Virus record (IMG/VR): IMGVR_UViG_3300030333_003999
Location: 1 to 44,113 of that record
Length of the DNA stretch: 44,113 nt
Source: a virus
Reading direction: 5' to 3' (one strand)
The position numbers were made by a program, and so were the translations under genes. Positions 1 through 44,113 of the stretch are shown here, one piece after another (within the stretch, counting starts at the first letter, position 1; each line of letters begins with the position of its first letter). The notes under the pieces were generated by a model. It saw nothing but the letters and a program-made list of their open reading frames with translations. It was not told the DNA's origin and searched no databases.

Positions 1-161
1 ACACTACCCCATTCCCCTAAATCTCCAAGGTCTATATAAATGTCAGGCTTTATTATTTCTATTGCCTGACGCACCACGCTAGTGGCTAAGACATCATGAA
101 GAGGAACATGCTTGTCTGGAGTGACAATTGCACGCTTTACAACGCCTCTATCTTTACTCAT
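1..161 (-). CDS. Metallophosphoesterase-like protein, N-terminal fragment (runs off left edge)
   Basis: Only the first 53 codons lie in the window; the gene continues past base 1. The start at 161 is preceded by GGAG five bases upstream. The visible protein begins MSKDRGVVKRAIVTPDKHVP and then has a helix followed by PDIYIDLGDLGEW. The pair 'PDxHxP' and 'hxLGDL' resembles the first two metal-binding motifs of calcineurin-like phosphoesterases (usual form DxH and GDxxD). Such enzymes are common in phages and hydrolyse phosphomono- or diesters, but the substrate cannot be inferred. The usual Asp of the first motif appears here as D-K-H. It is the last visible gene of the left minus-strand cluster. 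The family call rests on two motifs only. Confidence 0.6.
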   Translation of the reverse strand, partial: MSKDRGVVKRAIVTPDKHVPLHDVLATSVVRQAIEIIKPDIYIDLGDLGEWGS

Positions 162-169
162 TTAGTCTC

Positions 170-490
170 CTACGAGAATTCTGAGCGTGACCTCCATCCC
201 CAATCACTGGGATTAGTATACGTATCTTCTACTAACTTGAGCATCCGCTCTGTTTCTTTTGTACCGAATCGCCTAAGAAGGCTTCCGCATTCAAGACAGC
301 CCCATAAGATGGGGCCGTCATATGCACCTAAGATTTCTACTCCACGCACAGACTTGCTTTTGCATTCTGGGCATTCCTTAGGCCTATTTCTGTAAGCATT
401 ATACTTATCGCTTACGCCAATATCAGTCAGAATGTTACCAGTATCTGATTCTATCATATCTTCAAATACTATCATTCTATGTTTTGGCAT
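170..490 (-). CDS. Small zinc-ribbon protein
   Basis: A 106-residue protein with two CxxC knuckles, C40-P-E-C43 and C65-L-E-C68, separated by 21 residues, which is the layout of a zinc ribbon. The remainder is charged and has no membrane segment. The start overlaps the stop of the upstream membrane-protein gene (TAATG), so translation is probably coupled. Zinc ribbons of this size in phages act in nucleic-acid or protein binding; no specific role is visible. It sits between a small membrane protein and the phosphoesterase at the end of the morphogenesis cluster, so a structural or accessory function is possible. Confidence 0.6.
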   Translation of the reverse strand: MPKHRMIVFEDMIESDTGNILTDIGVSDKYNAYRNRPKECPECKSKSVRGVEILGAYDGPILWGCLECGSLLRRFGTKETERMLKLVEDTYTNPSDWGWRSRSEFS

Positions 491-783
491 TACTTATCTG
501 ACCTTAGTCCTTTAATGAGTCCTCTTACTGCACCGCCCATAAAGTTATCTACAAGGTCTATGAACCATGGCTCGATAGTAGAGTTCCAAACTCCTTTTGT
601 GAACTTCCATTTTCCAAGACCAAGGGTCATTGCTTTCCCTAAGCTCTCAAATGTTGTTTCTACTACTGAACAAATATGTTCATTAGGAACTTTCTTTAGT
701 ACCCATAAAACTAATCCAGCAGTACCTCCGCCAGTTATTAGTCCCATGTTCCCTGACAAAAAAGTCATAAAAGTTGATTCCAT
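490..783 (-). CDS. Small membrane protein, holin-like candidate
   Basis: A 97-residue protein. Residues about 10-30 (Gly-rich, then AGLVLWVL) form one clear hydrophobic segment followed by KK. A second, weaker amphipathic stretch lies near the C terminus (VDNFMGGAVRGLIKGL). Size, the single N-terminal membrane span and the basic tail fit a holin or other small phage membrane protein. However, the muramidase gene is about 12 kb away and not adjacent, so the holin call is only an inference. The start is preceded by TTAGGAGATATT, a good ribosome-binding site. A candidate promoter lies just upstream (808-837). Confidence 0.5.
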   Translation of the reverse strand: MESTFMTFLSGNMGLITGGGTAGLVLWVLKKVPNEHICSVVETTFESLGKAMTLGLGKWKFTKGVWNSTIEPWFIDLVDNFMGGAVRGLIKGLRSDK

Positions 784-807
784 AATATCTCCTAATTATT
801 CGGTCTA

Positions 808-837
808 AATATACGATATTCTTAGTACTATTACCAA
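808..837 (-). promoter_or_regulatory. Candidate minus-strand promoter
   Basis: On the minus strand the 65-base gap between the fibre gene and the membrane-protein gene reads TTGGTA, an 18-base spacer, then TATATT, about 25 bases before the start at 783. This resembles a sigma-70 promoter with a weak -35 box. The spacer contains TAGTACTAAGAATA, a word also seen in variant form in the divergent control region near 14396. Experimental support is absent. Confidence 0.3.
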
Positions 838-847
838 GAGACTTATA

Positions 848-2119
848 TTAAGAACCTGTAAAAGCTGGGTCGTCAGATGATGTTACTGTATGCACCTCTC
901 CAGTTATATACCAAAAAGTGCCATTATAGACGACCTCTAATTCAGTTCCAACTAGAGGATTGGTCATAGTAAAAATGTAATTAGCGGTATTGTCTGATAA
1001 TCTAGTAGTTACTCCATCATCACCTGCATCAGTATCTACATGTTTTATTCCGCCGACAAAATATCGTCCATTACTTTGAGTATCAATTTTAACCCAAGCA
1101 CTACCTGTTTTTACAACTTTATATTTATAGCTCCAACCCGCTTCAGTTGGAGTTGGTAGATTAACAGTTATATTGTTTCCACCACTTAAATCTAACATGT
1201 ATGTAAGATTAGTATTAGTTATACCTGGCGAACTAGTTCCACTAGCTAAGGCGACAGGCGCTTCTACTAAACCACCCTCTACCTTTAAAGTTTTGATTGA
1301 ACGAACTTTTCCAGCACTACCATCTAAAACAACATAATTTGCTCCACCAGATTTTAAAGTTAATCCAGCTGAGCTAGAGTCAAATGTAAGTATTCGACTA
1401 GCTCCTGTAAACGTAAGGTCTCCATCTATGGTCAGATTTGCATCTATTGTTACTGCACTGTCAAACTCTATAGCGTTTGTTATATTACCACCAGTTACAG
1501 TTAAATCGCCAGTTACGACTAGATTTCCAGTATTAGATAAGGTCATTAAATCTGTACCATCTTTATCATTCCATTCATAATTATATGTACCAGAGTCGGA
1601 AGTATTAATTTTAAAAATCATACTTTGCCTTGACCTAATTTCCATATGATTATTGTAACCATCCAAATAATCAGTTTTTACAATTCCAGGGAAAGATACT
1701 GTCGTTGATGCTAAACTCATAGCCTCATTGCCATCACTGGCTTTTATACTATTTCCAGTTAAGGTAAGAGTACCTTCTATGGAAACATCACCATCGTCTT
1801 GTATCTCTAAAACATTTCCACCATCCGCTGATTTTATATACCCAGGGGAAGCTCCTAGTTGAACACTACCATCTTTTAACAATACGCTGTCGATAGTAAC
1901 GCCTGTGAGTCCTGTCTTTTCAGATATAGTATCTGTTTTAACTCCTGCATTTAAGGTTAATTGCCCAGTTAATGTCATTGCAGTAGATATTGTATCAATA
2001 ATAGTATCGTTGTCACTGCTGGGGTCAGTAAATTTTAATTGAAAATTACTAGTATCTGTCGTAAAGATTAATTTCTTATATATATCGGCTATATTGCCTG
2101 TTTTTAAAGTTTGTGCCAT
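848..2119 (-). CDS. Fibre/spike-like structural protein
   Basis: A 423-residue protein made largely of short beta-rich repeats of the type 'LTxTGxLTxxGxLT' (for example DLTVTGGNITNAIEF and ANLTIDGDLTFTGASRIL), with frequent Thr, Ser, Gly and Asp. This pattern is typical of phage tail fibre or baseplate-associated trimers. The N terminus (MAQTLKTGNIADIYKKLIF) is a short helical segment that could attach to the particle. The C-terminal 120 residues are less repetitive and could be a receptor-facing or trimerisation domain. The start is preceded by TAGGAGAATAGA. It resembles in style the larger fibre at the right end of the window. The assignment is by composition and context, not a recognised domain. 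Confidence 0.6.
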   Translation of the reverse strand: MAQTLKTGNIADIYKKLIFTTDTSNFQLKFTDPSSDNDTIIDTISTAMTLTGQLTLNAGVKTDTISEKTGLTGVTIDSVLLKDGSVQLGASPGYIKSADGGNVLEIQDDGDVSIEGTLTLTGNSIKASDGNEAMSLASTTVSFPGIVKTDYLDGYNNHMEIRSRQSMIFKINTSDSGTYNYEWNDKDGTDLMTLSNTGNLVVTGDLTVTGGNITNAIEFDSAVTIDANLTIDGDLTFTGASRILTFDSSSAGLTLKSGGANYVVLDGSAGKVRSIKTLKVEGGLVEAPVALASGTSSPGITNTNLTYMLDLSGGNNITVNLPTPTEAGWSYKYKVVKTGSAWVKIDTQSNGRYFVGGIKHVDTDAGDDGVTTRLSDNTANYIFTMTNPLVGTELEVVYNGTFWYITGEVHTVTSSDDPAFTGS

Positions 2120-2128
2120 TCTATTCTC

Positions 2129-2299
2129 CTAACGCGTTAATTTTGTCCATCTATTAATTGAACTCTTAGAAAATGGCGCATCTACAATATCAGGCAATTT
2201 AGTAGCTTCAGCATCCTTAAATCTAAAGTATCCAGGCTTAGCTAAAAGTGCCTTGTGAGATATTGCTGTCCCTTTTTGATTTCGTCTAGTAATCGCCAT
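2129..2299 (-). CDS. Small structural-cluster protein, 56 residues
   Basis: A short gene starting at 2299, where its ATG shares a base with the stop of the upstream connector gene (TAATG). Its stop overlaps the ribosome-binding site of the fibre gene (TAGGAG). The tight fit on both sides argues that it is real. The product begins MAITRRNQKGTAISHKALLA and includes PGYFRFKDAEATKLPDIVDAP. It is basic at the N terminus and has no membrane segment. The family is not recognised; its position between the adaptor-like and fibre genes suggests a small virion or assembly component. Confidence 0.6.
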   Translation of the reverse strand: MAITRRNQKGTAISHKALLAKPGYFRFKDAEATKLPDIVDAPFSKSSINRWTKLTR

Positions 2300-2724
2300 T
2301 AAAAGTCCCTTGGAACAATAGTTCCTGTTGTTTGATAATTACTTCGTGCATATTTCTTTGCCTCCTTTAGAATATTATTATACTCCAAATCAAAATATTG
2401 TGCAAGTTGTATTTCTAAATTTCTTGGTTCTCGATATCCCATAGCTATGACCCTGTAAGCTAAGGCTTCATGATATTGCATAGGAATATCTTCTAATAAT
2501 GTAGATTCATTATTATCGTACTGAAGGTGATATCTATCACTACCAGAATCTAATGTGAAATGCGTTCCCAAGGCTAGTCCTTTAATGCGAACTTCTTTGG
2601 CTGCTTGAATACTTTTGTAGTTAGTACTTACGCCATCGACAGTAGTGGTGTTTGTAACTTCTTCTATGATAGCTAATTTTTTACGCTCTGTAAACCATAG
2701 TCTTTTAGGATTAGTATATTTCAT
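2299..2724 (-). CDS. Head-tail adaptor-like protein, C-terminal-type half
   Basis: A 141-residue protein. After an N-terminal basic segment it has a beta-rich stretch (LGTHFTLDSGSDRYHLQYD), then PMQYHEALAYRVIAMGYREP and a long helix rich in Gln, Ala and Glu. Podovirus adaptor proteins end in exactly this order: a beta sheet with YxLxY, then 'lPxxYHxALxxyvaxxl' and a terminal helix. The preceding gene carries the typical N-terminal half, so the two together look like one adaptor split into two translationally coupled ORFs (TAATG overlap at 2724). The role would be joining portal to tail. This is family-pattern recognition without a database match. Confidence 0.5.
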   Translation of the reverse strand: MKYTNPKRLWFTERKKLAIIEEVTNTTTVDGVSTNYKSIQAAKEVRIKGLALGTHFTLDSGSDRYHLQYDNNESTLLEDIPMQYHEALAYRVIAMGYREPRNLEIQLAQYFDLEYNNILKEAKKYARSNYQTTGTIVPRDF

Positions 2725-3017
2725 TAGGATTCATCCGTTATATCGTCTATTTGTGGAGGAGTTATTAATCTTGGGATTTGGACTCCATCCAGCCAAACAG
2801 AACTTATTTTTATTATCTCATCAGGAAGCTCATAATATCTTTGGTCTACTACAGTATCAATGCTTCCGTCATCATTATCTATCGTAAATGTTGCCTTCAC
2901 TATTTCTGTTTTTGAACAAAAATCGTCAGACGCTCTATTAACAAGCATTCTTATTTCATGGTCCTGCATATGAGGATGATGTTGTTTTACCAATTCTGTT
3001 ATTTCTCTAAGCGTCAT
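2724..3017 (-). CDS. Head-tail adaptor-like protein, N-terminal-type half
   Basis: A 97-residue protein starting MTLREITELVKQHH, followed by a helix (DHEIRMLVNRASDDFCSKT) and the signature stretch DQRYYELPDEIIKISSVWLDG. 'YYxLPdxixxixxVxxDG' is characteristic of the first half of podovirus and siphovirus adaptor or head-closure proteins. It ends in DITDES where a single-chain adaptor would be expected to continue, and the next ORF begins within its stop codon (TAATG). It overlaps the 3' end of the upstream connector by 4 bases (ATGA-type). Confidence 0.5.
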   Translation of the reverse strand: MTLREITELVKQHHPHMQDHEIRMLVNRASDDFCSKTEIVKATFTIDNDDGSIDTVVDQRYYELPDEIIKISSVWLDGVQIPRLITPPQIDDITDES

Positions 3018-3709
3018 TCTGGTTCTCCTACAGCTTTTCCGCCAACCAATCTAGCAGTTTCCCATCTCAATTGATTCTCGATGGTTTGCGATTGTGTTTG
3101 CAGCAATTGAACAAGTTCTAAATCTTCATCGTCTTGAGTAGCATCACTTAGTCTACCCATTATTAAATTGTGCGCTGCTTTTAAACAGCCCGCATAAATT
3201 GCTTTGTTAGGATAGCCCTCCACTGTCGTTACATCAAAGTTTGACGACCCATCAAATTCTTTAAAATAATGTATCTCTAAAGTACCATTAGGGCTATTTG
3301 ATATATCAGGAGACACTAACAATGCTCCATCTGGCCCAAAAGTAAATACAGGGTTAAAGTAAGAACCTCCATGATGATAGATACTATTAGAATTTAACCC
3401 TTTTAAATACTCAGGGTAATTTATTTGTAAAGCTGGCATTGAATCATCAGTAATCCCCTCATACTTAACTTCTGCCCATAATATCTTCTTTCCAGCAATA
3501 TTGAAGTCCTCTGGGTCAGAGCCATCATAAGAGTTATAATTAGTATTAGCTTTTGTCTCCATTCTCCATAATTCAGAATCCTGTGGAATCATTCCAGCGA
3601 TATAATTAAAACCGTCAGCCACCAAGTCCCCGTAACCGGGGACTAAAGTAGCGTCCATATCGATGCCAATAATGTCTTGTATACGACTACTTATCGTTGT
3701 CGTCGCCAT
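3014..3709 (-). CDS. Head-tail connector-like protein
   Basis: A 231-residue protein. The first 40 residues are helical (SSRIQDIIGIDMDATLVPGYGDLVADGFNYIAGMIP). A beta-rich middle contains GKKILWAEVKYEGI and PDGALLVSPDISNSPNGTLEIHYFKEF, and the C-terminal half is helical (PNKAIYAGCLKAAHNLIMGRLSDA and onward). This helix-sheet-helix order is that of phage connector and adaptor proteins. It lies between the capsid-proximal genes and the split adaptor, and its start overlaps the upstream coiled-coil gene by 23 bases. It could be a second connector ring or stopper protein; the exact family is not recognised. Confidence 0.5.
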   Translation of the reverse strand: MATTTISSRIQDIIGIDMDATLVPGYGDLVADGFNYIAGMIPQDSELWRMETKANTNYNSYDGSDPEDFNIAGKKILWAEVKYEGITDDSMPALQINYPEYLKGLNSNSIYHHGGSYFNPVFTFGPDGALLVSPDISNSPNGTLEIHYFKEFDGSSNFDVTTVEGYPNKAIYAGCLKAAHNLIMGRLSDATQDDEDLELVQLLQTQSQTIENQLRWETARLVGGKAVGEPE

Positions 3710-3884
3710 CTTCTGTTATCTCCTCTTTATCCTCGCTCTTAAGCTGCTCGCAGACTTCAATAGCGCCAAGAATACGCAATTCTAAACCAATTAAACTATT
3801 TAAATCGCCATTGGTTTTTTCTTTTTGCTCTTGAACTTTATCTAAGTCTTCTCGCAACTTTTCTAACTTACTATTTAACTCCAT
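3687..3884 (-). CDS. Small coiled-coil protein
   Basis: A 65-residue protein, almost entirely charged helix: MELNSKLEKLREDLDKVQEQ is a clear heptad coiled coil, followed by a second helix (GLELRILGAIEVCEQL) and an acidic tail (EEITEDGDDNDK). The start is preceded by GGAG about ten bases upstream, and the 3' end overlaps the connector gene by 23 bases. Small acidic coiled-coil proteins among head genes can be assembly chaperones or minor virion parts; no family is recognised. Confidence 0.55.
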   Translation of the reverse strand: MELNSKLEKLREDLDKVQEQKEKTNGDLNSLIGLELRILGAIEVCEQLKSEDKEEITEDGDDNDK

Positions 3885-3905
3885 ATCCGATAGTCTCCTA
3901 TGTTA

Positions 3906-4007
3906 TTATCTTTTTCTTTTGCCTCTTCTACGCTGTCTTGCTTTAGAGGCTCCTCTTCTTCGGCCTTTTTTAACCGCTTTTTTCCTACTACGTCTTCTGT
4001 ATGCCAT
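3906..4007 (-). CDS. Arginine/lysine-rich 33-residue peptide, protamine-like
   Basis: An ORF from 4007 to 3906 beginning MAYRRRSRKKAVKKGRRRGA and ending GKRKR. Twenty of the 33 residues are Arg or Lys (13 Arg, 7 Lys) and none is acidic. It fills the only gap in this part of the morphogenesis operon, 13 bases after the upstream gene, with a G-rich TAGGGGGTAA upstream of the start. The composition is like protamines and the small DNA-condensing core peptides of some viruses (adenovirus mu protein). A role binding or condensing packaged DNA is an inference from composition and from its place among capsid genes. Confidence 0.55.
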   Translation of the reverse strand: MAYRRRSRKKAVKKGRRRGASKARQRRRGKRKR

Positions 4008-4020
4008 CTTATATTACCCC

Positions 4021-4515
4021 CTATCTATGTGGCGTTATTAAAACTTTAAATTTATCTCCTACTGCTGGAGTATAGTTTTGTCCTGTATCTGCTCCTATTT
4101 GAAAGTGAAACCTAAATTCATGTGCAAATTTCAATGTTGGAGTAGCATTTACTGCAATTGATATAGCATCTATATCAGGAACCCATTTATGAGATTCTCC
4201 GTCATTAAAATCATCAGTTAAATCTAGCCAATCAGTCGCAGATAAATCTGTTTGTATATCTCCCGTTGTGGCCCCATTTATATCTCTATATTGAATCCAC
4301 ATCTTATACGATAAATTGTTCCCAGGGATACCTACTGTTCCTAGTACTTTGTGCTCTGGATTAACTATTAAAGTATATTCAAACATAGGTTCTGCAAAAT
4401 CTCCATAATTAAACCAATCAGTGTAGTGACTTTCCGCATTGGCTGCACCACCTGTTATGACCTGCATATCTACTTCAGTCGTATAAAATCCTGCTGTATT
4501 TTTAGTCCAAGCCAT
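4021..4515 (-). CDS. Capsid-cluster beta-rich protein (decoration-like), paralogue A
   Basis: A 164-residue, beta-rich protein starting MAWTKNTAGFYTTEVDMQVI and ending VGDKFKVLITPHR. It shares with the next gene the 'AWTK' start and a C-terminal pattern of 'IGxDxG..Y' followed by a final beta strand ending in H plus one or two residues, so the two are probably diverged tandem copies. The start overlaps the upstream stop at 4515. Position soon after the capsid gene suggests decoration, head-fibre or tail-knob function. No recognised domain. Confidence 0.5.
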   Translation of the reverse strand: MAWTKNTAGFYTTEVDMQVITGGAANAESHYTDWFNYGDFAEPMFEYTLIVNPEHKVLGTVGIPGNNLSYKMWIQYRDINGATTGDIQTDLSATDWLDLTDDFNDGESHKWVPDIDAISIAVNATPTLKFAHEFRFHFQIGADTGQNYTPAVGDKFKVLITPHR

Positions 4516-4958
4516 TATACCATATTATGGGTTGTTACTACAACTCTAAGTGTATAAGTATCGCCAGAATCTGGTCCTATTGACAGACACATTTTAGGCA
4601 TAATACCTTCTGCGTCCATATCATATACACCAGAAGCTATAGTTATTGAACTTGTCAAGATACTTCCAAAATTTTTCATTATATGCCAATCTGTTACATC
4701 ATTTCCCCCTTCTATCGAACCAACAACGTCTACATCAATATCTTGGGTAGTAGCAGTGACTGTGTCAGTAGCAGTAGTATCGCTTACTGCGAAAGGTTGT
4801 ACGGATATTGTGATATCCCCTAGCATTGGCCAGTCAAATGGAGGTGTTAAATCATGAGTAGTGTTTGAAGTATCATGAACAATTATGCATTCATGTTGCA
4901 CGGCATTTCCACTTTTACCTCCATCAATTTTAGTCCATGCACTTGCTCTGTTTGCCAT
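4515..4958 (-). CDS. Capsid-cluster beta-rich protein (decoration-like), paralogue B
   Basis: A 147-residue protein starting MANRASAWTKIDGGKSGNAV, with alternating Thr/Val/Asp beta strands (TDTVTATTQDIDVDVVGSI) and ending IGPDSGDTYTLRVVVTTHNMV. The start is preceded by TTAGGAGAAATA. A very stable UUCG-loop hairpin lies immediately upstream, separating it from the 299-residue gene. It is likely a paralogue of the downstream 164-residue protein. Function not recognised; it is probably a virion surface or head-completion protein. Confidence 0.5.
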   Translation of the reverse strand: MANRASAWTKIDGGKSGNAVQHECIIVHDTSNTTHDLTPPFDWPMLGDITISVQPFAVSDTTATDTVTATTQDIDVDVVGSIEGGNDVTDWHIMKNFGSILTSSITIASGVYDMDAEGIMPKMCLSIGPDSGDTYTLRVVVTTHNMV

Positions 4959-4975
4959 TATTTCTCCTAAGTTAT

Positions 4976-4999
4976 GTTAGGGGCCCGAAGACCCCTAAC
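4976..4999 (-). terminator. UUCG-tetraloop hairpin between head genes
   Basis: On the minus strand the sequence forms a 10-bp stem with a TTCG loop closed by C-G: GTTAGGGGTC, TTCG, GGCCCCTAAC, with one G-U pair. C(UUCG)G loops are exceptionally stable. No T-tract follows, so it is more likely a partial terminator, an RNA processing site or a 3'-end stabiliser for the highly expressed upstream capsid-region messages than a simple intrinsic terminator. Confidence 0.6.
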
Positions 5000-5008
5000 T
5001 ATTATTTA

Positions 5009-5908
5009 CTACGATGGGTCTGCCCCAATACCGCCTATACTTCCATCAGTGGCTTGTCCACTATAAGAAGCTACTATTGACTTGTTAGATTCCAATGTAT
5101 TTGGGTTGTCAAATTGAATATAAGCACCATCACTAGCATCCTCATATGTAGCTGCATCTGCAAAGCCATCAGTGCCATCATCTGTAATGACAATATTAAG
5201 CCTTATATAAGCCATTTTATCAAGTTGACCCCATTTTGTATCATTTGAAGGGTCAATTAATAATTTAGCTTGTTCAGAATGAGTAGCAGTTGTTAAGTCT
5301 GCCCAAACCATTTGTTCTACGCCATCGATAGATATTGACTCTCCATCTGAATACTCAAACTTCGCAGTAACTTCTGTATCTCCTGATTCAGGGTGATAGA
5401 TATGGATACCTGTTTTACCCTTAACATTAACAGCTTCAGTAGTTCTGGTTGCTGGCGCTTCACGACGGTTTTCCTTGTAATTAATAGTTCCATCAAATGC
5501 TGAACCTAATAATCCCGCAGTAACAGTGATTAAACCTCCAGCTGTAACACTAATAATATCAGAACCTGATATTGTTGTCCCATCCGCTGAACCACCTGTT
5601 GTCGTTGTTACCTCAATAGTGCAATCTGAAGTAGTAGTACTAACTGCTGCATTGGCTGTTATGCCCGTTATCTGAACAGTATCATTACTGCCTGCACCAG
5701 TACCATCACCAGTAATATCATCATCCCATTCCAGTGTCATTGCATACAAGCCAGTGTCCTCTACGCCAATATTCAATGATGATGAAGTGGGTCGCATGGT
5801 AACGACCCCTTCACTATCTGTGTGGTCCCACCCAGCTTCAATCTGGGCGTAAGCTCCAGAGGGGTCAGCACCAATACCACCTATTGTTAAGTTATCTTGG
5901 TTTGCCAT
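5009..5908 (-). CDS. Capsid-associated beta-rich protein (decoration or head fibre candidate)
   Basis: A 299-residue protein directly downstream of the capsid gene (11-base gap). It is rich in Thr, Asp, Gly and Ser with long beta-type stretches (TTSDCTIEVTTTTGGSADGTT). A domain near residues 160-210 (GIHIYHPESGDTEVTAKFEY) is less repetitive. Unusually, the same peptide occurs at both ends: IGGIGADPSG near residue 9 and SIGGIGADPS as the last residues, encoded by clearly different codons. A hairpin follows the stop. Abundant decoration proteins often sit right after the capsid gene, so this is the working assignment; the family is not recognised. Confidence 0.5.
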   Translation of the reverse strand: MANQDNLTIGGIGADPSGAYAQIEAGWDHTDSEGVVTMRPTSSSLNIGVEDTGLYAMTLEWDDDITGDGTGAGSNDTVQITGITANAAVSTTTSDCTIEVTTTTGGSADGTTISGSDIISVTAGGLITVTAGLLGSAFDGTINYKENRREAPATRTTEAVNVKGKTGIHIYHPESGDTEVTAKFEYSDGESISIDGVEQMVWADLTTATHSEQAKLLIDPSNDTKWGQLDKMAYIRLNIVITDDGTDGFADAATYEDASDGAYIQFDNPNTLESNKSIVASYSGQATDGSIGGIGADPS

Positions 5909-5919
5909 AATTTACCCCC

Positions 5920-7287
5920 TTAAGACCATTTAAGTATTGCGTGAGTTTCTGGAAGTTGAATCTCAAGACCTGCCTCAGTAATGATTTGGTCTCGTCTTCC
6001 GTCTACACCAGGGTCTTGGACATTAGTTTCGATATAAGTATCTCTGTTAATACCATTACCACTCAACGGTCTATAAGCTACATTCTTCATATCAACAGCA
6101 ACACAATAATTTTCCCAAGGTCCTCTTAAAAGAGGTTCGGCTACAAAATGTAGATTTCCAAATATTGTATTAACCATTGTCACCTGGTGTCCAAACGCAC
6201 CTTTAATGTTTTGAACATCAAGAGCATATTGAGATGAACCAACTGAGTTGTTTAAGAATGAACCAGAACCTAGTTTATTCAAGTAAGTAATAACTTTTCT
6301 TGAAGCAAGGACTAGTTTGTTACCAGAATTGCCACTCTCAGGTGCGAAGAAATCTTCCATCGCATCTAAAAATGCATCGTAACCTGAAGAAGCATAAGTC
6401 ATTGAATATACCTTACCAAATCGCTCTGTATAAGGAGTAATACCCCATGAATACCTAGTTGGTGCAGTCGCATTACCTGGAGTATCGTTACTATAATTAC
6501 CAACTCCAAAAAGCATTGCATGTTCAATATCCATCTTATGTTCCATTAATTTGTCAGACCAGATTCGTTGCCATTCGTTTTTAATCCCTCTGTATTCGGT
6601 AGCAAGAGATGTTCCAGAGAAGATATTCATACCAGTTTTAAATATCTGGCAATACCCTTCTCTATCAAAAATCTTGTCTTCCCATCCATCTGGACTATCA
6701 CTACCCTCAACGAAAGCTGAGCCAACTACTTGACCCTTCTTGTCAGCTGCAATAGTTATTGCTGAAGGCCAATTAGCTGCAGTTGTATCTCCATCAACAG
6801 CTAATATTGAAACTGTTAAATTAGCCTCACTACTATCTGCAGTTAAATCTACATTGGTTATTTTAAAATGACAAATAACCGGTGCGCCACCTGAGTCATT
6901 CACCCCTTCCATTGCAAGAATTTGCCCTGCAAGTAGAAATAGAGGCTGTTGACCAGCTGCTAATTTACCATATTTATCATATCCACAATCTACCGCTAAT
7001 GTTGTAATCCCACCATCTGGGTCTACACCGGACTTAGGGTCCACATTGTCGACGTTTCGTCTTTGCCACTGATGTCTCTGCTCAAGAAATTTGAACACAG
7101 GGTCGTTAGTGGGCTTTTTGCCAACTTTTGATAAATAAACGAAGAAAGGACTTTGCTGAGGTGCAAGTTCGGCAACCCTATCACCAAAATTAAACTTTCT
7201 TCGAGTATCATTAATAGCGACATCTGAATTTAACGTAGTACCAGCGCCTGTTGAAAACATGCTGGCTTGTGTTGTTAATTCTGCCAT
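5920..7287 (-). CDS. Major capsid protein (HK97-fold type, SU10/DUF5309-like)
   Basis: A 455-residue protein between the scaffold-like gene and the decoration-like gene, the standard place for the major capsid protein. The N terminus contains FGDRVAELAPQQSPFFVYLS followed by 'KKPTNDPVFKFLEQRHQW'. 'laPxxtPfftxlsk' followed by a 'fxwxe' segment is typical of HK97-type capsid proteins of the SU10/DUF5309 group. The C-terminal part includes FGNLHFVAEPLLRGPWENYCVAVDMKNVAYRPL, again typical of that group. There is no sign of a fused protease or delta domain. The start is preceded by TTAGGAGAGTAATG. The role is confident from context and pattern; the exact family is less so. Confidence 0.8.
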   Translation of the reverse strand: MAELTTQASMFSTGAGTTLNSDVAINDTRRKFNFGDRVAELAPQQSPFFVYLSKVGKKPTNDPVFKFLEQRHQWQRRNVDNVDPKSGVDPDGGITTLAVDCGYDKYGKLAAGQQPLFLLAGQILAMEGVNDSGGAPVICHFKITNVDLTADSSEANLTVSILAVDGDTTAANWPSAITIAADKKGQVVGSAFVEGSDSPDGWEDKIFDREGYCQIFKTGMNIFSGTSLATEYRGIKNEWQRIWSDKLMEHKMDIEHAMLFGVGNYSNDTPGNATAPTRYSWGITPYTERFGKVYSMTYASSGYDAFLDAMEDFFAPESGNSGNKLVLASRKVITYLNKLGSGSFLNNSVGSSQYALDVQNIKGAFGHQVTMVNTIFGNLHFVAEPLLRGPWENYCVAVDMKNVAYRPLSGNGINRDTYIETNVQDPGVDGRRDQIITEAGLEIQLPETHAILKWS

Positions 7288-7346
7288 TACATTACTCTCC
7301 TAAAATATCCTCTCTCAGCTGTCGTGAAACCTTCGAGTAGGATTGG

Positions 7347-8267
7347 TTACCACGGATTCTTCTTATTGAAATCCGCTATCATATTCTCCATAATCGATGC
7401 TTCGGGACTTTTTTGGTCGTTACCAGCACCTTGACTAGGCTGAACACCCATCGGAGATGGGATTTGCTGAGCTCTCTGAGCTTGTTGAAACTCAGGACTC
7501 GGTCCAACGTTATCTGACTGTGGCGAACCTTTTTGAATCCTATATAACGAAACAAGATTATCTAAACTTAAAGAATTAGGGTCAGACATAGTATCAATAA
7601 ACTCTTTGGCGTCTGAATCGTTAAAACCATAATGACCTGTGAGATGATTATGAACACCTTGCACTTGTTGTTGCTGTGCTTCATAGGCTTCATTTCTTCG
7701 TATCTCATCTTGTCTGGCTCTTTCCTGCTGTTCAAACTTTTCCTGGACTTGCGCAAGTTGATATTCTTGTTTCAATCCATTGTATTCAGTCATTGAATCT
7801 CGCCATTCCTCGTGTTCTTCAAGATACCTAGCACTTTCGCTATTAGGGTCGCTGTATGCTTCTTCCCTACTAAATGTTCTAGGCTTTTTAGGTTTCTCGG
7901 GAGGTGCGGGAAATTGTTCTACAGGCTCTTCCTGCACAGGTTGCTGTATTTGTTGCATTTGGAATTGTTGCTGTTGCATCGCTTCCATTTGCTGCTGTTG
8001 TTGAGCTAGCTGGTTTTGAGCTTTTGCAGCTTGTGACTGCCAGTATTCAAAACGCTTCTCATCATTTTTAGCATTATATTCTTCAGCTTGTTCCTGTACG
8101 GGCTGAGACTGAGGTGTGTCCACTTGGGGGACCTCTTCTGCAGCTTCCATTTCCTGGCTACCAAAAAACGCATCCTCAACTGATGTATTAGAGTCCCCTT
8201 CTGACCATGGGCCTTCAAATGCCTGCTCGGCACCTGTTCCTTGGGGAGTGTCTACATTATCTGTCAT
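7347..8267 (-). CDS. Scaffolding-like protein, Gln-rich
   Basis: A 306-residue protein between portal and capsid genes. It is acidic and Gln-rich, with a disordered N terminus (about 1-60), a long coiled coil with glutamine runs (QNQLAQQQQQMEAMQQQQFQ), a Pro/Glu linker (EEPVEQFPAPPEKPKKPRTF), a second helical segment and a C terminus ending ENMIADFNKKNPW. Length, charge, helix content and gene position match phage scaffolding proteins, which template procapsid assembly and then leave. The start overlaps the portal stop by 4 bases. No protease motif is seen. Confidence 0.7.
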   Translation of the reverse strand: MTDNVDTPQGTGAEQAFEGPWSEGDSNTSVEDAFFGSQEMEAAEEVPQVDTPQSQPVQEQAEEYNAKNDEKRFEYWQSQAAKAQNQLAQQQQQMEAMQQQQFQMQQIQQPVQEEPVEQFPAPPEKPKKPRTFSREEAYSDPNSESARYLEEHEEWRDSMTEYNGLKQEYQLAQVQEKFEQQERARQDEIRRNEAYEAQQQQVQGVHNHLTGHYGFNDSDAKEFIDTMSDPNSLSLDNLVSLYRIQKGSPQSDNVGPSPEFQQAQRAQQIPSPMGVQPSQGAGNDQKSPEASIMENMIADFNKKNPW

Positions 8268-10471
8268 TTCTTTTTACTCGCTTTCGACTTGCTCTTCTCG
8301 CCGCTTGAAGAGGTAGAAGTCTCTTTTTTTATTGAATCAGCGATATCACGCTTGATTACGGCTAAACTATCATCGAGTCGTTTCTCATAAACGGTGCCTG
8401 CAGCTTTTGCCTTATTCTCGACATTATCTAGCTGGGACTTAAACTTCTCGACTTCAATTCGTTTTCTTAAGTTAACGGCTTCTCTATCTCTAGTTTGCAA
8501 GTCGCCTTTTAACTTTTTAATTTCTTGTGTGGCTTGCTCTACTTGACCTCTTAACTGAGTAATTTCATCAGTTCTTTCTAAGACGCCTTCCATATCCCAC
8601 ACTTCTGTTTTCTTCAATACTTCATTTCTATCAATTATACCTTTTTGATAAGCATCCATATGAAATTCTAATTCAGCATATCTATTAGAAGGTAATGTGC
8701 TACCTGATAGATAAATTACATCATATTTTCCAACTGTAATATCATTAAATACTTGTATTTCGCCTGTTTTGTCGTCAACAAGCTTTTTATTAATAACAAA
8801 CTCATTTAAAGAGTTATTAGGTTGTATAACTCTAAATACCTTTTCGGTAGTGTATAATTGCTGCATTAACGGTATTGCTATTTGGGCTACTTTAGTTAAC
8901 CCAGCCTCGATATCAGCTAACTTAGATTTTATCTTTCTTTGTCCAAACTCATCTAAAGATATAGTCGCTTTATATGTTTGAGGCGCAGCTTGAGTATTTC
9001 CCATCATCATTTCGTATAATCCCAGTTGATGGTCAATGTCTGACTTCGCAGTTGTCTCTCCTTGATATAACTCATTTGGCAGAGGCGAAGGCTGTACTGG
9101 CATTGGAGCGCCGTCTGTAGGGTCATAAGGTATAGCAACCCCTGGTTGCGCCCATTTTTCTTCAAAAGTGTTCATATCAACACTGCCTTCTGGAACTAAT
9201 ATTTTAGTATTAGTACTAGTAGTCGCATGAGCTACTATAAGAGAGCGCATTTTATTAATGTATTCTTGCAAACCTTTTACCATCCTAACATCAGACTGTG
9301 GATAAGGCGTTCTAGTATGCAAACTCATAAATGGAACAATAGGATAATCTTCTATTGGCAATTCTCTTTCATATAATAGTTTATCACCAACGATTACACA
9401 CATATGAACTCTTTTAACTTGCACCTGTACTATCTTAATTTTTTGTTGTTGAACCAAATCTCCGATAGTCATCTCTTTCATATTTATTGGTTCTAACGCA
9501 GGAAGAGGTGCATCGGGGGAAATACCGCCCATTTCATTCAACATTTGTCTTTGCTGGGCATGTGTTTGCTGTCTAGCCTGGTCTATTTGAGCTAGTATCT
9601 TCATTGCCTCTTGCTCGTCTTTTATAACCTGGTCATTAACAACCCAAACAGGTTTTTTTAAATATTCCTGATATTCTTCATCCTTCATTAAATATTCTTT
9701 TTTACTGAACTCTTCATAAATACGGAATCTATTAACCATTTTCTTGTAATATCGTTCGTATCCACGAACATATTCAGTGTCCCTAGTTCTATCAACATCT
9801 TCTGGAAAATGAACAGCAGAATCATCCGCCTGACCTGTTTCTGGTCTATCATGGTCAAAATCAGCAGTAACGTTATTTGCGTTCATAATAGCTTTGTTGT
9901 ACATAGGATACAACTTAGCTGCTTGTTCTTTTGTAAATAATCTAGAAACTATAATGTTTTCAGCATCCTGAAAGAACTTATCCCTACTATTTGGGTCAAC
10001 ATATACATCCATTGGGTCTAAATCATGAATACAAACTTCACCCTTACCCATATCCATCATTGGGTCTTGGTATACTTGAATATACCCTAAGCCCATGACA
10101 TAGTAATCATCTATCATTTGACGAACAACTGTTCTGCCATCTGATATATCATACATATACGCAAGCATAGCTGACATAATATGAGCTACTTTATTATCAG
10201 AGTCTTCTCTAGGAGCTACTCTAAACGACGGTCTATTAGCAGACATCATTGCTTTAGCCGCTTCTACGGCAGGATGCACCCTATTAACTACAACAGGCGC
10301 TTGTCCTCTAGCTTTTAAAACATCTTCTTGCTCTTGCGTCCATTGCCTGCCGAGTCTAAATTCTTTGTCTTCCTTAGCATGAGTAGCCCAATTAGCGCGT
10401 TTAGTACTATATTCTCGCCATAACTCTAAAGTCTCATCGACTTTTTTGGGTTTATTTTCGGTATATTCCAT
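8264..10471 (-). CDS. Portal protein, P22-like
   Basis: A 735-residue protein following the terminase. The N-terminal region has WATHAKEDKEFRLGRQWTQEQ, 'QAPVVVNRVHPAVEAAKAMM', 'ANRPSFRVAPREDSDNKVA', and later DYYVMGLGYIQVY and 'HDLDPMDVYVDPNSRD'. These are hallmark stretches of P22-type portal proteins (about 725 residues in P22), which form the dodecameric DNA entry ring. The C-terminal 110 residues form a long coiled coil ending in a Lys/Ser tail, the equivalent of the portal barrel. It shares the operon with terminase (15-base gap) and overlaps the scaffold gene. The length fits the family well. Confidence 0.88.
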   Translation of the reverse strand: MEYTENKPKKVDETLELWREYSTKRANWATHAKEDKEFRLGRQWTQEQEDVLKARGQAPVVVNRVHPAVEAAKAMMSANRPSFRVAPREDSDNKVAHIMSAMLAYMYDISDGRTVVRQMIDDYYVMGLGYIQVYQDPMMDMGKGEVCIHDLDPMDVYVDPNSRDKFFQDAENIIVSRLFTKEQAAKLYPMYNKAIMNANNVTADFDHDRPETGQADDSAVHFPEDVDRTRDTEYVRGYERYYKKMVNRFRIYEEFSKKEYLMKDEEYQEYLKKPVWVVNDQVIKDEQEAMKILAQIDQARQQTHAQQRQMLNEMGGISPDAPLPALEPINMKEMTIGDLVQQQKIKIVQVQVKRVHMCVIVGDKLLYERELPIEDYPIVPFMSLHTRTPYPQSDVRMVKGLQEYINKMRSLIVAHATTSTNTKILVPEGSVDMNTFEEKWAQPGVAIPYDPTDGAPMPVQPSPLPNELYQGETTAKSDIDHQLGLYEMMMGNTQAAPQTYKATISLDEFGQRKIKSKLADIEAGLTKVAQIAIPLMQQLYTTEKVFRVIQPNNSLNEFVINKKLVDDKTGEIQVFNDITVGKYDVIYLSGSTLPSNRYAELEFHMDAYQKGIIDRNEVLKKTEVWDMEGVLERTDEITQLRGQVEQATQEIKKLKGDLQTRDREAVNLRKRIEVEKFKSQLDNVENKAKAAGTVYEKRLDDSLAVIKRDIADSIKKETSTSSSGEKSKSKASKKK

Positions 10472-10486
10472 CTTGCAATTTAACTC

Positions 10487-11986
10487 CTACATAGTCATCC
10501 AATCAAGGAATTTCTTTTTCTTTTTAGTTTTTACCTTATCTTCATCAAATTCTTTGATTCTACAAGGCTTAGCTCCATCAAGAGCAGTCCATATGGCATC
10601 CATAACATCATCATGTCTACCTTTTGGGTAAGATAAGAATTCCTGCTGGCCTTTGATATCTTCTGGTCTAAAATAAAATTGTTTTCTTGCAAACATAGGG
10701 ACCATAGATAAAAGTCTTTCTGACTTCTTAGTTCTTGGTTTTACGCCCGCCTCTAATCCTGGGATGTATAATCCCTCCTCTTTCATAAGTTCTCTTGTCC
10801 CAACTCTTAATGCTTCTTGATACCCAGTTGTTTCTATTTTCATTCTTCTAGGTCTGTACTTCTTATAAGTATTTATAATTGTTTCAGGCTGCTTAGATGG
10901 GGTTATTCGCTCTCTAAAAATGTCTATAGCGTACTTATTATTCTCATTGTCTACACCAATTGTTGCAATAACAAAGTAATCAGCCCTTGCTGACAATGAA
11001 GATGCTGGGTCTACTCCACAATAAACATCTATTGGTATTAGCTTTTCTTCATCTTTATCGAGCTTTTGCACTAATAAAGCTTGACCCGAACGTATTTCAA
11101 AATCATAATGATGCATTTGCATCCATTCTGGTTTGAATGGTGCATTATCAGGAGATTGTGCAATATTCATATATTCCTGATAAAAACCATTCAAGTTCCC
11201 GATACTAGCAAATTCTTCCTTAATTTGCAGTATTCGCTCTCTTGGAAATCGTTCTGGCCATATACTCTTTTCATCGTCATCCCATATCGAATACCATAAC
11301 ACTTTCCATGCAGACGACTGTTTTATCCAATATAAAAAGCAGTCCTCCGATATAACGGTTCCAATCATTACAACCTTTCCATCGTCGGACAGAGATGGTA
11401 TAACAGCTTCTGTCATCCACTTCTTATTCTTAGCCCTGGCTTCAGGCGTAAACGCATTTAACTCTGATTCGAAATCATCTACTATAATAAGATTAGGACG
11501 AGTATCTCCCTCAATAAATCCTCTAACTCTTTGTCCTGTACCTACTGCTATAATTCTAGTACCATTTGCGAGTATGATATCGTTGTTAGTCCATCTTTTA
11601 GCGGTAGTCGGCCCCATATCTCCAAATAACTCTGTAAACTTTTCAGAATGAAATAAATGGTACTTTATCCTAGAAAGGAAGTTTATTGACTGCGCCTGTG
11701 ATTCTGATACAATAACAATGAATAAATCCTCGTCACTACGCTTAAAAGCTAGTTTCCATAGAGGATATATAAGTGAGGTAGTCGTACTTTTGGCTGTGCC
11801 CCGAGGGGCCGCTATTGCGACCCTTCGTTGCTCGCTATCGGATAAGGCTTTATAGATGTTGAAGTGGAAAGGAGGTATCTCCTTTCGGAGGGCTGTTGGG
11901 AAGCAGTACCTTCCAAACAATGCCATACTCTTATATAACTTCTTTAAAGCCTGCTTTTCTGCATAGCGTTTTTCGAAATCATTCAT
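10487..11986 (-). CDS. terL: Terminase large subunit
   Basis: A 499-residue DNA-packaging motor. The ATPase part has Walker A APRGTAKST (residues 60-68), Walker B LIIVDDFE (about 166-173) and a coupling motif VVMIGT (205-210). The C-terminal RNase H-like nuclease shows Asp326 in YCGVDPASS, Glu385 in MKIETTGYQ and the final aspartates in GRHDDVMDAIW (460 and 463), the expected metal-binding set. The length is typical for terminase large subunits of headful- or cohesive-end-packaging podoviruses. It cuts and translocates genome concatemers at the portal. The start overlaps the upstream small-subunit candidate by 8 bases. Confidence 0.93.
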   Translation of the reverse strand: MNDFEKRYAEKQALKKLYKSMALFGRYCFPTALRKEIPPFHFNIYKALSDSEQRRVAIAAPRGTAKSTTTSLIYPLWKLAFKRSDEDLFIVIVSESQAQSINFLSRIKYHLFHSEKFTELFGDMGPTTAKRWTNNDIILANGTRIIAVGTGQRVRGFIEGDTRPNLIIVDDFESELNAFTPEARAKNKKWMTEAVIPSLSDDGKVVMIGTVISEDCFLYWIKQSSAWKVLWYSIWDDDEKSIWPERFPRERILQIKEEFASIGNLNGFYQEYMNIAQSPDNAPFKPEWMQMHHYDFEIRSGQALLVQKLDKDEEKLIPIDVYCGVDPASSLSARADYFVIATIGVDNENNKYAIDIFRERITPSKQPETIINTYKKYRPRRMKIETTGYQEALRVGTRELMKEEGLYIPGLEAGVKPRTKKSERLLSMVPMFARKQFYFRPEDIKGQQEFLSYPKGRHDDVMDAIWTALDGAKPCRIKEFDEDKVKTKKKKKFLDWMTM

Positions 11987-12737
11987 CTAGTGTTTTACTG
12001 GTCGTCCTAGATGCTTCGATATGCGACTCTTCTTGAGTGATATCGTCTATTAAAGTAATAGATTTTGACTCTATTTTGTCTACAGTCTTCTCCATATACT
12101 TTTCTTTCATTCCATGCATATCCTGCAGATTCTCTACAGCACGCATCATACTAGGGACATCTTTCTTGTCCTTAGCTACTTTAATAGCATCTTCTAATAA
12201 GTCAAGAGTATACTTTTCGGTTAACCCATGCTCGTGTAATAGATTAGCTAATTCTTCTCGTACCATCTTTTTAAAGACCTCCGATTTCATTGTTCGTTTC
12301 CATTTACGTCTTTGAGAGTCTGTTACAGACCCTAAAGCCCATTCAATGGCTACATCATAATCTGGTTTTAAAGCATACATAGCTGCTAAGTTTTGCATTT
12401 TAGCTTGACCAGACTGTACTTCTATATAGCTTTTCCCTGTAAAGGTTACATTAGTTTTTCTACCTGCAACCACAAGCTTCTTAGAATCATACTTAGGATT
12501 ATAAAAGGTATAGCCCCAAGCAAAACGAAGATATATGCTAGCGCGGCCGTTTTCCGCCACATACGTTTTTTTCTTGATGACCTTAGAAACATAGTCGTCA
12601 TCACTGATTGCATAATCTTCTTCTTCAGCTTCTTTCCAGTATTTAAATTTAATCCCACGTTCTTCTGCCTCTTTCTTTCGATAAACAGTATAAGTGACCT
12701 TGCCTCGGTCCTTATGGTTAATATCTATGTCGTACAT
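11979..12737 (-). CDS. Terminase small subunit candidate
   Basis: A 252-residue protein directly before and overlapping the large terminase gene. The N-terminal 100 residues are mixed alpha/beta (IYLRFAWGYTFYNPKYDSKKL). The middle has short basic helices (SVTDSQRRKWKRTMKSEVFKKMVREELANLLHEHGLTEKYTLDLLEDAIKVAKDKKD), the kind of helical region found in terminase small subunits. Then come ENLQDMHGMKEKYMEKT and an acidic tail. The 'HGLTEKYTLDLLEDAI' stretch resembles repeated helices of that family. The role of recognising the packaging site rests mainly on gene order; the N-terminal domain is not recognised. Confidence 0.6.
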   Translation of the reverse strand: MYDIDINHKDRGKVTYTVYRKKEAEERGIKFKYWKEAEEEDYAISDDDYVSKVIKKKTYVAENGRASIYLRFAWGYTFYNPKYDSKKLVVAGRKTNVTFTGKSYIEVQSGQAKMQNLAAMYALKPDYDVAIEWALGSVTDSQRRKWKRTMKSEVFKKMVREELANLLHEHGLTEKYTLDLLEDAIKVAKDKKDVPSMMRAVENLQDMHGMKEKYMEKTVDKIESKSITLIDDITQEESHIEASRTTSKTLDE

Positions 12738-13729
12738 TAATCTTTATAGCTCATTAGAGTATTGTAATGGTCCCAGCCTCTATTCCCAGCGGTATCCCAT
12801 TCGCCTGAAGTATAACGGCTATCACCTGCGCCTACATCGCTCCAGTAACCAGATTCGCCCCTATCGCCTGCTACGTACTCTCCAGACTCGTTTAATTGAG
12901 GGTTTACGTATCTTAATTCAGCAGCAGCCCTTTTATAGTCTTTATTTCTTAAGGCCTGTAAAAATCCAGGAAACTTCTTTATACCCTCTTGACCTAGATT
13001 AAAGGTCATATCAGTAACAATTGCTCTCATTTCCTCAGGCATATCGTCAAAACCCTCGCCAATAGCTCTTTTGGCATATTCTTGAGCATGTTCATAGTCT
13101 TTAGTGAATTGCCCAGTAATTTTGTCTTTAGCTACCTTTTTATCATGAAATACTTGATTAGGCGCATAAGATTGGCCTCCAAGCCCATATTCCTCAATTT
13201 CAGCTGGAGTTAGCTTGTGGCCAGCTCCATACGTTAAATGACCCTTAGTATCTGTGTATATAGAATCACTAACTCCTTCATAGTCCATTGTGTTTTGCAT
13301 ATCATTAGTAAGCCCATAATCATTAGTTAGATTATCAAACATTGCATTGCCTGTTTGAATCTCATTAACTAAAGCGTCGTCTACGCTTGTTTTACTTCGC
13401 CCACTATCTTCTGCCTCCGCATTGTTGTTTTCACTCATATCTCCCAAATTGCCTCTATGAGACCATGTTCCATCTGGATTTTGAGTTGCAGGACCAAACA
13501 TGTCTGTAAATGAATCAAAATGCGGATTGCCCAGTGTATGTGGGTCTACGTCCCTATTCTCGCTTAAATCAATCATTTCCCTCTGCCTACCACTTAAATC
13601 ATTTTGGACACTACTTGTGTCGCTATATACAGCTTGTTGCAGATTATTATTATTTTTATGCTTATTCGGAGTTTCTTCTTTAAAATCACTTCCACGCATC
13701 ATGGACATCAATCCACTAAATAGATTCAT
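12737..13729 (-). CDS. T4-type muramidase (GH24) with long N-terminal extension
   Basis: A 330-residue protein. Residues 1-145 are low-complexity, Asn/Asp-rich and probably disordered. From about 148 to 290 it matches T4 lysozyme: catalytic Glu151 (MDYEG), Asp160 (YTDTKG) and Thr166 (HLTYGAGH) keep the exact 9- and 6-residue spacing of T4 E11-D20-T26. A later stretch MTFNLGQEGIKKFPGFLQAL matches the T4 MVFQMG region. It would cleave peptidoglycan glycan strands. There is no signal peptide. The placement before the terminase genes and the long extension suggest either a holin-dependent endolysin or a virion-associated muramidase. Its start overlaps the preceding stop by one base. Confidence 0.85.
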   Translation of the reverse strand: MNLFSGLMSMMRGSDFKEETPNKHKNNNNLQQAVYSDTSSVQNDLSGRQREMIDLSENRDVDPHTLGNPHFDSFTDMFGPATQNPDGTWSHRGNLGDMSENNNAEAEDSGRSKTSVDDALVNEIQTGNAMFDNLTNDYGLTNDMQNTMDYEGVSDSIYTDTKGHLTYGAGHKLTPAEIEEYGLGGQSYAPNQVFHDKKVAKDKITGQFTKDYEHAQEYAKRAIGEGFDDMPEEMRAIVTDMTFNLGQEGIKKFPGFLQALRNKDYKRAAAELRYVNPQLNESGEYVAGDRGESGYWSDVGAGDSRYTSGEWDTAGNRGWDHYNTLMSYKD

Positions 13730-14217
13730 TATATAATTTCCCCTTCACGCTGGGCTTGTTTATAAGCTAAACCAGCTCCTCCACCCATTAATCCTAACTG
13801 AGTAAAGAATTCTATCAATTTTTGCCTTTCAGCGGCTCTTTCGGGGGTTGGAGGGTTCATTCCAGGAGTATAATTACGCAATCTAGCCTGAATATCTGCT
13901 TCCATTCGCACTTCCCTCGCTTTACGCGCACGTGCTAATCGTCTATAAGGGTCAGTTGTTAATGCAGGAACAGATTCGGGGTCTCGCATCCTCTGTCTAC
14001 CTTGAATCTCTCTATTTGCCCATGTTTTTTGTCTATCTGTCATTCCTTTGAGATTACCACTTGCAAATTTTTCTCTAAATGCCTGTCTCCTAGCTGAAGC
14101 TGGTGAAGCTGGCGTGGCCATTGGTGCACCTTTTGTCGATATTTTAAGCTGTTTAGCCTTTTCCAGGCCTTTTTTCACTCCAAATCGCTTAATCAACATT
14201 TGTAGTAATTTTGACAC
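13729..14217 (-). CDS. Basic protein of unknown function with C-terminal hydrophobic segment
   Basis: A 162-residue protein that must start at a GTG (14217), placed in a TAGTG overlap with the tiny upstream ORF. The first two thirds are strongly basic (SARRQAFREKFASGNLKGMT, DPYRRLARARKAREVRMEAD). Near the C terminus a hydrophobic, Gly-rich stretch (IEFFTQLGLMGGGAGLAY) could enter a membrane or pack internally. It is the second gene of the leftward morphogenesis operon, before the muramidase. It could be a lysis accessory or internal virion protein; neither is shown. Confidence 0.5.
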   Translation of the reverse strand: MSKLLQMLIKRFGVKKGLEKAKQLKISTKGAPMATPASPASARRQAFREKFASGNLKGMTDRQKTWANREIQGRQRMRDPESVPALTTDPYRRLARARKAREVRMEADIQARLRNYTPGMNPPTPERAAERQKLIEFFTQLGLMGGGAGLAYKQAQREGEII

Positions 14218-14294
14218 TAAATACCCCCTGAATTCATTTTATTCCCGACACTTGACGAGAATCTATTAGCTAATCTTTTTTTACGTTTTTTCAT
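14217..14294 (-). CDS. 25-residue basic leader-like peptide
   Basis: First ORF of the leftward operon: MKKRKKRLANRFSSSVGNKM then NSGGI and a stop that overlaps the GTG start of the next gene (TAGTG). It has a strong GGAGG five bases before its ATG. Eight of the first 19 residues are Lys or Arg. It may be a functional basic peptide or mainly a translational leader that couples ribosomes onto the GTG-start gene downstream. Confidence 0.45.
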   Translation of the reverse strand: MKKRKKRLANRFSSSVGNKMNSGGI

Positions 14295-14867
14295 ACGACC
14301 TCCGATTTTACCCCATAACTTAAGAAAAAAGCAGACACAATTCCAAATACTACTTTTTCAAGGCCTATAGTACTACTTTGGTAATATACTCTGACTATAC
14401 TAAGAAATATAGCTAAAACTAATAGTAACTACTATAGTACTACTACGTAGTAAAATACACCAATAATGCAAAAAAGCAAGAAAAATTTTCAAAAAAAATA
14501 TTTTAGAATGCGTGCACGCGATATACCGATGATGCCACGTGGCGAAATTAAGCCCTATGGGGGTCAACTCTTGTTGTACAAAAACAATATGTTGCCCCAT
14601 CTCTAGGTAGCTACTCATATCCAACACGAAGCAGTTATACTAGCAGTGTGCTAAACTACAGCACGCTGTTGCTACTGCGATAGTGTTAGGTTGAGTATCT
14701 ATGGTATGCTTAATTACTGTATTACTATTCTTTTACTACACATACGTGTATTAAAAGGTAATACATTCACCACGTGTCTAGTATCATCAACAGCCCCTTC
14801 TAGCACTGCGTGCTAATGCACTTTTGTAATTTAATCAATAATCAAATAAAATAAAGGACATTTCATT
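14295..14867 (+). promoter_or_regulatory. Divergent non-coding control region (promoters/operators, possible origin)
   Basis: No convincing gene in 573 bases between the leftward and rightward clusters. It contains: repeats of CTATAGTACTACT at about 14365 and 14433 with related TAGTA words; an A/T tract at about 14480-14507; two perfect 10-base palindromes 14 bases apart, GCGTGCACGC (14510-14519) and GCCACGTGGC (14534-14543); a hairpin 14641-14674 (tagcagtgtgct with agcacgctgttgcta); and a 6-bp stem with a 3-base loop, TAGCAC-TGC-GTGCTA (14801-14815), about 50 bases before the first rightward gene. Divergent transcription must start here. Operators, promoters for a phage RNA polymerase or a replication origin are all plausible. 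Confidence 0.6.
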
Positions 14868-15185
14868 ATGACTATTAATCAAATTAAAAAAGCTCTGATT
14901 CAAGCAATAAACAACTTGCTTAAATCAGATTCAATGCTTGAACTTTCTTCTTACACTAACAAGAACAAAGAACAAGCATTTTCAATCTTTGGCTTCGATA
15001 TAACCTCACAAGCTCAGTTATCTCAAGATGCCAAAGACGTTCTTGCCAATGCTAGAAAGGCGGGCCTTCGTGCCTCATTCACGCCTTTAAATCCTATCAC
15101 TGGCAAGACCGGTTCCATCTATGTTGGACCGAAGTCTGCCGAACAGAGTGCCTCTGCGGAAGACGCGGTCAACAACATGCTGTAA
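14868..15185 (+). CDS. First rightward (early-type) protein, unknown
   Basis: A 105-residue soluble protein with an N-terminal helix (MTINQIKKALIQAINNLLKS) and a C-terminal half containing KDVLANARKAGLRASFTPLNPITGKTGSIYVGPKS. Codon usage at the end is richer in G/C than in its neighbours. It is preceded by AAAGGA and the long control region, and followed after 8 bases by an intrinsic terminator, so it forms its own transcription unit and is probably strongly expressed early. No family recognised; the 'AnArkaGLrasf...GsIyVGP' stretch could be a small nucleic-acid-binding fold. Confidence 0.65.
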   Translation: MTINQIKKALIQAINNLLKSDSMLELSSYTNKNKEQAFSIFGFDITSQAQLSQDAKDVLANARKAGLRASFTPLNPITGKTGSIYVGPKSAEQSASAEDAVNNML

Positions 15186-15192
15186 CTTGTTT

Positions 15193-15220
15193 AAAAGGGA
15201 AATTTATTTCCCTTTTTTTT
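15193..15220 (+). terminator. Intrinsic terminator
   Basis: A 10-bp perfect stem AAAAGGGAAA / TTTCCCTTTT with a 4-base loop, followed directly by a T-run (eight T in total on the 3' side). It lies 8 bases after the stop of the first rightward gene. This is a textbook Rho-independent terminator. Confidence 0.85.
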
Positions 15221-15232
15221 ATTTATTAATTA

Positions 15233-15259
15233 GTGGTGGTTCTACAACAGAGCCACCAC
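15233..15259 (+). other. Strong intergenic hairpin
   Basis: GTGGTGGTTCT (15233-15243) pairs over 11 positions with AGAGCCACCAC (15249-15259), with one G-U pair and a 5-base loop. It follows the terminator by about 12 bases and precedes a further structured stretch. No T-run follows, so it is not an intrinsic terminator; it may be a 5' structure of the next transcript or a protein-binding hairpin. Confidence 0.55.
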
Positions 15260-15302
15260 ATAAATAGGAGGATATTATTTTCTTATAACTTTAAATGTTC
15301 AG

Positions 15303-15403
15303 AGTGAAGTCCTTAGTTATTATCTATTATAAATCTATGCAAACAGTAATTTAGAGGAAATATAGAGATGTGATGTCTTAAAACTTGTAACTAAGGCACT
15401 GTT
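15303..15403 (+). ncRNA. Predicted structured RNA element 1 (pseudoknot-like)
   Basis: CCTTAGTTA (15311-15319) pairs perfectly with TAACTAAGG (15388-15396), extended by AGTG/CACT across a 4-base bulge. AACAGT (15342-15347), inside the loop, matches ACTGTT (15398-15403) outside it, giving an A-B-A'-B' order compatible with a pseudoknot or switch. No ORF lies here. It precedes the 47-residue gene. Structure is seen only as base complementarity; function is unknown. Confidence 0.4.
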
Positions 15404-15432
15404 AATAATTAATTAAATTAAATGAGGTATAT

Positions 15433-15576
15433 ATGAAAGAATATTATGTTAAATCAATGTTAAGTGGTTTAGTTACTATAGTTATTGCAACAAGTAGTTT
15501 GCAAGCAATCAAGAAAGGACAGAGATTCTTTTCTGAACCAAATAGGAACAAAGTACCAGTTAGATTGTTAAATTAA
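15433..15576 (+). CDS. 47-residue small membrane-type protein
   Basis: ORF with TGAGG seven bases before its ATG. The product begins MKEYYVKSMLSGLVTIVIAT and continues SSLQAIKKGQRFF. Residues about 9-22 are hydrophobic and would form one short membrane segment or a signal-like stretch ending near SSLQA. It is followed 9 bases later by another membrane-protein gene. It is probably an early host-modifying membrane peptide; unknown family. Confidence 0.5.
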   Translation: MKEYYVKSMLSGLVTIVIATSSLQAIKKGQRFFSEPNRNKVPVRLLN

Positions 15577-15585
15577 GGAGAAGTT

Positions 15586-15942
15586 ATGAAATATATTAAA
15601 CCAGATTTCATTTTATTTGGTATAGTTGTTGCATTCTTAATGGCTATTGGTGGTGGTATGTTCTTAAAAGGACTAAGCCATTGGTGGATACTATTAATGA
15701 TTGCATTTGTTTTAATGGCTATTTATGCTGAGCAACATGCTCAAGCTGATGCTGAAGAAGCATACGATAAGTTTATGCGTTCTGATTATTATGACTCTTA
15801 TGAAGCACCAGAGGAATATAATACGCATACTACCGCTGATATTAAAAATATCACTAAATGTAGTAAATGTGGTAATAAAGTTTATGAAATATGTATGTGT
15901 AATCCAGTTTCAAAGACGAAAGGAGCAACAGACTCCGATTAG
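15586..15942 (+). CDS. Membrane protein with C-terminal zinc-ribbon-like cysteines
   Basis: A 118-residue protein. Two adjacent hydrophobic spans occupy about residues 10-31 (FILFGIVVAFLMAIGGGMFL) and 34-47 (WWILLMIAFVLMAI). After an acidic Tyr/Asp/Glu-rich linker, the C terminus carries CSKCGNKVYEICMCN, four cysteines as CxxC...CxC that could bind one metal. Start preceded by AAGGAG. It lies in the run of small early genes and may act on a host inner-membrane target. Not recognised. Confidence 0.6.
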   Translation: MKYIKPDFILFGIVVAFLMAIGGGMFLKGLSHWWILLMIAFVLMAIYAEQHAQADAEEAYDKFMRSDYYDSYEAPEEYNTHTTADIKNITKCSKCGNKVYEICMCNPVSKTKGATDSD

Positions 15943-15979
15943 TCATAAATGGGAGAATAGTAATGTAATATCTAAATAA

Positions 15980-16056
15980 TAATAAAGCACGGATTTATTA
16001 GAGGATACTTTGCGCCGATGGCAAGCTCAGTATTAGTCTCGGTTCGTGCTTTATTA
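15980..16056 (+). ncRNA. Predicted structured RNA element 2
   Basis: TAATAAAGCACG (15980-15991) pairs perfectly over 12 bp with CGTGCTTTATTA (16045-16056). The 53-base interior is relatively G/C-rich (GCGCCGATGGCAAGC) and can form smaller pairs. It occupies the gap between two genes; the next start follows 20 bases later. No tRNA-like loops are present. It may be a small RNA, a processing site or a translation-control element. Confidence 0.45.
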
Positions 16057-16076
16057 CAAAATTAAGGAATAAATAA

Positions 16077-16277
16077 ATGAAAACGAATAAAGAATTGGCT
16101 AATGAATTTATGAAGGCTAGAGGTATGAAGACCACATCAAGACAGATATCAAAGAGTCGTAGACGTGGTTATATCATTGCAGATGGAGAAATAGTTAAGT
16201 ATAAAGCTCCAGGTGCTAAAGTTACACCAGTTAATAAGAAATTGATTAAAAAGAAAAGAGGTACAAATGAAAAGTGA
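16077..16277 (+). CDS. Small basic protein, unknown
   Basis: A 66-residue protein, Lys/Arg-rich throughout, e.g. KTTSRQISKSRRRGYIIADG and NKKLIKKKRGTNEK. It has a short helix at the N terminus (NKELANEFMKARGM) and a small beta core with the pattern 'rrGYIiadGEiVkyKaPGakV'. The composition suggests nucleic-acid binding. The start is preceded by AAGGAAT, and the 3' end overlaps the next gene's start by 11 bases. No family recognised. Confidence 0.55.
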   Translation: MKTNKELANEFMKARGMKTTSRQISKSRRRGYIIADGEIVKYKAPGAKVTPVNKKLIKKKRGTNEK

Positions 16278-16683
16278 ACATCTTAGTGCAGTTTTAGCAG
16301 TATTGTTAGTAGGTTTTATATCTTATAATTCAATATCTGAACGTGTAAGAATACAACGTGAAATTATTGAAAAGCCAGTGTTAAAAACTATACACACTAC
16401 TGATACATTATATGTTACAGAGGTTGATACTATTTTTGAGTTTTATGGTTATAATGATACTATAACACTCAATGGTAACGACGTCGCAATTAACAAAAGG
16501 TTCTTATTTCATTTGGCAGACGATACAGCCTTAGGAAATCAGATAAGAGATGCATTACCATTTGATGAAGTATTCAGATGGTGGCGTAGTGAGTTAGGTC
16601 CTTGTGGGATATTTGAATGGCGTGATAGTTTATACATCACAACATTTAAAACAGAACCTCAAGACACTTGTGCTCATGATTAG
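16267..16683 (+). CDS. Membrane-anchored protein, periplasm-facing candidate
   Basis: A 138-residue protein with an N-terminal hydrophobic segment (HLSAVLAVLLVGFISYNSI, residues 5-23) and no canonical lipobox. It is followed by a basic stretch, then a soluble region with LYVTEVDTIFEFYGYND and CGIFEWRDSLYITTF, and two cysteines near the C terminus (LGPCGIF, DTCAHD). The topology suggests an inner-membrane anchor with a periplasmic domain, possibly disulphide bonded. Such early proteins are sometimes superinfection-exclusion factors; that is only a possibility. The start overlaps the preceding gene, with AGAGGT upstream. Confidence 0.55.
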   Translation: MKSEHLSAVLAVLLVGFISYNSISERVRIQREIIEKPVLKTIHTTDTLYVTEVDTIFEFYGYNDTITLNGNDVAINKRFLFHLADDTALGNQIRDALPFDEVFRWWRSELGPCGIFEWRDSLYITTFKTEPQDTCAHD

Positions 16684-16816
16684 ATTCAAACAATATTGTC
16701 CATACAAGACGAAACGCGATTTGTTGCAATGGGCTAAAACTCGGTATCCTTCAACCAAGTTTGATAGTAAGTGGTCTAAAAAAAGACTGTTTGCACTTTA
16801 CTACAATACTAAATGA
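16676..16816 (+). CDS. 46-residue basic protein
   Basis: Starts at 16676 within the end of the preceding gene (8-base overlap), which suggests coupled translation. A longer in-frame reading from 16604 would overlap the upstream gene by 80 bases and is less likely. The product reads MIRFKQYCPYKTKRDLLQWA then KTRYPSTKFDSKWSKKRLFA, rich in Lys, Tyr and Trp. 'RFKQYCPYKTKRDLLQWAKTRYP' resembles a short winged or HTH-like segment. Function unknown; it is the last gene before the structured leader of the ubiquitin-like module. Confidence 0.45.
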   Translation: MIRFKQYCPYKTKRDLLQWAKTRYPSTKFDSKWSKKRLFALYYNTK

Positions 16817-16840
16817 AGGCTGGTTAACCACCATATACTA

Positions 16841-17062
16841 GTGGGCATGTACACTCCTCTATAATCATCCGTGTTTCGCAATACGTATGTGCCCACACAA
16901 TTTTATACTATGTACCTCATAGTTAGACAAAGATGAACCCTTGTGGGATAAAATGTTAATACTTTGTCTATTGGGATTACAACCTTGATGAGAACGACCA
17001 ACAATCCTGCAAAGTGATAGAGATATCCATAATGTTTGATTCAAGGATGCAGGGTAATCCCA
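16841..17062 (+). ncRNA. Predicted structured RNA element 3 (leader of the ubiquitin-like module, pseudoknot-like)
   Basis: The 298-base gap before the Ubl gene holds three successive stems. First, GTGGGCATGTAC (16841-16852) with GTATGTGCCCAC (16885-16896), 12 pairs with two G-U, containing an inner hairpin CGTGTT/AATACG. Second, TAGACAAAG (16924-16932) with CTTTGTCTA (16962-16970). Third, TGGGATTA (16972-16979) with TAATCCCA (17055-17062). Inside the third, CCTTGA (16983), CCTGCA (17006), TCAAGG (17041) and TGCAGG (17048) give an A-B-A'-B' pseudoknot order. No ORF is credible here. It may regulate the module's translation or be a stable non-coding RNA. Confidence 0.45.
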
Positions 17063-17078
17063 TAAATTTATATAAACA

Positions 17079-17095
17079 GATAACGATAACGATAA
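17079..17095 (+). repeat. GATAAC direct repeat; left copy of an inverted repeat flanking the ubiquitin-like module
   Basis: The sequence GATAACGATAACGATAA is a 6-base repeat just before the ribosome-binding site of the Ubl gene. Its 11-base unit GATAACGATAA has an exact reverse complement, TTATCGTTATC, at 20999-21009, just after the E1 gene. The pair brackets the four-gene module. It may be coincidence, a recombination remnant or a long-range mRNA pairing. Confidence 0.5.
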
Positions 17096-17114
17096 AAAGA
17101 AGGAGTTTGTACAT

Positions 17115-17411
17115 ATGGCAAACACAACATCATCTCCAAGTGGAGAAAGAGTAGTAAGCATCAGTTCAACTGATGGATGGACAACTAAAACAATCACAGC
17201 TAATACTATTGGCGAATTAAGGATTGCTTTAGATATACCTAATGAAGCAACTGTGAATGTTCAGGATACATTGTATACTGATAACACTTCACCTATGCCT
17301 CAAAACGAAACTAATGAAGATGGTTCAACTAGACCATTATGCATTGGTTGGGTAGCTAACAACAAAACTGGAGGTTCAGTAGAACATAAAGTTTATGTTT
17401 ATGTTGTTTAG
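17115..17411 (+). CDS. Ubiquitin-like (ThiS/MoaD-type beta-grasp) protein with C-terminal extension
   Basis: A 98-residue protein. After a short polar N terminus the order is strand (RVVSIS), strand (TKTITAN), helix (TIGELRIALDIP, the equivalent of the ThiS/MoaD 'TlxeLLxeLgi' helix), strand (ATVNVQDT), a polar loop with NEDG, then LCIGWVANNKTGG. 'dGd.v...xxKtGG' is how ThiS/MoaD and phage/bacterial Ubl proteins end. Here Gly86-Gly87 are followed by 11 residues (SVEHKVYVYVV) that would have to be removed before adenylation, and the JAMM protease two genes on is the natural candidate. It has AAGGAG upstream. The fold is inferred by pattern; the adjacent E2-, JAMM- and E1-like genes strongly support it. 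Confidence 0.65.
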   Translation: MANTTSSPSGERVVSISSTDGWTTKTITANTIGELRIALDIPNEATVNVQDTLYTDNTSPMPQNETNEDGSTRPLCIGWVANNKTGGSVEHKVYVYVV

Positions 17412-17424
17412 TTAAGTAAATAAT

Positions 17425-17505
17425 TAAGGGGGACAATAACTGGTCCTGTAAGTCCTATAAGAATTTGAGATTTCTATAGGCAAAGGAATATGTGAGTCCC
17501 CCTTA
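17425..17505 (+). ncRNA. Predicted structured RNA element 4 between Ubl and E2-like genes
   Basis: TAAGGGGGAC (17425-17434) pairs perfectly over 10 bp with GTCCCCCTTA (17496-17505). Inside, TCCT (17444-17447) pairs with AGGA (17484-17487), and CCTATA/TATAGG plus GAA/TTC form an inner hairpin (17454-17480) with one bulge. It lies 13 bases after the Ubl stop and 17 bases before the E2-like start. No T-run follows, so it is not an intrinsic terminator. It could set the ratio of Ubl to downstream enzyme expression by protecting or processing the mRNA. Confidence 0.5.
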
Positions 17506-17522
17506 TAACGCACGGAGATAAG

Positions 17523-19160
17523 ATGAATTTAGAATTAAATTTTGAAAAACAAATAAAAAGAAATCCTAATTTAGAATTATTCTCTAAAAATACTGTGGAA
17601 TTATATACAGATGGTACTGCTACACTACATTATTTGGGAGACCATTATAATAATAGAGTAGATTTGCTACCAATTAGTTCTTTGTTTGATTATGTAGATG
17701 CTGAGATATTTGCATATGAAACAGGAATGAAAGATGTAACAGATTTCAAGTTATATATAGAGAATGTTCATAATGATTATAAGTTTTTATTTAATGAAGA
17801 CGAAAAATATGTTTTAGGAGTTACAAATAAGTATAATTATAGACCAGGTACATACGATACTATTAAAGCTCTTATAAATAAAGTCCAAAGGTTTCATCAG
17901 AGACCTGCTGGTATGATGTCTTTATTTAATAGAATAAGTGATAATCAATGGGCATATAATAATATTAAAGATAAAATGAGCATGTTAGAAGCCAAAAGAA
18001 TAAAAGCTAAAAATGCTAGTGGTAGTTTAGTTGATAATATTGGAGAATTAATACAAAATCAGTCAGATAGATATGATAAAATAATTGAATCAACTAAGCA
18101 AGCTAACCAAATGTCTGATTATTTTGATATGTTGCATTTTATTCCTAATGATGTTGAAGACCATGTTGCAAACAATAACTATACTTATATTAAATTGTAT
18201 ACAGTAGTTAAATGCTTTTCTAAAGATATGACTATTATTAATAATCGTAATGAAGAAATGGCTAGAATGACAGTTCCAGATACATATTTAATGTTTGTAA
18301 GACCATTGTGGAGAGCATTAACAACAGACAGAAGGAATTTTGAAGATTATAAAGGAAGTTGTCCAGGTGGTTACCATCCATACTTAAATTCTGTTCCTTA
18401 TTATTCATATGACCCGCCAAGTAGTTCTTTAAGTACACTCGGTTGGGGCACGCTATGTTTATCATCATATCAAGATGATGTGTTATCAAGTATGTCTAAA
18501 CATGATTATAGTTCAGCAATCATGGCACTTATGAATTGGAATAATATTTATAATAAAGACCACACTAATCCTTATGCTTCTATATCTACTGTAATGTCAT
18601 CAGGAAATTTCCCTGTTGTTAAAGAAGATGAAGCAGATAGAATTAGAGTTGGTACTGGATTTAGTATGGGTACTTGTTTCAGACAAAAGTATAGGAGTCA
18701 TCAAATTACTGACTATGATATTAGACAACAAGACCGTAATTATGAAACAAATGGTCCAAATCTATATCCATACGCACATTATATTCTTGATGAATGCAAT
18801 GAAAAGAAATGTCCACTAAGACATATATGTCTTGATTATCAAAATCTTAAATTACTTGAAGAAAGTGATTGGCCTGAAATATTAGAAGATATAATAGGCA
18901 ATCTATATTCTTGTAATGATGAAGATGGAGATGGCAATGCTTATAATTATCAATATCATTATAAAGAGCTAATCGATATTGGTCAAGATGATTATGTCTT
19001 TAAATATGTGTATAGACTAGTTGAAGGTAAGTTAGACGGAGAAGGGTTAGACTATTGGGGTAACAAGCCAGTAGAAAAGACAATTGAAGAAATAGAACTA
19101 GAACAGATGCAAGCTCAAATAGAAGAGTGGGCATCAATGCAAAGGAGTCAAAATGGCTAA
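17523..19160 (+). CDS. Large protein with E2 (ubiquitin-conjugating)-like active-site region
   Basis: A 545-residue protein. Residues 1-215 are an unrecognised domain with a helical part (145-200). Residues about 220-345 look like a diverged UBC/E2 fold: a strand (YIKLYTVVKCF), then GGYHPYLN (His285-Pro286), then GWGTLCLSS (Gly309, Cys312), then a helix DYSSAIMALMNWNNIYN. Canonical E2s have HPN...GxICLxxL...WxP...ixxILxxixxLL, with Cys as thioester site, so Cys312 is the candidate. The His-Cys spacing (27 residues) is longer than in eukaryotic E2s (about 10). A cysteine cluster (CNEKKCPLRHIC, 425-436) may bind metal. The C-terminal tail is an acidic helix. It overlaps the JAMM gene by 8 bases. 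The E2 call depends on motif and context. Confidence 0.5.
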   Translation: MNLELNFEKQIKRNPNLELFSKNTVELYTDGTATLHYLGDHYNNRVDLLPISSLFDYVDAEIFAYETGMKDVTDFKLYIENVHNDYKFLFNEDEKYVLGVTNKYNYRPGTYDTIKALINKVQRFHQRPAGMMSLFNRISDNQWAYNNIKDKMSMLEAKRIKAKNASGSLVDNIGELIQNQSDRYDKIIESTKQANQMSDYFDMLHFIPNDVEDHVANNNYTYIKLYTVVKCFSKDMTIINNRNEEMARMTVPDTYLMFVRPLWRALTTDRRNFEDYKGSCPGGYHPYLNSVPYYSYDPPSSSLSTLGWGTLCLSSYQDDVLSSMSKHDYSSAIMALMNWNNIYNKDHTNPYASISTVMSSGNFPVVKEDEADRIRVGTGFSMGTCFRQKYRSHQITDYDIRQQDRNYETNGPNLYPYAHYILDECNEKKCPLRHICLDYQNLKLLEESDWPEILEDIIGNLYSCNDEDGDGNAYNYQYHYKELIDIGQDDYVFKYVYRLVEGKLDGEGLDYWGNKPVEKTIEEIELEQMQAQIEEWASMQRSQNG

Positions 19161-20115
19161 TAAAGAAAAACCAAAGTTCATTATCCAAGAAAAGTCTTGG
19201 AATACAATGCAACAATATGCTCAAATAGCATATGAAAAGGATAAAAATGAAATATCTGGATTAATTCCATATAAATTAGTAGAACATCCAGTTTCAAAAG
19301 ATATGGTATATGAGTTATTTGACCCAGTTATTCTTAAACAAGAAAATACTGGAACAACAACAGAGCTAGATGGAGAAGCTATTAGAGATTATCAGATTAA
19401 AGCTGGTATGAAATATGGAACAGATATCAAGTTTTGTTGGTGGCATTCACATCATACAATGGGAGCGTTTTGGAGTGGTACAGACCAAAATGAAATAAAT
19501 GCATGGGAAAATGACTCTTGGTCATTAGCTCTTGTAGTTAATTTATTTCAAGAATACAAGTTAAATGTATCTGTTTGGCAACCAATTCAATATTCTGAAG
19601 ATGTGAGTCTAGAAATCATCAGGCCTGTCCCTAAAATAACCAAAAAGCAACTAAAAGAATACGAAGAACTCTGCTCTAACAAAGTATCTGTTGTTTCAAC
19701 ATACAGTGGTTGGAAAAAGGGAAATCAAGTAGCTTTATGGCAACAAAAGACTGTAGACGAATATGGAATTAATAATCTTCCTCCATTAAAATGGAAAAGC
19801 GGTGAAAGCCTAGAACTATATCAAGAACTCATTGAATATGTTGATTCAGCTATTGATGAATTAATAGAAAAGTTCTGTGAAGGTTCTGCAGATTATAAAG
19901 AATATTCGACAACAATTGATTCTTTAAACAAAGCCTTAAAGGAAAGAAACGCTAAAATATCAATAGTGAAACTTCCTCAAGGAAAAGTTTTAGAGAAGGC
20001 CATGACAATGCAAGCTTGGGAGCATGTTAAATATGACAATGATAATATAGAAAAAGTGTATGACGAAGCTAGAGTCGTACAGTTTAACTATGGATTTGGA
20101 GGGCACTTTGCATGA
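19153..20115 (+). CDS. JAMM/MPN (JAB) isopeptidase-like protein
   Basis: A 320-residue protein. The N-terminal 150 residues are a JAB/MPN+ domain with every catalytic residue: Glu33 (KNEISGL), His98 and His100 (WWHSHHTMG), Ser108 and Asp111 (FWSGTDQNEI), in the exact H-x-H-x7-S-x2-D spacing. Such zinc proteases cleave Ubl precursors or remove Ubls from targets. Residues about 150-320 are an extra helical domain (e.g. KKQLKEYEELCSNK, SIDELIEKF-like helices) with a C-terminal QFNYGFGGHFA. It overlaps both neighbours (8 and 4 bases), so it is co-translated with the E2-like and E1-like proteins. The likely job is to mature the Ubl by cutting after Gly87 and/or to deconjugate it. Confidence 0.85.
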   Translation: MANKEKPKFIIQEKSWNTMQQYAQIAYEKDKNEISGLIPYKLVEHPVSKDMVYELFDPVILKQENTGTTTELDGEAIRDYQIKAGMKYGTDIKFCWWHSHHTMGAFWSGTDQNEINAWENDSWSLALVVNLFQEYKLNVSVWQPIQYSEDVSLEIIRPVPKITKKQLKEYEELCSNKVSVVSTYSGWKKGNQVALWQQKTVDEYGINNLPPLKWKSGESLELYQELIEYVDSAIDELIEKFCEGSADYKEYSTTIDSLNKALKERNAKISIVKLPQGKVLEKAMTMQAWEHVKYDNDNIEKVYDEARVVQFNYGFGGHFA

Positions 20116-20780
20116 TAAACACACGTAGTTCAGGATTAGTAAATAATCTACATGAGTATACATTTCACATATTAGGTTGCGGAGCTATTGGTAGCTCTGC
20201 AGCCACTCAGCTACTAAGATGTGGAGCTAAAAAGTTTGTATTATATGATATGGACGAAGTAGCGACAGAAAACATCGGAGTATCACAATATATGGACGAA
20301 CATATAGGTATGAAAAAGACAGAAGCTCTTGAAGAACACCTAATGTCTATAAATTGTAGAGATGTGGAAATACTACAAGTACCTGAATATTTTAGTATGT
20401 TCAGGTATCAAGATAATAATGATATTGTAATACTTGGTTTTGATAGTATGAAGTCAAGAAAAGATGCTGTTGAAGAAATATGTTCAAACAAGCATACTAA
20501 ACCTTATCTATTGATAGATGGTAGAATGGGCGGAGAACATTATCAACAATATGTTTTTAAAGATGTTACATTATCTAATTATCTTAAAACTTGGTATTCT
20601 GACGAAGATGGCGACCCAGAGCCATGCAATGTCAAAGCATCAAGTTATTGTTCTAATATGGCTGGTAGTATGATTGTAAATGCTATTAGGAAAGTAGTTA
20701 CTAATGGACCCTACGAGGATTCATTGACTTTTAACTTCCCTAATATGACATTGCAAAAAAATACTTGCTTTCCAGCCTGA
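20112..20780 (+). CDS. ThiF/E1-like Ubl-activating adenylyltransferase
   Basis: A 222-residue protein with a Rossmann ATP-binding fold: ILGCGAIGSS (Gly22, Gly24, Gly27), then VLYDMDEVATENIGVSQY (Asp46, Asp48, Asn54, Gln59) and HIGMKKTEAL (Lys68/69). These are the ThiF/MoeB/E1 residues (D-x-D-x-V-x..N-x..Q..K) that bind ATP and the Ubl tail. GFDSMKSRKDAVEEIC (Asp111, Arg116) fits the later 'D..xxR' motif. Cys172 (PEPCNV) or Cys180 (SYCSNMAGSM) could be the thioester cysteine. Its size is that of a minimal ThiF-type enzyme without the extra E1 domains. It is the last gene of the module and overlaps the JAMM gene by 4 bases; a long structured region follows. Confidence 0.85.
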   Translation: MINTRSSGLVNNLHEYTFHILGCGAIGSSAATQLLRCGAKKFVLYDMDEVATENIGVSQYMDEHIGMKKTEALEEHLMSINCRDVEILQVPEYFSMFRYQDNNDIVILGFDSMKSRKDAVEEICSNKHTKPYLLIDGRMGGEHYQQYVFKDVTLSNYLKTWYSDEDGDPEPCNVKASSYCSNMAGSMIVNAIRKVVTNGPYEDSLTFNFPNMTLQKNTCFPA

Positions 20781-20793
20781 CATATTGTAAATT

Positions 20794-21003
20794 GATAACT
20801 CTGCAGAACAAATAATTGGGCAAGTAGTACTAGCATTCGTCTTTTCTGTCCCATTTCTTTCAGTAGACAATGCTAGGCAGACGCCTCCAACATGAAAGTG
20901 ACCTAGAGCTGGAAAATTCTGGGCGTATGACCCTTTTGCGCTGGCGTTAGATAGCTGTGATGGACTATCGTTCCCCCTTAGGGTATTTGTTCTGTAGATT
21001 ATC
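20794..21003 (+). ncRNA. Predicted structured RNA element 5 after the E1-like gene
   Basis: A 250-base gap whose ends pair: CTGCAGAACAAATA (20801-20814) with TATTTGTTCTGTAG (20984-20997), 14 bp with one G-U, flanked by GATAA/TTATC. Inside, CTAGCATT (20830-20837) pairs with AATGCTAG (20869-20876), ACGCC pairs with GGCGT, and GATAG pairs with CTATC. The interior is G/C-richer than the surroundings. No credible ORF exists on either strand. It contains AGTAGACAAT, a word also found in some group I introns, but I cannot assemble an intron core and the E1 reading frame does not resume after it. Likely a structured 3' element or small RNA. Confidence 0.5.
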
Positions 21004-21009
21004 GTTATC
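20999..21009 (-). repeat. Right copy of the inverted repeat flanking the ubiquitin-like module
   Basis: TTATCGTTATC here is the exact reverse complement of GATAACGATAA in the repeat at 17079-17095. It sits at the end of the structured element following the E1-like gene, about 20 bases before the next gene. Confidence 0.45.
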
Positions 21010-21030
21010 ATAAATAAGGAAACCAATAAG

Positions 21031-21705
21031 ATGGAACTCAAGAAAGTAAAGAGAAAAGCTATTTCTGTCAACCCAGCAACTCTTTTATTATACGGAGCAC
21101 CTAAAGTAGGTAAAACTACTATGTTATCTCAATTAGATGATTGTTTAATTATAGATACTGAAAAAGGTAGTCGGATGATAGAGGGTTATATTCAAGAGGT
21201 TAATGACAGAGACGAGTTAATCGAAACTCTATTAGCTATTAAAAAAAGTAAAGATGTTAAGTATAAATATATAGCCATAGATACTATAGATAAAGTAGCT
21301 GAATGGGCTGAAAAAAGAGTTTGTCAAGAAGAAAGTGTTTCTTCTATAGCAGATTTAGCTTTCGGCAAAGGTTACGGATTAGTAAGAGAGAAAGTAGCTA
21401 AAACTATATCGCACTTCAAAGAAGTAGCTGAGCATCTAATCATTATTGGACATAGAAAAGTAGCATATGCAGTAACAGAAGGCAATCCAATAGTTATACC
21501 TGAGTCACTTGATTTGACAGGTAAGCTAAAGAATGTTATTATGGCTAGCTGTGATGCTATAGGGTATGTCTATCGTAATGAAAAAGAAGAGCTTATGGTA
21601 TCATTTAAAGCAAATGATTCTATAGAAGCTGGTAGTAGGTGTCCTCACTTAAAAGGACAAGAAGTTGAATTCAAATGGAACAATATATACAAGGAGAAAA
21701 AGTAA
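21031..21705 (+). CDS. RecA-like ATPase, Sak4-type recombination protein candidate
   Basis: A 224-residue P-loop protein. Walker A is LLYGAPKVGKTT (Gly22-Thr30); a Walker B-like stretch is YKYIAIDTIDKV. The layout (short N terminus, then P-loop, 'LIIDTEKGSRMIEG', 'YIAIDTID', 'LIIIGHRK') fits the AAA_24/Sak4 group of phage RecA-like ATPases that promote single-strand annealing or strand exchange. It is followed, with a TAATG overlap, by a partner that could be a single-stranded DNA-binding protein, the usual Sak4 neighbour. Start preceded by AAGGA. Role in recombination-dependent replication inferred from family and context. Confidence 0.75.
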   Translation: MELKKVKRKAISVNPATLLLYGAPKVGKTTMLSQLDDCLIIDTEKGSRMIEGYIQEVNDRDELIETLLAIKKSKDVKYKYIAIDTIDKVAEWAEKRVCQEESVSSIADLAFGKGYGLVREKVAKTISHFKEVAEHLIIIGHRKVAYAVTEGNPIVIPESLDLTGKLKNVIMASCDAIGYVYRNEKEELMVSFKANDSIEAGSRCPHLKGQEVEFKWNNIYKEKK

Positions 21706-22295
21706 TGGCTATATTTAGACCAACAGAAAAAGCAACTCCAGCCAATTTTCTTGGTATAATTGAAGTAGGTATTATCAATTATGCTGATAAAAGCAAGGAG
21801 TTTGAATGGGCAGATGTGTTTATTGAAGTAGAGCTATCTGTCAAGAATAGTGAGTATAGTAATAAAACTTCACTATTGGGAAGTTTAGATAAAGATGCTA
21901 GTGGCAATATTACTGGTGGTTCAGTACTGAAAAGAATGTACAAATTCTTTGATGCAATTGGTTGCTCAGCAGGATTATCTGTTCAAGGTAAATGGGAAGA
22001 CGCTAATGGCGTAACTATTGAAAATATTGAAAAATATTTAAATGATAATTTTACTACTAAAGGTGAGGAGTTTGTAGCGTATGCATACAAAAAGAAACCT
22101 AAGCCAGGTAGTGACAAGGTTTATACTGAAGTATATCCTAGATTATATCCTAACTCCCAGGAAGGCAAAGAGCAATGTCGTAAAGACGTTGCTTGGTTGA
22201 AGCAAAAAGGCATTATTAAAGAGGCAGATGCAACAGATATGCCTATGAAAAATAATGATACCCCCTTAGCTGATAGCGCATTAAATAATCTATGA
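21705..22295 (+). CDS. Sak4 partner, single-stranded DNA-binding candidate
   Basis: A 196-residue protein from the ATG at 21705, chosen because AAGGAG lies upstream and the ATG shares a base with the preceding stop (TAATG); an upstream ATG at 21675 lacks such a site. The first 70 residues are beta-rich (FLGIIEVGIINYADKSKEFE, WADVFIEVELSV), followed by a helical stretch (LKRMYKFFDAIGCSAGLSV). The C terminus is disordered and polar. Phage proteins of this type beside Sak4-like ATPases (DUF669-like) are thought to coat single-stranded DNA. The assignment is by gene context and rough fold pattern. Confidence 0.5.
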   Translation: MAIFRPTEKATPANFLGIIEVGIINYADKSKEFEWADVFIEVELSVKNSEYSNKTSLLGSLDKDASGNITGGSVLKRMYKFFDAIGCSAGLSVQGKWEDANGVTIENIEKYLNDNFTTKGEEFVAYAYKKKPKPGSDKVYTEVYPRLYPNSQEGKEQCRKDVAWLKQKGIIKEADATDMPMKNNDTPLADSALNNL

Positions 22296-24058
22296 TATAC
22301 GTAGAGATAGCAGCTAAATCACCTAGAAATAGGGGTCTATTGGTTTTAAAGTCTGAGCTTCATAAGTATATTCCGACTAATGGAGACGCTTTATACCGTT
22401 CTGTCTATCTTTACGATGAGGACGCAAAGCAATTTGCCGACTCTAAGGGCACTTTAAGAGGCTATCATGGAGAGCGTGGAATTGACAATGTTTTAATTGA
22501 TATTGACAAAAAAGATAATACCGATGATTACACTTTAGGTAAATTACGAGGAACTCTAACGCATCTAAATGTTTTAGAAGTCCTTGATGAAAGCATTCAA
22601 TGCTACTTTAGTGGAACAGGATATCATATAGTCATAACTAATAAAGTATTCAACTTCCAGCCTTCTGATAGCCTGCCCTATCAGGTTAAAATGACAATGT
22701 CTAATTTATTCGATGGTATAGATACAAGTATCTATATGCGAAGTGGTATATATAGAGTAGCTCATACAAAAAATCAAAAAACAGGGTTATATAAAATACC
22801 CATTACATTAAAGGAAGCACTCTCTTGTACCTCTGAAGAAATACACGAATTAGCTAAAGAACCTAGACTAGAATATCCCTATGAGGTTTTAGATGGAGAT
22901 AATGAGCTAGAAGGATATATTAGCTTAGAAGCTCCTAGAGTACCTGAATTTAGGAATATTTCTGAACCTACGAAGGTAGTACCTTGTGTACAAACAATGC
23001 TTAGAAATGGCCCAATAGAGGGCTCTAGGCACAATACTGCACTTAGAATAGCAAGTCACTTTAAAAGACACGGCATTCCCAGTGAGTATGCAAAAGTGGG
23101 ATTACTACATTGGAATAACAATACTATGAATGAGCAAGCCATGATAGAAAAAGTAGAATCTGTCTACAATGGAAACTATAATTACGGCTGTCAAGATGTA
23201 TTAATGAAAAAGTATTGTCAGACAAAATGTATCCACTTTAAAAATAAAGATTATCATATACATGTAAAGAATTCAGATGAGTTGCAAGCAGACTTTGAAG
23301 AAAGATTAACAACAAACTTTGAAGGTAGGGCTATACCACTATCTGATATGTTTGGATTGCATCAATATGATACTCAGATTTACCCGGGAGAGTTAGTTAC
23401 TATATTTGGACCAACAGGTTCTAATAAAACTACACTAGCTCAAAATCTAGCCTTAGGAGTTGATTTTAAAAATGATAAGATTAACCCTAGATGGCAAATA
23501 CCAACACTATTCTTATCCCTTGAATTATCTGCTTGGTATATGCATAGAAGGCACTTGCAAATAGTGTCAGGATTATCAAAAGAAGAAGTAAATGCTAATT
23601 TTAAAGAAGTCTATAAAAAATATGGCGACCAATTAAGGCATTTACAAATTCAAACAATATCTCCTACTATGTCATCAATACAAGATAAAATCAAGGAATT
23701 AAATCCAGCTGTAGTAATAGTAGATTATATAGATTTAGTAGAAACTCCTAAAAATGTTAAAGGAGAATATGAGCAAATAAAATTCATATCTCATAGCTTA
23801 TCAAATTTAGCAGTAAATCTAGATGTTGTAATCATACAAATATCACAGGTTAGTCGAGAATATAGTAGAAATGAAGTATTAGACTTATATGCAGGAAAAG
23901 GCTCAGGAGCTATAGAAAACGCATCACGTAAAGTGATAGGTTTGAATGGCCAAGCAAACAGTAATGTAAAGCATATACATATGTATAAAAATACTGATGG
24001 AGAACTATTTGACGTGGAAGTGGAATGGCGTGAAAACTTTAGACTAAGGAGAGTTTAA
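22292..24058 (+). CDS. Primase-helicase: AEP-like primase domain fused to a RecA/DnaB-like helicase
   Basis: A 588-residue fusion. The N-terminal half has NVLIDIDKK (Asp70, Asp72) and CYFSGTGYHIVI (Ser107-His112), which match the catalytic DxD and the 'sGxGxHi' motif of archaeo-eukaryotic primases. A four-Cys stretch near residues 300-318 (YGCQDVLMKKYCQTKCIHF) could be a metal-binding linker. The C-terminal half is a RecA-fold ATPase: Walker A IFGPTGSNKTT (Gly373-Lys379), Walker B VVIVDYIDLV (Asp478) and VVIIQISQVSREYSR, as in DnaB/gp4 hexameric helicases. It would unwind and prime at the fork. The start overlaps the previous stop (ATGA). The helicase call is firm, the primase call good. Confidence 0.8.
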   Translation: MIYVEIAAKSPRNRGLLVLKSELHKYIPTNGDALYRSVYLYDEDAKQFADSKGTLRGYHGERGIDNVLIDIDKKDNTDDYTLGKLRGTLTHLNVLEVLDESIQCYFSGTGYHIVITNKVFNFQPSDSLPYQVKMTMSNLFDGIDTSIYMRSGIYRVAHTKNQKTGLYKIPITLKEALSCTSEEIHELAKEPRLEYPYEVLDGDNELEGYISLEAPRVPEFRNISEPTKVVPCVQTMLRNGPIEGSRHNTALRIASHFKRHGIPSEYAKVGLLHWNNNTMNEQAMIEKVESVYNGNYNYGCQDVLMKKYCQTKCIHFKNKDYHIHVKNSDELQADFEERLTTNFEGRAIPLSDMFGLHQYDTQIYPGELVTIFGPTGSNKTTLAQNLALGVDFKNDKINPRWQIPTLFLSLELSAWYMHRRHLQIVSGLSKEEVNANFKEVYKKYGDQLRHLQIQTISPTMSSIQDKIKELNPAVVIVDYIDLVETPKNVKGEYEQIKFISHSLSNLAVNLDVVIIQISQVSREYSRNEVLDLYAGKGSGAIENASRKVIGLNGQANSNVKHIHMYKNTDGELFDVEVEWRENFRLRRV

Positions 24059-24258
24059 TGGGTTGGTTTATAACACTAATAATAGATGAAAGCCTATTCA
24101 TGGTAGAGTTATTTAAATTTCTTCGCATTGGATTTGCATCAATGGATGATGAATCTGGTGTCGCTAGAGCTTTGATTCTAGGAGTATGGAAAATAGAAAC
24201 AAATATTACTTTAGCGCTAAGAAAGAAATTAACTTGGCATGATGTTGGCGAAGCATAA
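24058..24258 (+). CDS. Small hydrophobic-N-terminus protein
   Basis: A 66-residue protein whose start shares a base with the primase-helicase stop (TAATG). The N terminus (GWFITLIIDESLFMVELFKFL) is hydrophobic but interrupted by charges, more like an amphipathic helix than a clean membrane span. The rest is helical (VARALILGVWKIETNITLAL). Translational coupling to the helicase gene suggests a replication accessory; nothing is recognised. Confidence 0.5.
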   Translation: MGWFITLIIDESLFMVELFKFLRIGFASMDDESGVARALILGVWKIETNITLALRKKLTWHDVGEA

Positions 24259-24267
24259 GGAGAAAGA

Positions 24268-24492
24268 ATGAAGAGAATATTAAGAAGATTGTTTTTTAGA
24301 AAAAAAAGACGATACTATAGAAGTCCTAAGCCAAGCTGGAATGATTATCATCATTTACAAGAACAACTACATAAGTTAGAAAATAAACTTACTAGTTTAG
24401 CCAGAAGCAATGGTATGGTTCATGTGAATGGTATATACATGTCAGAAAAAGAAGCTAAGAAGTATAAGGGCAATGGGTTCATTTGTCACTAA
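24268..24492 (+). CDS. Small basic coiled-coil protein
   Basis: A 74-residue protein: a very basic N terminus (MKRILRRLFFRKKRRYYRS), then a heptad helix (YHHLQEQLHKLENKLTSLAR) and a C-terminal SNGMVHVNGIYMSEKEAKK. Start preceded by AAGGAGAAAGA. The 3' end overlaps the HNH nuclease gene by 20 bases. The basic head plus coiled coil suggests an oligomeric nucleic-acid-binding peptide; no family is recognised. Confidence 0.5.
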   Translation: MKRILRRLFFRKKRRYYRSPKPSWNDYHHLQEQLHKLENKLTSLARSNGMVHVNGIYMSEKEAKKYKGNGFICH

Positions 24493-24940
24493 AAGAATGA
24501 AGTTTTGGGAGGAGAAGTTTCTTCCTAAGCTTAAGAAGCACCATGGAAATCGCTCCAAAGGTGTCTTTCATAGGCTTATGAAGAAATCTTCTACTCTCAG
24601 GACGTCTCTAAAAAGGAGAAGTAAGGAATATGAAGTCTTATTTGATATGGACCTTAAGGAGATTAGGAACGCTATGTACAATTCCTATGGAAAGAAATGT
24701 AAGTATTGCACAGATATTCTTAAGATTAACAATATGGTATGCGACCATCGTATTCCTATATCTATGGGTGGAGAATCTACTAAAGATAACCTTCAAATGA
24801 TTTGTTCAAGATGTAATACGCGGAAAGGTCCTCTGACCCATAAAGCGTACATAAAGCTCTTGGCTTGGTTAAAAAGACAGAATAAAAACACAAGAGATTA
24901 TATATTAAGAAAATTAGCAAAAAGTGATGTATTTAAATAA
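24473..24940 (+). CDS. HNH endonuclease
   Basis: A 155-residue protein from the ATG at 24473, preferred because AAGGG precedes it; a longer reading from 24428 would overlap the previous gene by 65 bases. The first 60 residues are basic helices. The HNH domain spans about 73-120: CKYC zinc knuckle (Cys76, Cys79), VCDHRIPISMGG (Asp91, His92), KDNLQMICSRCNTRKG (Asn106, Cys111, Cys114, Asn115). All usual HNH positions are filled. It cuts DNA; it may be a free-standing homing or host-DNA-degrading nuclease, or part of the recombination set around it. Its stop lies inside the stem of the following structured element. Confidence 0.85.
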   Translation: MGSFVTKRMKFWEEKFLPKLKKHHGNRSKGVFHRLMKKSSTLRTSLKRRSKEYEVLFDMDLKEIRNAMYNSYGKKCKYCTDILKINNMVCDHRIPISMGGESTKDNLQMICSRCNTRKGPLTHKAYIKLLAWLKRQNKNTRDYILRKLAKSDVFK

Positions 24941-25044
24941 GCAGTGGAGAGATGTTAGCGTGAGCGCATACAAGGTTATTGGCGTTTTTGGGTTTCCAGC
25001 CCAGTCCTTTCCGCTAGATTATTGACCTATTTGACACTGCTTAT
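24937..25044 (+). ncRNA. Predicted structured RNA element 6
   Basis: ATAAGCAGTG (24937-24946) pairs perfectly over 10 bp with CACTGCTTAT (25035-25044). The 88-base interior is G/C-richer than the flanks and contains TTAGCG...CGCTAG and GGG...CCC complementarity. The HNH stop codon is within the 5' strand. No tRNA T-loop or anticodon arm can be drawn. Same design as the other closed elements in the early region. Confidence 0.45.
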
Positions 25045-25049
25045 AATTT

Positions 25050-25137
25050 AGGTAACGTGATGTTACCTCGTCGAAAAGAGAAAAGGGAGAGTCGAACAAT
25101 TAACAGGAGCTGTTATAGTTTGGTGCAGCTCTCCCTT
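25050..25137 (+). ncRNA. Predicted structured RNA element 7 (two hairpins)
   Basis: First, AGGTAAC (25050-25056) pairs with GTTACCT (25062-25068) around a 5-base loop. Then AAGGGAGAG (25083-25091) pairs perfectly with CTCTCCCTT (25129-25137), enclosing TAACAG-GAG-CTGTTA (25101-25115), a 6-bp stem with a 3-base loop. The word TCGAA recurs three times around it (about 25072, 25092, 25140). It fills the rest of the gap before the next gene, whose ribosome-binding site follows directly. Confidence 0.45.
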
Positions 25138-25153
25138 AACTCGAAAGGAAATT

Positions 25154-25417
25154 ATGGGTTCAATGATTATATGGGGTGTAGTAATAAAAGCCTACACTGT
25201 ATTAACATTTTTAACTATGGCTGATGAGATATGGAATATTAAAAATCCAAGACCATATCCAAAAGCAACTTATCAACTAGTCAATTGGGAGGAGAAAGAC
25301 TTTATCTTTCTCAAGAATGGCAGTTACGTTCTTAGAAAGAAAAGAAAGGTAGACAACGAAACAAAAGCACAAGCCAGGAGGTCATGGCATGAACGTAAAG
25401 CTAAGCGGATTCGATAG
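25154..25417 (+). CDS. Small membrane-type protein with basic tail
   Basis: An 87-residue protein. Residues 3-22 (SMIIWGVVIKAYTVLTFLTM) form a likely N-terminal membrane segment. Then comes a segment with YQLVNWEEKDFIFLKNGSYVLRKKRK, and the end is very basic (KAQARRSWHERKAKRIR). Start preceded by AAAGGA. The 3' end overlaps the HTH gene by 29 bases. Unknown function. Confidence 0.5.
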   Translation: MGSMIIWGVVIKAYTVLTFLTMADEIWNIKNPRPYPKATYQLVNWEEKDFIFLKNGSYVLRKKRKVDNETKAQARRSWHERKAKRIR

Positions 25418-25520
25418 AATCGGTATTAAATGGAAAAGGTTAATAGGATGGAAAATAAAGGACATCGCAAAAAGATACAAGGTGACTACAAGAACGATTT
25501 ACCGTGTATTAAAAAAATAA
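25389..25520 (+). CDS. Small helix-turn-helix protein, possibly extended by a -1 frameshift
   Basis: A 43-residue protein from the ATG at 25389, which has AGGAGGT at ideal spacing. It ends with a clear helix-turn-helix, IKDIAKRYKVTTRTIYRVLKK, like the C-terminal HTH of resolvases or sigma-like regulators. The last codons, TTA AAA AAA TAA, form the slippery heptamer A_AAA_AAA. A -1 slip would add IIAHQEKLYNVVYRDGRWIR and continue to 25663. That extension reads like a real beta-hairpin domain but has no good start codon of its own. It is probably a DNA-binding regulator. Whether the frameshift is programmed, a mutation or a sequencing error in a 7-A run is open. Confidence 0.6.
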   Translation: MNVKLSGFDRIGIKWKRLIGWKIKDIAKRYKVTTRTIYRVLKK

Positions 25521-25583
25521 TAGCACATCAAGAAAAGCTCTATAATGTAGTGTATAGAGACGGAAGATGGATAAGGAGATACA

Positions 25584-25799
25584 ATGTCAACAAGACAAAA
25601 CGGAGAGCAACAAATGCTCAGAGCAAAAAAAGCTCAGGAAGCAGCAAAGATAAAAGAGTATGATGATGGAATGACTACCATTGAAAGACGGGAGTATAGA
25701 ATAAAAAAAGCAGCAGGTAAAGCTTGGTGGGTAGAAGCCTATTTAAGAGGAAACCTAACACATCGTGATACTAGTAATAAAGGAATAGATGATGAGTAA
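25584..25799 (+). CDS. Small charged protein, unknown
   Basis: A 71-residue protein with AAGGAG nine bases before the start. It is helical and highly charged: STRQNGEQQMLRAKKAQEAA, then GMTTIERREYRIKKAAGKAW and a polar C terminus. It overlaps the next gene by 11 bases. Not recognised; it sits between a DNA-binding peptide and two nucleases. Confidence 0.5.
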   Translation: MSTRQNGEQQMLRAKKAQEAAKIKEYDDGMTTIERREYRIKKAAGKAWWVEAYLRGNLTHRDTSNKGIDDE

Positions 25800-26184
25800 A
25801 TTCTACGATATTGACTTGCCTTTTGGAGTTAAATATGAAGGTACATTATCAGAATTATTGACAGCAGAAACTAATAAACTAATCGAAGTTAAAACAGAGA
25901 GAGATATCTGGAAGAAAACTGGCAATATATATGTAGAATTTATTTGGCGTGAAACCTTCAGTGGTATTGTTACAACTGAAGCTGATTGGTGGGCAACTAT
26001 ATTAACCTTGGATGGAGCTATTCAGGGTATAATAATATTGCCCACCAATATTATGAGGACAAGAGTCAAGAATTTAATTAAAAAAGGGATAGCAGAATAT
26101 CCCGTAGCTGGTGGAGACAATGATGATAGTCAAGGAGCATTAGTCCCCATTAAGGAGTTAATGAATTATGAAGAATCGGATTGA
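25789..26184 (+). CDS. PD-(D/E)XK-type phage nuclease
   Basis: A 131-residue protein (start 25789 or the next ATG at 25792). It reads YDIDLPFGVKYEGTLSELL, then LIEVKTERDIWKKTGNIYVEF (Glu33-x-Lys35, with Glu37 and Glu50) and SGIVTTEADWWATIL. The block 'iEVKtErdxWkkTGNxyvEfexxxxxSGixtTxAdWw' is a recurrent phage PD-(D/E)XK nuclease signature, with E-x-K as metal and catalytic residues. Such small enzymes are thought to resolve or trim recombination intermediates. The 3' end overlaps the next nuclease gene by 17 bases, so the two are probably co-expressed. Confidence 0.75.
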   Translation: MMSKFYDIDLPFGVKYEGTLSELLTAETNKLIEVKTERDIWKKTGNIYVEFIWRETFSGIVTTEADWWATILTLDGAIQGIIILPTNIMRTRVKNLIKKGIAEYPVAGGDNDDSQGALVPIKELMNYEESD

Positions 26185-26902
26185 GTTGTATAAAGAAAAT
26201 ATAGATATTGTTAGGCATGAGTCTGGAGCCAGATGGTATGCTCCTAAAGGCTCTTATGATTGGAAACCTTCAGTAACAACTATTATAGGAAATACTATTC
26301 ATAAAGGTAAAGGATTTGAAATGTGGTTAGGAAATCATCCTAGCTACAAAATAGCCTGTGAAGAACGTGATATAGCCGCTGATAGAGGAACATTGGTTCA
26401 TGAATTAGCAGAAGATTATATGAATGGAAAATCAGTATTTTCAGATAATGAAGAAGTATGTAAACACTTAATGTCTTTTGAAAAGTTCTGGAAAGAGTGG
26501 GAAGTACAGTTAATAGAAACAGAATTATTTATGTGGCATAAAGACGTTCCTTGGGCTGGAACATGCGATATAATAGCGAAAATAAACGGTAAATATTGTA
26601 TCATTGATATAAAGACAGGCAATTATTATAAATCGCATGAAATACAGCTAAATATGTACGCAGAATTACTATCTAAAATAGTAGGTGAGCCCGTAGAAAC
26701 AATAGCTGGATTATATACTAAAGGAAAATGGATTAAAGAGCCTAATTACCAGTTTAAGCAATTTAAATTCAATTTGGATATAGCAATATCTGTCCACAAT
26801 CTATGGAAATTCTTAAATGGAGGTAATCCAAAGCCAAAAATGAAAGTTAAAATTAAAACACAATTTGAATTAGGAGGTCGAAATGACTACGAAGGGTTAT
26901 AA
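26168..26902 (+). CDS. RecB/Cas4-like PD-(D/E)XK exonuclease
   Basis: A 244-residue protein with the full RecB-type motif set: RGTLVHELAEDY (His78), Glu117/Glu119 in LIETELFMW, AGTCDIIAKING (Asp134), CIIDIKTGNYY (Asp147, Lys149) and HEIQLNMYAELL (Gln160, Tyr164, the QxxxY motif). These residues bind metal and DNA in exonucleases that resect double-strand ends. With the Sak4-like ATPase it would make a recombination pair. Start preceded by AAGGAG; it overlaps both neighbours. Confidence 0.85.
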   Translation: MKNRIELYKENIDIVRHESGARWYAPKGSYDWKPSVTTIIGNTIHKGKGFEMWLGNHPSYKIACEERDIAADRGTLVHELAEDYMNGKSVFSDNEEVCKHLMSFEKFWKEWEVQLIETELFMWHKDVPWAGTCDIIAKINGKYCIIDIKTGNYYKSHEIQLNMYAELLSKIVGEPVETIAGLYTKGKWIKEPNYQFKQFKFNLDIAISVHNLWKFLNGGNPKPKMKVKIKTQFELGGRNDYEGL

Positions 26903-27125
26903 AGAAAAAATACAAATATTACAACAAACAATAGACAGGTTAGAAGATAGAATAACACATTTAAACAATGAATTGTTGCTATGCAAAGAAAGCAATAAAA
27001 TCAAAAGTAATTCAAAAGGTAATAGCAATTCAACGCCAATGGTTAAATTCAGCTCACCTGATGTAGCAGGAATCTTGAAAGATAGAGCAAGGGCTATGAA
27101 AATGTATTCGGAGAAGAAAAGATGA
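26883..27125 (+). CDS. Small coiled-coil protein
   Basis: An 80-residue protein with a perfect AGGAGG upstream. Residues 6-38 form a leucine-heptad coiled coil (YKEKIQILQQTIDRLEDRIT, HLNNELLLCKES), followed by a Ser/Asn linker and a basic C terminus (AGILKDRARAMKMYSEKKR). It overlaps the exonuclease gene by 20 bases. Probably an oligomerising accessory; unknown. Confidence 0.5.
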   Translation: MTTKGYKEKIQILQQTIDRLEDRITHLNNELLLCKESNKIKSNSKGNSNSTPMVKFSSPDVAGILKDRARAMKMYSEKKR

Positions 27126-27358
27126 GTTCACAGAAATATAAAAACATTGGGAAAAAAGATATCATTAGAGTTATGGAATCTATGATGTATAAATTAGATA
27201 TGATAGAAACTACTCTAAATATACTTGTGATGTTTGTTGATAAAGACAAGAAGTTTAATGATTTTATGAAAGATAAACTAGGAGCTAAAAATGAATTTCA
27301 ATCAAATGAGACAACTAATGGAGAGTCACATAATCCCAAGAATAATGAGGACACGTGA
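27122..27358 (+). CDS. Small helical protein, unknown
   Basis: A 78-residue protein with an amphipathic N-terminal helix (KKDIIRVMESMMYKLDMIET) that continues to TLNILVMFVDKDKKFNDFMK, then an Asn/Glu-rich tail. Start preceded by GGAGAAGAAA and overlapping the previous stop. The last 68 bases overlap the next gene, a long overlap for this operon. Unknown function. Confidence 0.45.
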   Translation: MSSQKYKNIGKKDIIRVMESMMYKLDMIETTLNILVMFVDKDKKFNDFMKDKLGAKNEFQSNETTNGESHNPKNNEDT

Positions 27359-27599
27359 TGCTGGACAAAAAGAATATGCACACGACTCAGACAATGTATT
27401 TGCTAACTTCGAAAGAGTAGCAGCTTCATTAGATATTACAAGAGAAAAAGTGTTAATGACATATCTACTCAAGCATATAGATGGCATCTCTGCCTATACA
27501 AAAGGACATAAGTCACAAAGAGAAGACGTAACAGGTAGAATAACAGACGCTATAGTCTACTTAATGTTATTATGGGCAATGAGTGAGGAGGAACAGTAG
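27291..27599 (+). CDS. Phage protein with DUF1599/Nmad1-like pattern
   Basis: A 102-residue protein with AGGAG upstream. The sequence TRDAGQKEYAHDSDNVFANF, then LLKHIDGISAYTKGHKSQRE and GRITDAIVYLMLLWAMSEE follows a common phage pattern 'R..GQkEYa...NvfxNFeRvA...KHidgIxay...Re.v.GRIxDxivYlxLL'. Proteins of this kind are grouped with small all-helical nucleotide-handling or nucleotide-modification-associated families. The conserved Glu, Asp and His could bind a metal. It is the last rightward gene; the leftward virion cluster converges 36 bases later with only a short CTCC/GGAG hairpin between them. Confidence 0.5.
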   Translation: MNFNQMRQLMESHIIPRIMRTRDAGQKEYAHDSDNVFANFERVAASLDITREKVLMTYLLKHIDGISAYTKGHKSQREDVTGRITDAIVYLMLLWAMSEEEQ

Positions 27600-27634
27600 T
27601 TTCTCCGAAGGAGTTAATGTATACATAGTGGCGT

Positions 27635-28918
27635 TTATCTAAGTTTTCCTACTATTCTTAAAGCGCTTTCCAATAATGATTTCGTCGCCTTTTTATTTAC
27701 TGTTTTAGTAAATGAATATGTTTGAAATTCCTTTCTTGCTGCTGGATAAATTCTTTTATTAAATTCTTGCTTTCTAGGCTTTGTATGAGCTCCTTTCTTT
27801 TGAGGCATATTATAAGTTGTATATCCAGTATTAACAACAGGCTTAGCTCCTAATATACGCCGCTCTAAAAACTCCATAGGTTTATTCCAAGCATAGTTAT
27901 GTTGGTCAATAACCTCTAAAGCAACCTTTCTATATCCATTGCCATGAGGAATAAAATGCATTCTTTGATAATGTCTTCCAGCAATATAGTCCATTCTTTT
28001 ATTAAGCCTTTGGTCTAAAGGTGCAAAGCCCAATCCATAAGTTCTAACTTTTCTTCCATTTTCAACATACCATTCTGCCCTTGGAAGCAATTCTAGCTTC
28101 ATTCCGCCAATAATTTTGCCTGAAGGATGCACAGGAATACCATCAACATTCAACGCTGGCTTTACTAATTCTTTTTTCCATACATAATGGCCACCCTCAG
28201 CGGCCTTTTTAGCCGAATGAATCTTTCCGCTTTCCATCAGTTTAGATACATAATTTACTCTAGGGTCAGCTGCAGCATACTCTTTAAACTTACTCATTTT
28301 AACTTTTGAAAAGAATGTAGCTGGAACTTGCTGTCCTACAAATGGCGCTAATCCTTTTTCAACCTTAGCCATTAAAGGAGTAACTTTAGTCATGCCTGGT
28401 TTTGCAAAATCCATCTCAAAAGCAGTTGGAGGCTTTAATCCTAATTGCTTATATTTATTATGAACTGTAACTTTTCTATCTTCAAGGTCTCGTATTCTAT
28501 TTTTCAATTCATTCTTTAGAGTAGCTACTTCCTTTTTATTAAGAGTTGGATTCTTTAATTCATTTTTAATCTCTCTTATAGATTCTTCAGCGGCTAAAAT
28601 CTCTAAATCACCACCTTTCATAATTTTCCCCATAACTCTCACTGGCTTAGTAAGGACATTGCCCTTCTGTCCAGCATTGGCTTGCAAGAAATTACTCCAA
28701 GCCTGTGCAAATTTCCCAGTATTTCTATATCTAGGGTCACCACCCAATCCTCCAAATCCTTGAGTGTCAGTAAAATTAGCAAACGCATGTTTACCCACTT
28801 GCCTGGCCATAGCAGCTCCACCAGTCAATACAACTCCTGTTTGTACATAATCTAATAACTTGCTATTAGTATTAGACTCATCTGGGGCCCAAGCATCACT
28901 TAAAGGGTCTCTAGCCAC
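27635..28918 (-). CDS. Internal virion protein candidate, 427 residues
   Basis: A 427-residue basic protein, last gene of the right-hand leftward cluster. It has a short N-terminal hydrophobic stretch (TGVVLTGGAAMARQVG, about 27-42), a charged helical region (about 100-150, LKNELKNRIRDLEDRKVTVH) and a basic C terminus. The start overlaps the 3' end of the 3095-residue gene by 8 bases, implying coordinated production. In podoviruses the proteins encoded with the giant internal protein are ejected with it. No domain is recognised. Confidence 0.5.
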   Translation of the reverse strand: MARDPLSDAWAPDESNTNSKLLDYVQTGVVLTGGAAMARQVGKHAFANFTDTQGFGGLGGDPRYRNTGKFAQAWSNFLQANAGQKGNVLTKPVRVMGKIMKGGDLEILAAEESIREIKNELKNPTLNKKEVATLKNELKNRIRDLEDRKVTVHNKYKQLGLKPPTAFEMDFAKPGMTKVTPLMAKVEKGLAPFVGQQVPATFFSKVKMSKFKEYAAADPRVNYVSKLMESGKIHSAKKAAEGGHYVWKKELVKPALNVDGIPVHPSGKIIGGMKLELLPRAEWYVENGRKVRTYGLGFAPLDQRLNKRMDYIAGRHYQRMHFIPHGNGYRKVALEVIDQHNYAWNKPMEFLERRILGAKPVVNTGYTTYNMPQKKGAHTKPRKQEFNKRIYPAARKEFQTYSFTKTVNKKATKSLLESALRIVGKLR

Positions 28919-31900
28919 TTCTCATCTCCTTTGACATTTTTTGCAACTGGAACATAGGTAATCCAGTCCATTTATCTACTACAGACATAGGGTTCTCAAT
29001 TAAATTGTTTGGTCCATGAAAGTCTTTTATCAAACGACCAAATGGAAACATAGTATATATATAATAGTCAGACACTCTAGACCAATCATCTTCTAATACA
29101 GCTCTCATAGTTGCCATTGGTAATCTAGCAATAGGGGGAGTTATCATTTGTAAAGGAGCTACAGCTCTAGGCCATTGACCAAAAAATGCTCTATTCCTTG
29201 ATTTTTCATCACCAAAAATCCACTCACTAGTATCCTGCATCCAGTTCCACGGCGCTGGCATTGCAGTTTCAAACATTGAATAAGTAAACATATTACCAAG
29301 CGCAAATACGAATAAATCCATTTGCATCATTCGAACAGCACGTTCCATATCTGCGCCTGTATGTCCATTTAATCTTGCCTGTTTAAGTGCATCTTTTCTA
29401 AATCGTACTGCATTCCAACCCCATAATTGAAATCTAGTCATAACTTTTCCTAGGGCAGTTCTAGCAAACATAGGTCTATAAGGAGCTGAGTATAAAAATT
29501 GCGTAGCTTTTACACCCTTCTTAGCCAACTCAACAAGTACTGGATGATTAAAATCTTTTATAGCACCGCCAAATCGTTTATACCAAAACAACCAATGAGC
29601 CATAAATGCATCTCTTCTTAAGGCACGTTCTGGGACAGACATAAATTTAGCCGCCCATTTACCTATAGGAGATGTAATTCCTGATTTTTTTGCCATATCT
29701 AATATAGACTCACTAGAAGTTTCAGGGTCTCTACGCAACTTACTTGCTACATCTCTAATAAATTGTTCGTTCTTAGCAGACTGGAATTCTGTCTTAAGGC
29801 CATATTCATGCTGTAAGTATTCAGGATTAACACCATGACCAGTAACGTATTCATCAACTTTTTGTTTACTATTCCACTCAGGATTAATCTTAACAAGTTC
29901 ATTGATATCACGAGCTTGTTTCCAAGTTTGGAATCCAGTAGACTGAATAGTATGTGTCTGTCCACCAAATATATTATTAACTACTGTCCTAGGATGTGCT
30001 AAAAGCGAAGCTAACTCAAATTTAGCCTCTAAATTAGTCCAATAACGCACATCATTTACATCTAAGCCCCTTAAGTTTTCAGGTAAATCTTTTCTTAAAA
30101 GCCCTAATTTATCCCCTATACTATTAATTCTATCTTTTACTCTATTATCAGCCCACCAAGCAAATGGCGTTTTCTTTACTTTCATAACTGGATTATCTAA
30201 AACATCTTGAGGAATAATATCTGGATTCCCTCCAGCTCCTTGTAAGTAAAGTTTAAAGAAAGTTTGCCAAGCATTTGTTTGCTCTGGCCCAAACTTTTTA
30301 TGCATAGCATTACCAAAATCCGTTATTAAATTTCTTCCAAATATTTGACCCATCTGCCTCATATATGTATTTAAAACAGCTCTGGTGTAAGATGCCGCAG
30401 TAGTAGCATCTGTAGACCACCCTGGGAGATGTGAATCTCTAGACATCATTGAATTAGTACGTTTATTAGGGTCAAAGAAACTGATTCTATTTTCTTTATC
30501 TCTAACCTTTTCACTAATACGCTTTTGGGCTAAATCAAACTCCTGCCATTCATCTATATCATTAAACTTCCAATCACCTGTCAATGCATGATGTCTATAT
30601 GTAATTTTCTCTAAATGTTTCTGTATTTCTGGCTCTGTTAATTCAGTTGTTCTTATATATTTAACATAATTATCTAATGCAGCTAAAGCTTCTTTTTTAC
30701 TAAAATGTAAATGTGGCCAATAGTTTGCAAAATCAATCTTACCTGTTTGATTTGGTTCTTGCATCATTAACTGCTTTTTCATTGCAGGGTCTTTAGTCAT
30801 CTCTATCATCATTGAACGAGCAACTAAATGAAGACCATCTATCCCAAAATCAAGTGGAAGTTCTTTTCCTTCTTGCCAACGCTTTTTCATAGCCCTGATA
30901 AATTTAACGTGGTCTATAATAGGTGACTTCTCAGCTTTGTCGTAATATGATACTATATAAGGCTCTAATGACCTTGGTATATTGCTAATAGCATTTCCCT
31001 CAGAATCAAGTGGGACATCTCCTGTAGTAATTCTATGCATCTTTTTAAAGAAATCAGTATATACTTTATTTACTTTTTCAATAACTTGCTCACCTGTTAA
31101 TTTAACTCTAGTTGGCTTGCCATCAATTATATCTGTAATAACATATTCTTTATTTTTAATTGAATTTTCATAGTCTGTGCTTTTCATTACTTCATCATGC
31201 TTCTTAATATACTCAGCTGCATCTGCTCTATTAACAGAGGACTTGACTTCTCTACGCTCATTAATTTTTCTAGCAAGAGGTAATTCTCTTTTTCGTATAG
31301 CTATTTCATGAAGAGCTTCATAATCTTCTAAGTCCTGTATAAATAACAACTCTTCAGACAATCTATTAGTGTATCGCTCTCCCAAAGCTTGAGCAGACTC
31401 TTGAGTTCTACCAATTGCGGCTGTCATCTCATCCATAAACTGAGTTGGTCTTTTTACTTTACCTGAAGTAAATCCTTCGTTTGTTAAAAAGATACCTCTT
31501 TCTTGCATAAGAATTATTTCATCTTTCATCAACTCTCTATTTATAGTCTCTGGGAACTGTATATAATGCCTTTCAGATAATTTTGTAAACTCACCACGTT
31601 TTAATCTTTGCCACAATGTTCCTTGCCTTACTTCATTTAACCAATTCCTCATAAACAACCAATCCTGCTTATTCATAAGATTAAAATCTTTATTTCTTAG
31701 ATATCTAACAAGCAATGGGAAATCTTGAGCAACTTTACTATTTTCCATTTTTAAATGAGCAATTATTTCTTGTATATACCCTCTAGTTTCAGCATCTCCC
31801 CTACCAGCTTCATGAGCGGCTTTCCCTTTCTTTAACCCTTCTAGTCCAGTTGTTTCTGTAAGGAATTCTTCTAAGTCACGCAAGGCATCTTTAGGCGCTC

Positions 31901-34900
31901 CTTTTTCTTTATTCTCTGGTTTTAATGGCTCGTTTACTAATTTATCGGCTTGTTCATTAACAATAGATTCTTTTCTTGAGACAGAAACCTCATTAAACAT
32001 TTCACTATATCTGCCAAGGAAATCTCTTATAGAAGAATCTGCTACAGCGTTAGAAGCAAATCCAAGTCTTGACATTGAAGTTCTTGCAGCATCTGACCTT
32101 AATTGGCTCATTATTTGATAAGCTATTTTATCCATGTTGCCACCAATTTTCTTTTCAAAAGCATCTATTGCCGCTAAATCCCCTCTATTCAAAGAACCCA
32201 AAAGCAATGTATCAAATAATTTTTGCTGTTTTTTAGTTTTATATCTTTGCGTTTTAAGGTTTTGTATTGTTTTATCTACTTCTGCTTGGTCTAAATAAGC
32301 AGTTTTTAATAAGCTTTTCTTGGGATTAACAAAAGATAGTTGGTCTTTTAATTCGGAATTATTGACAAGGTCCCTCATTACTTCTTCGATAAAAGATTCT
32401 TGTTCACCCGACCTATCTCTAGGAGTAAAATTATTACGTGCTCTGGCCATTAAATAGCTACGCATCTTCAAATGATTAACCGACCTAGATATATCTTCAA
32501 CAGAAGCCTTTTCCTTAGAATCCATAGAATCAATAATCTCTTTAGCTGCTTTCATAGTAACTAAATCAGTAATATCTTTTACTATATAGTCGCCCGCTTT
32601 ATTCCTAATATCAATTAAAGCATTTCTTCTAGCTATATATTTAAACTTAGGATTATTAAAATCAGCCAAATGCTCTTTAATATAACTATAAGGAGTCTCT
32701 GCTATAACTTCTCTAAATAACTTTTCGCTTTTCAATACTTTGTTTAGACCTGTATCATTGTGCAATTCATAATTCATAGTTGCACGTATATACTTATGAG
32801 CTGGAACCTTAAAAGTACTTCTTCCCAATGGTTTTAATAGCCCTTCATATTCTTTTACAGCTTCATTCCAATTCTTGTATAAAGCTTCTACTTTAGACTG
32901 TTCCATTCTTCCTAAAGGATTGTCAGAATAATTTATATCACTTAACATTCGAGCAATCTTAGGAGTCATAGTATTAACTTGCTTATCTGACAATAAATGA
33001 AGTCTAGAAGTTAAATACATCCGCTCGTCCATAGTCCATTTGCGTCCTTCTGCGTAATTACGTCCATAATACGCTGAATTAGCCCCTTCCATCATTCCAA
33101 ATATTCCACCTTCTTTAAACTTATATAATGGCAATTCTTTATCTAAATTACCTTTAAATTTCTTACCATTCTTTTTAATAGAATCAAATTTAAAATGAGC
33201 ATCATAAAATGTCTTCCACCAATAGTCATAGCTTTTCATTCCAGCGTAGTCCATAGGGTCTGAAGATAAACCAACCATAGCTCTACCTAGTTTACGTATA
33301 TATTTCTTTTCACTTTTAGAAGTTTTTGGACTTACTTTAAACTCCCACTTTTCTTTATCAAATCTTTTCTTCTTTTTATTCCAAACTCTATTCACAACTT
33401 CAAAAGAATCGCTACCTTTTTCTACCATAGCATTGTAAGCAGATGCCATAACTTGCTTTGGTTGCACTGCAGCACCACCTAATAAAGCTCTACCTTCAGT
33501 TGCCGCTTCGGACATATTCATTCTCATATTAGGAGCGAATGCAGATTCTGGGCTTTCTACTAATTTTTTTTGGCTTTCTGTATATTCTTTGGTAAGCAGC
33601 TGTTCCATTTCTTTATTCTTATTGTCTTCAATAATAGTCTTCTTACCTTTTTTAACGTAGAACTCATCCTTATTAGCTTCATAGACATCTTTCCATTCTT
33701 TTCGAAATCCACCTTTTCCTCCCATATAAAAATAGGCAGAATCACCATCAAGGTCAGCTCCACCTAGAGCTCTCATAGCTCTTGAATGCATCAATATACC
33801 ATGCCCTTCTCTTCCTGTAAACCCTGAGAACTTTAATATTTGCCCTCCAGATACAGAATCCATAGGAACTCTCATAACTACAGACCTAAATATTTCTTCT
33901 ACTTGCTTTTTAATCTTTGGTTGATTATCAAAACTACCTCTCACTGCACCTTCTATAGCTTCAAATTTATAAGTTATAGAACCATCTTTTTGCTTAGTTT
34001 CTACTACACGATGTGGTATTTTAGTTTCGTCAGTTTGAAATTTAGCATATTCTCTCATAGAGCGACGCCAATTAAAATCTGGTTTATCTTTTCTTCTAAT
34101 ATGAGTAACTCTACCTCTGGTCTCTCTTTCTGCTGTTGGAGAATATCTTTCCTCAGTTGTCCACTCGTGCCACTCTTTATTGATTTCCGCGCTAGTTTTA
34201 AAAACTTTACCTTCTTTACCTGCATACATATTCCATAATTTGCCTAATTTGATTCTACCTAACCCAGGAATATCTGTTTCAATCCACATATCCTCATAAG
34301 CCTTATCTAAGAAAAATAAAGAATCATCCTTATTTAGCTTTTTTAATCGTTTATTAACTCCATCTGAGTCAACTTGCAAATCGTGGTCATATGGCCTAAT
34401 TCTAGCGCTTCCAGAGTTATTCATTTTTGGTTGTGTCGCTTGCTTTACAATCCAATTATTTAAAACTTGCATGCGATAATCTTTTACAAAATTATGACCA
34501 TATAAAGAAACAACGTTTTCAGACTTGTTGTTCATATCAGCATATTTACTGCCTTCTTTAATAATTCTATGTTGTACCGAATGGAAATCCTCCATCATAG
34601 TTAATTGGTCTTCATAGGTCATCGTATCTATTTCACCTGCCTCTAAAGCAGCATTTAAGTCTTCTTTTTGTGACTTAAACATCATATCATATGCTTTCCT
34701 TGCAAACAATTGATTTCCAGGCTTTTTTAATGCATTAATTAATGGCTCAATTCCAATCTTTTCTAAATCTAATTTATCTAACTCTCTTCGAAGTTCCATA
34801 TCACTAGTTTTAGCAGGAAGTTTTAAATATTTTTCTAAAGCTTTATTAGCCTGTGCATCTCCTCTAAATCTAGGTTCTATTACATTTTCATAAATACTAT

Positions 34901-37900
34901 CGACAGTTTTTTGCATTTCTGGTCCACCTTTATGGGACAGATGCGAAATTAGATTACCTAATAACTGTTTCTTTAAAGATTGTGGCTTTAGCATATCAGT
35001 ACTTTGATTTACACTATAATTATACTTAATATGACTAGGGTCTAAGTCATTATACAAAGTATCAAACTTCCTTAGTCCCATTTGCTTTGCCGAAGATTCT
35101 TGAATAATATAATGAATCCCCTGTTGTTTCATATATTCTGACATTTCTTTACCCGCATCATGCATCATATACTTTCCTAATAAAGCACCATTTTTACTAT
35201 TAGGAGATATAATAAAAGACTTGTTTTGAGTTGCATCAGATGCTGTTCCAGCGTCTTTGTTGTTTGCAGTAAGAACGTCTCTACGAGCTAATATAGCTCC
35301 ATCAACATGTTCGGGATTTTGTATACTATCTAGAGAAATATCACGATGGTCAAGTTTTGCATCTATATCTTTTAAATCTTTCACAATCATATATCTAAAA
35401 TTGCCTTGCTTAGACATATCATTTATTTTATCTGTATAAAAATCTTTTTGTCCTGAAAATGAATCAGTCATCCATATTTGACTTCTTTTATTAAAAGCAG
35501 TAGCATTATTAATAAATCCTTTGCCTATAATAGTTTTTATATTAGCTGGGGTAATATCCATTCCATTCATAGAGAGACCCCATAAAACATTAGACTTAAA
35601 GGCTCTATCAAAGTATTTATTAGCTTGTGCAGCAGTCATAGTATCTTTGCCTTTTGTAAACCTATCTCGAAATTCTGACTTTAACTTAAATAAATTAGCT
35701 TTATTAAAATGTCGTTTTATCATAGCATCTGATATTAAATCCTCTTTGGGGTGGTATTTCATCATAATAAGCTTGTCATCCGTACCCTTACCGCCAAAAT
35801 AATAGTATTTATCGCCTTTTCTTGTTGATAGATTGTGCAACATCTTAGAAATAACCTGATTGTATTCTTTTTCGCCCTTTAATTTTTTAAATCTAGATAA
35901 GGTTAAATCTCTCATACCTTCTTTAGTTTCAACAGTAATATGGTCTAATACAGAAAATGCCCTTCCATCCTTACCTGTTAATACTTGCCATATTTGGTCT
36001 ACTATTTTATATGGCTCTCTATTACTTTTACGATTACCTGCTTTGGTAAGTGGGGTTTTTCTATCTAAGAAACCAACCTTACCAGTTTCAACATCCAAAG
36101 AAACAAAATCCAAATCCTGCTCAAAATTTCTTCTAGAAATCCATTGTCTCATTTCTCCTTGAGCTCTATCTAATTCTTTCCCTTTTAAATGAAATCCAAA
36201 TTCTTTTTGTACATCTGCTAGAAATCTCTCAGATTGATTGCCATCTCCAAATCTATCTAAATACTCAGGTATCATCTCCTCTAGTTTATTCATATCTTTA
36301 GACATTCTTTCTGCCTTCACTATTGGAACATCTTCACCTTCATATAAACTTTTCATATACTTGGTAACAAACCTAAACGCTCTAGGGCCTACATCTTTAT
36401 TATTAGTATGAGGGCTACCAGTATCTGTATCACCTGTATTTAAGGTATCCTTATCATCTTTTTCTTGTTGCCTAGCATTTTTAGCTTCTACAGCTAATTT
36501 TTTAAAATGCTGTCCAAAATGACGTTGCAATGCATTTTTAGTATTTTGATTAATATAGGGCTCTCCAACAATTCCCATAATTCTAGATGGCTTTGGAGGC
36601 TCTGTAATTGGAGTAAATGCATTAACTTGTCCTCGCTTCCATTCAAACCAGCTTTTTTGAGAAGGGTCGTAAAGATATATAGGCTTCTTAGTATTTACTG
36701 CCATTTGATGAGCCCATTCAACACCAGTCCTTGACGGTTTTAACTGCCTATTGTATTTACCGTCTACTCTACCTACTAGATATAGTGTTTCAGCGTTTTT
36801 AACTACAAAATAATTCTTTCTTATAGTGTCTAGGGTACGAGGATTTATATTGCCTAATTTCCTCTTTAAAGATAAATTAGCTTGAGTCATCGCCTCGTTA
36901 GCTTCTTCAAGCTGCTTAGTTGTTAATTCTTTAGCAAACCCAGGCTGGTCTTTTTTATTTAAAGCACGACGCTGTTGCTTAGTTACCATGTGAATATTAG
37001 CAACTCCTCGTCTCTGACCTAATCGAGCGACGAAAGCTTCGACTCCCTTACCACCTCCAGTAACCATATAAGCAGTTTTTTTGCCCTTTAATCTATACTT
37101 AACCTCACCAGATTTAGTTTTAACTCTGGTAAATTGACCAAAGCCCTCAGGCACATCAGAGATATCTATTCCACCCAGTTCGGTAAATAGCCAATTATCG
37201 GCTAAATTATCTAAAGGGTTGCCATACATTTTCTCTGCCATTTCTTTGACCACTGGCTGTACTTCTGGAGGTAATTTCTTGAATTCTGGGTGCATTTCTG
37301 GGTCCATACTAATTTGCAAATCAGTATATTTTTCTAAAGCATCTTTCTCAAACTTTTCAGATAACCATTTACCTGCCTTATGTTGTGTCCAAGGACGCTC
37401 TTTTCCCCCAAACCAAGCTCCCATTACATATTCATAAACTTGTTCAGGGGTTGTAGCACCTCTCATAGTAGCTGGTAATCCCATAAATAAAGAACCTGCA
37501 AGGCTTCTAGCTATTTTATTGCCAGACTCACTTCCTGTGTTAACAAAATTACCAATAGCTCTAAATGCAGCTCCTGCTTTAGCACCACCAATAAAAGAAG
37601 CCATCATCTCATCGACACCACCTTGCCAAGAAGATATGGCAGAAGCAGCTCCTAAATGGAAAGCTCCCTCAGCTATATGCTTAGCTCTTTCTCCCATTAA
37701 AAAGGCAGACGCTGAACTAACCGCTCCTTGCTGAGCTTTTCTGCCTTGCTCTAAAAGGGGTCTAGCAATCTTTTTAGCTCCTCTAGTTGCTGCATTAGCA
37801 AACATCATAGGTACAGATTTATCGTTTAATTTTCTAGCTATTTTAGCAGCATTTAGCAAGCCTGTGGATTTTGTAATTTTTGCAGCAGCAGTAAGTGGAG

Positions 37901-38198
37901 AAGCTATTATTCCTGGCGCGAAACCTCCTAAGTGTCCAAGATTTCGGAATATAGCTTCGTATTCATTATCGGCAGGGTCGAACAAATGAAGTGTCGTAAA
38001 GCCCTCTACAAGACCTTTTCCAAGCTCCATAATAGCATCAGTTATCTCAAAGTCACCTTCATAAAAAGGAACTCCGTGATAATCAGCATGTTGTTTTATT
38101 AAATTTTTTAAATTTTCGGGAACATGAGGGTTTTGTTCATAGTTTTTAATAACCCCACGCAGTGTTTTCTCATCCCAAACTGGTTGGAATTGCTCCAT
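28911..38198 (-). CDS. Giant virion-type protein with candidate double-psi beta-barrel RNA polymerase core
   Basis: A 3095-residue protein. The N terminus (about 80-260) has several Ala/Gly hydrophobic helices. Residues 966-1009 read VDGAILARRDVL (Asp966), QNKSFI (Lys993), LLGKYMM (Lys1009), resembling the beta-type barrel. Residues about 1440-1490 read VMRVPMDSVSG, GREGHGILMHSRAMRALG and then GADLDGDSAYFYMGG, with Asp1482, 1484 and 1486 matching the metal-binding DxDGD of QDE-1/YonO-type polymerases and NADFDGD of cellular beta-prime. TEGRALLGGAAVQPKQVMAS follows. The C-terminal 350 residues resemble endings of large polyvalent phage proteins. Its neighbours are virion genes, so it is probably packaged and ejected to transcribe early genes, as in crAss-like phages. 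The polymerase call is motif-based. Confidence 0.6.
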   Translation of the reverse strand: MEQFQPVWDEKTLRGVIKNYEQNPHVPENLKNLIKQHADYHGVPFYEGDFEITDAIMELGKGLVEGFTTLHLFDPADNEYEAIFRNLGHLGGFAPGIIASPLTAAAKITKSTGLLNAAKIARKLNDKSVPMMFANAATRGAKKIARPLLEQGRKAQQGAVSSASAFLMGERAKHIAEGAFHLGAASAISSWQGGVDEMMASFIGGAKAGAAFRAIGNFVNTGSESGNKIARSLAGSLFMGLPATMRGATTPEQVYEYVMGAWFGGKERPWTQHKAGKWLSEKFEKDALEKYTDLQISMDPEMHPEFKKLPPEVQPVVKEMAEKMYGNPLDNLADNWLFTELGGIDISDVPEGFGQFTRVKTKSGEVKYRLKGKKTAYMVTGGGKGVEAFVARLGQRRGVANIHMVTKQQRRALNKKDQPGFAKELTTKQLEEANEAMTQANLSLKRKLGNINPRTLDTIRKNYFVVKNAETLYLVGRVDGKYNRQLKPSRTGVEWAHQMAVNTKKPIYLYDPSQKSWFEWKRGQVNAFTPITEPPKPSRIMGIVGEPYINQNTKNALQRHFGQHFKKLAVEAKNARQQEKDDKDTLNTGDTDTGSPHTNNKDVGPRAFRFVTKYMKSLYEGEDVPIVKAERMSKDMNKLEEMIPEYLDRFGDGNQSERFLADVQKEFGFHLKGKELDRAQGEMRQWISRRNFEQDLDFVSLDVETGKVGFLDRKTPLTKAGNRKSNREPYKIVDQIWQVLTGKDGRAFSVLDHITVETKEGMRDLTLSRFKKLKGEKEYNQVISKMLHNLSTRKGDKYYYFGGKGTDDKLIMMKYHPKEDLISDAMIKRHFNKANLFKLKSEFRDRFTKGKDTMTAAQANKYFDRAFKSNVLWGLSMNGMDITPANIKTIIGKGFINNATAFNKRSQIWMTDSFSGQKDFYTDKINDMSKQGNFRYMIVKDLKDIDAKLDHRDISLDSIQNPEHVDGAILARRDVLTANNKDAGTASDATQNKSFIISPNSKNGALLGKYMMHDAGKEMSEYMKQQGIHYIIQESSAKQMGLRKFDTLYNDLDPSHIKYNYSVNQSTDMLKPQSLKKQLLGNLISHLSHKGGPEMQKTVDSIYENVIEPRFRGDAQANKALEKYLKLPAKTSDMELRRELDKLDLEKIGIEPLINALKKPGNQLFARKAYDMMFKSQKEDLNAALEAGEIDTMTYEDQLTMMEDFHSVQHRIIKEGSKYADMNNKSENVVSLYGHNFVKDYRMQVLNNWIVKQATQPKMNNSGSARIRPYDHDLQVDSDGVNKRLKKLNKDDSLFFLDKAYEDMWIETDIPGLGRIKLGKLWNMYAGKEGKVFKTSAEINKEWHEWTTEERYSPTAERETRGRVTHIRRKDKPDFNWRRSMREYAKFQTDETKIPHRVVETKQKDGSITYKFEAIEGAVRGSFDNQPKIKKQVEEIFRSVVMRVPMDSVSGGQILKFSGFTGREGHGILMHSRAMRALGGADLDGDSAYFYMGGKGGFRKEWKDVYEANKDEFYVKKGKKTIIEDNKNKEMEQLLTKEYTESQKKLVESPESAFAPNMRMNMSEAATEGRALLGGAAVQPKQVMASAYNAMVEKGSDSFEVVNRVWNKKKKRFDKEKWEFKVSPKTSKSEKKYIRKLGRAMVGLSSDPMDYAGMKSYDYWWKTFYDAHFKFDSIKKNGKKFKGNLDKELPLYKFKEGGIFGMMEGANSAYYGRNYAEGRKWTMDERMYLTSRLHLLSDKQVNTMTPKIARMLSDINYSDNPLGRMEQSKVEALYKNWNEAVKEYEGLLKPLGRSTFKVPAHKYIRATMNYELHNDTGLNKVLKSEKLFREVIAETPYSYIKEHLADFNNPKFKYIARRNALIDIRNKAGDYIVKDITDLVTMKAAKEIIDSMDSKEKASVEDISRSVNHLKMRSYLMARARNNFTPRDRSGEQESFIEEVMRDLVNNSELKDQLSFVNPKKSLLKTAYLDQAEVDKTIQNLKTQRYKTKKQQKLFDTLLLGSLNRGDLAAIDAFEKKIGGNMDKIAYQIMSQLRSDAARTSMSRLGFASNAVADSSIRDFLGRYSEMFNEVSVSRKESIVNEQADKLVNEPLKPENKEKGAPKDALRDLEEFLTETTGLEGLKKGKAAHEAGRGDAETRGYIQEIIAHLKMENSKVAQDFPLLVRYLRNKDFNLMNKQDWLFMRNWLNEVRQGTLWQRLKRGEFTKLSERHYIQFPETINRELMKDEIILMQERGIFLTNEGFTSGKVKRPTQFMDEMTAAIGRTQESAQALGERYTNRLSEELLFIQDLEDYEALHEIAIRKRELPLARKINERREVKSSVNRADAAEYIKKHDEVMKSTDYENSIKNKEYVITDIIDGKPTRVKLTGEQVIEKVNKVYTDFFKKMHRITTGDVPLDSEGNAISNIPRSLEPYIVSYYDKAEKSPIIDHVKFIRAMKKRWQEGKELPLDFGIDGLHLVARSMMIEMTKDPAMKKQLMMQEPNQTGKIDFANYWPHLHFSKKEALAALDNYVKYIRTTELTEPEIQKHLEKITYRHHALTGDWKFNDIDEWQEFDLAQKRISEKVRDKENRISFFDPNKRTNSMMSRDSHLPGWSTDATTAASYTRAVLNTYMRQMGQIFGRNLITDFGNAMHKKFGPEQTNAWQTFFKLYLQGAGGNPDIIPQDVLDNPVMKVKKTPFAWWADNRVKDRINSIGDKLGLLRKDLPENLRGLDVNDVRYWTNLEAKFELASLLAHPRTVVNNIFGGQTHTIQSTGFQTWKQARDINELVKINPEWNSKQKVDEYVTGHGVNPEYLQHEYGLKTEFQSAKNEQFIRDVASKLRRDPETSSESILDMAKKSGITSPIGKWAAKFMSVPERALRRDAFMAHWLFWYKRFGGAIKDFNHPVLVELAKKGVKATQFLYSAPYRPMFARTALGKVMTRFQLWGWNAVRFRKDALKQARLNGHTGADMERAVRMMQMDLFVFALGNMFTYSMFETAMPAPWNWMQDTSEWIFGDEKSRNRAFFGQWPRAVAPLQMITPPIARLPMATMRAVLEDDWSRVSDYYIYTMFPFGRLIKDFHGPNNLIENPMSVVDKWTGLPMFQLQKMSKEMRSG

Positions 38199-38206
38199 CT
38201 TAACCT

Positions 38207-39322
38207 CTAATCGTCACTAAATAAAGACATAATTTCTTTTGCTGCAAGACCTAAGTCTAGTAGCAATAAACCACCTTGAACCACTGGATGTGCTCCAGCG
38301 CCTGTCGAAGCTGCTGCAGCATGCCTAGCACCCATTTTTGCTAAAAACGACGAGCCACGAGTTATAGCTGATTTAGTAAAATAAGCTCCTGCAATTCCAT
38401 GTCCTATGTCTTTTCCAACGTCCCCAGCTATCATTTCACCAACTCCAGGAGCGAAAGTCCAACCTAAGCTTGTTATAGAACTCATTAATCCTTTAGGAAT
38501 CATAGAACGAGATTTAAATATATTTTTCCATTGCGGTCCAGCTGCGCTTTCTAACCTTTGTAGTTTTTTATGGGTATTTGCATAAAATTTATTACTTTCA
38601 AGTGTTTTTCCTTCAAGCTTATGCCCTTTACCGAAAGTCCATTTACCAGCATCGTTTTTAACATATTTGCCATTTATATAATCTTCAAATACCTTAACTG
38701 CATCTTTATCTGTTAAGAAATGCGTGGTTAATTTTTCGCTAGCTACGGGGCCATACTTTGTTGCAACCCAACTTGTTGCACCTATAGCCGCTAAAGAGCC
38801 TACTGGATGTTTTTCTACAAACTCTTCTATTGTCTGTTTCGTTCCTTTCCCAGGCAAGAAACTTTGTAGCCGCCCAGCCATTGCTGCACTTTCTTCATCT
38901 CCTTTTCCAGATAACTTAGAAGTCATGTCTAGCAAATTACTATATAGCGCAGGATTAGCTTTTACCATTTTTCTAATTTTCTTATCGCTAACACCAGCTA
39001 ATTGCAATTTATTTAATTCATTTAATTGCCCAGTATTTCTTTGGGCTTCCATAGCTTCCCATCCTTGATGAAAAGCCATTAATTCTTGAGAACTTAGTCT
39101 CCCACCTTTCATCATTAAATACTGCCTGTATGCAGCATCTTTTGACGGAAGAGCGGCGGCACCTTGCCTATAAACAGGTTGCTCTGGGTCTGATAAATCA
39201 AAAGTATCAGGAGACATTGCATTATACATTAGTCCTGACCAATATTCATCTTCAAGTTTTGCAGTTCTTGCTTCCCAAAAAGCATTAGCTCTTTGTCTTC
39301 CTGTCATTGCCGCTATAGACAT
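38207..39322 (-). CDS. Internal virion (ejection) protein candidate
   Basis: A 371-residue protein 8 bases upstream of the giant gene. The N-terminal two thirds are helical and charged; the C-terminal 110 residues are Ala/Gly-rich and hydrophobic (FAPGVGEMIAGDVGKDIGHG, GARHAAAASTGAGAHPVVQG, GGLLLLDLGLAAKEIMSLF). Such amphipathic, membrane-compatible tails are typical of podovirus ejection proteins that line the DNA path through the envelope. No enzymatic motif seen. Confidence 0.55.
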   Translation of the reverse strand: MSIAAMTGRQRANAFWEARTAKLEDEYWSGLMYNAMSPDTFDLSDPEQPVYRQGAAALPSKDAAYRQYLMMKGGRLSSQELMAFHQGWEAMEAQRNTGQLNELNKLQLAGVSDKKIRKMVKANPALYSNLLDMTSKLSGKGDEESAAMAGRLQSFLPGKGTKQTIEEFVEKHPVGSLAAIGATSWVATKYGPVASEKLTTHFLTDKDAVKVFEDYINGKYVKNDAGKWTFGKGHKLEGKTLESNKFYANTHKKLQRLESAAGPQWKNIFKSRSMIPKGLMSSITSLGWTFAPGVGEMIAGDVGKDIGHGIAGAYFTKSAITRGSSFLAKMGARHAAAASTGAGAHPVVQGGLLLLDLGLAAKEIMSLFSDD

Positions 39323-39323
39323 A

Positions 39324-39932
39324 TTATGTACCTTTCTTATTTAAAAACAATCTACTGTTTGGAGAATATCTTGGGTCAATATATTGTGCAGGATTTAGCC
39401 ACCAATTTATTTGATTGCTACTTGGCGCTGGATTTCCTCCGCCAGTGCCAGCTGGACTTACTACTTGAGCATTAAGTTGCTCATTTTCTGGAACTTCTTC
39501 AAAAGTATAATCCTCGTCTCCTGGCGCTATAGGAGTAGTTGGTCTTGTTGGAGCTTTAGGGCTAAGACCAAAATTAGGCTCAGCGAGATTTAAATTCTGC
39601 CAATCAAGTCCGCCTAATCCTTGCAACATTCCTAGCAAACTATTCCCTTTAGATTTGATATTTTGACGCAATTCTGAATCTTTGTCGAAAATTGGCCTAT
39701 TTAAAATAGACTTCTCTGACCCTTCTTGGTTAGGAAACATCCATTTAGGTAAATTAACATTTAATTGCTGATTATCCTTATCAACTGACAGAAACCTTTC
39801 TTTAGTAGCTTTAGTAGACGGGTCCTTTTTAAATTTCTCTGTAAACCCAGATAACATATTTTGCAAAACCCCAGGAGCATTCTGAAGATGCTGTTGTACG
39901 GTAGGATTTAACTTCCCTTTTTCAAATAACAT
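39324..39932 (-). CDS. Virion-cluster protein, Pro/Asn-rich
   Basis: A 202-residue protein starting MLFEKGKLNPTVQQHLQNAP, with a helical first half and a disordered Pro/Thr-rich second half (GLSPKAPTRPTTPIAPGDED). The C terminus (INWWLNPAQYIDPRYSPNSR) is aromatic. It lies one base upstream of the ejection-protein candidate. Unknown; probably an internal or tail-associated minor protein. Confidence 0.45.
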   Translation of the reverse strand: MLFEKGKLNPTVQQHLQNAPGVLQNMLSGFTEKFKKDPSTKATKERFLSVDKDNQQLNVNLPKWMFPNQEGSEKSILNRPIFDKDSELRQNIKSKGNSLLGMLQGLGGLDWQNLNLAEPNFGLSPKAPTRPTTPIAPGDEDYTFEEVPENEQLNAQVVSPAGTGGGNPAPSSNQINWWLNPAQYIDPRYSPNSRLFLNKKGT

Positions 39933-39936
39933 ATTA

Positions 39937-40749
39937 TTACCTCACGTTCCCTAATAAGTTGTTTAACCCAAAAGGTAAATTTAATTTATAGTCTTCTGTA
40001 TCCTTAAAGTGCTCTCCGCTATATTTCCAATTCTGGTCAGCCTGCCAACTAGGGTCTCTCCCAATCAATCGCCATATTTGATTGTCATTGCTTCTAACAC
40101 TTCCTTCGAAATAATCTTCAACGCTAGGGTATAACTTTTTAAAATTAGGATAGCTTGTACTACTTAAATTATATACTTCACTAAGCTTTGACATATCATC
40201 ATCCGAAAGATTCCATTTATCTACAAAGCTTTTAGAAAATTCGCTATCACCATATTTAGCAGTTGCATTAACAGGATTTACAGTTTGATTTACATTGTTA
40301 CTAGGATTATTACCTGGTTCACCGCTTTCATTACTATTATTTTGAGATACAGGTTTCATGAAGATACGACCTAAAGGGCTTTTTGCAAATTGAACTCTTT
40401 TCTGCCTTTTCATATCATCGATTAACGATTGGTTCTCTGCCGCCCAACTATCTCTTGACTGTACAGGAGCCAGATATTGCCCAAAATATTTATCCTTATC
40501 TTGCTGACTCATATCGTCTTCAGGCTTATCACTATCTCTATCTCTTTCGTAAAGAGCTTTTAACCTTTCTTTTTCTCTGCCATAATCATCAACATATTTA
40601 TTATAAGCTTTGGCTTCAGCGCTATGGAATTTTTGCCAATTTGCTAGCATATTCCCAGCATGAGTACCAAATTCAGCCCATGACTCTTGCTGCTTTTCGT
40701 GGTCGTTAAATTGACCGTAATCTGGATACATATTAAATCTTAAAGCCAT
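39937..40749 (-). CDS. Virion-cluster protein, charged helical
   Basis: A 270-residue protein. The N-terminal 100 residues form charged helices (EKQQESWAEFGTHAGNMLAN, YGREKERLKALYERDRDSDK); an Asn-rich linker follows (NNSNESGEPGNNPSNNVNQT). A compact C-terminal part reads WNLSDDDMSKLSEVYNLSS and later RLIGRDPSWQADQNWKYSGE. The start overlaps the upstream gene's stop by one base. Likely an internal virion protein from its operon; the family is unrecognised. Confidence 0.5.
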   Translation of the reverse strand: MALRFNMYPDYGQFNDHEKQQESWAEFGTHAGNMLANWQKFHSAEAKAYNKYVDDYGREKERLKALYERDRDSDKPEDDMSQQDKDKYFGQYLAPVQSRDSWAAENQSLIDDMKRQKRVQFAKSPLGRIFMKPVSQNNSNESGEPGNNPSNNVNQTVNPVNATAKYGDSEFSKSFVDKWNLSDDDMSKLSEVYNLSSTSYPNFKKLYPSVEDYFEGSVRSNDNQIWRLIGRDPSWQADQNWKYSGEHFKDTEDYKLNLPFGLNNLLGNVR

Positions 40750-41438
40750 TATACTAAATTACCTCCTCCTCCAGCACCGCCGCCGCCTGAAAATAAATTC
40801 CCAAGGTCAACGCCACCTTCTAATGCAGATGTTCCAAAACTACCTAATCCTTCACCCATATTATTCCAAAAAGCGCCCTGAGCTTTATTTCTTGCTATTT
40901 CCTGAGCTCTTTGAGCTTCTCTTTGCGCGATTGCAGTTTGTGCTATATTTTCCTGTATACCAAATTGCATCTTACCAACATTACCTAGTAAAGATTGAGC
41001 GTTTCCTAGTACTCCAACGCCTTGCATAAAATTTTGATTTACTTGCCGTCCAAAAGCATCCATGGCAGCTCTGCCTCCTTGAGCCATACTCATTCTATTT
41101 TGTGCTCCTGTTATAGCGCTGTTTTGACCTAAAGCTGCAGCTTGTCTTCTATTTAAGAGGGCAGACAAAGCTTGTTGGCTTGCGTTCTGCTCCATGAACT
41201 GATTTTTCATAGCCTGATTTCTTTGGCTACCTGGGTCCATCATCTGCTGACCAATACCCATCATTTGATTGGCACCTGCTTGCATTTGATTTATAGTTCC
41301 TTGAACAGGAGACATATATTCCTGTATCTCACCTGGACTTATAGGTTTAGTTTTAGCTGGTTGGTTTTTCTTCCAATCGCCATAACCTTTCATAACTGCG
41401 CTACCGCCAGCTATAACAGCCATCGTCACTGGGTCCAT
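40749..41438 (-). CDS. Internal virion protein, T7 gp14-like in character
   Basis: A 229-residue protein. It starts MDPVTMAVIAGGSAVMKGYG, an N-terminal hydrophobic segment, followed by a long Gln/Met/Ala-rich helix (residues 50-190, e.g. INQMQAGANQMMGIGQQMMD) and a Gly-rich tail (FSGGGGAGGGGNLV). An N-terminal membrane helix plus an Ala/Gln-rich amphipathic body is the style of T7 gp14-type ejection proteins that form the outer-membrane pore. First gene of this sub-operon; a promoter candidate lies directly upstream. Confidence 0.6.
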   Translation of the reverse strand: MDPVTMAVIAGGSAVMKGYGDWKKNQPAKTKPISPGEIQEYMSPVQGTINQMQAGANQMMGIGQQMMDPGSQRNQAMKNQFMEQNASQQALSALLNRRQAAALGQNSAITGAQNRMSMAQGGRAAMDAFGRQVNQNFMQGVGVLGNAQSLLGNVGKMQFGIQENIAQTAIAQREAQRAQEIARNKAQGAFWNNMGEGLGSFGTSALEGGVDLGNLFSGGGGAGGGGNLV

Positions 41439-41503
41439 TAATACCTCTCTTTAAGTATAGTATACATCATTATAATATAATCATTTTTTTTATAAAAAAC
41501 CAA
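41439..41503 (-). promoter_or_regulatory. AT-rich intergenic region, candidate minus-strand promoter
   Basis: Between the right-end fibre gene and the ejection operon lie 65 very AT-rich bases. On the minus strand they include TATATTATAATGATG and then TATACTATACTTAAAGAGAGG just before the start at 41438. ACTATACTTAAAGA resembles the word ACTATACTAAGAAAT in the divergent control region. No clear -35 box is seen. A promoter is likely here on position grounds, but the motif is weak. Confidence 0.35.
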
Positions 41504-44113
41504 CTAATTAGTAGTTCCCGTTAAAGAAAATTGAATATTAAAATTCGGAAGAGCTGTGCTTCCAGCAGAAACTGTCCCTGTCATTATTTTTAAAGCTGGT
41601 ACAATAATATCCCCAGCTCTAAAATCATTATAAACAAATGGCGTATTTGCGCTTGTAATATTTCCAGATTTATGGTTAAATTCTTGAGGCCACATGCCAT
41701 TGAGTCCATAAGCAAATCCTACTGGGTCGCACGCATAAAATCTCCAATTTTCATCAGTCCAATAAGAATTTTGGCCATAACCTCTCCCAGAATCGGGCCA
41801 CTCCGGAGTAAAATGAAGTATTATTATCTCAACTCCTATAAGATTAGGAAATGTCCATGCGCCAGTATTAGCACCGCCAGAAAATACTTGTATACTTGCT
41901 GTAAGATATTCAAAATCTTGTATTATAGGAATACTGTGAAAACCATTAAGCTGCTGAATAGCTGTAGCTTCGCCTACATTGTCTATCCGCAACTCCATGT
42001 ATTCATCTCCAGCATTCCACTCCCATTCAGTAGTCGGGCTGCCATTAACATCCATCGAATTTAACTTACCATGCCTTGCGTCTATTAATTGTTGGTCGAA
42101 TGCATAGAAAGCAGTTGTATGGGAGTCCATATCTGTCAATCCACCAGATGCACTGTAACCTCGAGGCGGTATTAAACTTATAACATTAGCCCCTACTCCC
42201 CCTCCACTAGCAGTTGCCCAAGTTCCATCATCTTTTAAAAATTTACCTACAGGTGAAGTTTCAACTCCAGGAACAAGCCCTGGCTCTGTTTCACCTGCAA
42301 ATGCTTTAGATATATTAGAAGTGCCATTATTGCTAATATATTTTAAATTATCATCAGCATCCGCATATACTATACCACCTGCATCATCTCCTGGAGCTGA
42401 TGGAGCAGAACTATTATTTGATTTTAAATGTAAATATTTATTAGTACCATCTATTGTTATATTTCCACTTGTAATACTGCCGAATTGCACATTACTTGTT
42501 GTCTCTAAACTTTGATTTAAAGATACAGTCCCGTCTGATATTAAAGTACCTGCTTGAATATAAATAGAACCGCCAGGATTAATTGTTATATCTCCACCTA
42601 GATTCAATTCTCTATCAGCGCCACTTAAAGCAATCTCTAGTTTTGTAACTCCAGAAACTCCAGTATCTATCTCAATTTGCGCTCTATTGGGTGAACCAGC
42701 TGGCTTTATAAATAATTGGCTAAATTGTCCAACTCCCGGGGTAAATACACCAATATCTACTTCATTAATATTACCTGCATTCATATTTCCTTCGAAAGTT
42801 CCAAAAGTATTATGAATATCTGTAGAAGTAATCCCAGCTGATGCTGTTACTGGTTGATTTAAAGTTATTGCATTGTATTTCAATGAGCAAATATTAGTTG
42901 AAATAGAGGTATCTGTTCCTGACGCAAACTCAAACCCGTCTCCTGCTGATATTTGCTGTAAATTGTGAGTATACCCCTGCGTTATAGCTCGATAAGCAAT
43001 TCTCGAATAACCACTATAGGCATCAGGAGCTGTTAGTTCAAAGTAAGTAATACCAGTCGTATAATATCTTTTTAACTTAAATAAATCAGTATAAGTATCT
43101 CCTGCCGCATCTCCCCCGTTATCAGCCGTCTTAGCGTCAATCTGAAATGTATTATATCCCGTAAAATCCTCACTACCTACCCTCCAAGTGTCCGTTACAT
43201 CTGTTCCTTGGTCACTTGAAAAATACATAAATGCGGGGTCCTCGTCATTAGCTCCATAAATTTCTAATTTCCCAAATTGATATAAAGTATTTGAATCAAA
43301 TATAGTTGGGTCAATAGTATCTACAAAAGCTAAAGCACCTAATGCAGTTGCTCCAGTACCACCATCAGCTTGCGCTAAAGGAGTCGTTAATTTTAATGCT
43401 CCATCACTATTAACAAATACTGGAGTTGTTGTAGCACTATCTGCAGTTCTTTTAACTTCAAGTAAATTTGCAGTAGTATCATTTATAGGGTCTATTGTAA
43501 ATGGGACATCGCCTACAACGCTATTTTCTACTCTAAATAAATTGGTAGATGAACCAACAAACCTACCCTTAACTTGCACTATACCATCAGACCCTGGGTC
43601 TAATACAATCAATCCATCTTGGTCTGCCCCTTCATTATGGCAAGCAATCTCTAATTTAGGTAATCCAGTCGTATGTGTAAAATTAAATTTGGCAGATACC
43701 TGGTCTGTCCCTATAATATCTCCAGAATGCGTTAATTTTATATGACTAGTACGACCATTTGGGTCAGTATCTAAAGCGCCTTTTATATGTAAATACGAAT
43801 CATAATTATCAAATCCTGCGCCTATACCAACTTTTCCATCATCTGTAATCCTAAAAACATCAGCTCCAGCATCGTAATTAGAAATAGCTCCCTCTGAAAC
43901 ACTAGCATTTGATGCATAAAAATTTAAACCACCTACTCTAGCATTTCCTGTACCATCATCTGGAGTACTAGCTCTAAACCTTAAACCTCTATATCCTTGA
44001 GAAGTATTGGAATGTGCAATATGAGCTACACCATTTGCGTTAGCCTTCATATTATGGCCAATTAATCCATCCCAACTAGCTTCTCCAACACTATCCGAAT
44101 CTGTCATTCCAAT
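41504..44113 (-). CDS. Large tail fibre/spike protein, partial (5' end beyond right edge)
   Basis: At least 867 residues, open to the window edge. The first ATG inside the window (44107) is preceded by two in-frame codons and no ribosome-binding site, so the true start is probably outside. The body is beta-helix or fibre-like repeats with Asn, Gly, Thr and Ser (HIKGALDTDPNGRTSHIKLT, FGSITSGNITIDGTNKYLHL). Residues from about 660 onward form a non-repetitive domain rich in Trp and aromatic residues (TTEWEWNAGDEYMELRI, HFTPEWPDSGRGYGQNSYWT), probably the receptor-binding tip. It resembles in style the 423-residue fibre at 848-2119. Confidence 0.65.
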   Translation of the reverse strand: MGMTDSDSVGEASWDGLIGHNMKANANGVAHIAHSNTSQGYRGLRFRASTPDDGTGNARVGGLNFYASNASVSEGAISNYDAGADVFRITDDGKVGIGAGFDNYDSYLHIKGALDTDPNGRTSHIKLTHSGDIIGTDQVSAKFNFTHTTGLPKLEIACHNEGADQDGLIVLDPGSDGIVQVKGRFVGSSTNLFRVENSVVGDVPFTIDPINDTTANLLEVKRTADSATTTPVFVNSDGALKLTTPLAQADGGTGATALGALAFVDTIDPTIFDSNTLYQFGKLEIYGANDEDPAFMYFSSDQGTDVTDTWRVGSEDFTGYNTFQIDAKTADNGGDAAGDTYTDLFKLKRYYTTGITYFELTAPDAYSGYSRIAYRAITQGYTHNLQQISAGDGFEFASGTDTSISTNICSLKYNAITLNQPVTASAGITSTDIHNTFGTFEGNMNAGNINEVDIGVFTPGVGQFSQLFIKPAGSPNRAQIEIDTGVSGVTKLEIALSGADRELNLGGDITINPGGSIYIQAGTLISDGTVSLNQSLETTSNVQFGSITSGNITIDGTNKYLHLKSNNSSAPSAPGDDAGGIVYADADDNLKYISNNGTSNISKAFAGETEPGLVPGVETSPVGKFLKDDGTWATASGGGVGANVISLIPPRGYSASGGLTDMDSHTTAFYAFDQQLIDARHGKLNSMDVNGSPTTEWEWNAGDEYMELRIDNVGEATAIQQLNGFHSIPIIQDFEYLTASIQVFSGGANTGAWTFPNLIGVEIIILHFTPEWPDSGRGYGQNSYWTDENWRFYACDPVGFAYGLNGMWPQEFNHKSGNITSANTPFVYNDFRAGDIIVPALKIMTGTVSAGSTALPNFNIQFSLTGTTN

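Follow-up and report, generated by a model that had tools for sequence, protein, structure and literature searches.

Ubiquitin-like (Ubl) systems of bacteria are familiar as operons of the host, which often serve in anti-phage defence. Operons that encode a Ubl, a JAB protease, an E1 and an E2, such as those of type 6d, have been catalogued by Iyer, Burroughs and Aravind (PMC1779556), and the E1-E2 of CBASS acts in defence (PMC10097602). In the literature we searched, which did not cover subscription journals, we found no report of a complete Ubl conjugation system carried by a phage. The four adjacent viral genes described here likely encode one, with both conjugating and deconjugating enzymes. 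This reading is based on sequence and predicted structure, with no activity measured.

The window, by which we mean the whole stretch of 44,113 nucleotides that was analysed, comes from a 55.6-kb virus record. The operon belongs to a phage, since the same contig encodes a phage terminase, a portal protein and a major capsid protein of SU10 type. The genes for the Ubl, E2, JAMM protease and E1 follow one another on one strand (17115-20780; Table 1), with an 8-base overlap between the E2 and JAMM open reading frames (19153-19160) and a 4-base overlap between those of JAMM and E1 (20112-20115). The original prediction had described these four frames and their overlaps correctly. Its reading of a complete operon in a phage also holds, as do all four gene assignments in the tests below, and none of the three conditions that it had named for its refutation was fulfilled. 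Further downstream, the window encodes an HNH/endonuclease VII-like protein and an exonuclease.

Table 1. Positions of the four-gene module, its motifs and its conserved neighbours in the window.
Feature	Position	Strand	Details
Ubiquitin-like modifier (Ubl)	17115..17411	+	98 aa, beta-grasp; predicted mature end at Gly87
Lys84-Thr85-Gly86-Gly87, conserved Ubl C-terminus	17364..17375	+	K, G and G invariant
SVEHKVYVYVV, 11-residue C-terminal tail of Ubl	17376..17408	+	Unconserved; removal by JAMM predicted
RNA hairpin in Ubl/E2 intergenic gap, TAAGGGGGAC...GTCCCCCTTA	17425..17505	+	Fold z -2.7
E2-like conjugating enzyme	17523..19160	+	545 aa; UBC-like core at residues ~200-345; N- and C-terminal regions helical
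His285-Pro286-Tyr287, HPN-like E2 motif	18375..18383	+	H in 23/25, P in 22/25 and Y in 24/25 homologues
Cys312 (LCLS), predicted E2 thioester cysteine	18456..18458	+	Present in 25/25 aligned homologues
JAMM/MPN+ (JAB) metallo-isopeptidase	19153..20115	+	320 aa; E33, H98, H100, S108 and D111 invariant
ThiF/E1-like Ubl-activating enzyme	20112..20780	+	222 aa; GCGAIG loop 22-27, Asp111, candidate catalytic Cys172
Sak4-like AAA recombinase, conserved neighbour	21031-21705	+	PHROG 124, E 1.6e-34; same order in relatives
206-aa protein of unknown family, conserved neighbour	21675-22295	+	Same order in relatives
DnaB-like helicase/primase, conserved neighbour	22292..24058	+	PHROG 19, E 5.2e-32; PHROG 16345, E 1.4e-24

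The window set shares with the bacterial operons of PMC1779556 the encoding of the same four activities together, but it forms a separate lineage, occurs in phages and lies in replication gene blocks. The type 6d operons differ further, as their E2s lack the classical histidine and they encode an extra helical protein. With the Bub, type II CBASS and Bil systems the window shares the E1-E2-JAB logic, and its E1 is related to the E1 domains of Cap2 and BubCD. Its E1 and E2, however, are two distinct proteins, and it is the phage rather than the host that carries the set. PADLOC defence models gave only E1-domain matches and weak JAB matches. Membership in type II CBASS was rejected because E1 and E2 are separate and the alignments to its models do not extend beyond the E1 half; no CD-NTase was found among the proteins scanned. 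PRTRC clusters, like the window, combine JAB and ThiF-like proteins. By the curated TIGR03735/TIGR03736 cut-offs the window does not belong to them, with PRTRC_ThiF at 26 bits against a cut-off of 144.75 and PRTRC_A at 13.1 against 101.8. Nor could the set be placed with the ThiS/MoaD sulfur carriers, as the window Ubl has no match to Pfam ThiS and no sulfur-transfer genes occur among the neighbours examined. The best solved matches of the window E1, JAB and E2 are UBA5, Rpn11 and UBE2N, which differ from the window proteins in being eukaryotic or archaeal, with low sequence identity.

The first protein, proposed earlier to be a beta-grasp Ubl, gave an AlphaFold model with the strand-strand-helix-strands order of that fold (pLDDT 69) and a disordered tail after residue 85. 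The close structural matches of the model are Ubl and beta-grasp proteins (elongin B, ISG15, Mth1743 and MoaD), and together these results support the proposal. In sequence, the protein matched no known Ubl family significantly, either in Pfam or in the PDB profile search, which returned chance matches only. K-x-GG is present in all 56 Ubl homologues, and conservation ends abruptly at K[T/V]GG: 25 of the 56 proteins terminate there, 27 carry 1-9 extra residues, and the remaining four are fused after the GG to extra stretches of 60-119 residues. KTGG had been taken for the tail of the window Ubl. Comparison confirms that the conserved Ubl ends there, but it is not the actual C-terminus of this protein, which runs on for 11 residues and would need trimming. 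Judged from these alignments, a GG end with variable tails is as expected for a modifier that undergoes processing.

A Ubl and a JAB protein also occur together in the tail gene clusters of phage lambda (TAPI and TAPK; PMC1779556), and the fusion of four Ubls to other domains could mean that the Ubl is likewise a cleavable module that matures structural proteins during virion assembly. We give this explanation the least credence of those considered, as the window genes are in a replication block rather than among tail genes, and the lambda clusters as described contain neither an E1 nor an E2. A conjugation cascade remains our preferred reading.

No Pfam E2 family matched the second protein, PDB profile searches with its sequence returned only chance matches, and Foldseek of its confident model (pLDDT 84) against the PDB found nothing significant. 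E2s ranked first only in a second look, made by VIA-align after the null Foldseek result, in which UBE2N and UBE2O were the top two of 211 aligned PDB chains (Z 4.7, rmsd 3.7-5.0 A). The distance between the motif histidine and cysteine is long (27 residues in the window) and variable in the window clade. Distant members have an H-to-C spacing of 9-10 (HPYYDTSNWC, HPYFDGTNWC and HPYMSSGGSWC), and divergent members also carry the E2 motifs HPHIQNGRPCLSS and HPYYDTSNWCMG; the motif and spacing of the distant members resemble those of classical E2s. When the window E2 was aligned by hhalign with a divergent type (L147-type, HPHIxxGxxC), HP and Cys were superposed (E 8e-5, probability 61%). The asparagine of HPN is not kept, being replaced by HPY, HPH or, in some members, FPY, so the lysine-transfer chemistry may differ.

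It could be argued that the second gene does not encode an E2 at all, and that the E1 works by itself, in the manner of MccB with its peptide, with the 545-residue protein as scaffold or substrate. MccB is indeed among the relatives of the E1, and neither the lack of a significant UBC match in Foldseek nor the incomplete conservation of His285 speaks for an E2. We still think this improbable, because Cys312 is invariant in an E2-like context, the divergent orthologues have the canonical H-to-C spacing, and the best structural matches are E2s. We retain the E2 assignment: a UBC fold is supported, with motif evidence carrying a modest structural score. The lack of a UBC fold with Cys312 in the active site would have counted against the original prediction; the model resembles UBC domains, at that modest score, and Cys312 is invariant. 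Separately, a C-x5-C-x5-C pattern is conserved in the C-terminal region of the protein (window 18792-18830, residues 424-436), with C436 in 26 of 26 and C430 in 23 of 26 sequences. It is perhaps metal-binding.

E33 and the HSHx7SxxD motif (98-111) of the third protein are invariant in 18 homologues. All 83 JAMM sequences compared retain the motif, among them the 25 from loci with a tail-free Ubl. This agrees with the earlier claim of a JAMM protease with every catalytic residue. The Pfam Prok-JAB match (E 0.0019) falls under the gathering score; the JAB family profile against the PDB has as its best match the 26S proteasome N11-like (Rpn11-like) protease (E 4.3e-6). Haemagglutinin and beta-lactamase rows in the same search align with the variable C-terminal part and were set aside as effects of composition. 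Because JAMM is intact even where the Ubl needs no trimming, we infer that deconjugation, and not maturation alone, is likely its conserved task.

The fourth protein matches Pfam PF00899 (ThiF; E 1.2e-19). A profile of 21 homologues found UBA5 as its best PDB match (E 1.9e-14), along with UBA6, MccB, ThiF, MoeB, Cap2 (E 6e-9) and the E1 domain of BubCD (E 8e-6); the last is the whole of our comparison with Bil and Bub, since the other three proteins were not included. G22, C23, G24, I26, G27, D111, C172 and C180 are invariant in the alignment, in which GCGAIG is conserved. The candidate catalytic cysteine is present in 90 of 90 E1s, with EQC replacing EPC in two, and by inference Cys172 is probably that residue. 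The match and the invariant motifs confirm the assignment as a ThiF/E1-like adenylyltransferase; activity itself has not been shown.

The E1 scores with ThiF models, the Ubl has a ThiS/MoaD-like size and a GG end, and sulfur-related Ubl-JAB-E1 gene clusters are on record (PMC1779556). One might therefore suppose that the E1 thiocarboxylates the Ubl, which would donate sulfur for base or cofactor modification, while JAMM only matures the precursor. This seems to us very unlikely. A dedicated E2-like gene with an invariant cysteine is always present, JAMM stays complete in loci whose Ubl has no residues beyond GG, and no sulfurtransferase, rhodanese, thiolation enzyme or other sulfur-metabolism gene was found among the neighbours examined.

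Co-occurrence of the four genes in related phages had been set as a test of the original prediction. All 51 related viral loci that extend more than 3.8 kb upstream of E1 have the genes in the order Ubl-E2-JAB-E1, and chance is thereby excluded. Loci were also sampled by a profile of the neighbouring helicase, an anchor whose choice is independent of the module. Among the 32 such loci with at least 5.5 kb upstream, profiles detected E1 in 32 and JAB in 30. The full four-gene order is present in all 32, including seven divergent loci that were settled by reading the open reading frames, as the Ubl or E2 profiles had missed the gene or hit the wrong place. In six divergent loci without E2 or Ubl profile matches, such reading revealed three proteins: an E2-like one that contains HPHIxxGxxC, a JAMM protein (its loop two residues longer where read) and a Ubl of 77-100 aa ending in SNKSG, SNKSGK or SNKSGN. 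The Ubl of L170 was also recognized by eye. When the upstream requirement is lowered to 2.2 kb, 56 of 58 helicase-anchored loci have the E1. The module is thus close to universal in the viral group of the window. A search with the E1 profile found 368 viral contigs encoding this E1 lineage and no relative in 85,000 prokaryote genomes, so the lineage looks virus-borne.

The four proteins do not evolve at the same rate. Mean identity to the window in 15 relatives is 80% for E1, 78% for the helicase, 60% for Ubl, 57% for JAB and 34% for E2. All four genes are under purifying selection (dN/dS <0.5 in all pairs tested), with E2 the least constrained, which suggests by inference that it faces a varying partner, for example a substrate. 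The same would be expected if the phage used the module for counter-defence or host takeover, placing the Ubl on host proteins (e.g. immune proteins or RNA polymerase) or competing with Ubl systems of the Bil, Bub and CBASS type. The chemistry would be the same and only the purpose different. Bacterial Ubl systems do act in phage defence (PMC10097602), and the window E1 is distantly related to the E1 domains of Cap2 and BubCD. However, all 32 helicase-anchored relatives of sufficient length have the module, and it keeps to one position amid replication genes, a fixed placement unlike that of typical accessory anti-defence genes. Merely to block a pathway, a phage could do without a JAMM, E1 and Ubl of its own, and no partner system was identified. 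We regard counter-defence as unlikely; the fixed site beside replication and recombination genes and the presence in every relative sampled fit better with a core role.

A matching block occurs in cultured crAss-like phages (gp76-gp79 of crAss001, and DAC15) and in Flavobacterium phage Fpv1, where the genes are labelled merely "thiamine biosynthesis protein", "metalloprotease" or hypothetical. The E1 (found by tblastn; hhalign E 3.6e-31) and the JAB (hhalign E 1.3e-12) are homologous to those of the window and stand in the same order, behind an E2-like protein with HSH...C and a KSG-type Ubl. All four genes are present in 63 of 63 crAss-group loci of sufficient length, most of which were fetched through JAB, with E1 called by the window-family profile. 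The crAss-like Ubl differs in having SG instead of GG and usually a C-terminal extension of 100-200 aa; the putative protein commonly ends in K-x-[KR]-SG before this extension, which is only 2-3 residues in L209 and L273, and 60 of 84 match the strict K..SG pattern. The motif of the putative E2 is HSH...C-x-G. By hhalign, crAss gp78 shows no detectable relation in sequence to the window E2 or to L147-type E2s, and comparison of the window and crAss Ubls gave only a weak match (probability 13%). Those two crAss assignments consequently rest on position and motif. In crAss001 the block sits between a primase gene and the genes for a uracil-DNA glycosylase, a resolvase and an exonuclease. In the prokaryote genome collection, the E1 profile of the crAss group hit only four contigs, of which three are short and come from MAGs.

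Several other features of these genomes are recorded here as observations. Of 38 intergenic gaps between Ubl and E2, 30 (window included) fold with z < -2. Sequence similar to the window hairpin in this gap occurs elsewhere in L009, L011, L018 and L025, and the hairpin is possibly a repeated processing or regulatory element. A structured insert of ~240 nt with a long closing stem (window 20785-21025, z -2.55) separates the E1 and AAA genes and has no Rfam match; partial copies are present in L003, L072, L100 and L106, and in other close relatives the gap is ~76 nt. In L026 (2686-3297) and L029 (2288-2875) the Ubl frame continues beyond GKTGG/NKTGG into a domain with weak similarity to phage DUF7303, and such a fusion may be a precursor of the Ubl that occurs naturally. 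The Ubl frames of L117 and L120 have a 60-residue extension after NDKTGG. The 206-aa protein lies between recombinase and helicase in most relatives and has no Pfam or PHROG match; the acidic C-terminus of its relatives suggests, by inference, a single-strand DNA binding protein. A 3095-residue protein (window 28911-38198) is without any PHROG match.

The order of steps in the proposed cascade is inferred from homology and motifs, with nothing shown biochemically. First, JAMM would expose the Gly-Gly end of the Ubl by trimming. The ThiF-like E1 would adenylate the terminal glycine and take the Ubl as a thioester, probably on Cys172, and the Ubl would then pass to Cys312 of the E2-like protein. 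The E2 would attach it to target proteins, its extra domains probably also selecting the substrate, and JAMM would remove it again. No E3 was identified. Because the block lies beside recombinase, helicase/primase and nuclease genes in sampled relatives, phage or host DNA replication and recombination proteins are the likeliest targets, an identification that is tentative and inferred only from the gene neighbours. It is possible, and we put it forward as no more than a working hypothesis, that a complete Ubl system is a core, replication-linked feature of two large phage assemblages, the metagenomic group and the gut crAss-like phages. It would descend from a common viral module ancestor and control viral DNA replication or recombination in the manner in which ubiquitin and SUMO control replication in eukaryotes.

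Since crAss001 and DAC15 can be grown in Bacteroides, the matter is already open to experiment, and the mass-spectrometry signature to look for is defined. The four-gene set is kept throughout the relatives of the window and in gut crAss-like phages, and some phages therefore probably use reversible protein tagging in their core biology. If this is true, a conserved and complete phage-owned system would imply that bacterial viruses carry out reversible protein tagging by themselves, and would account for the genes labelled "thiamine biosynthesis protein" and "metalloprotease" in abundant gut crAss-like phages.
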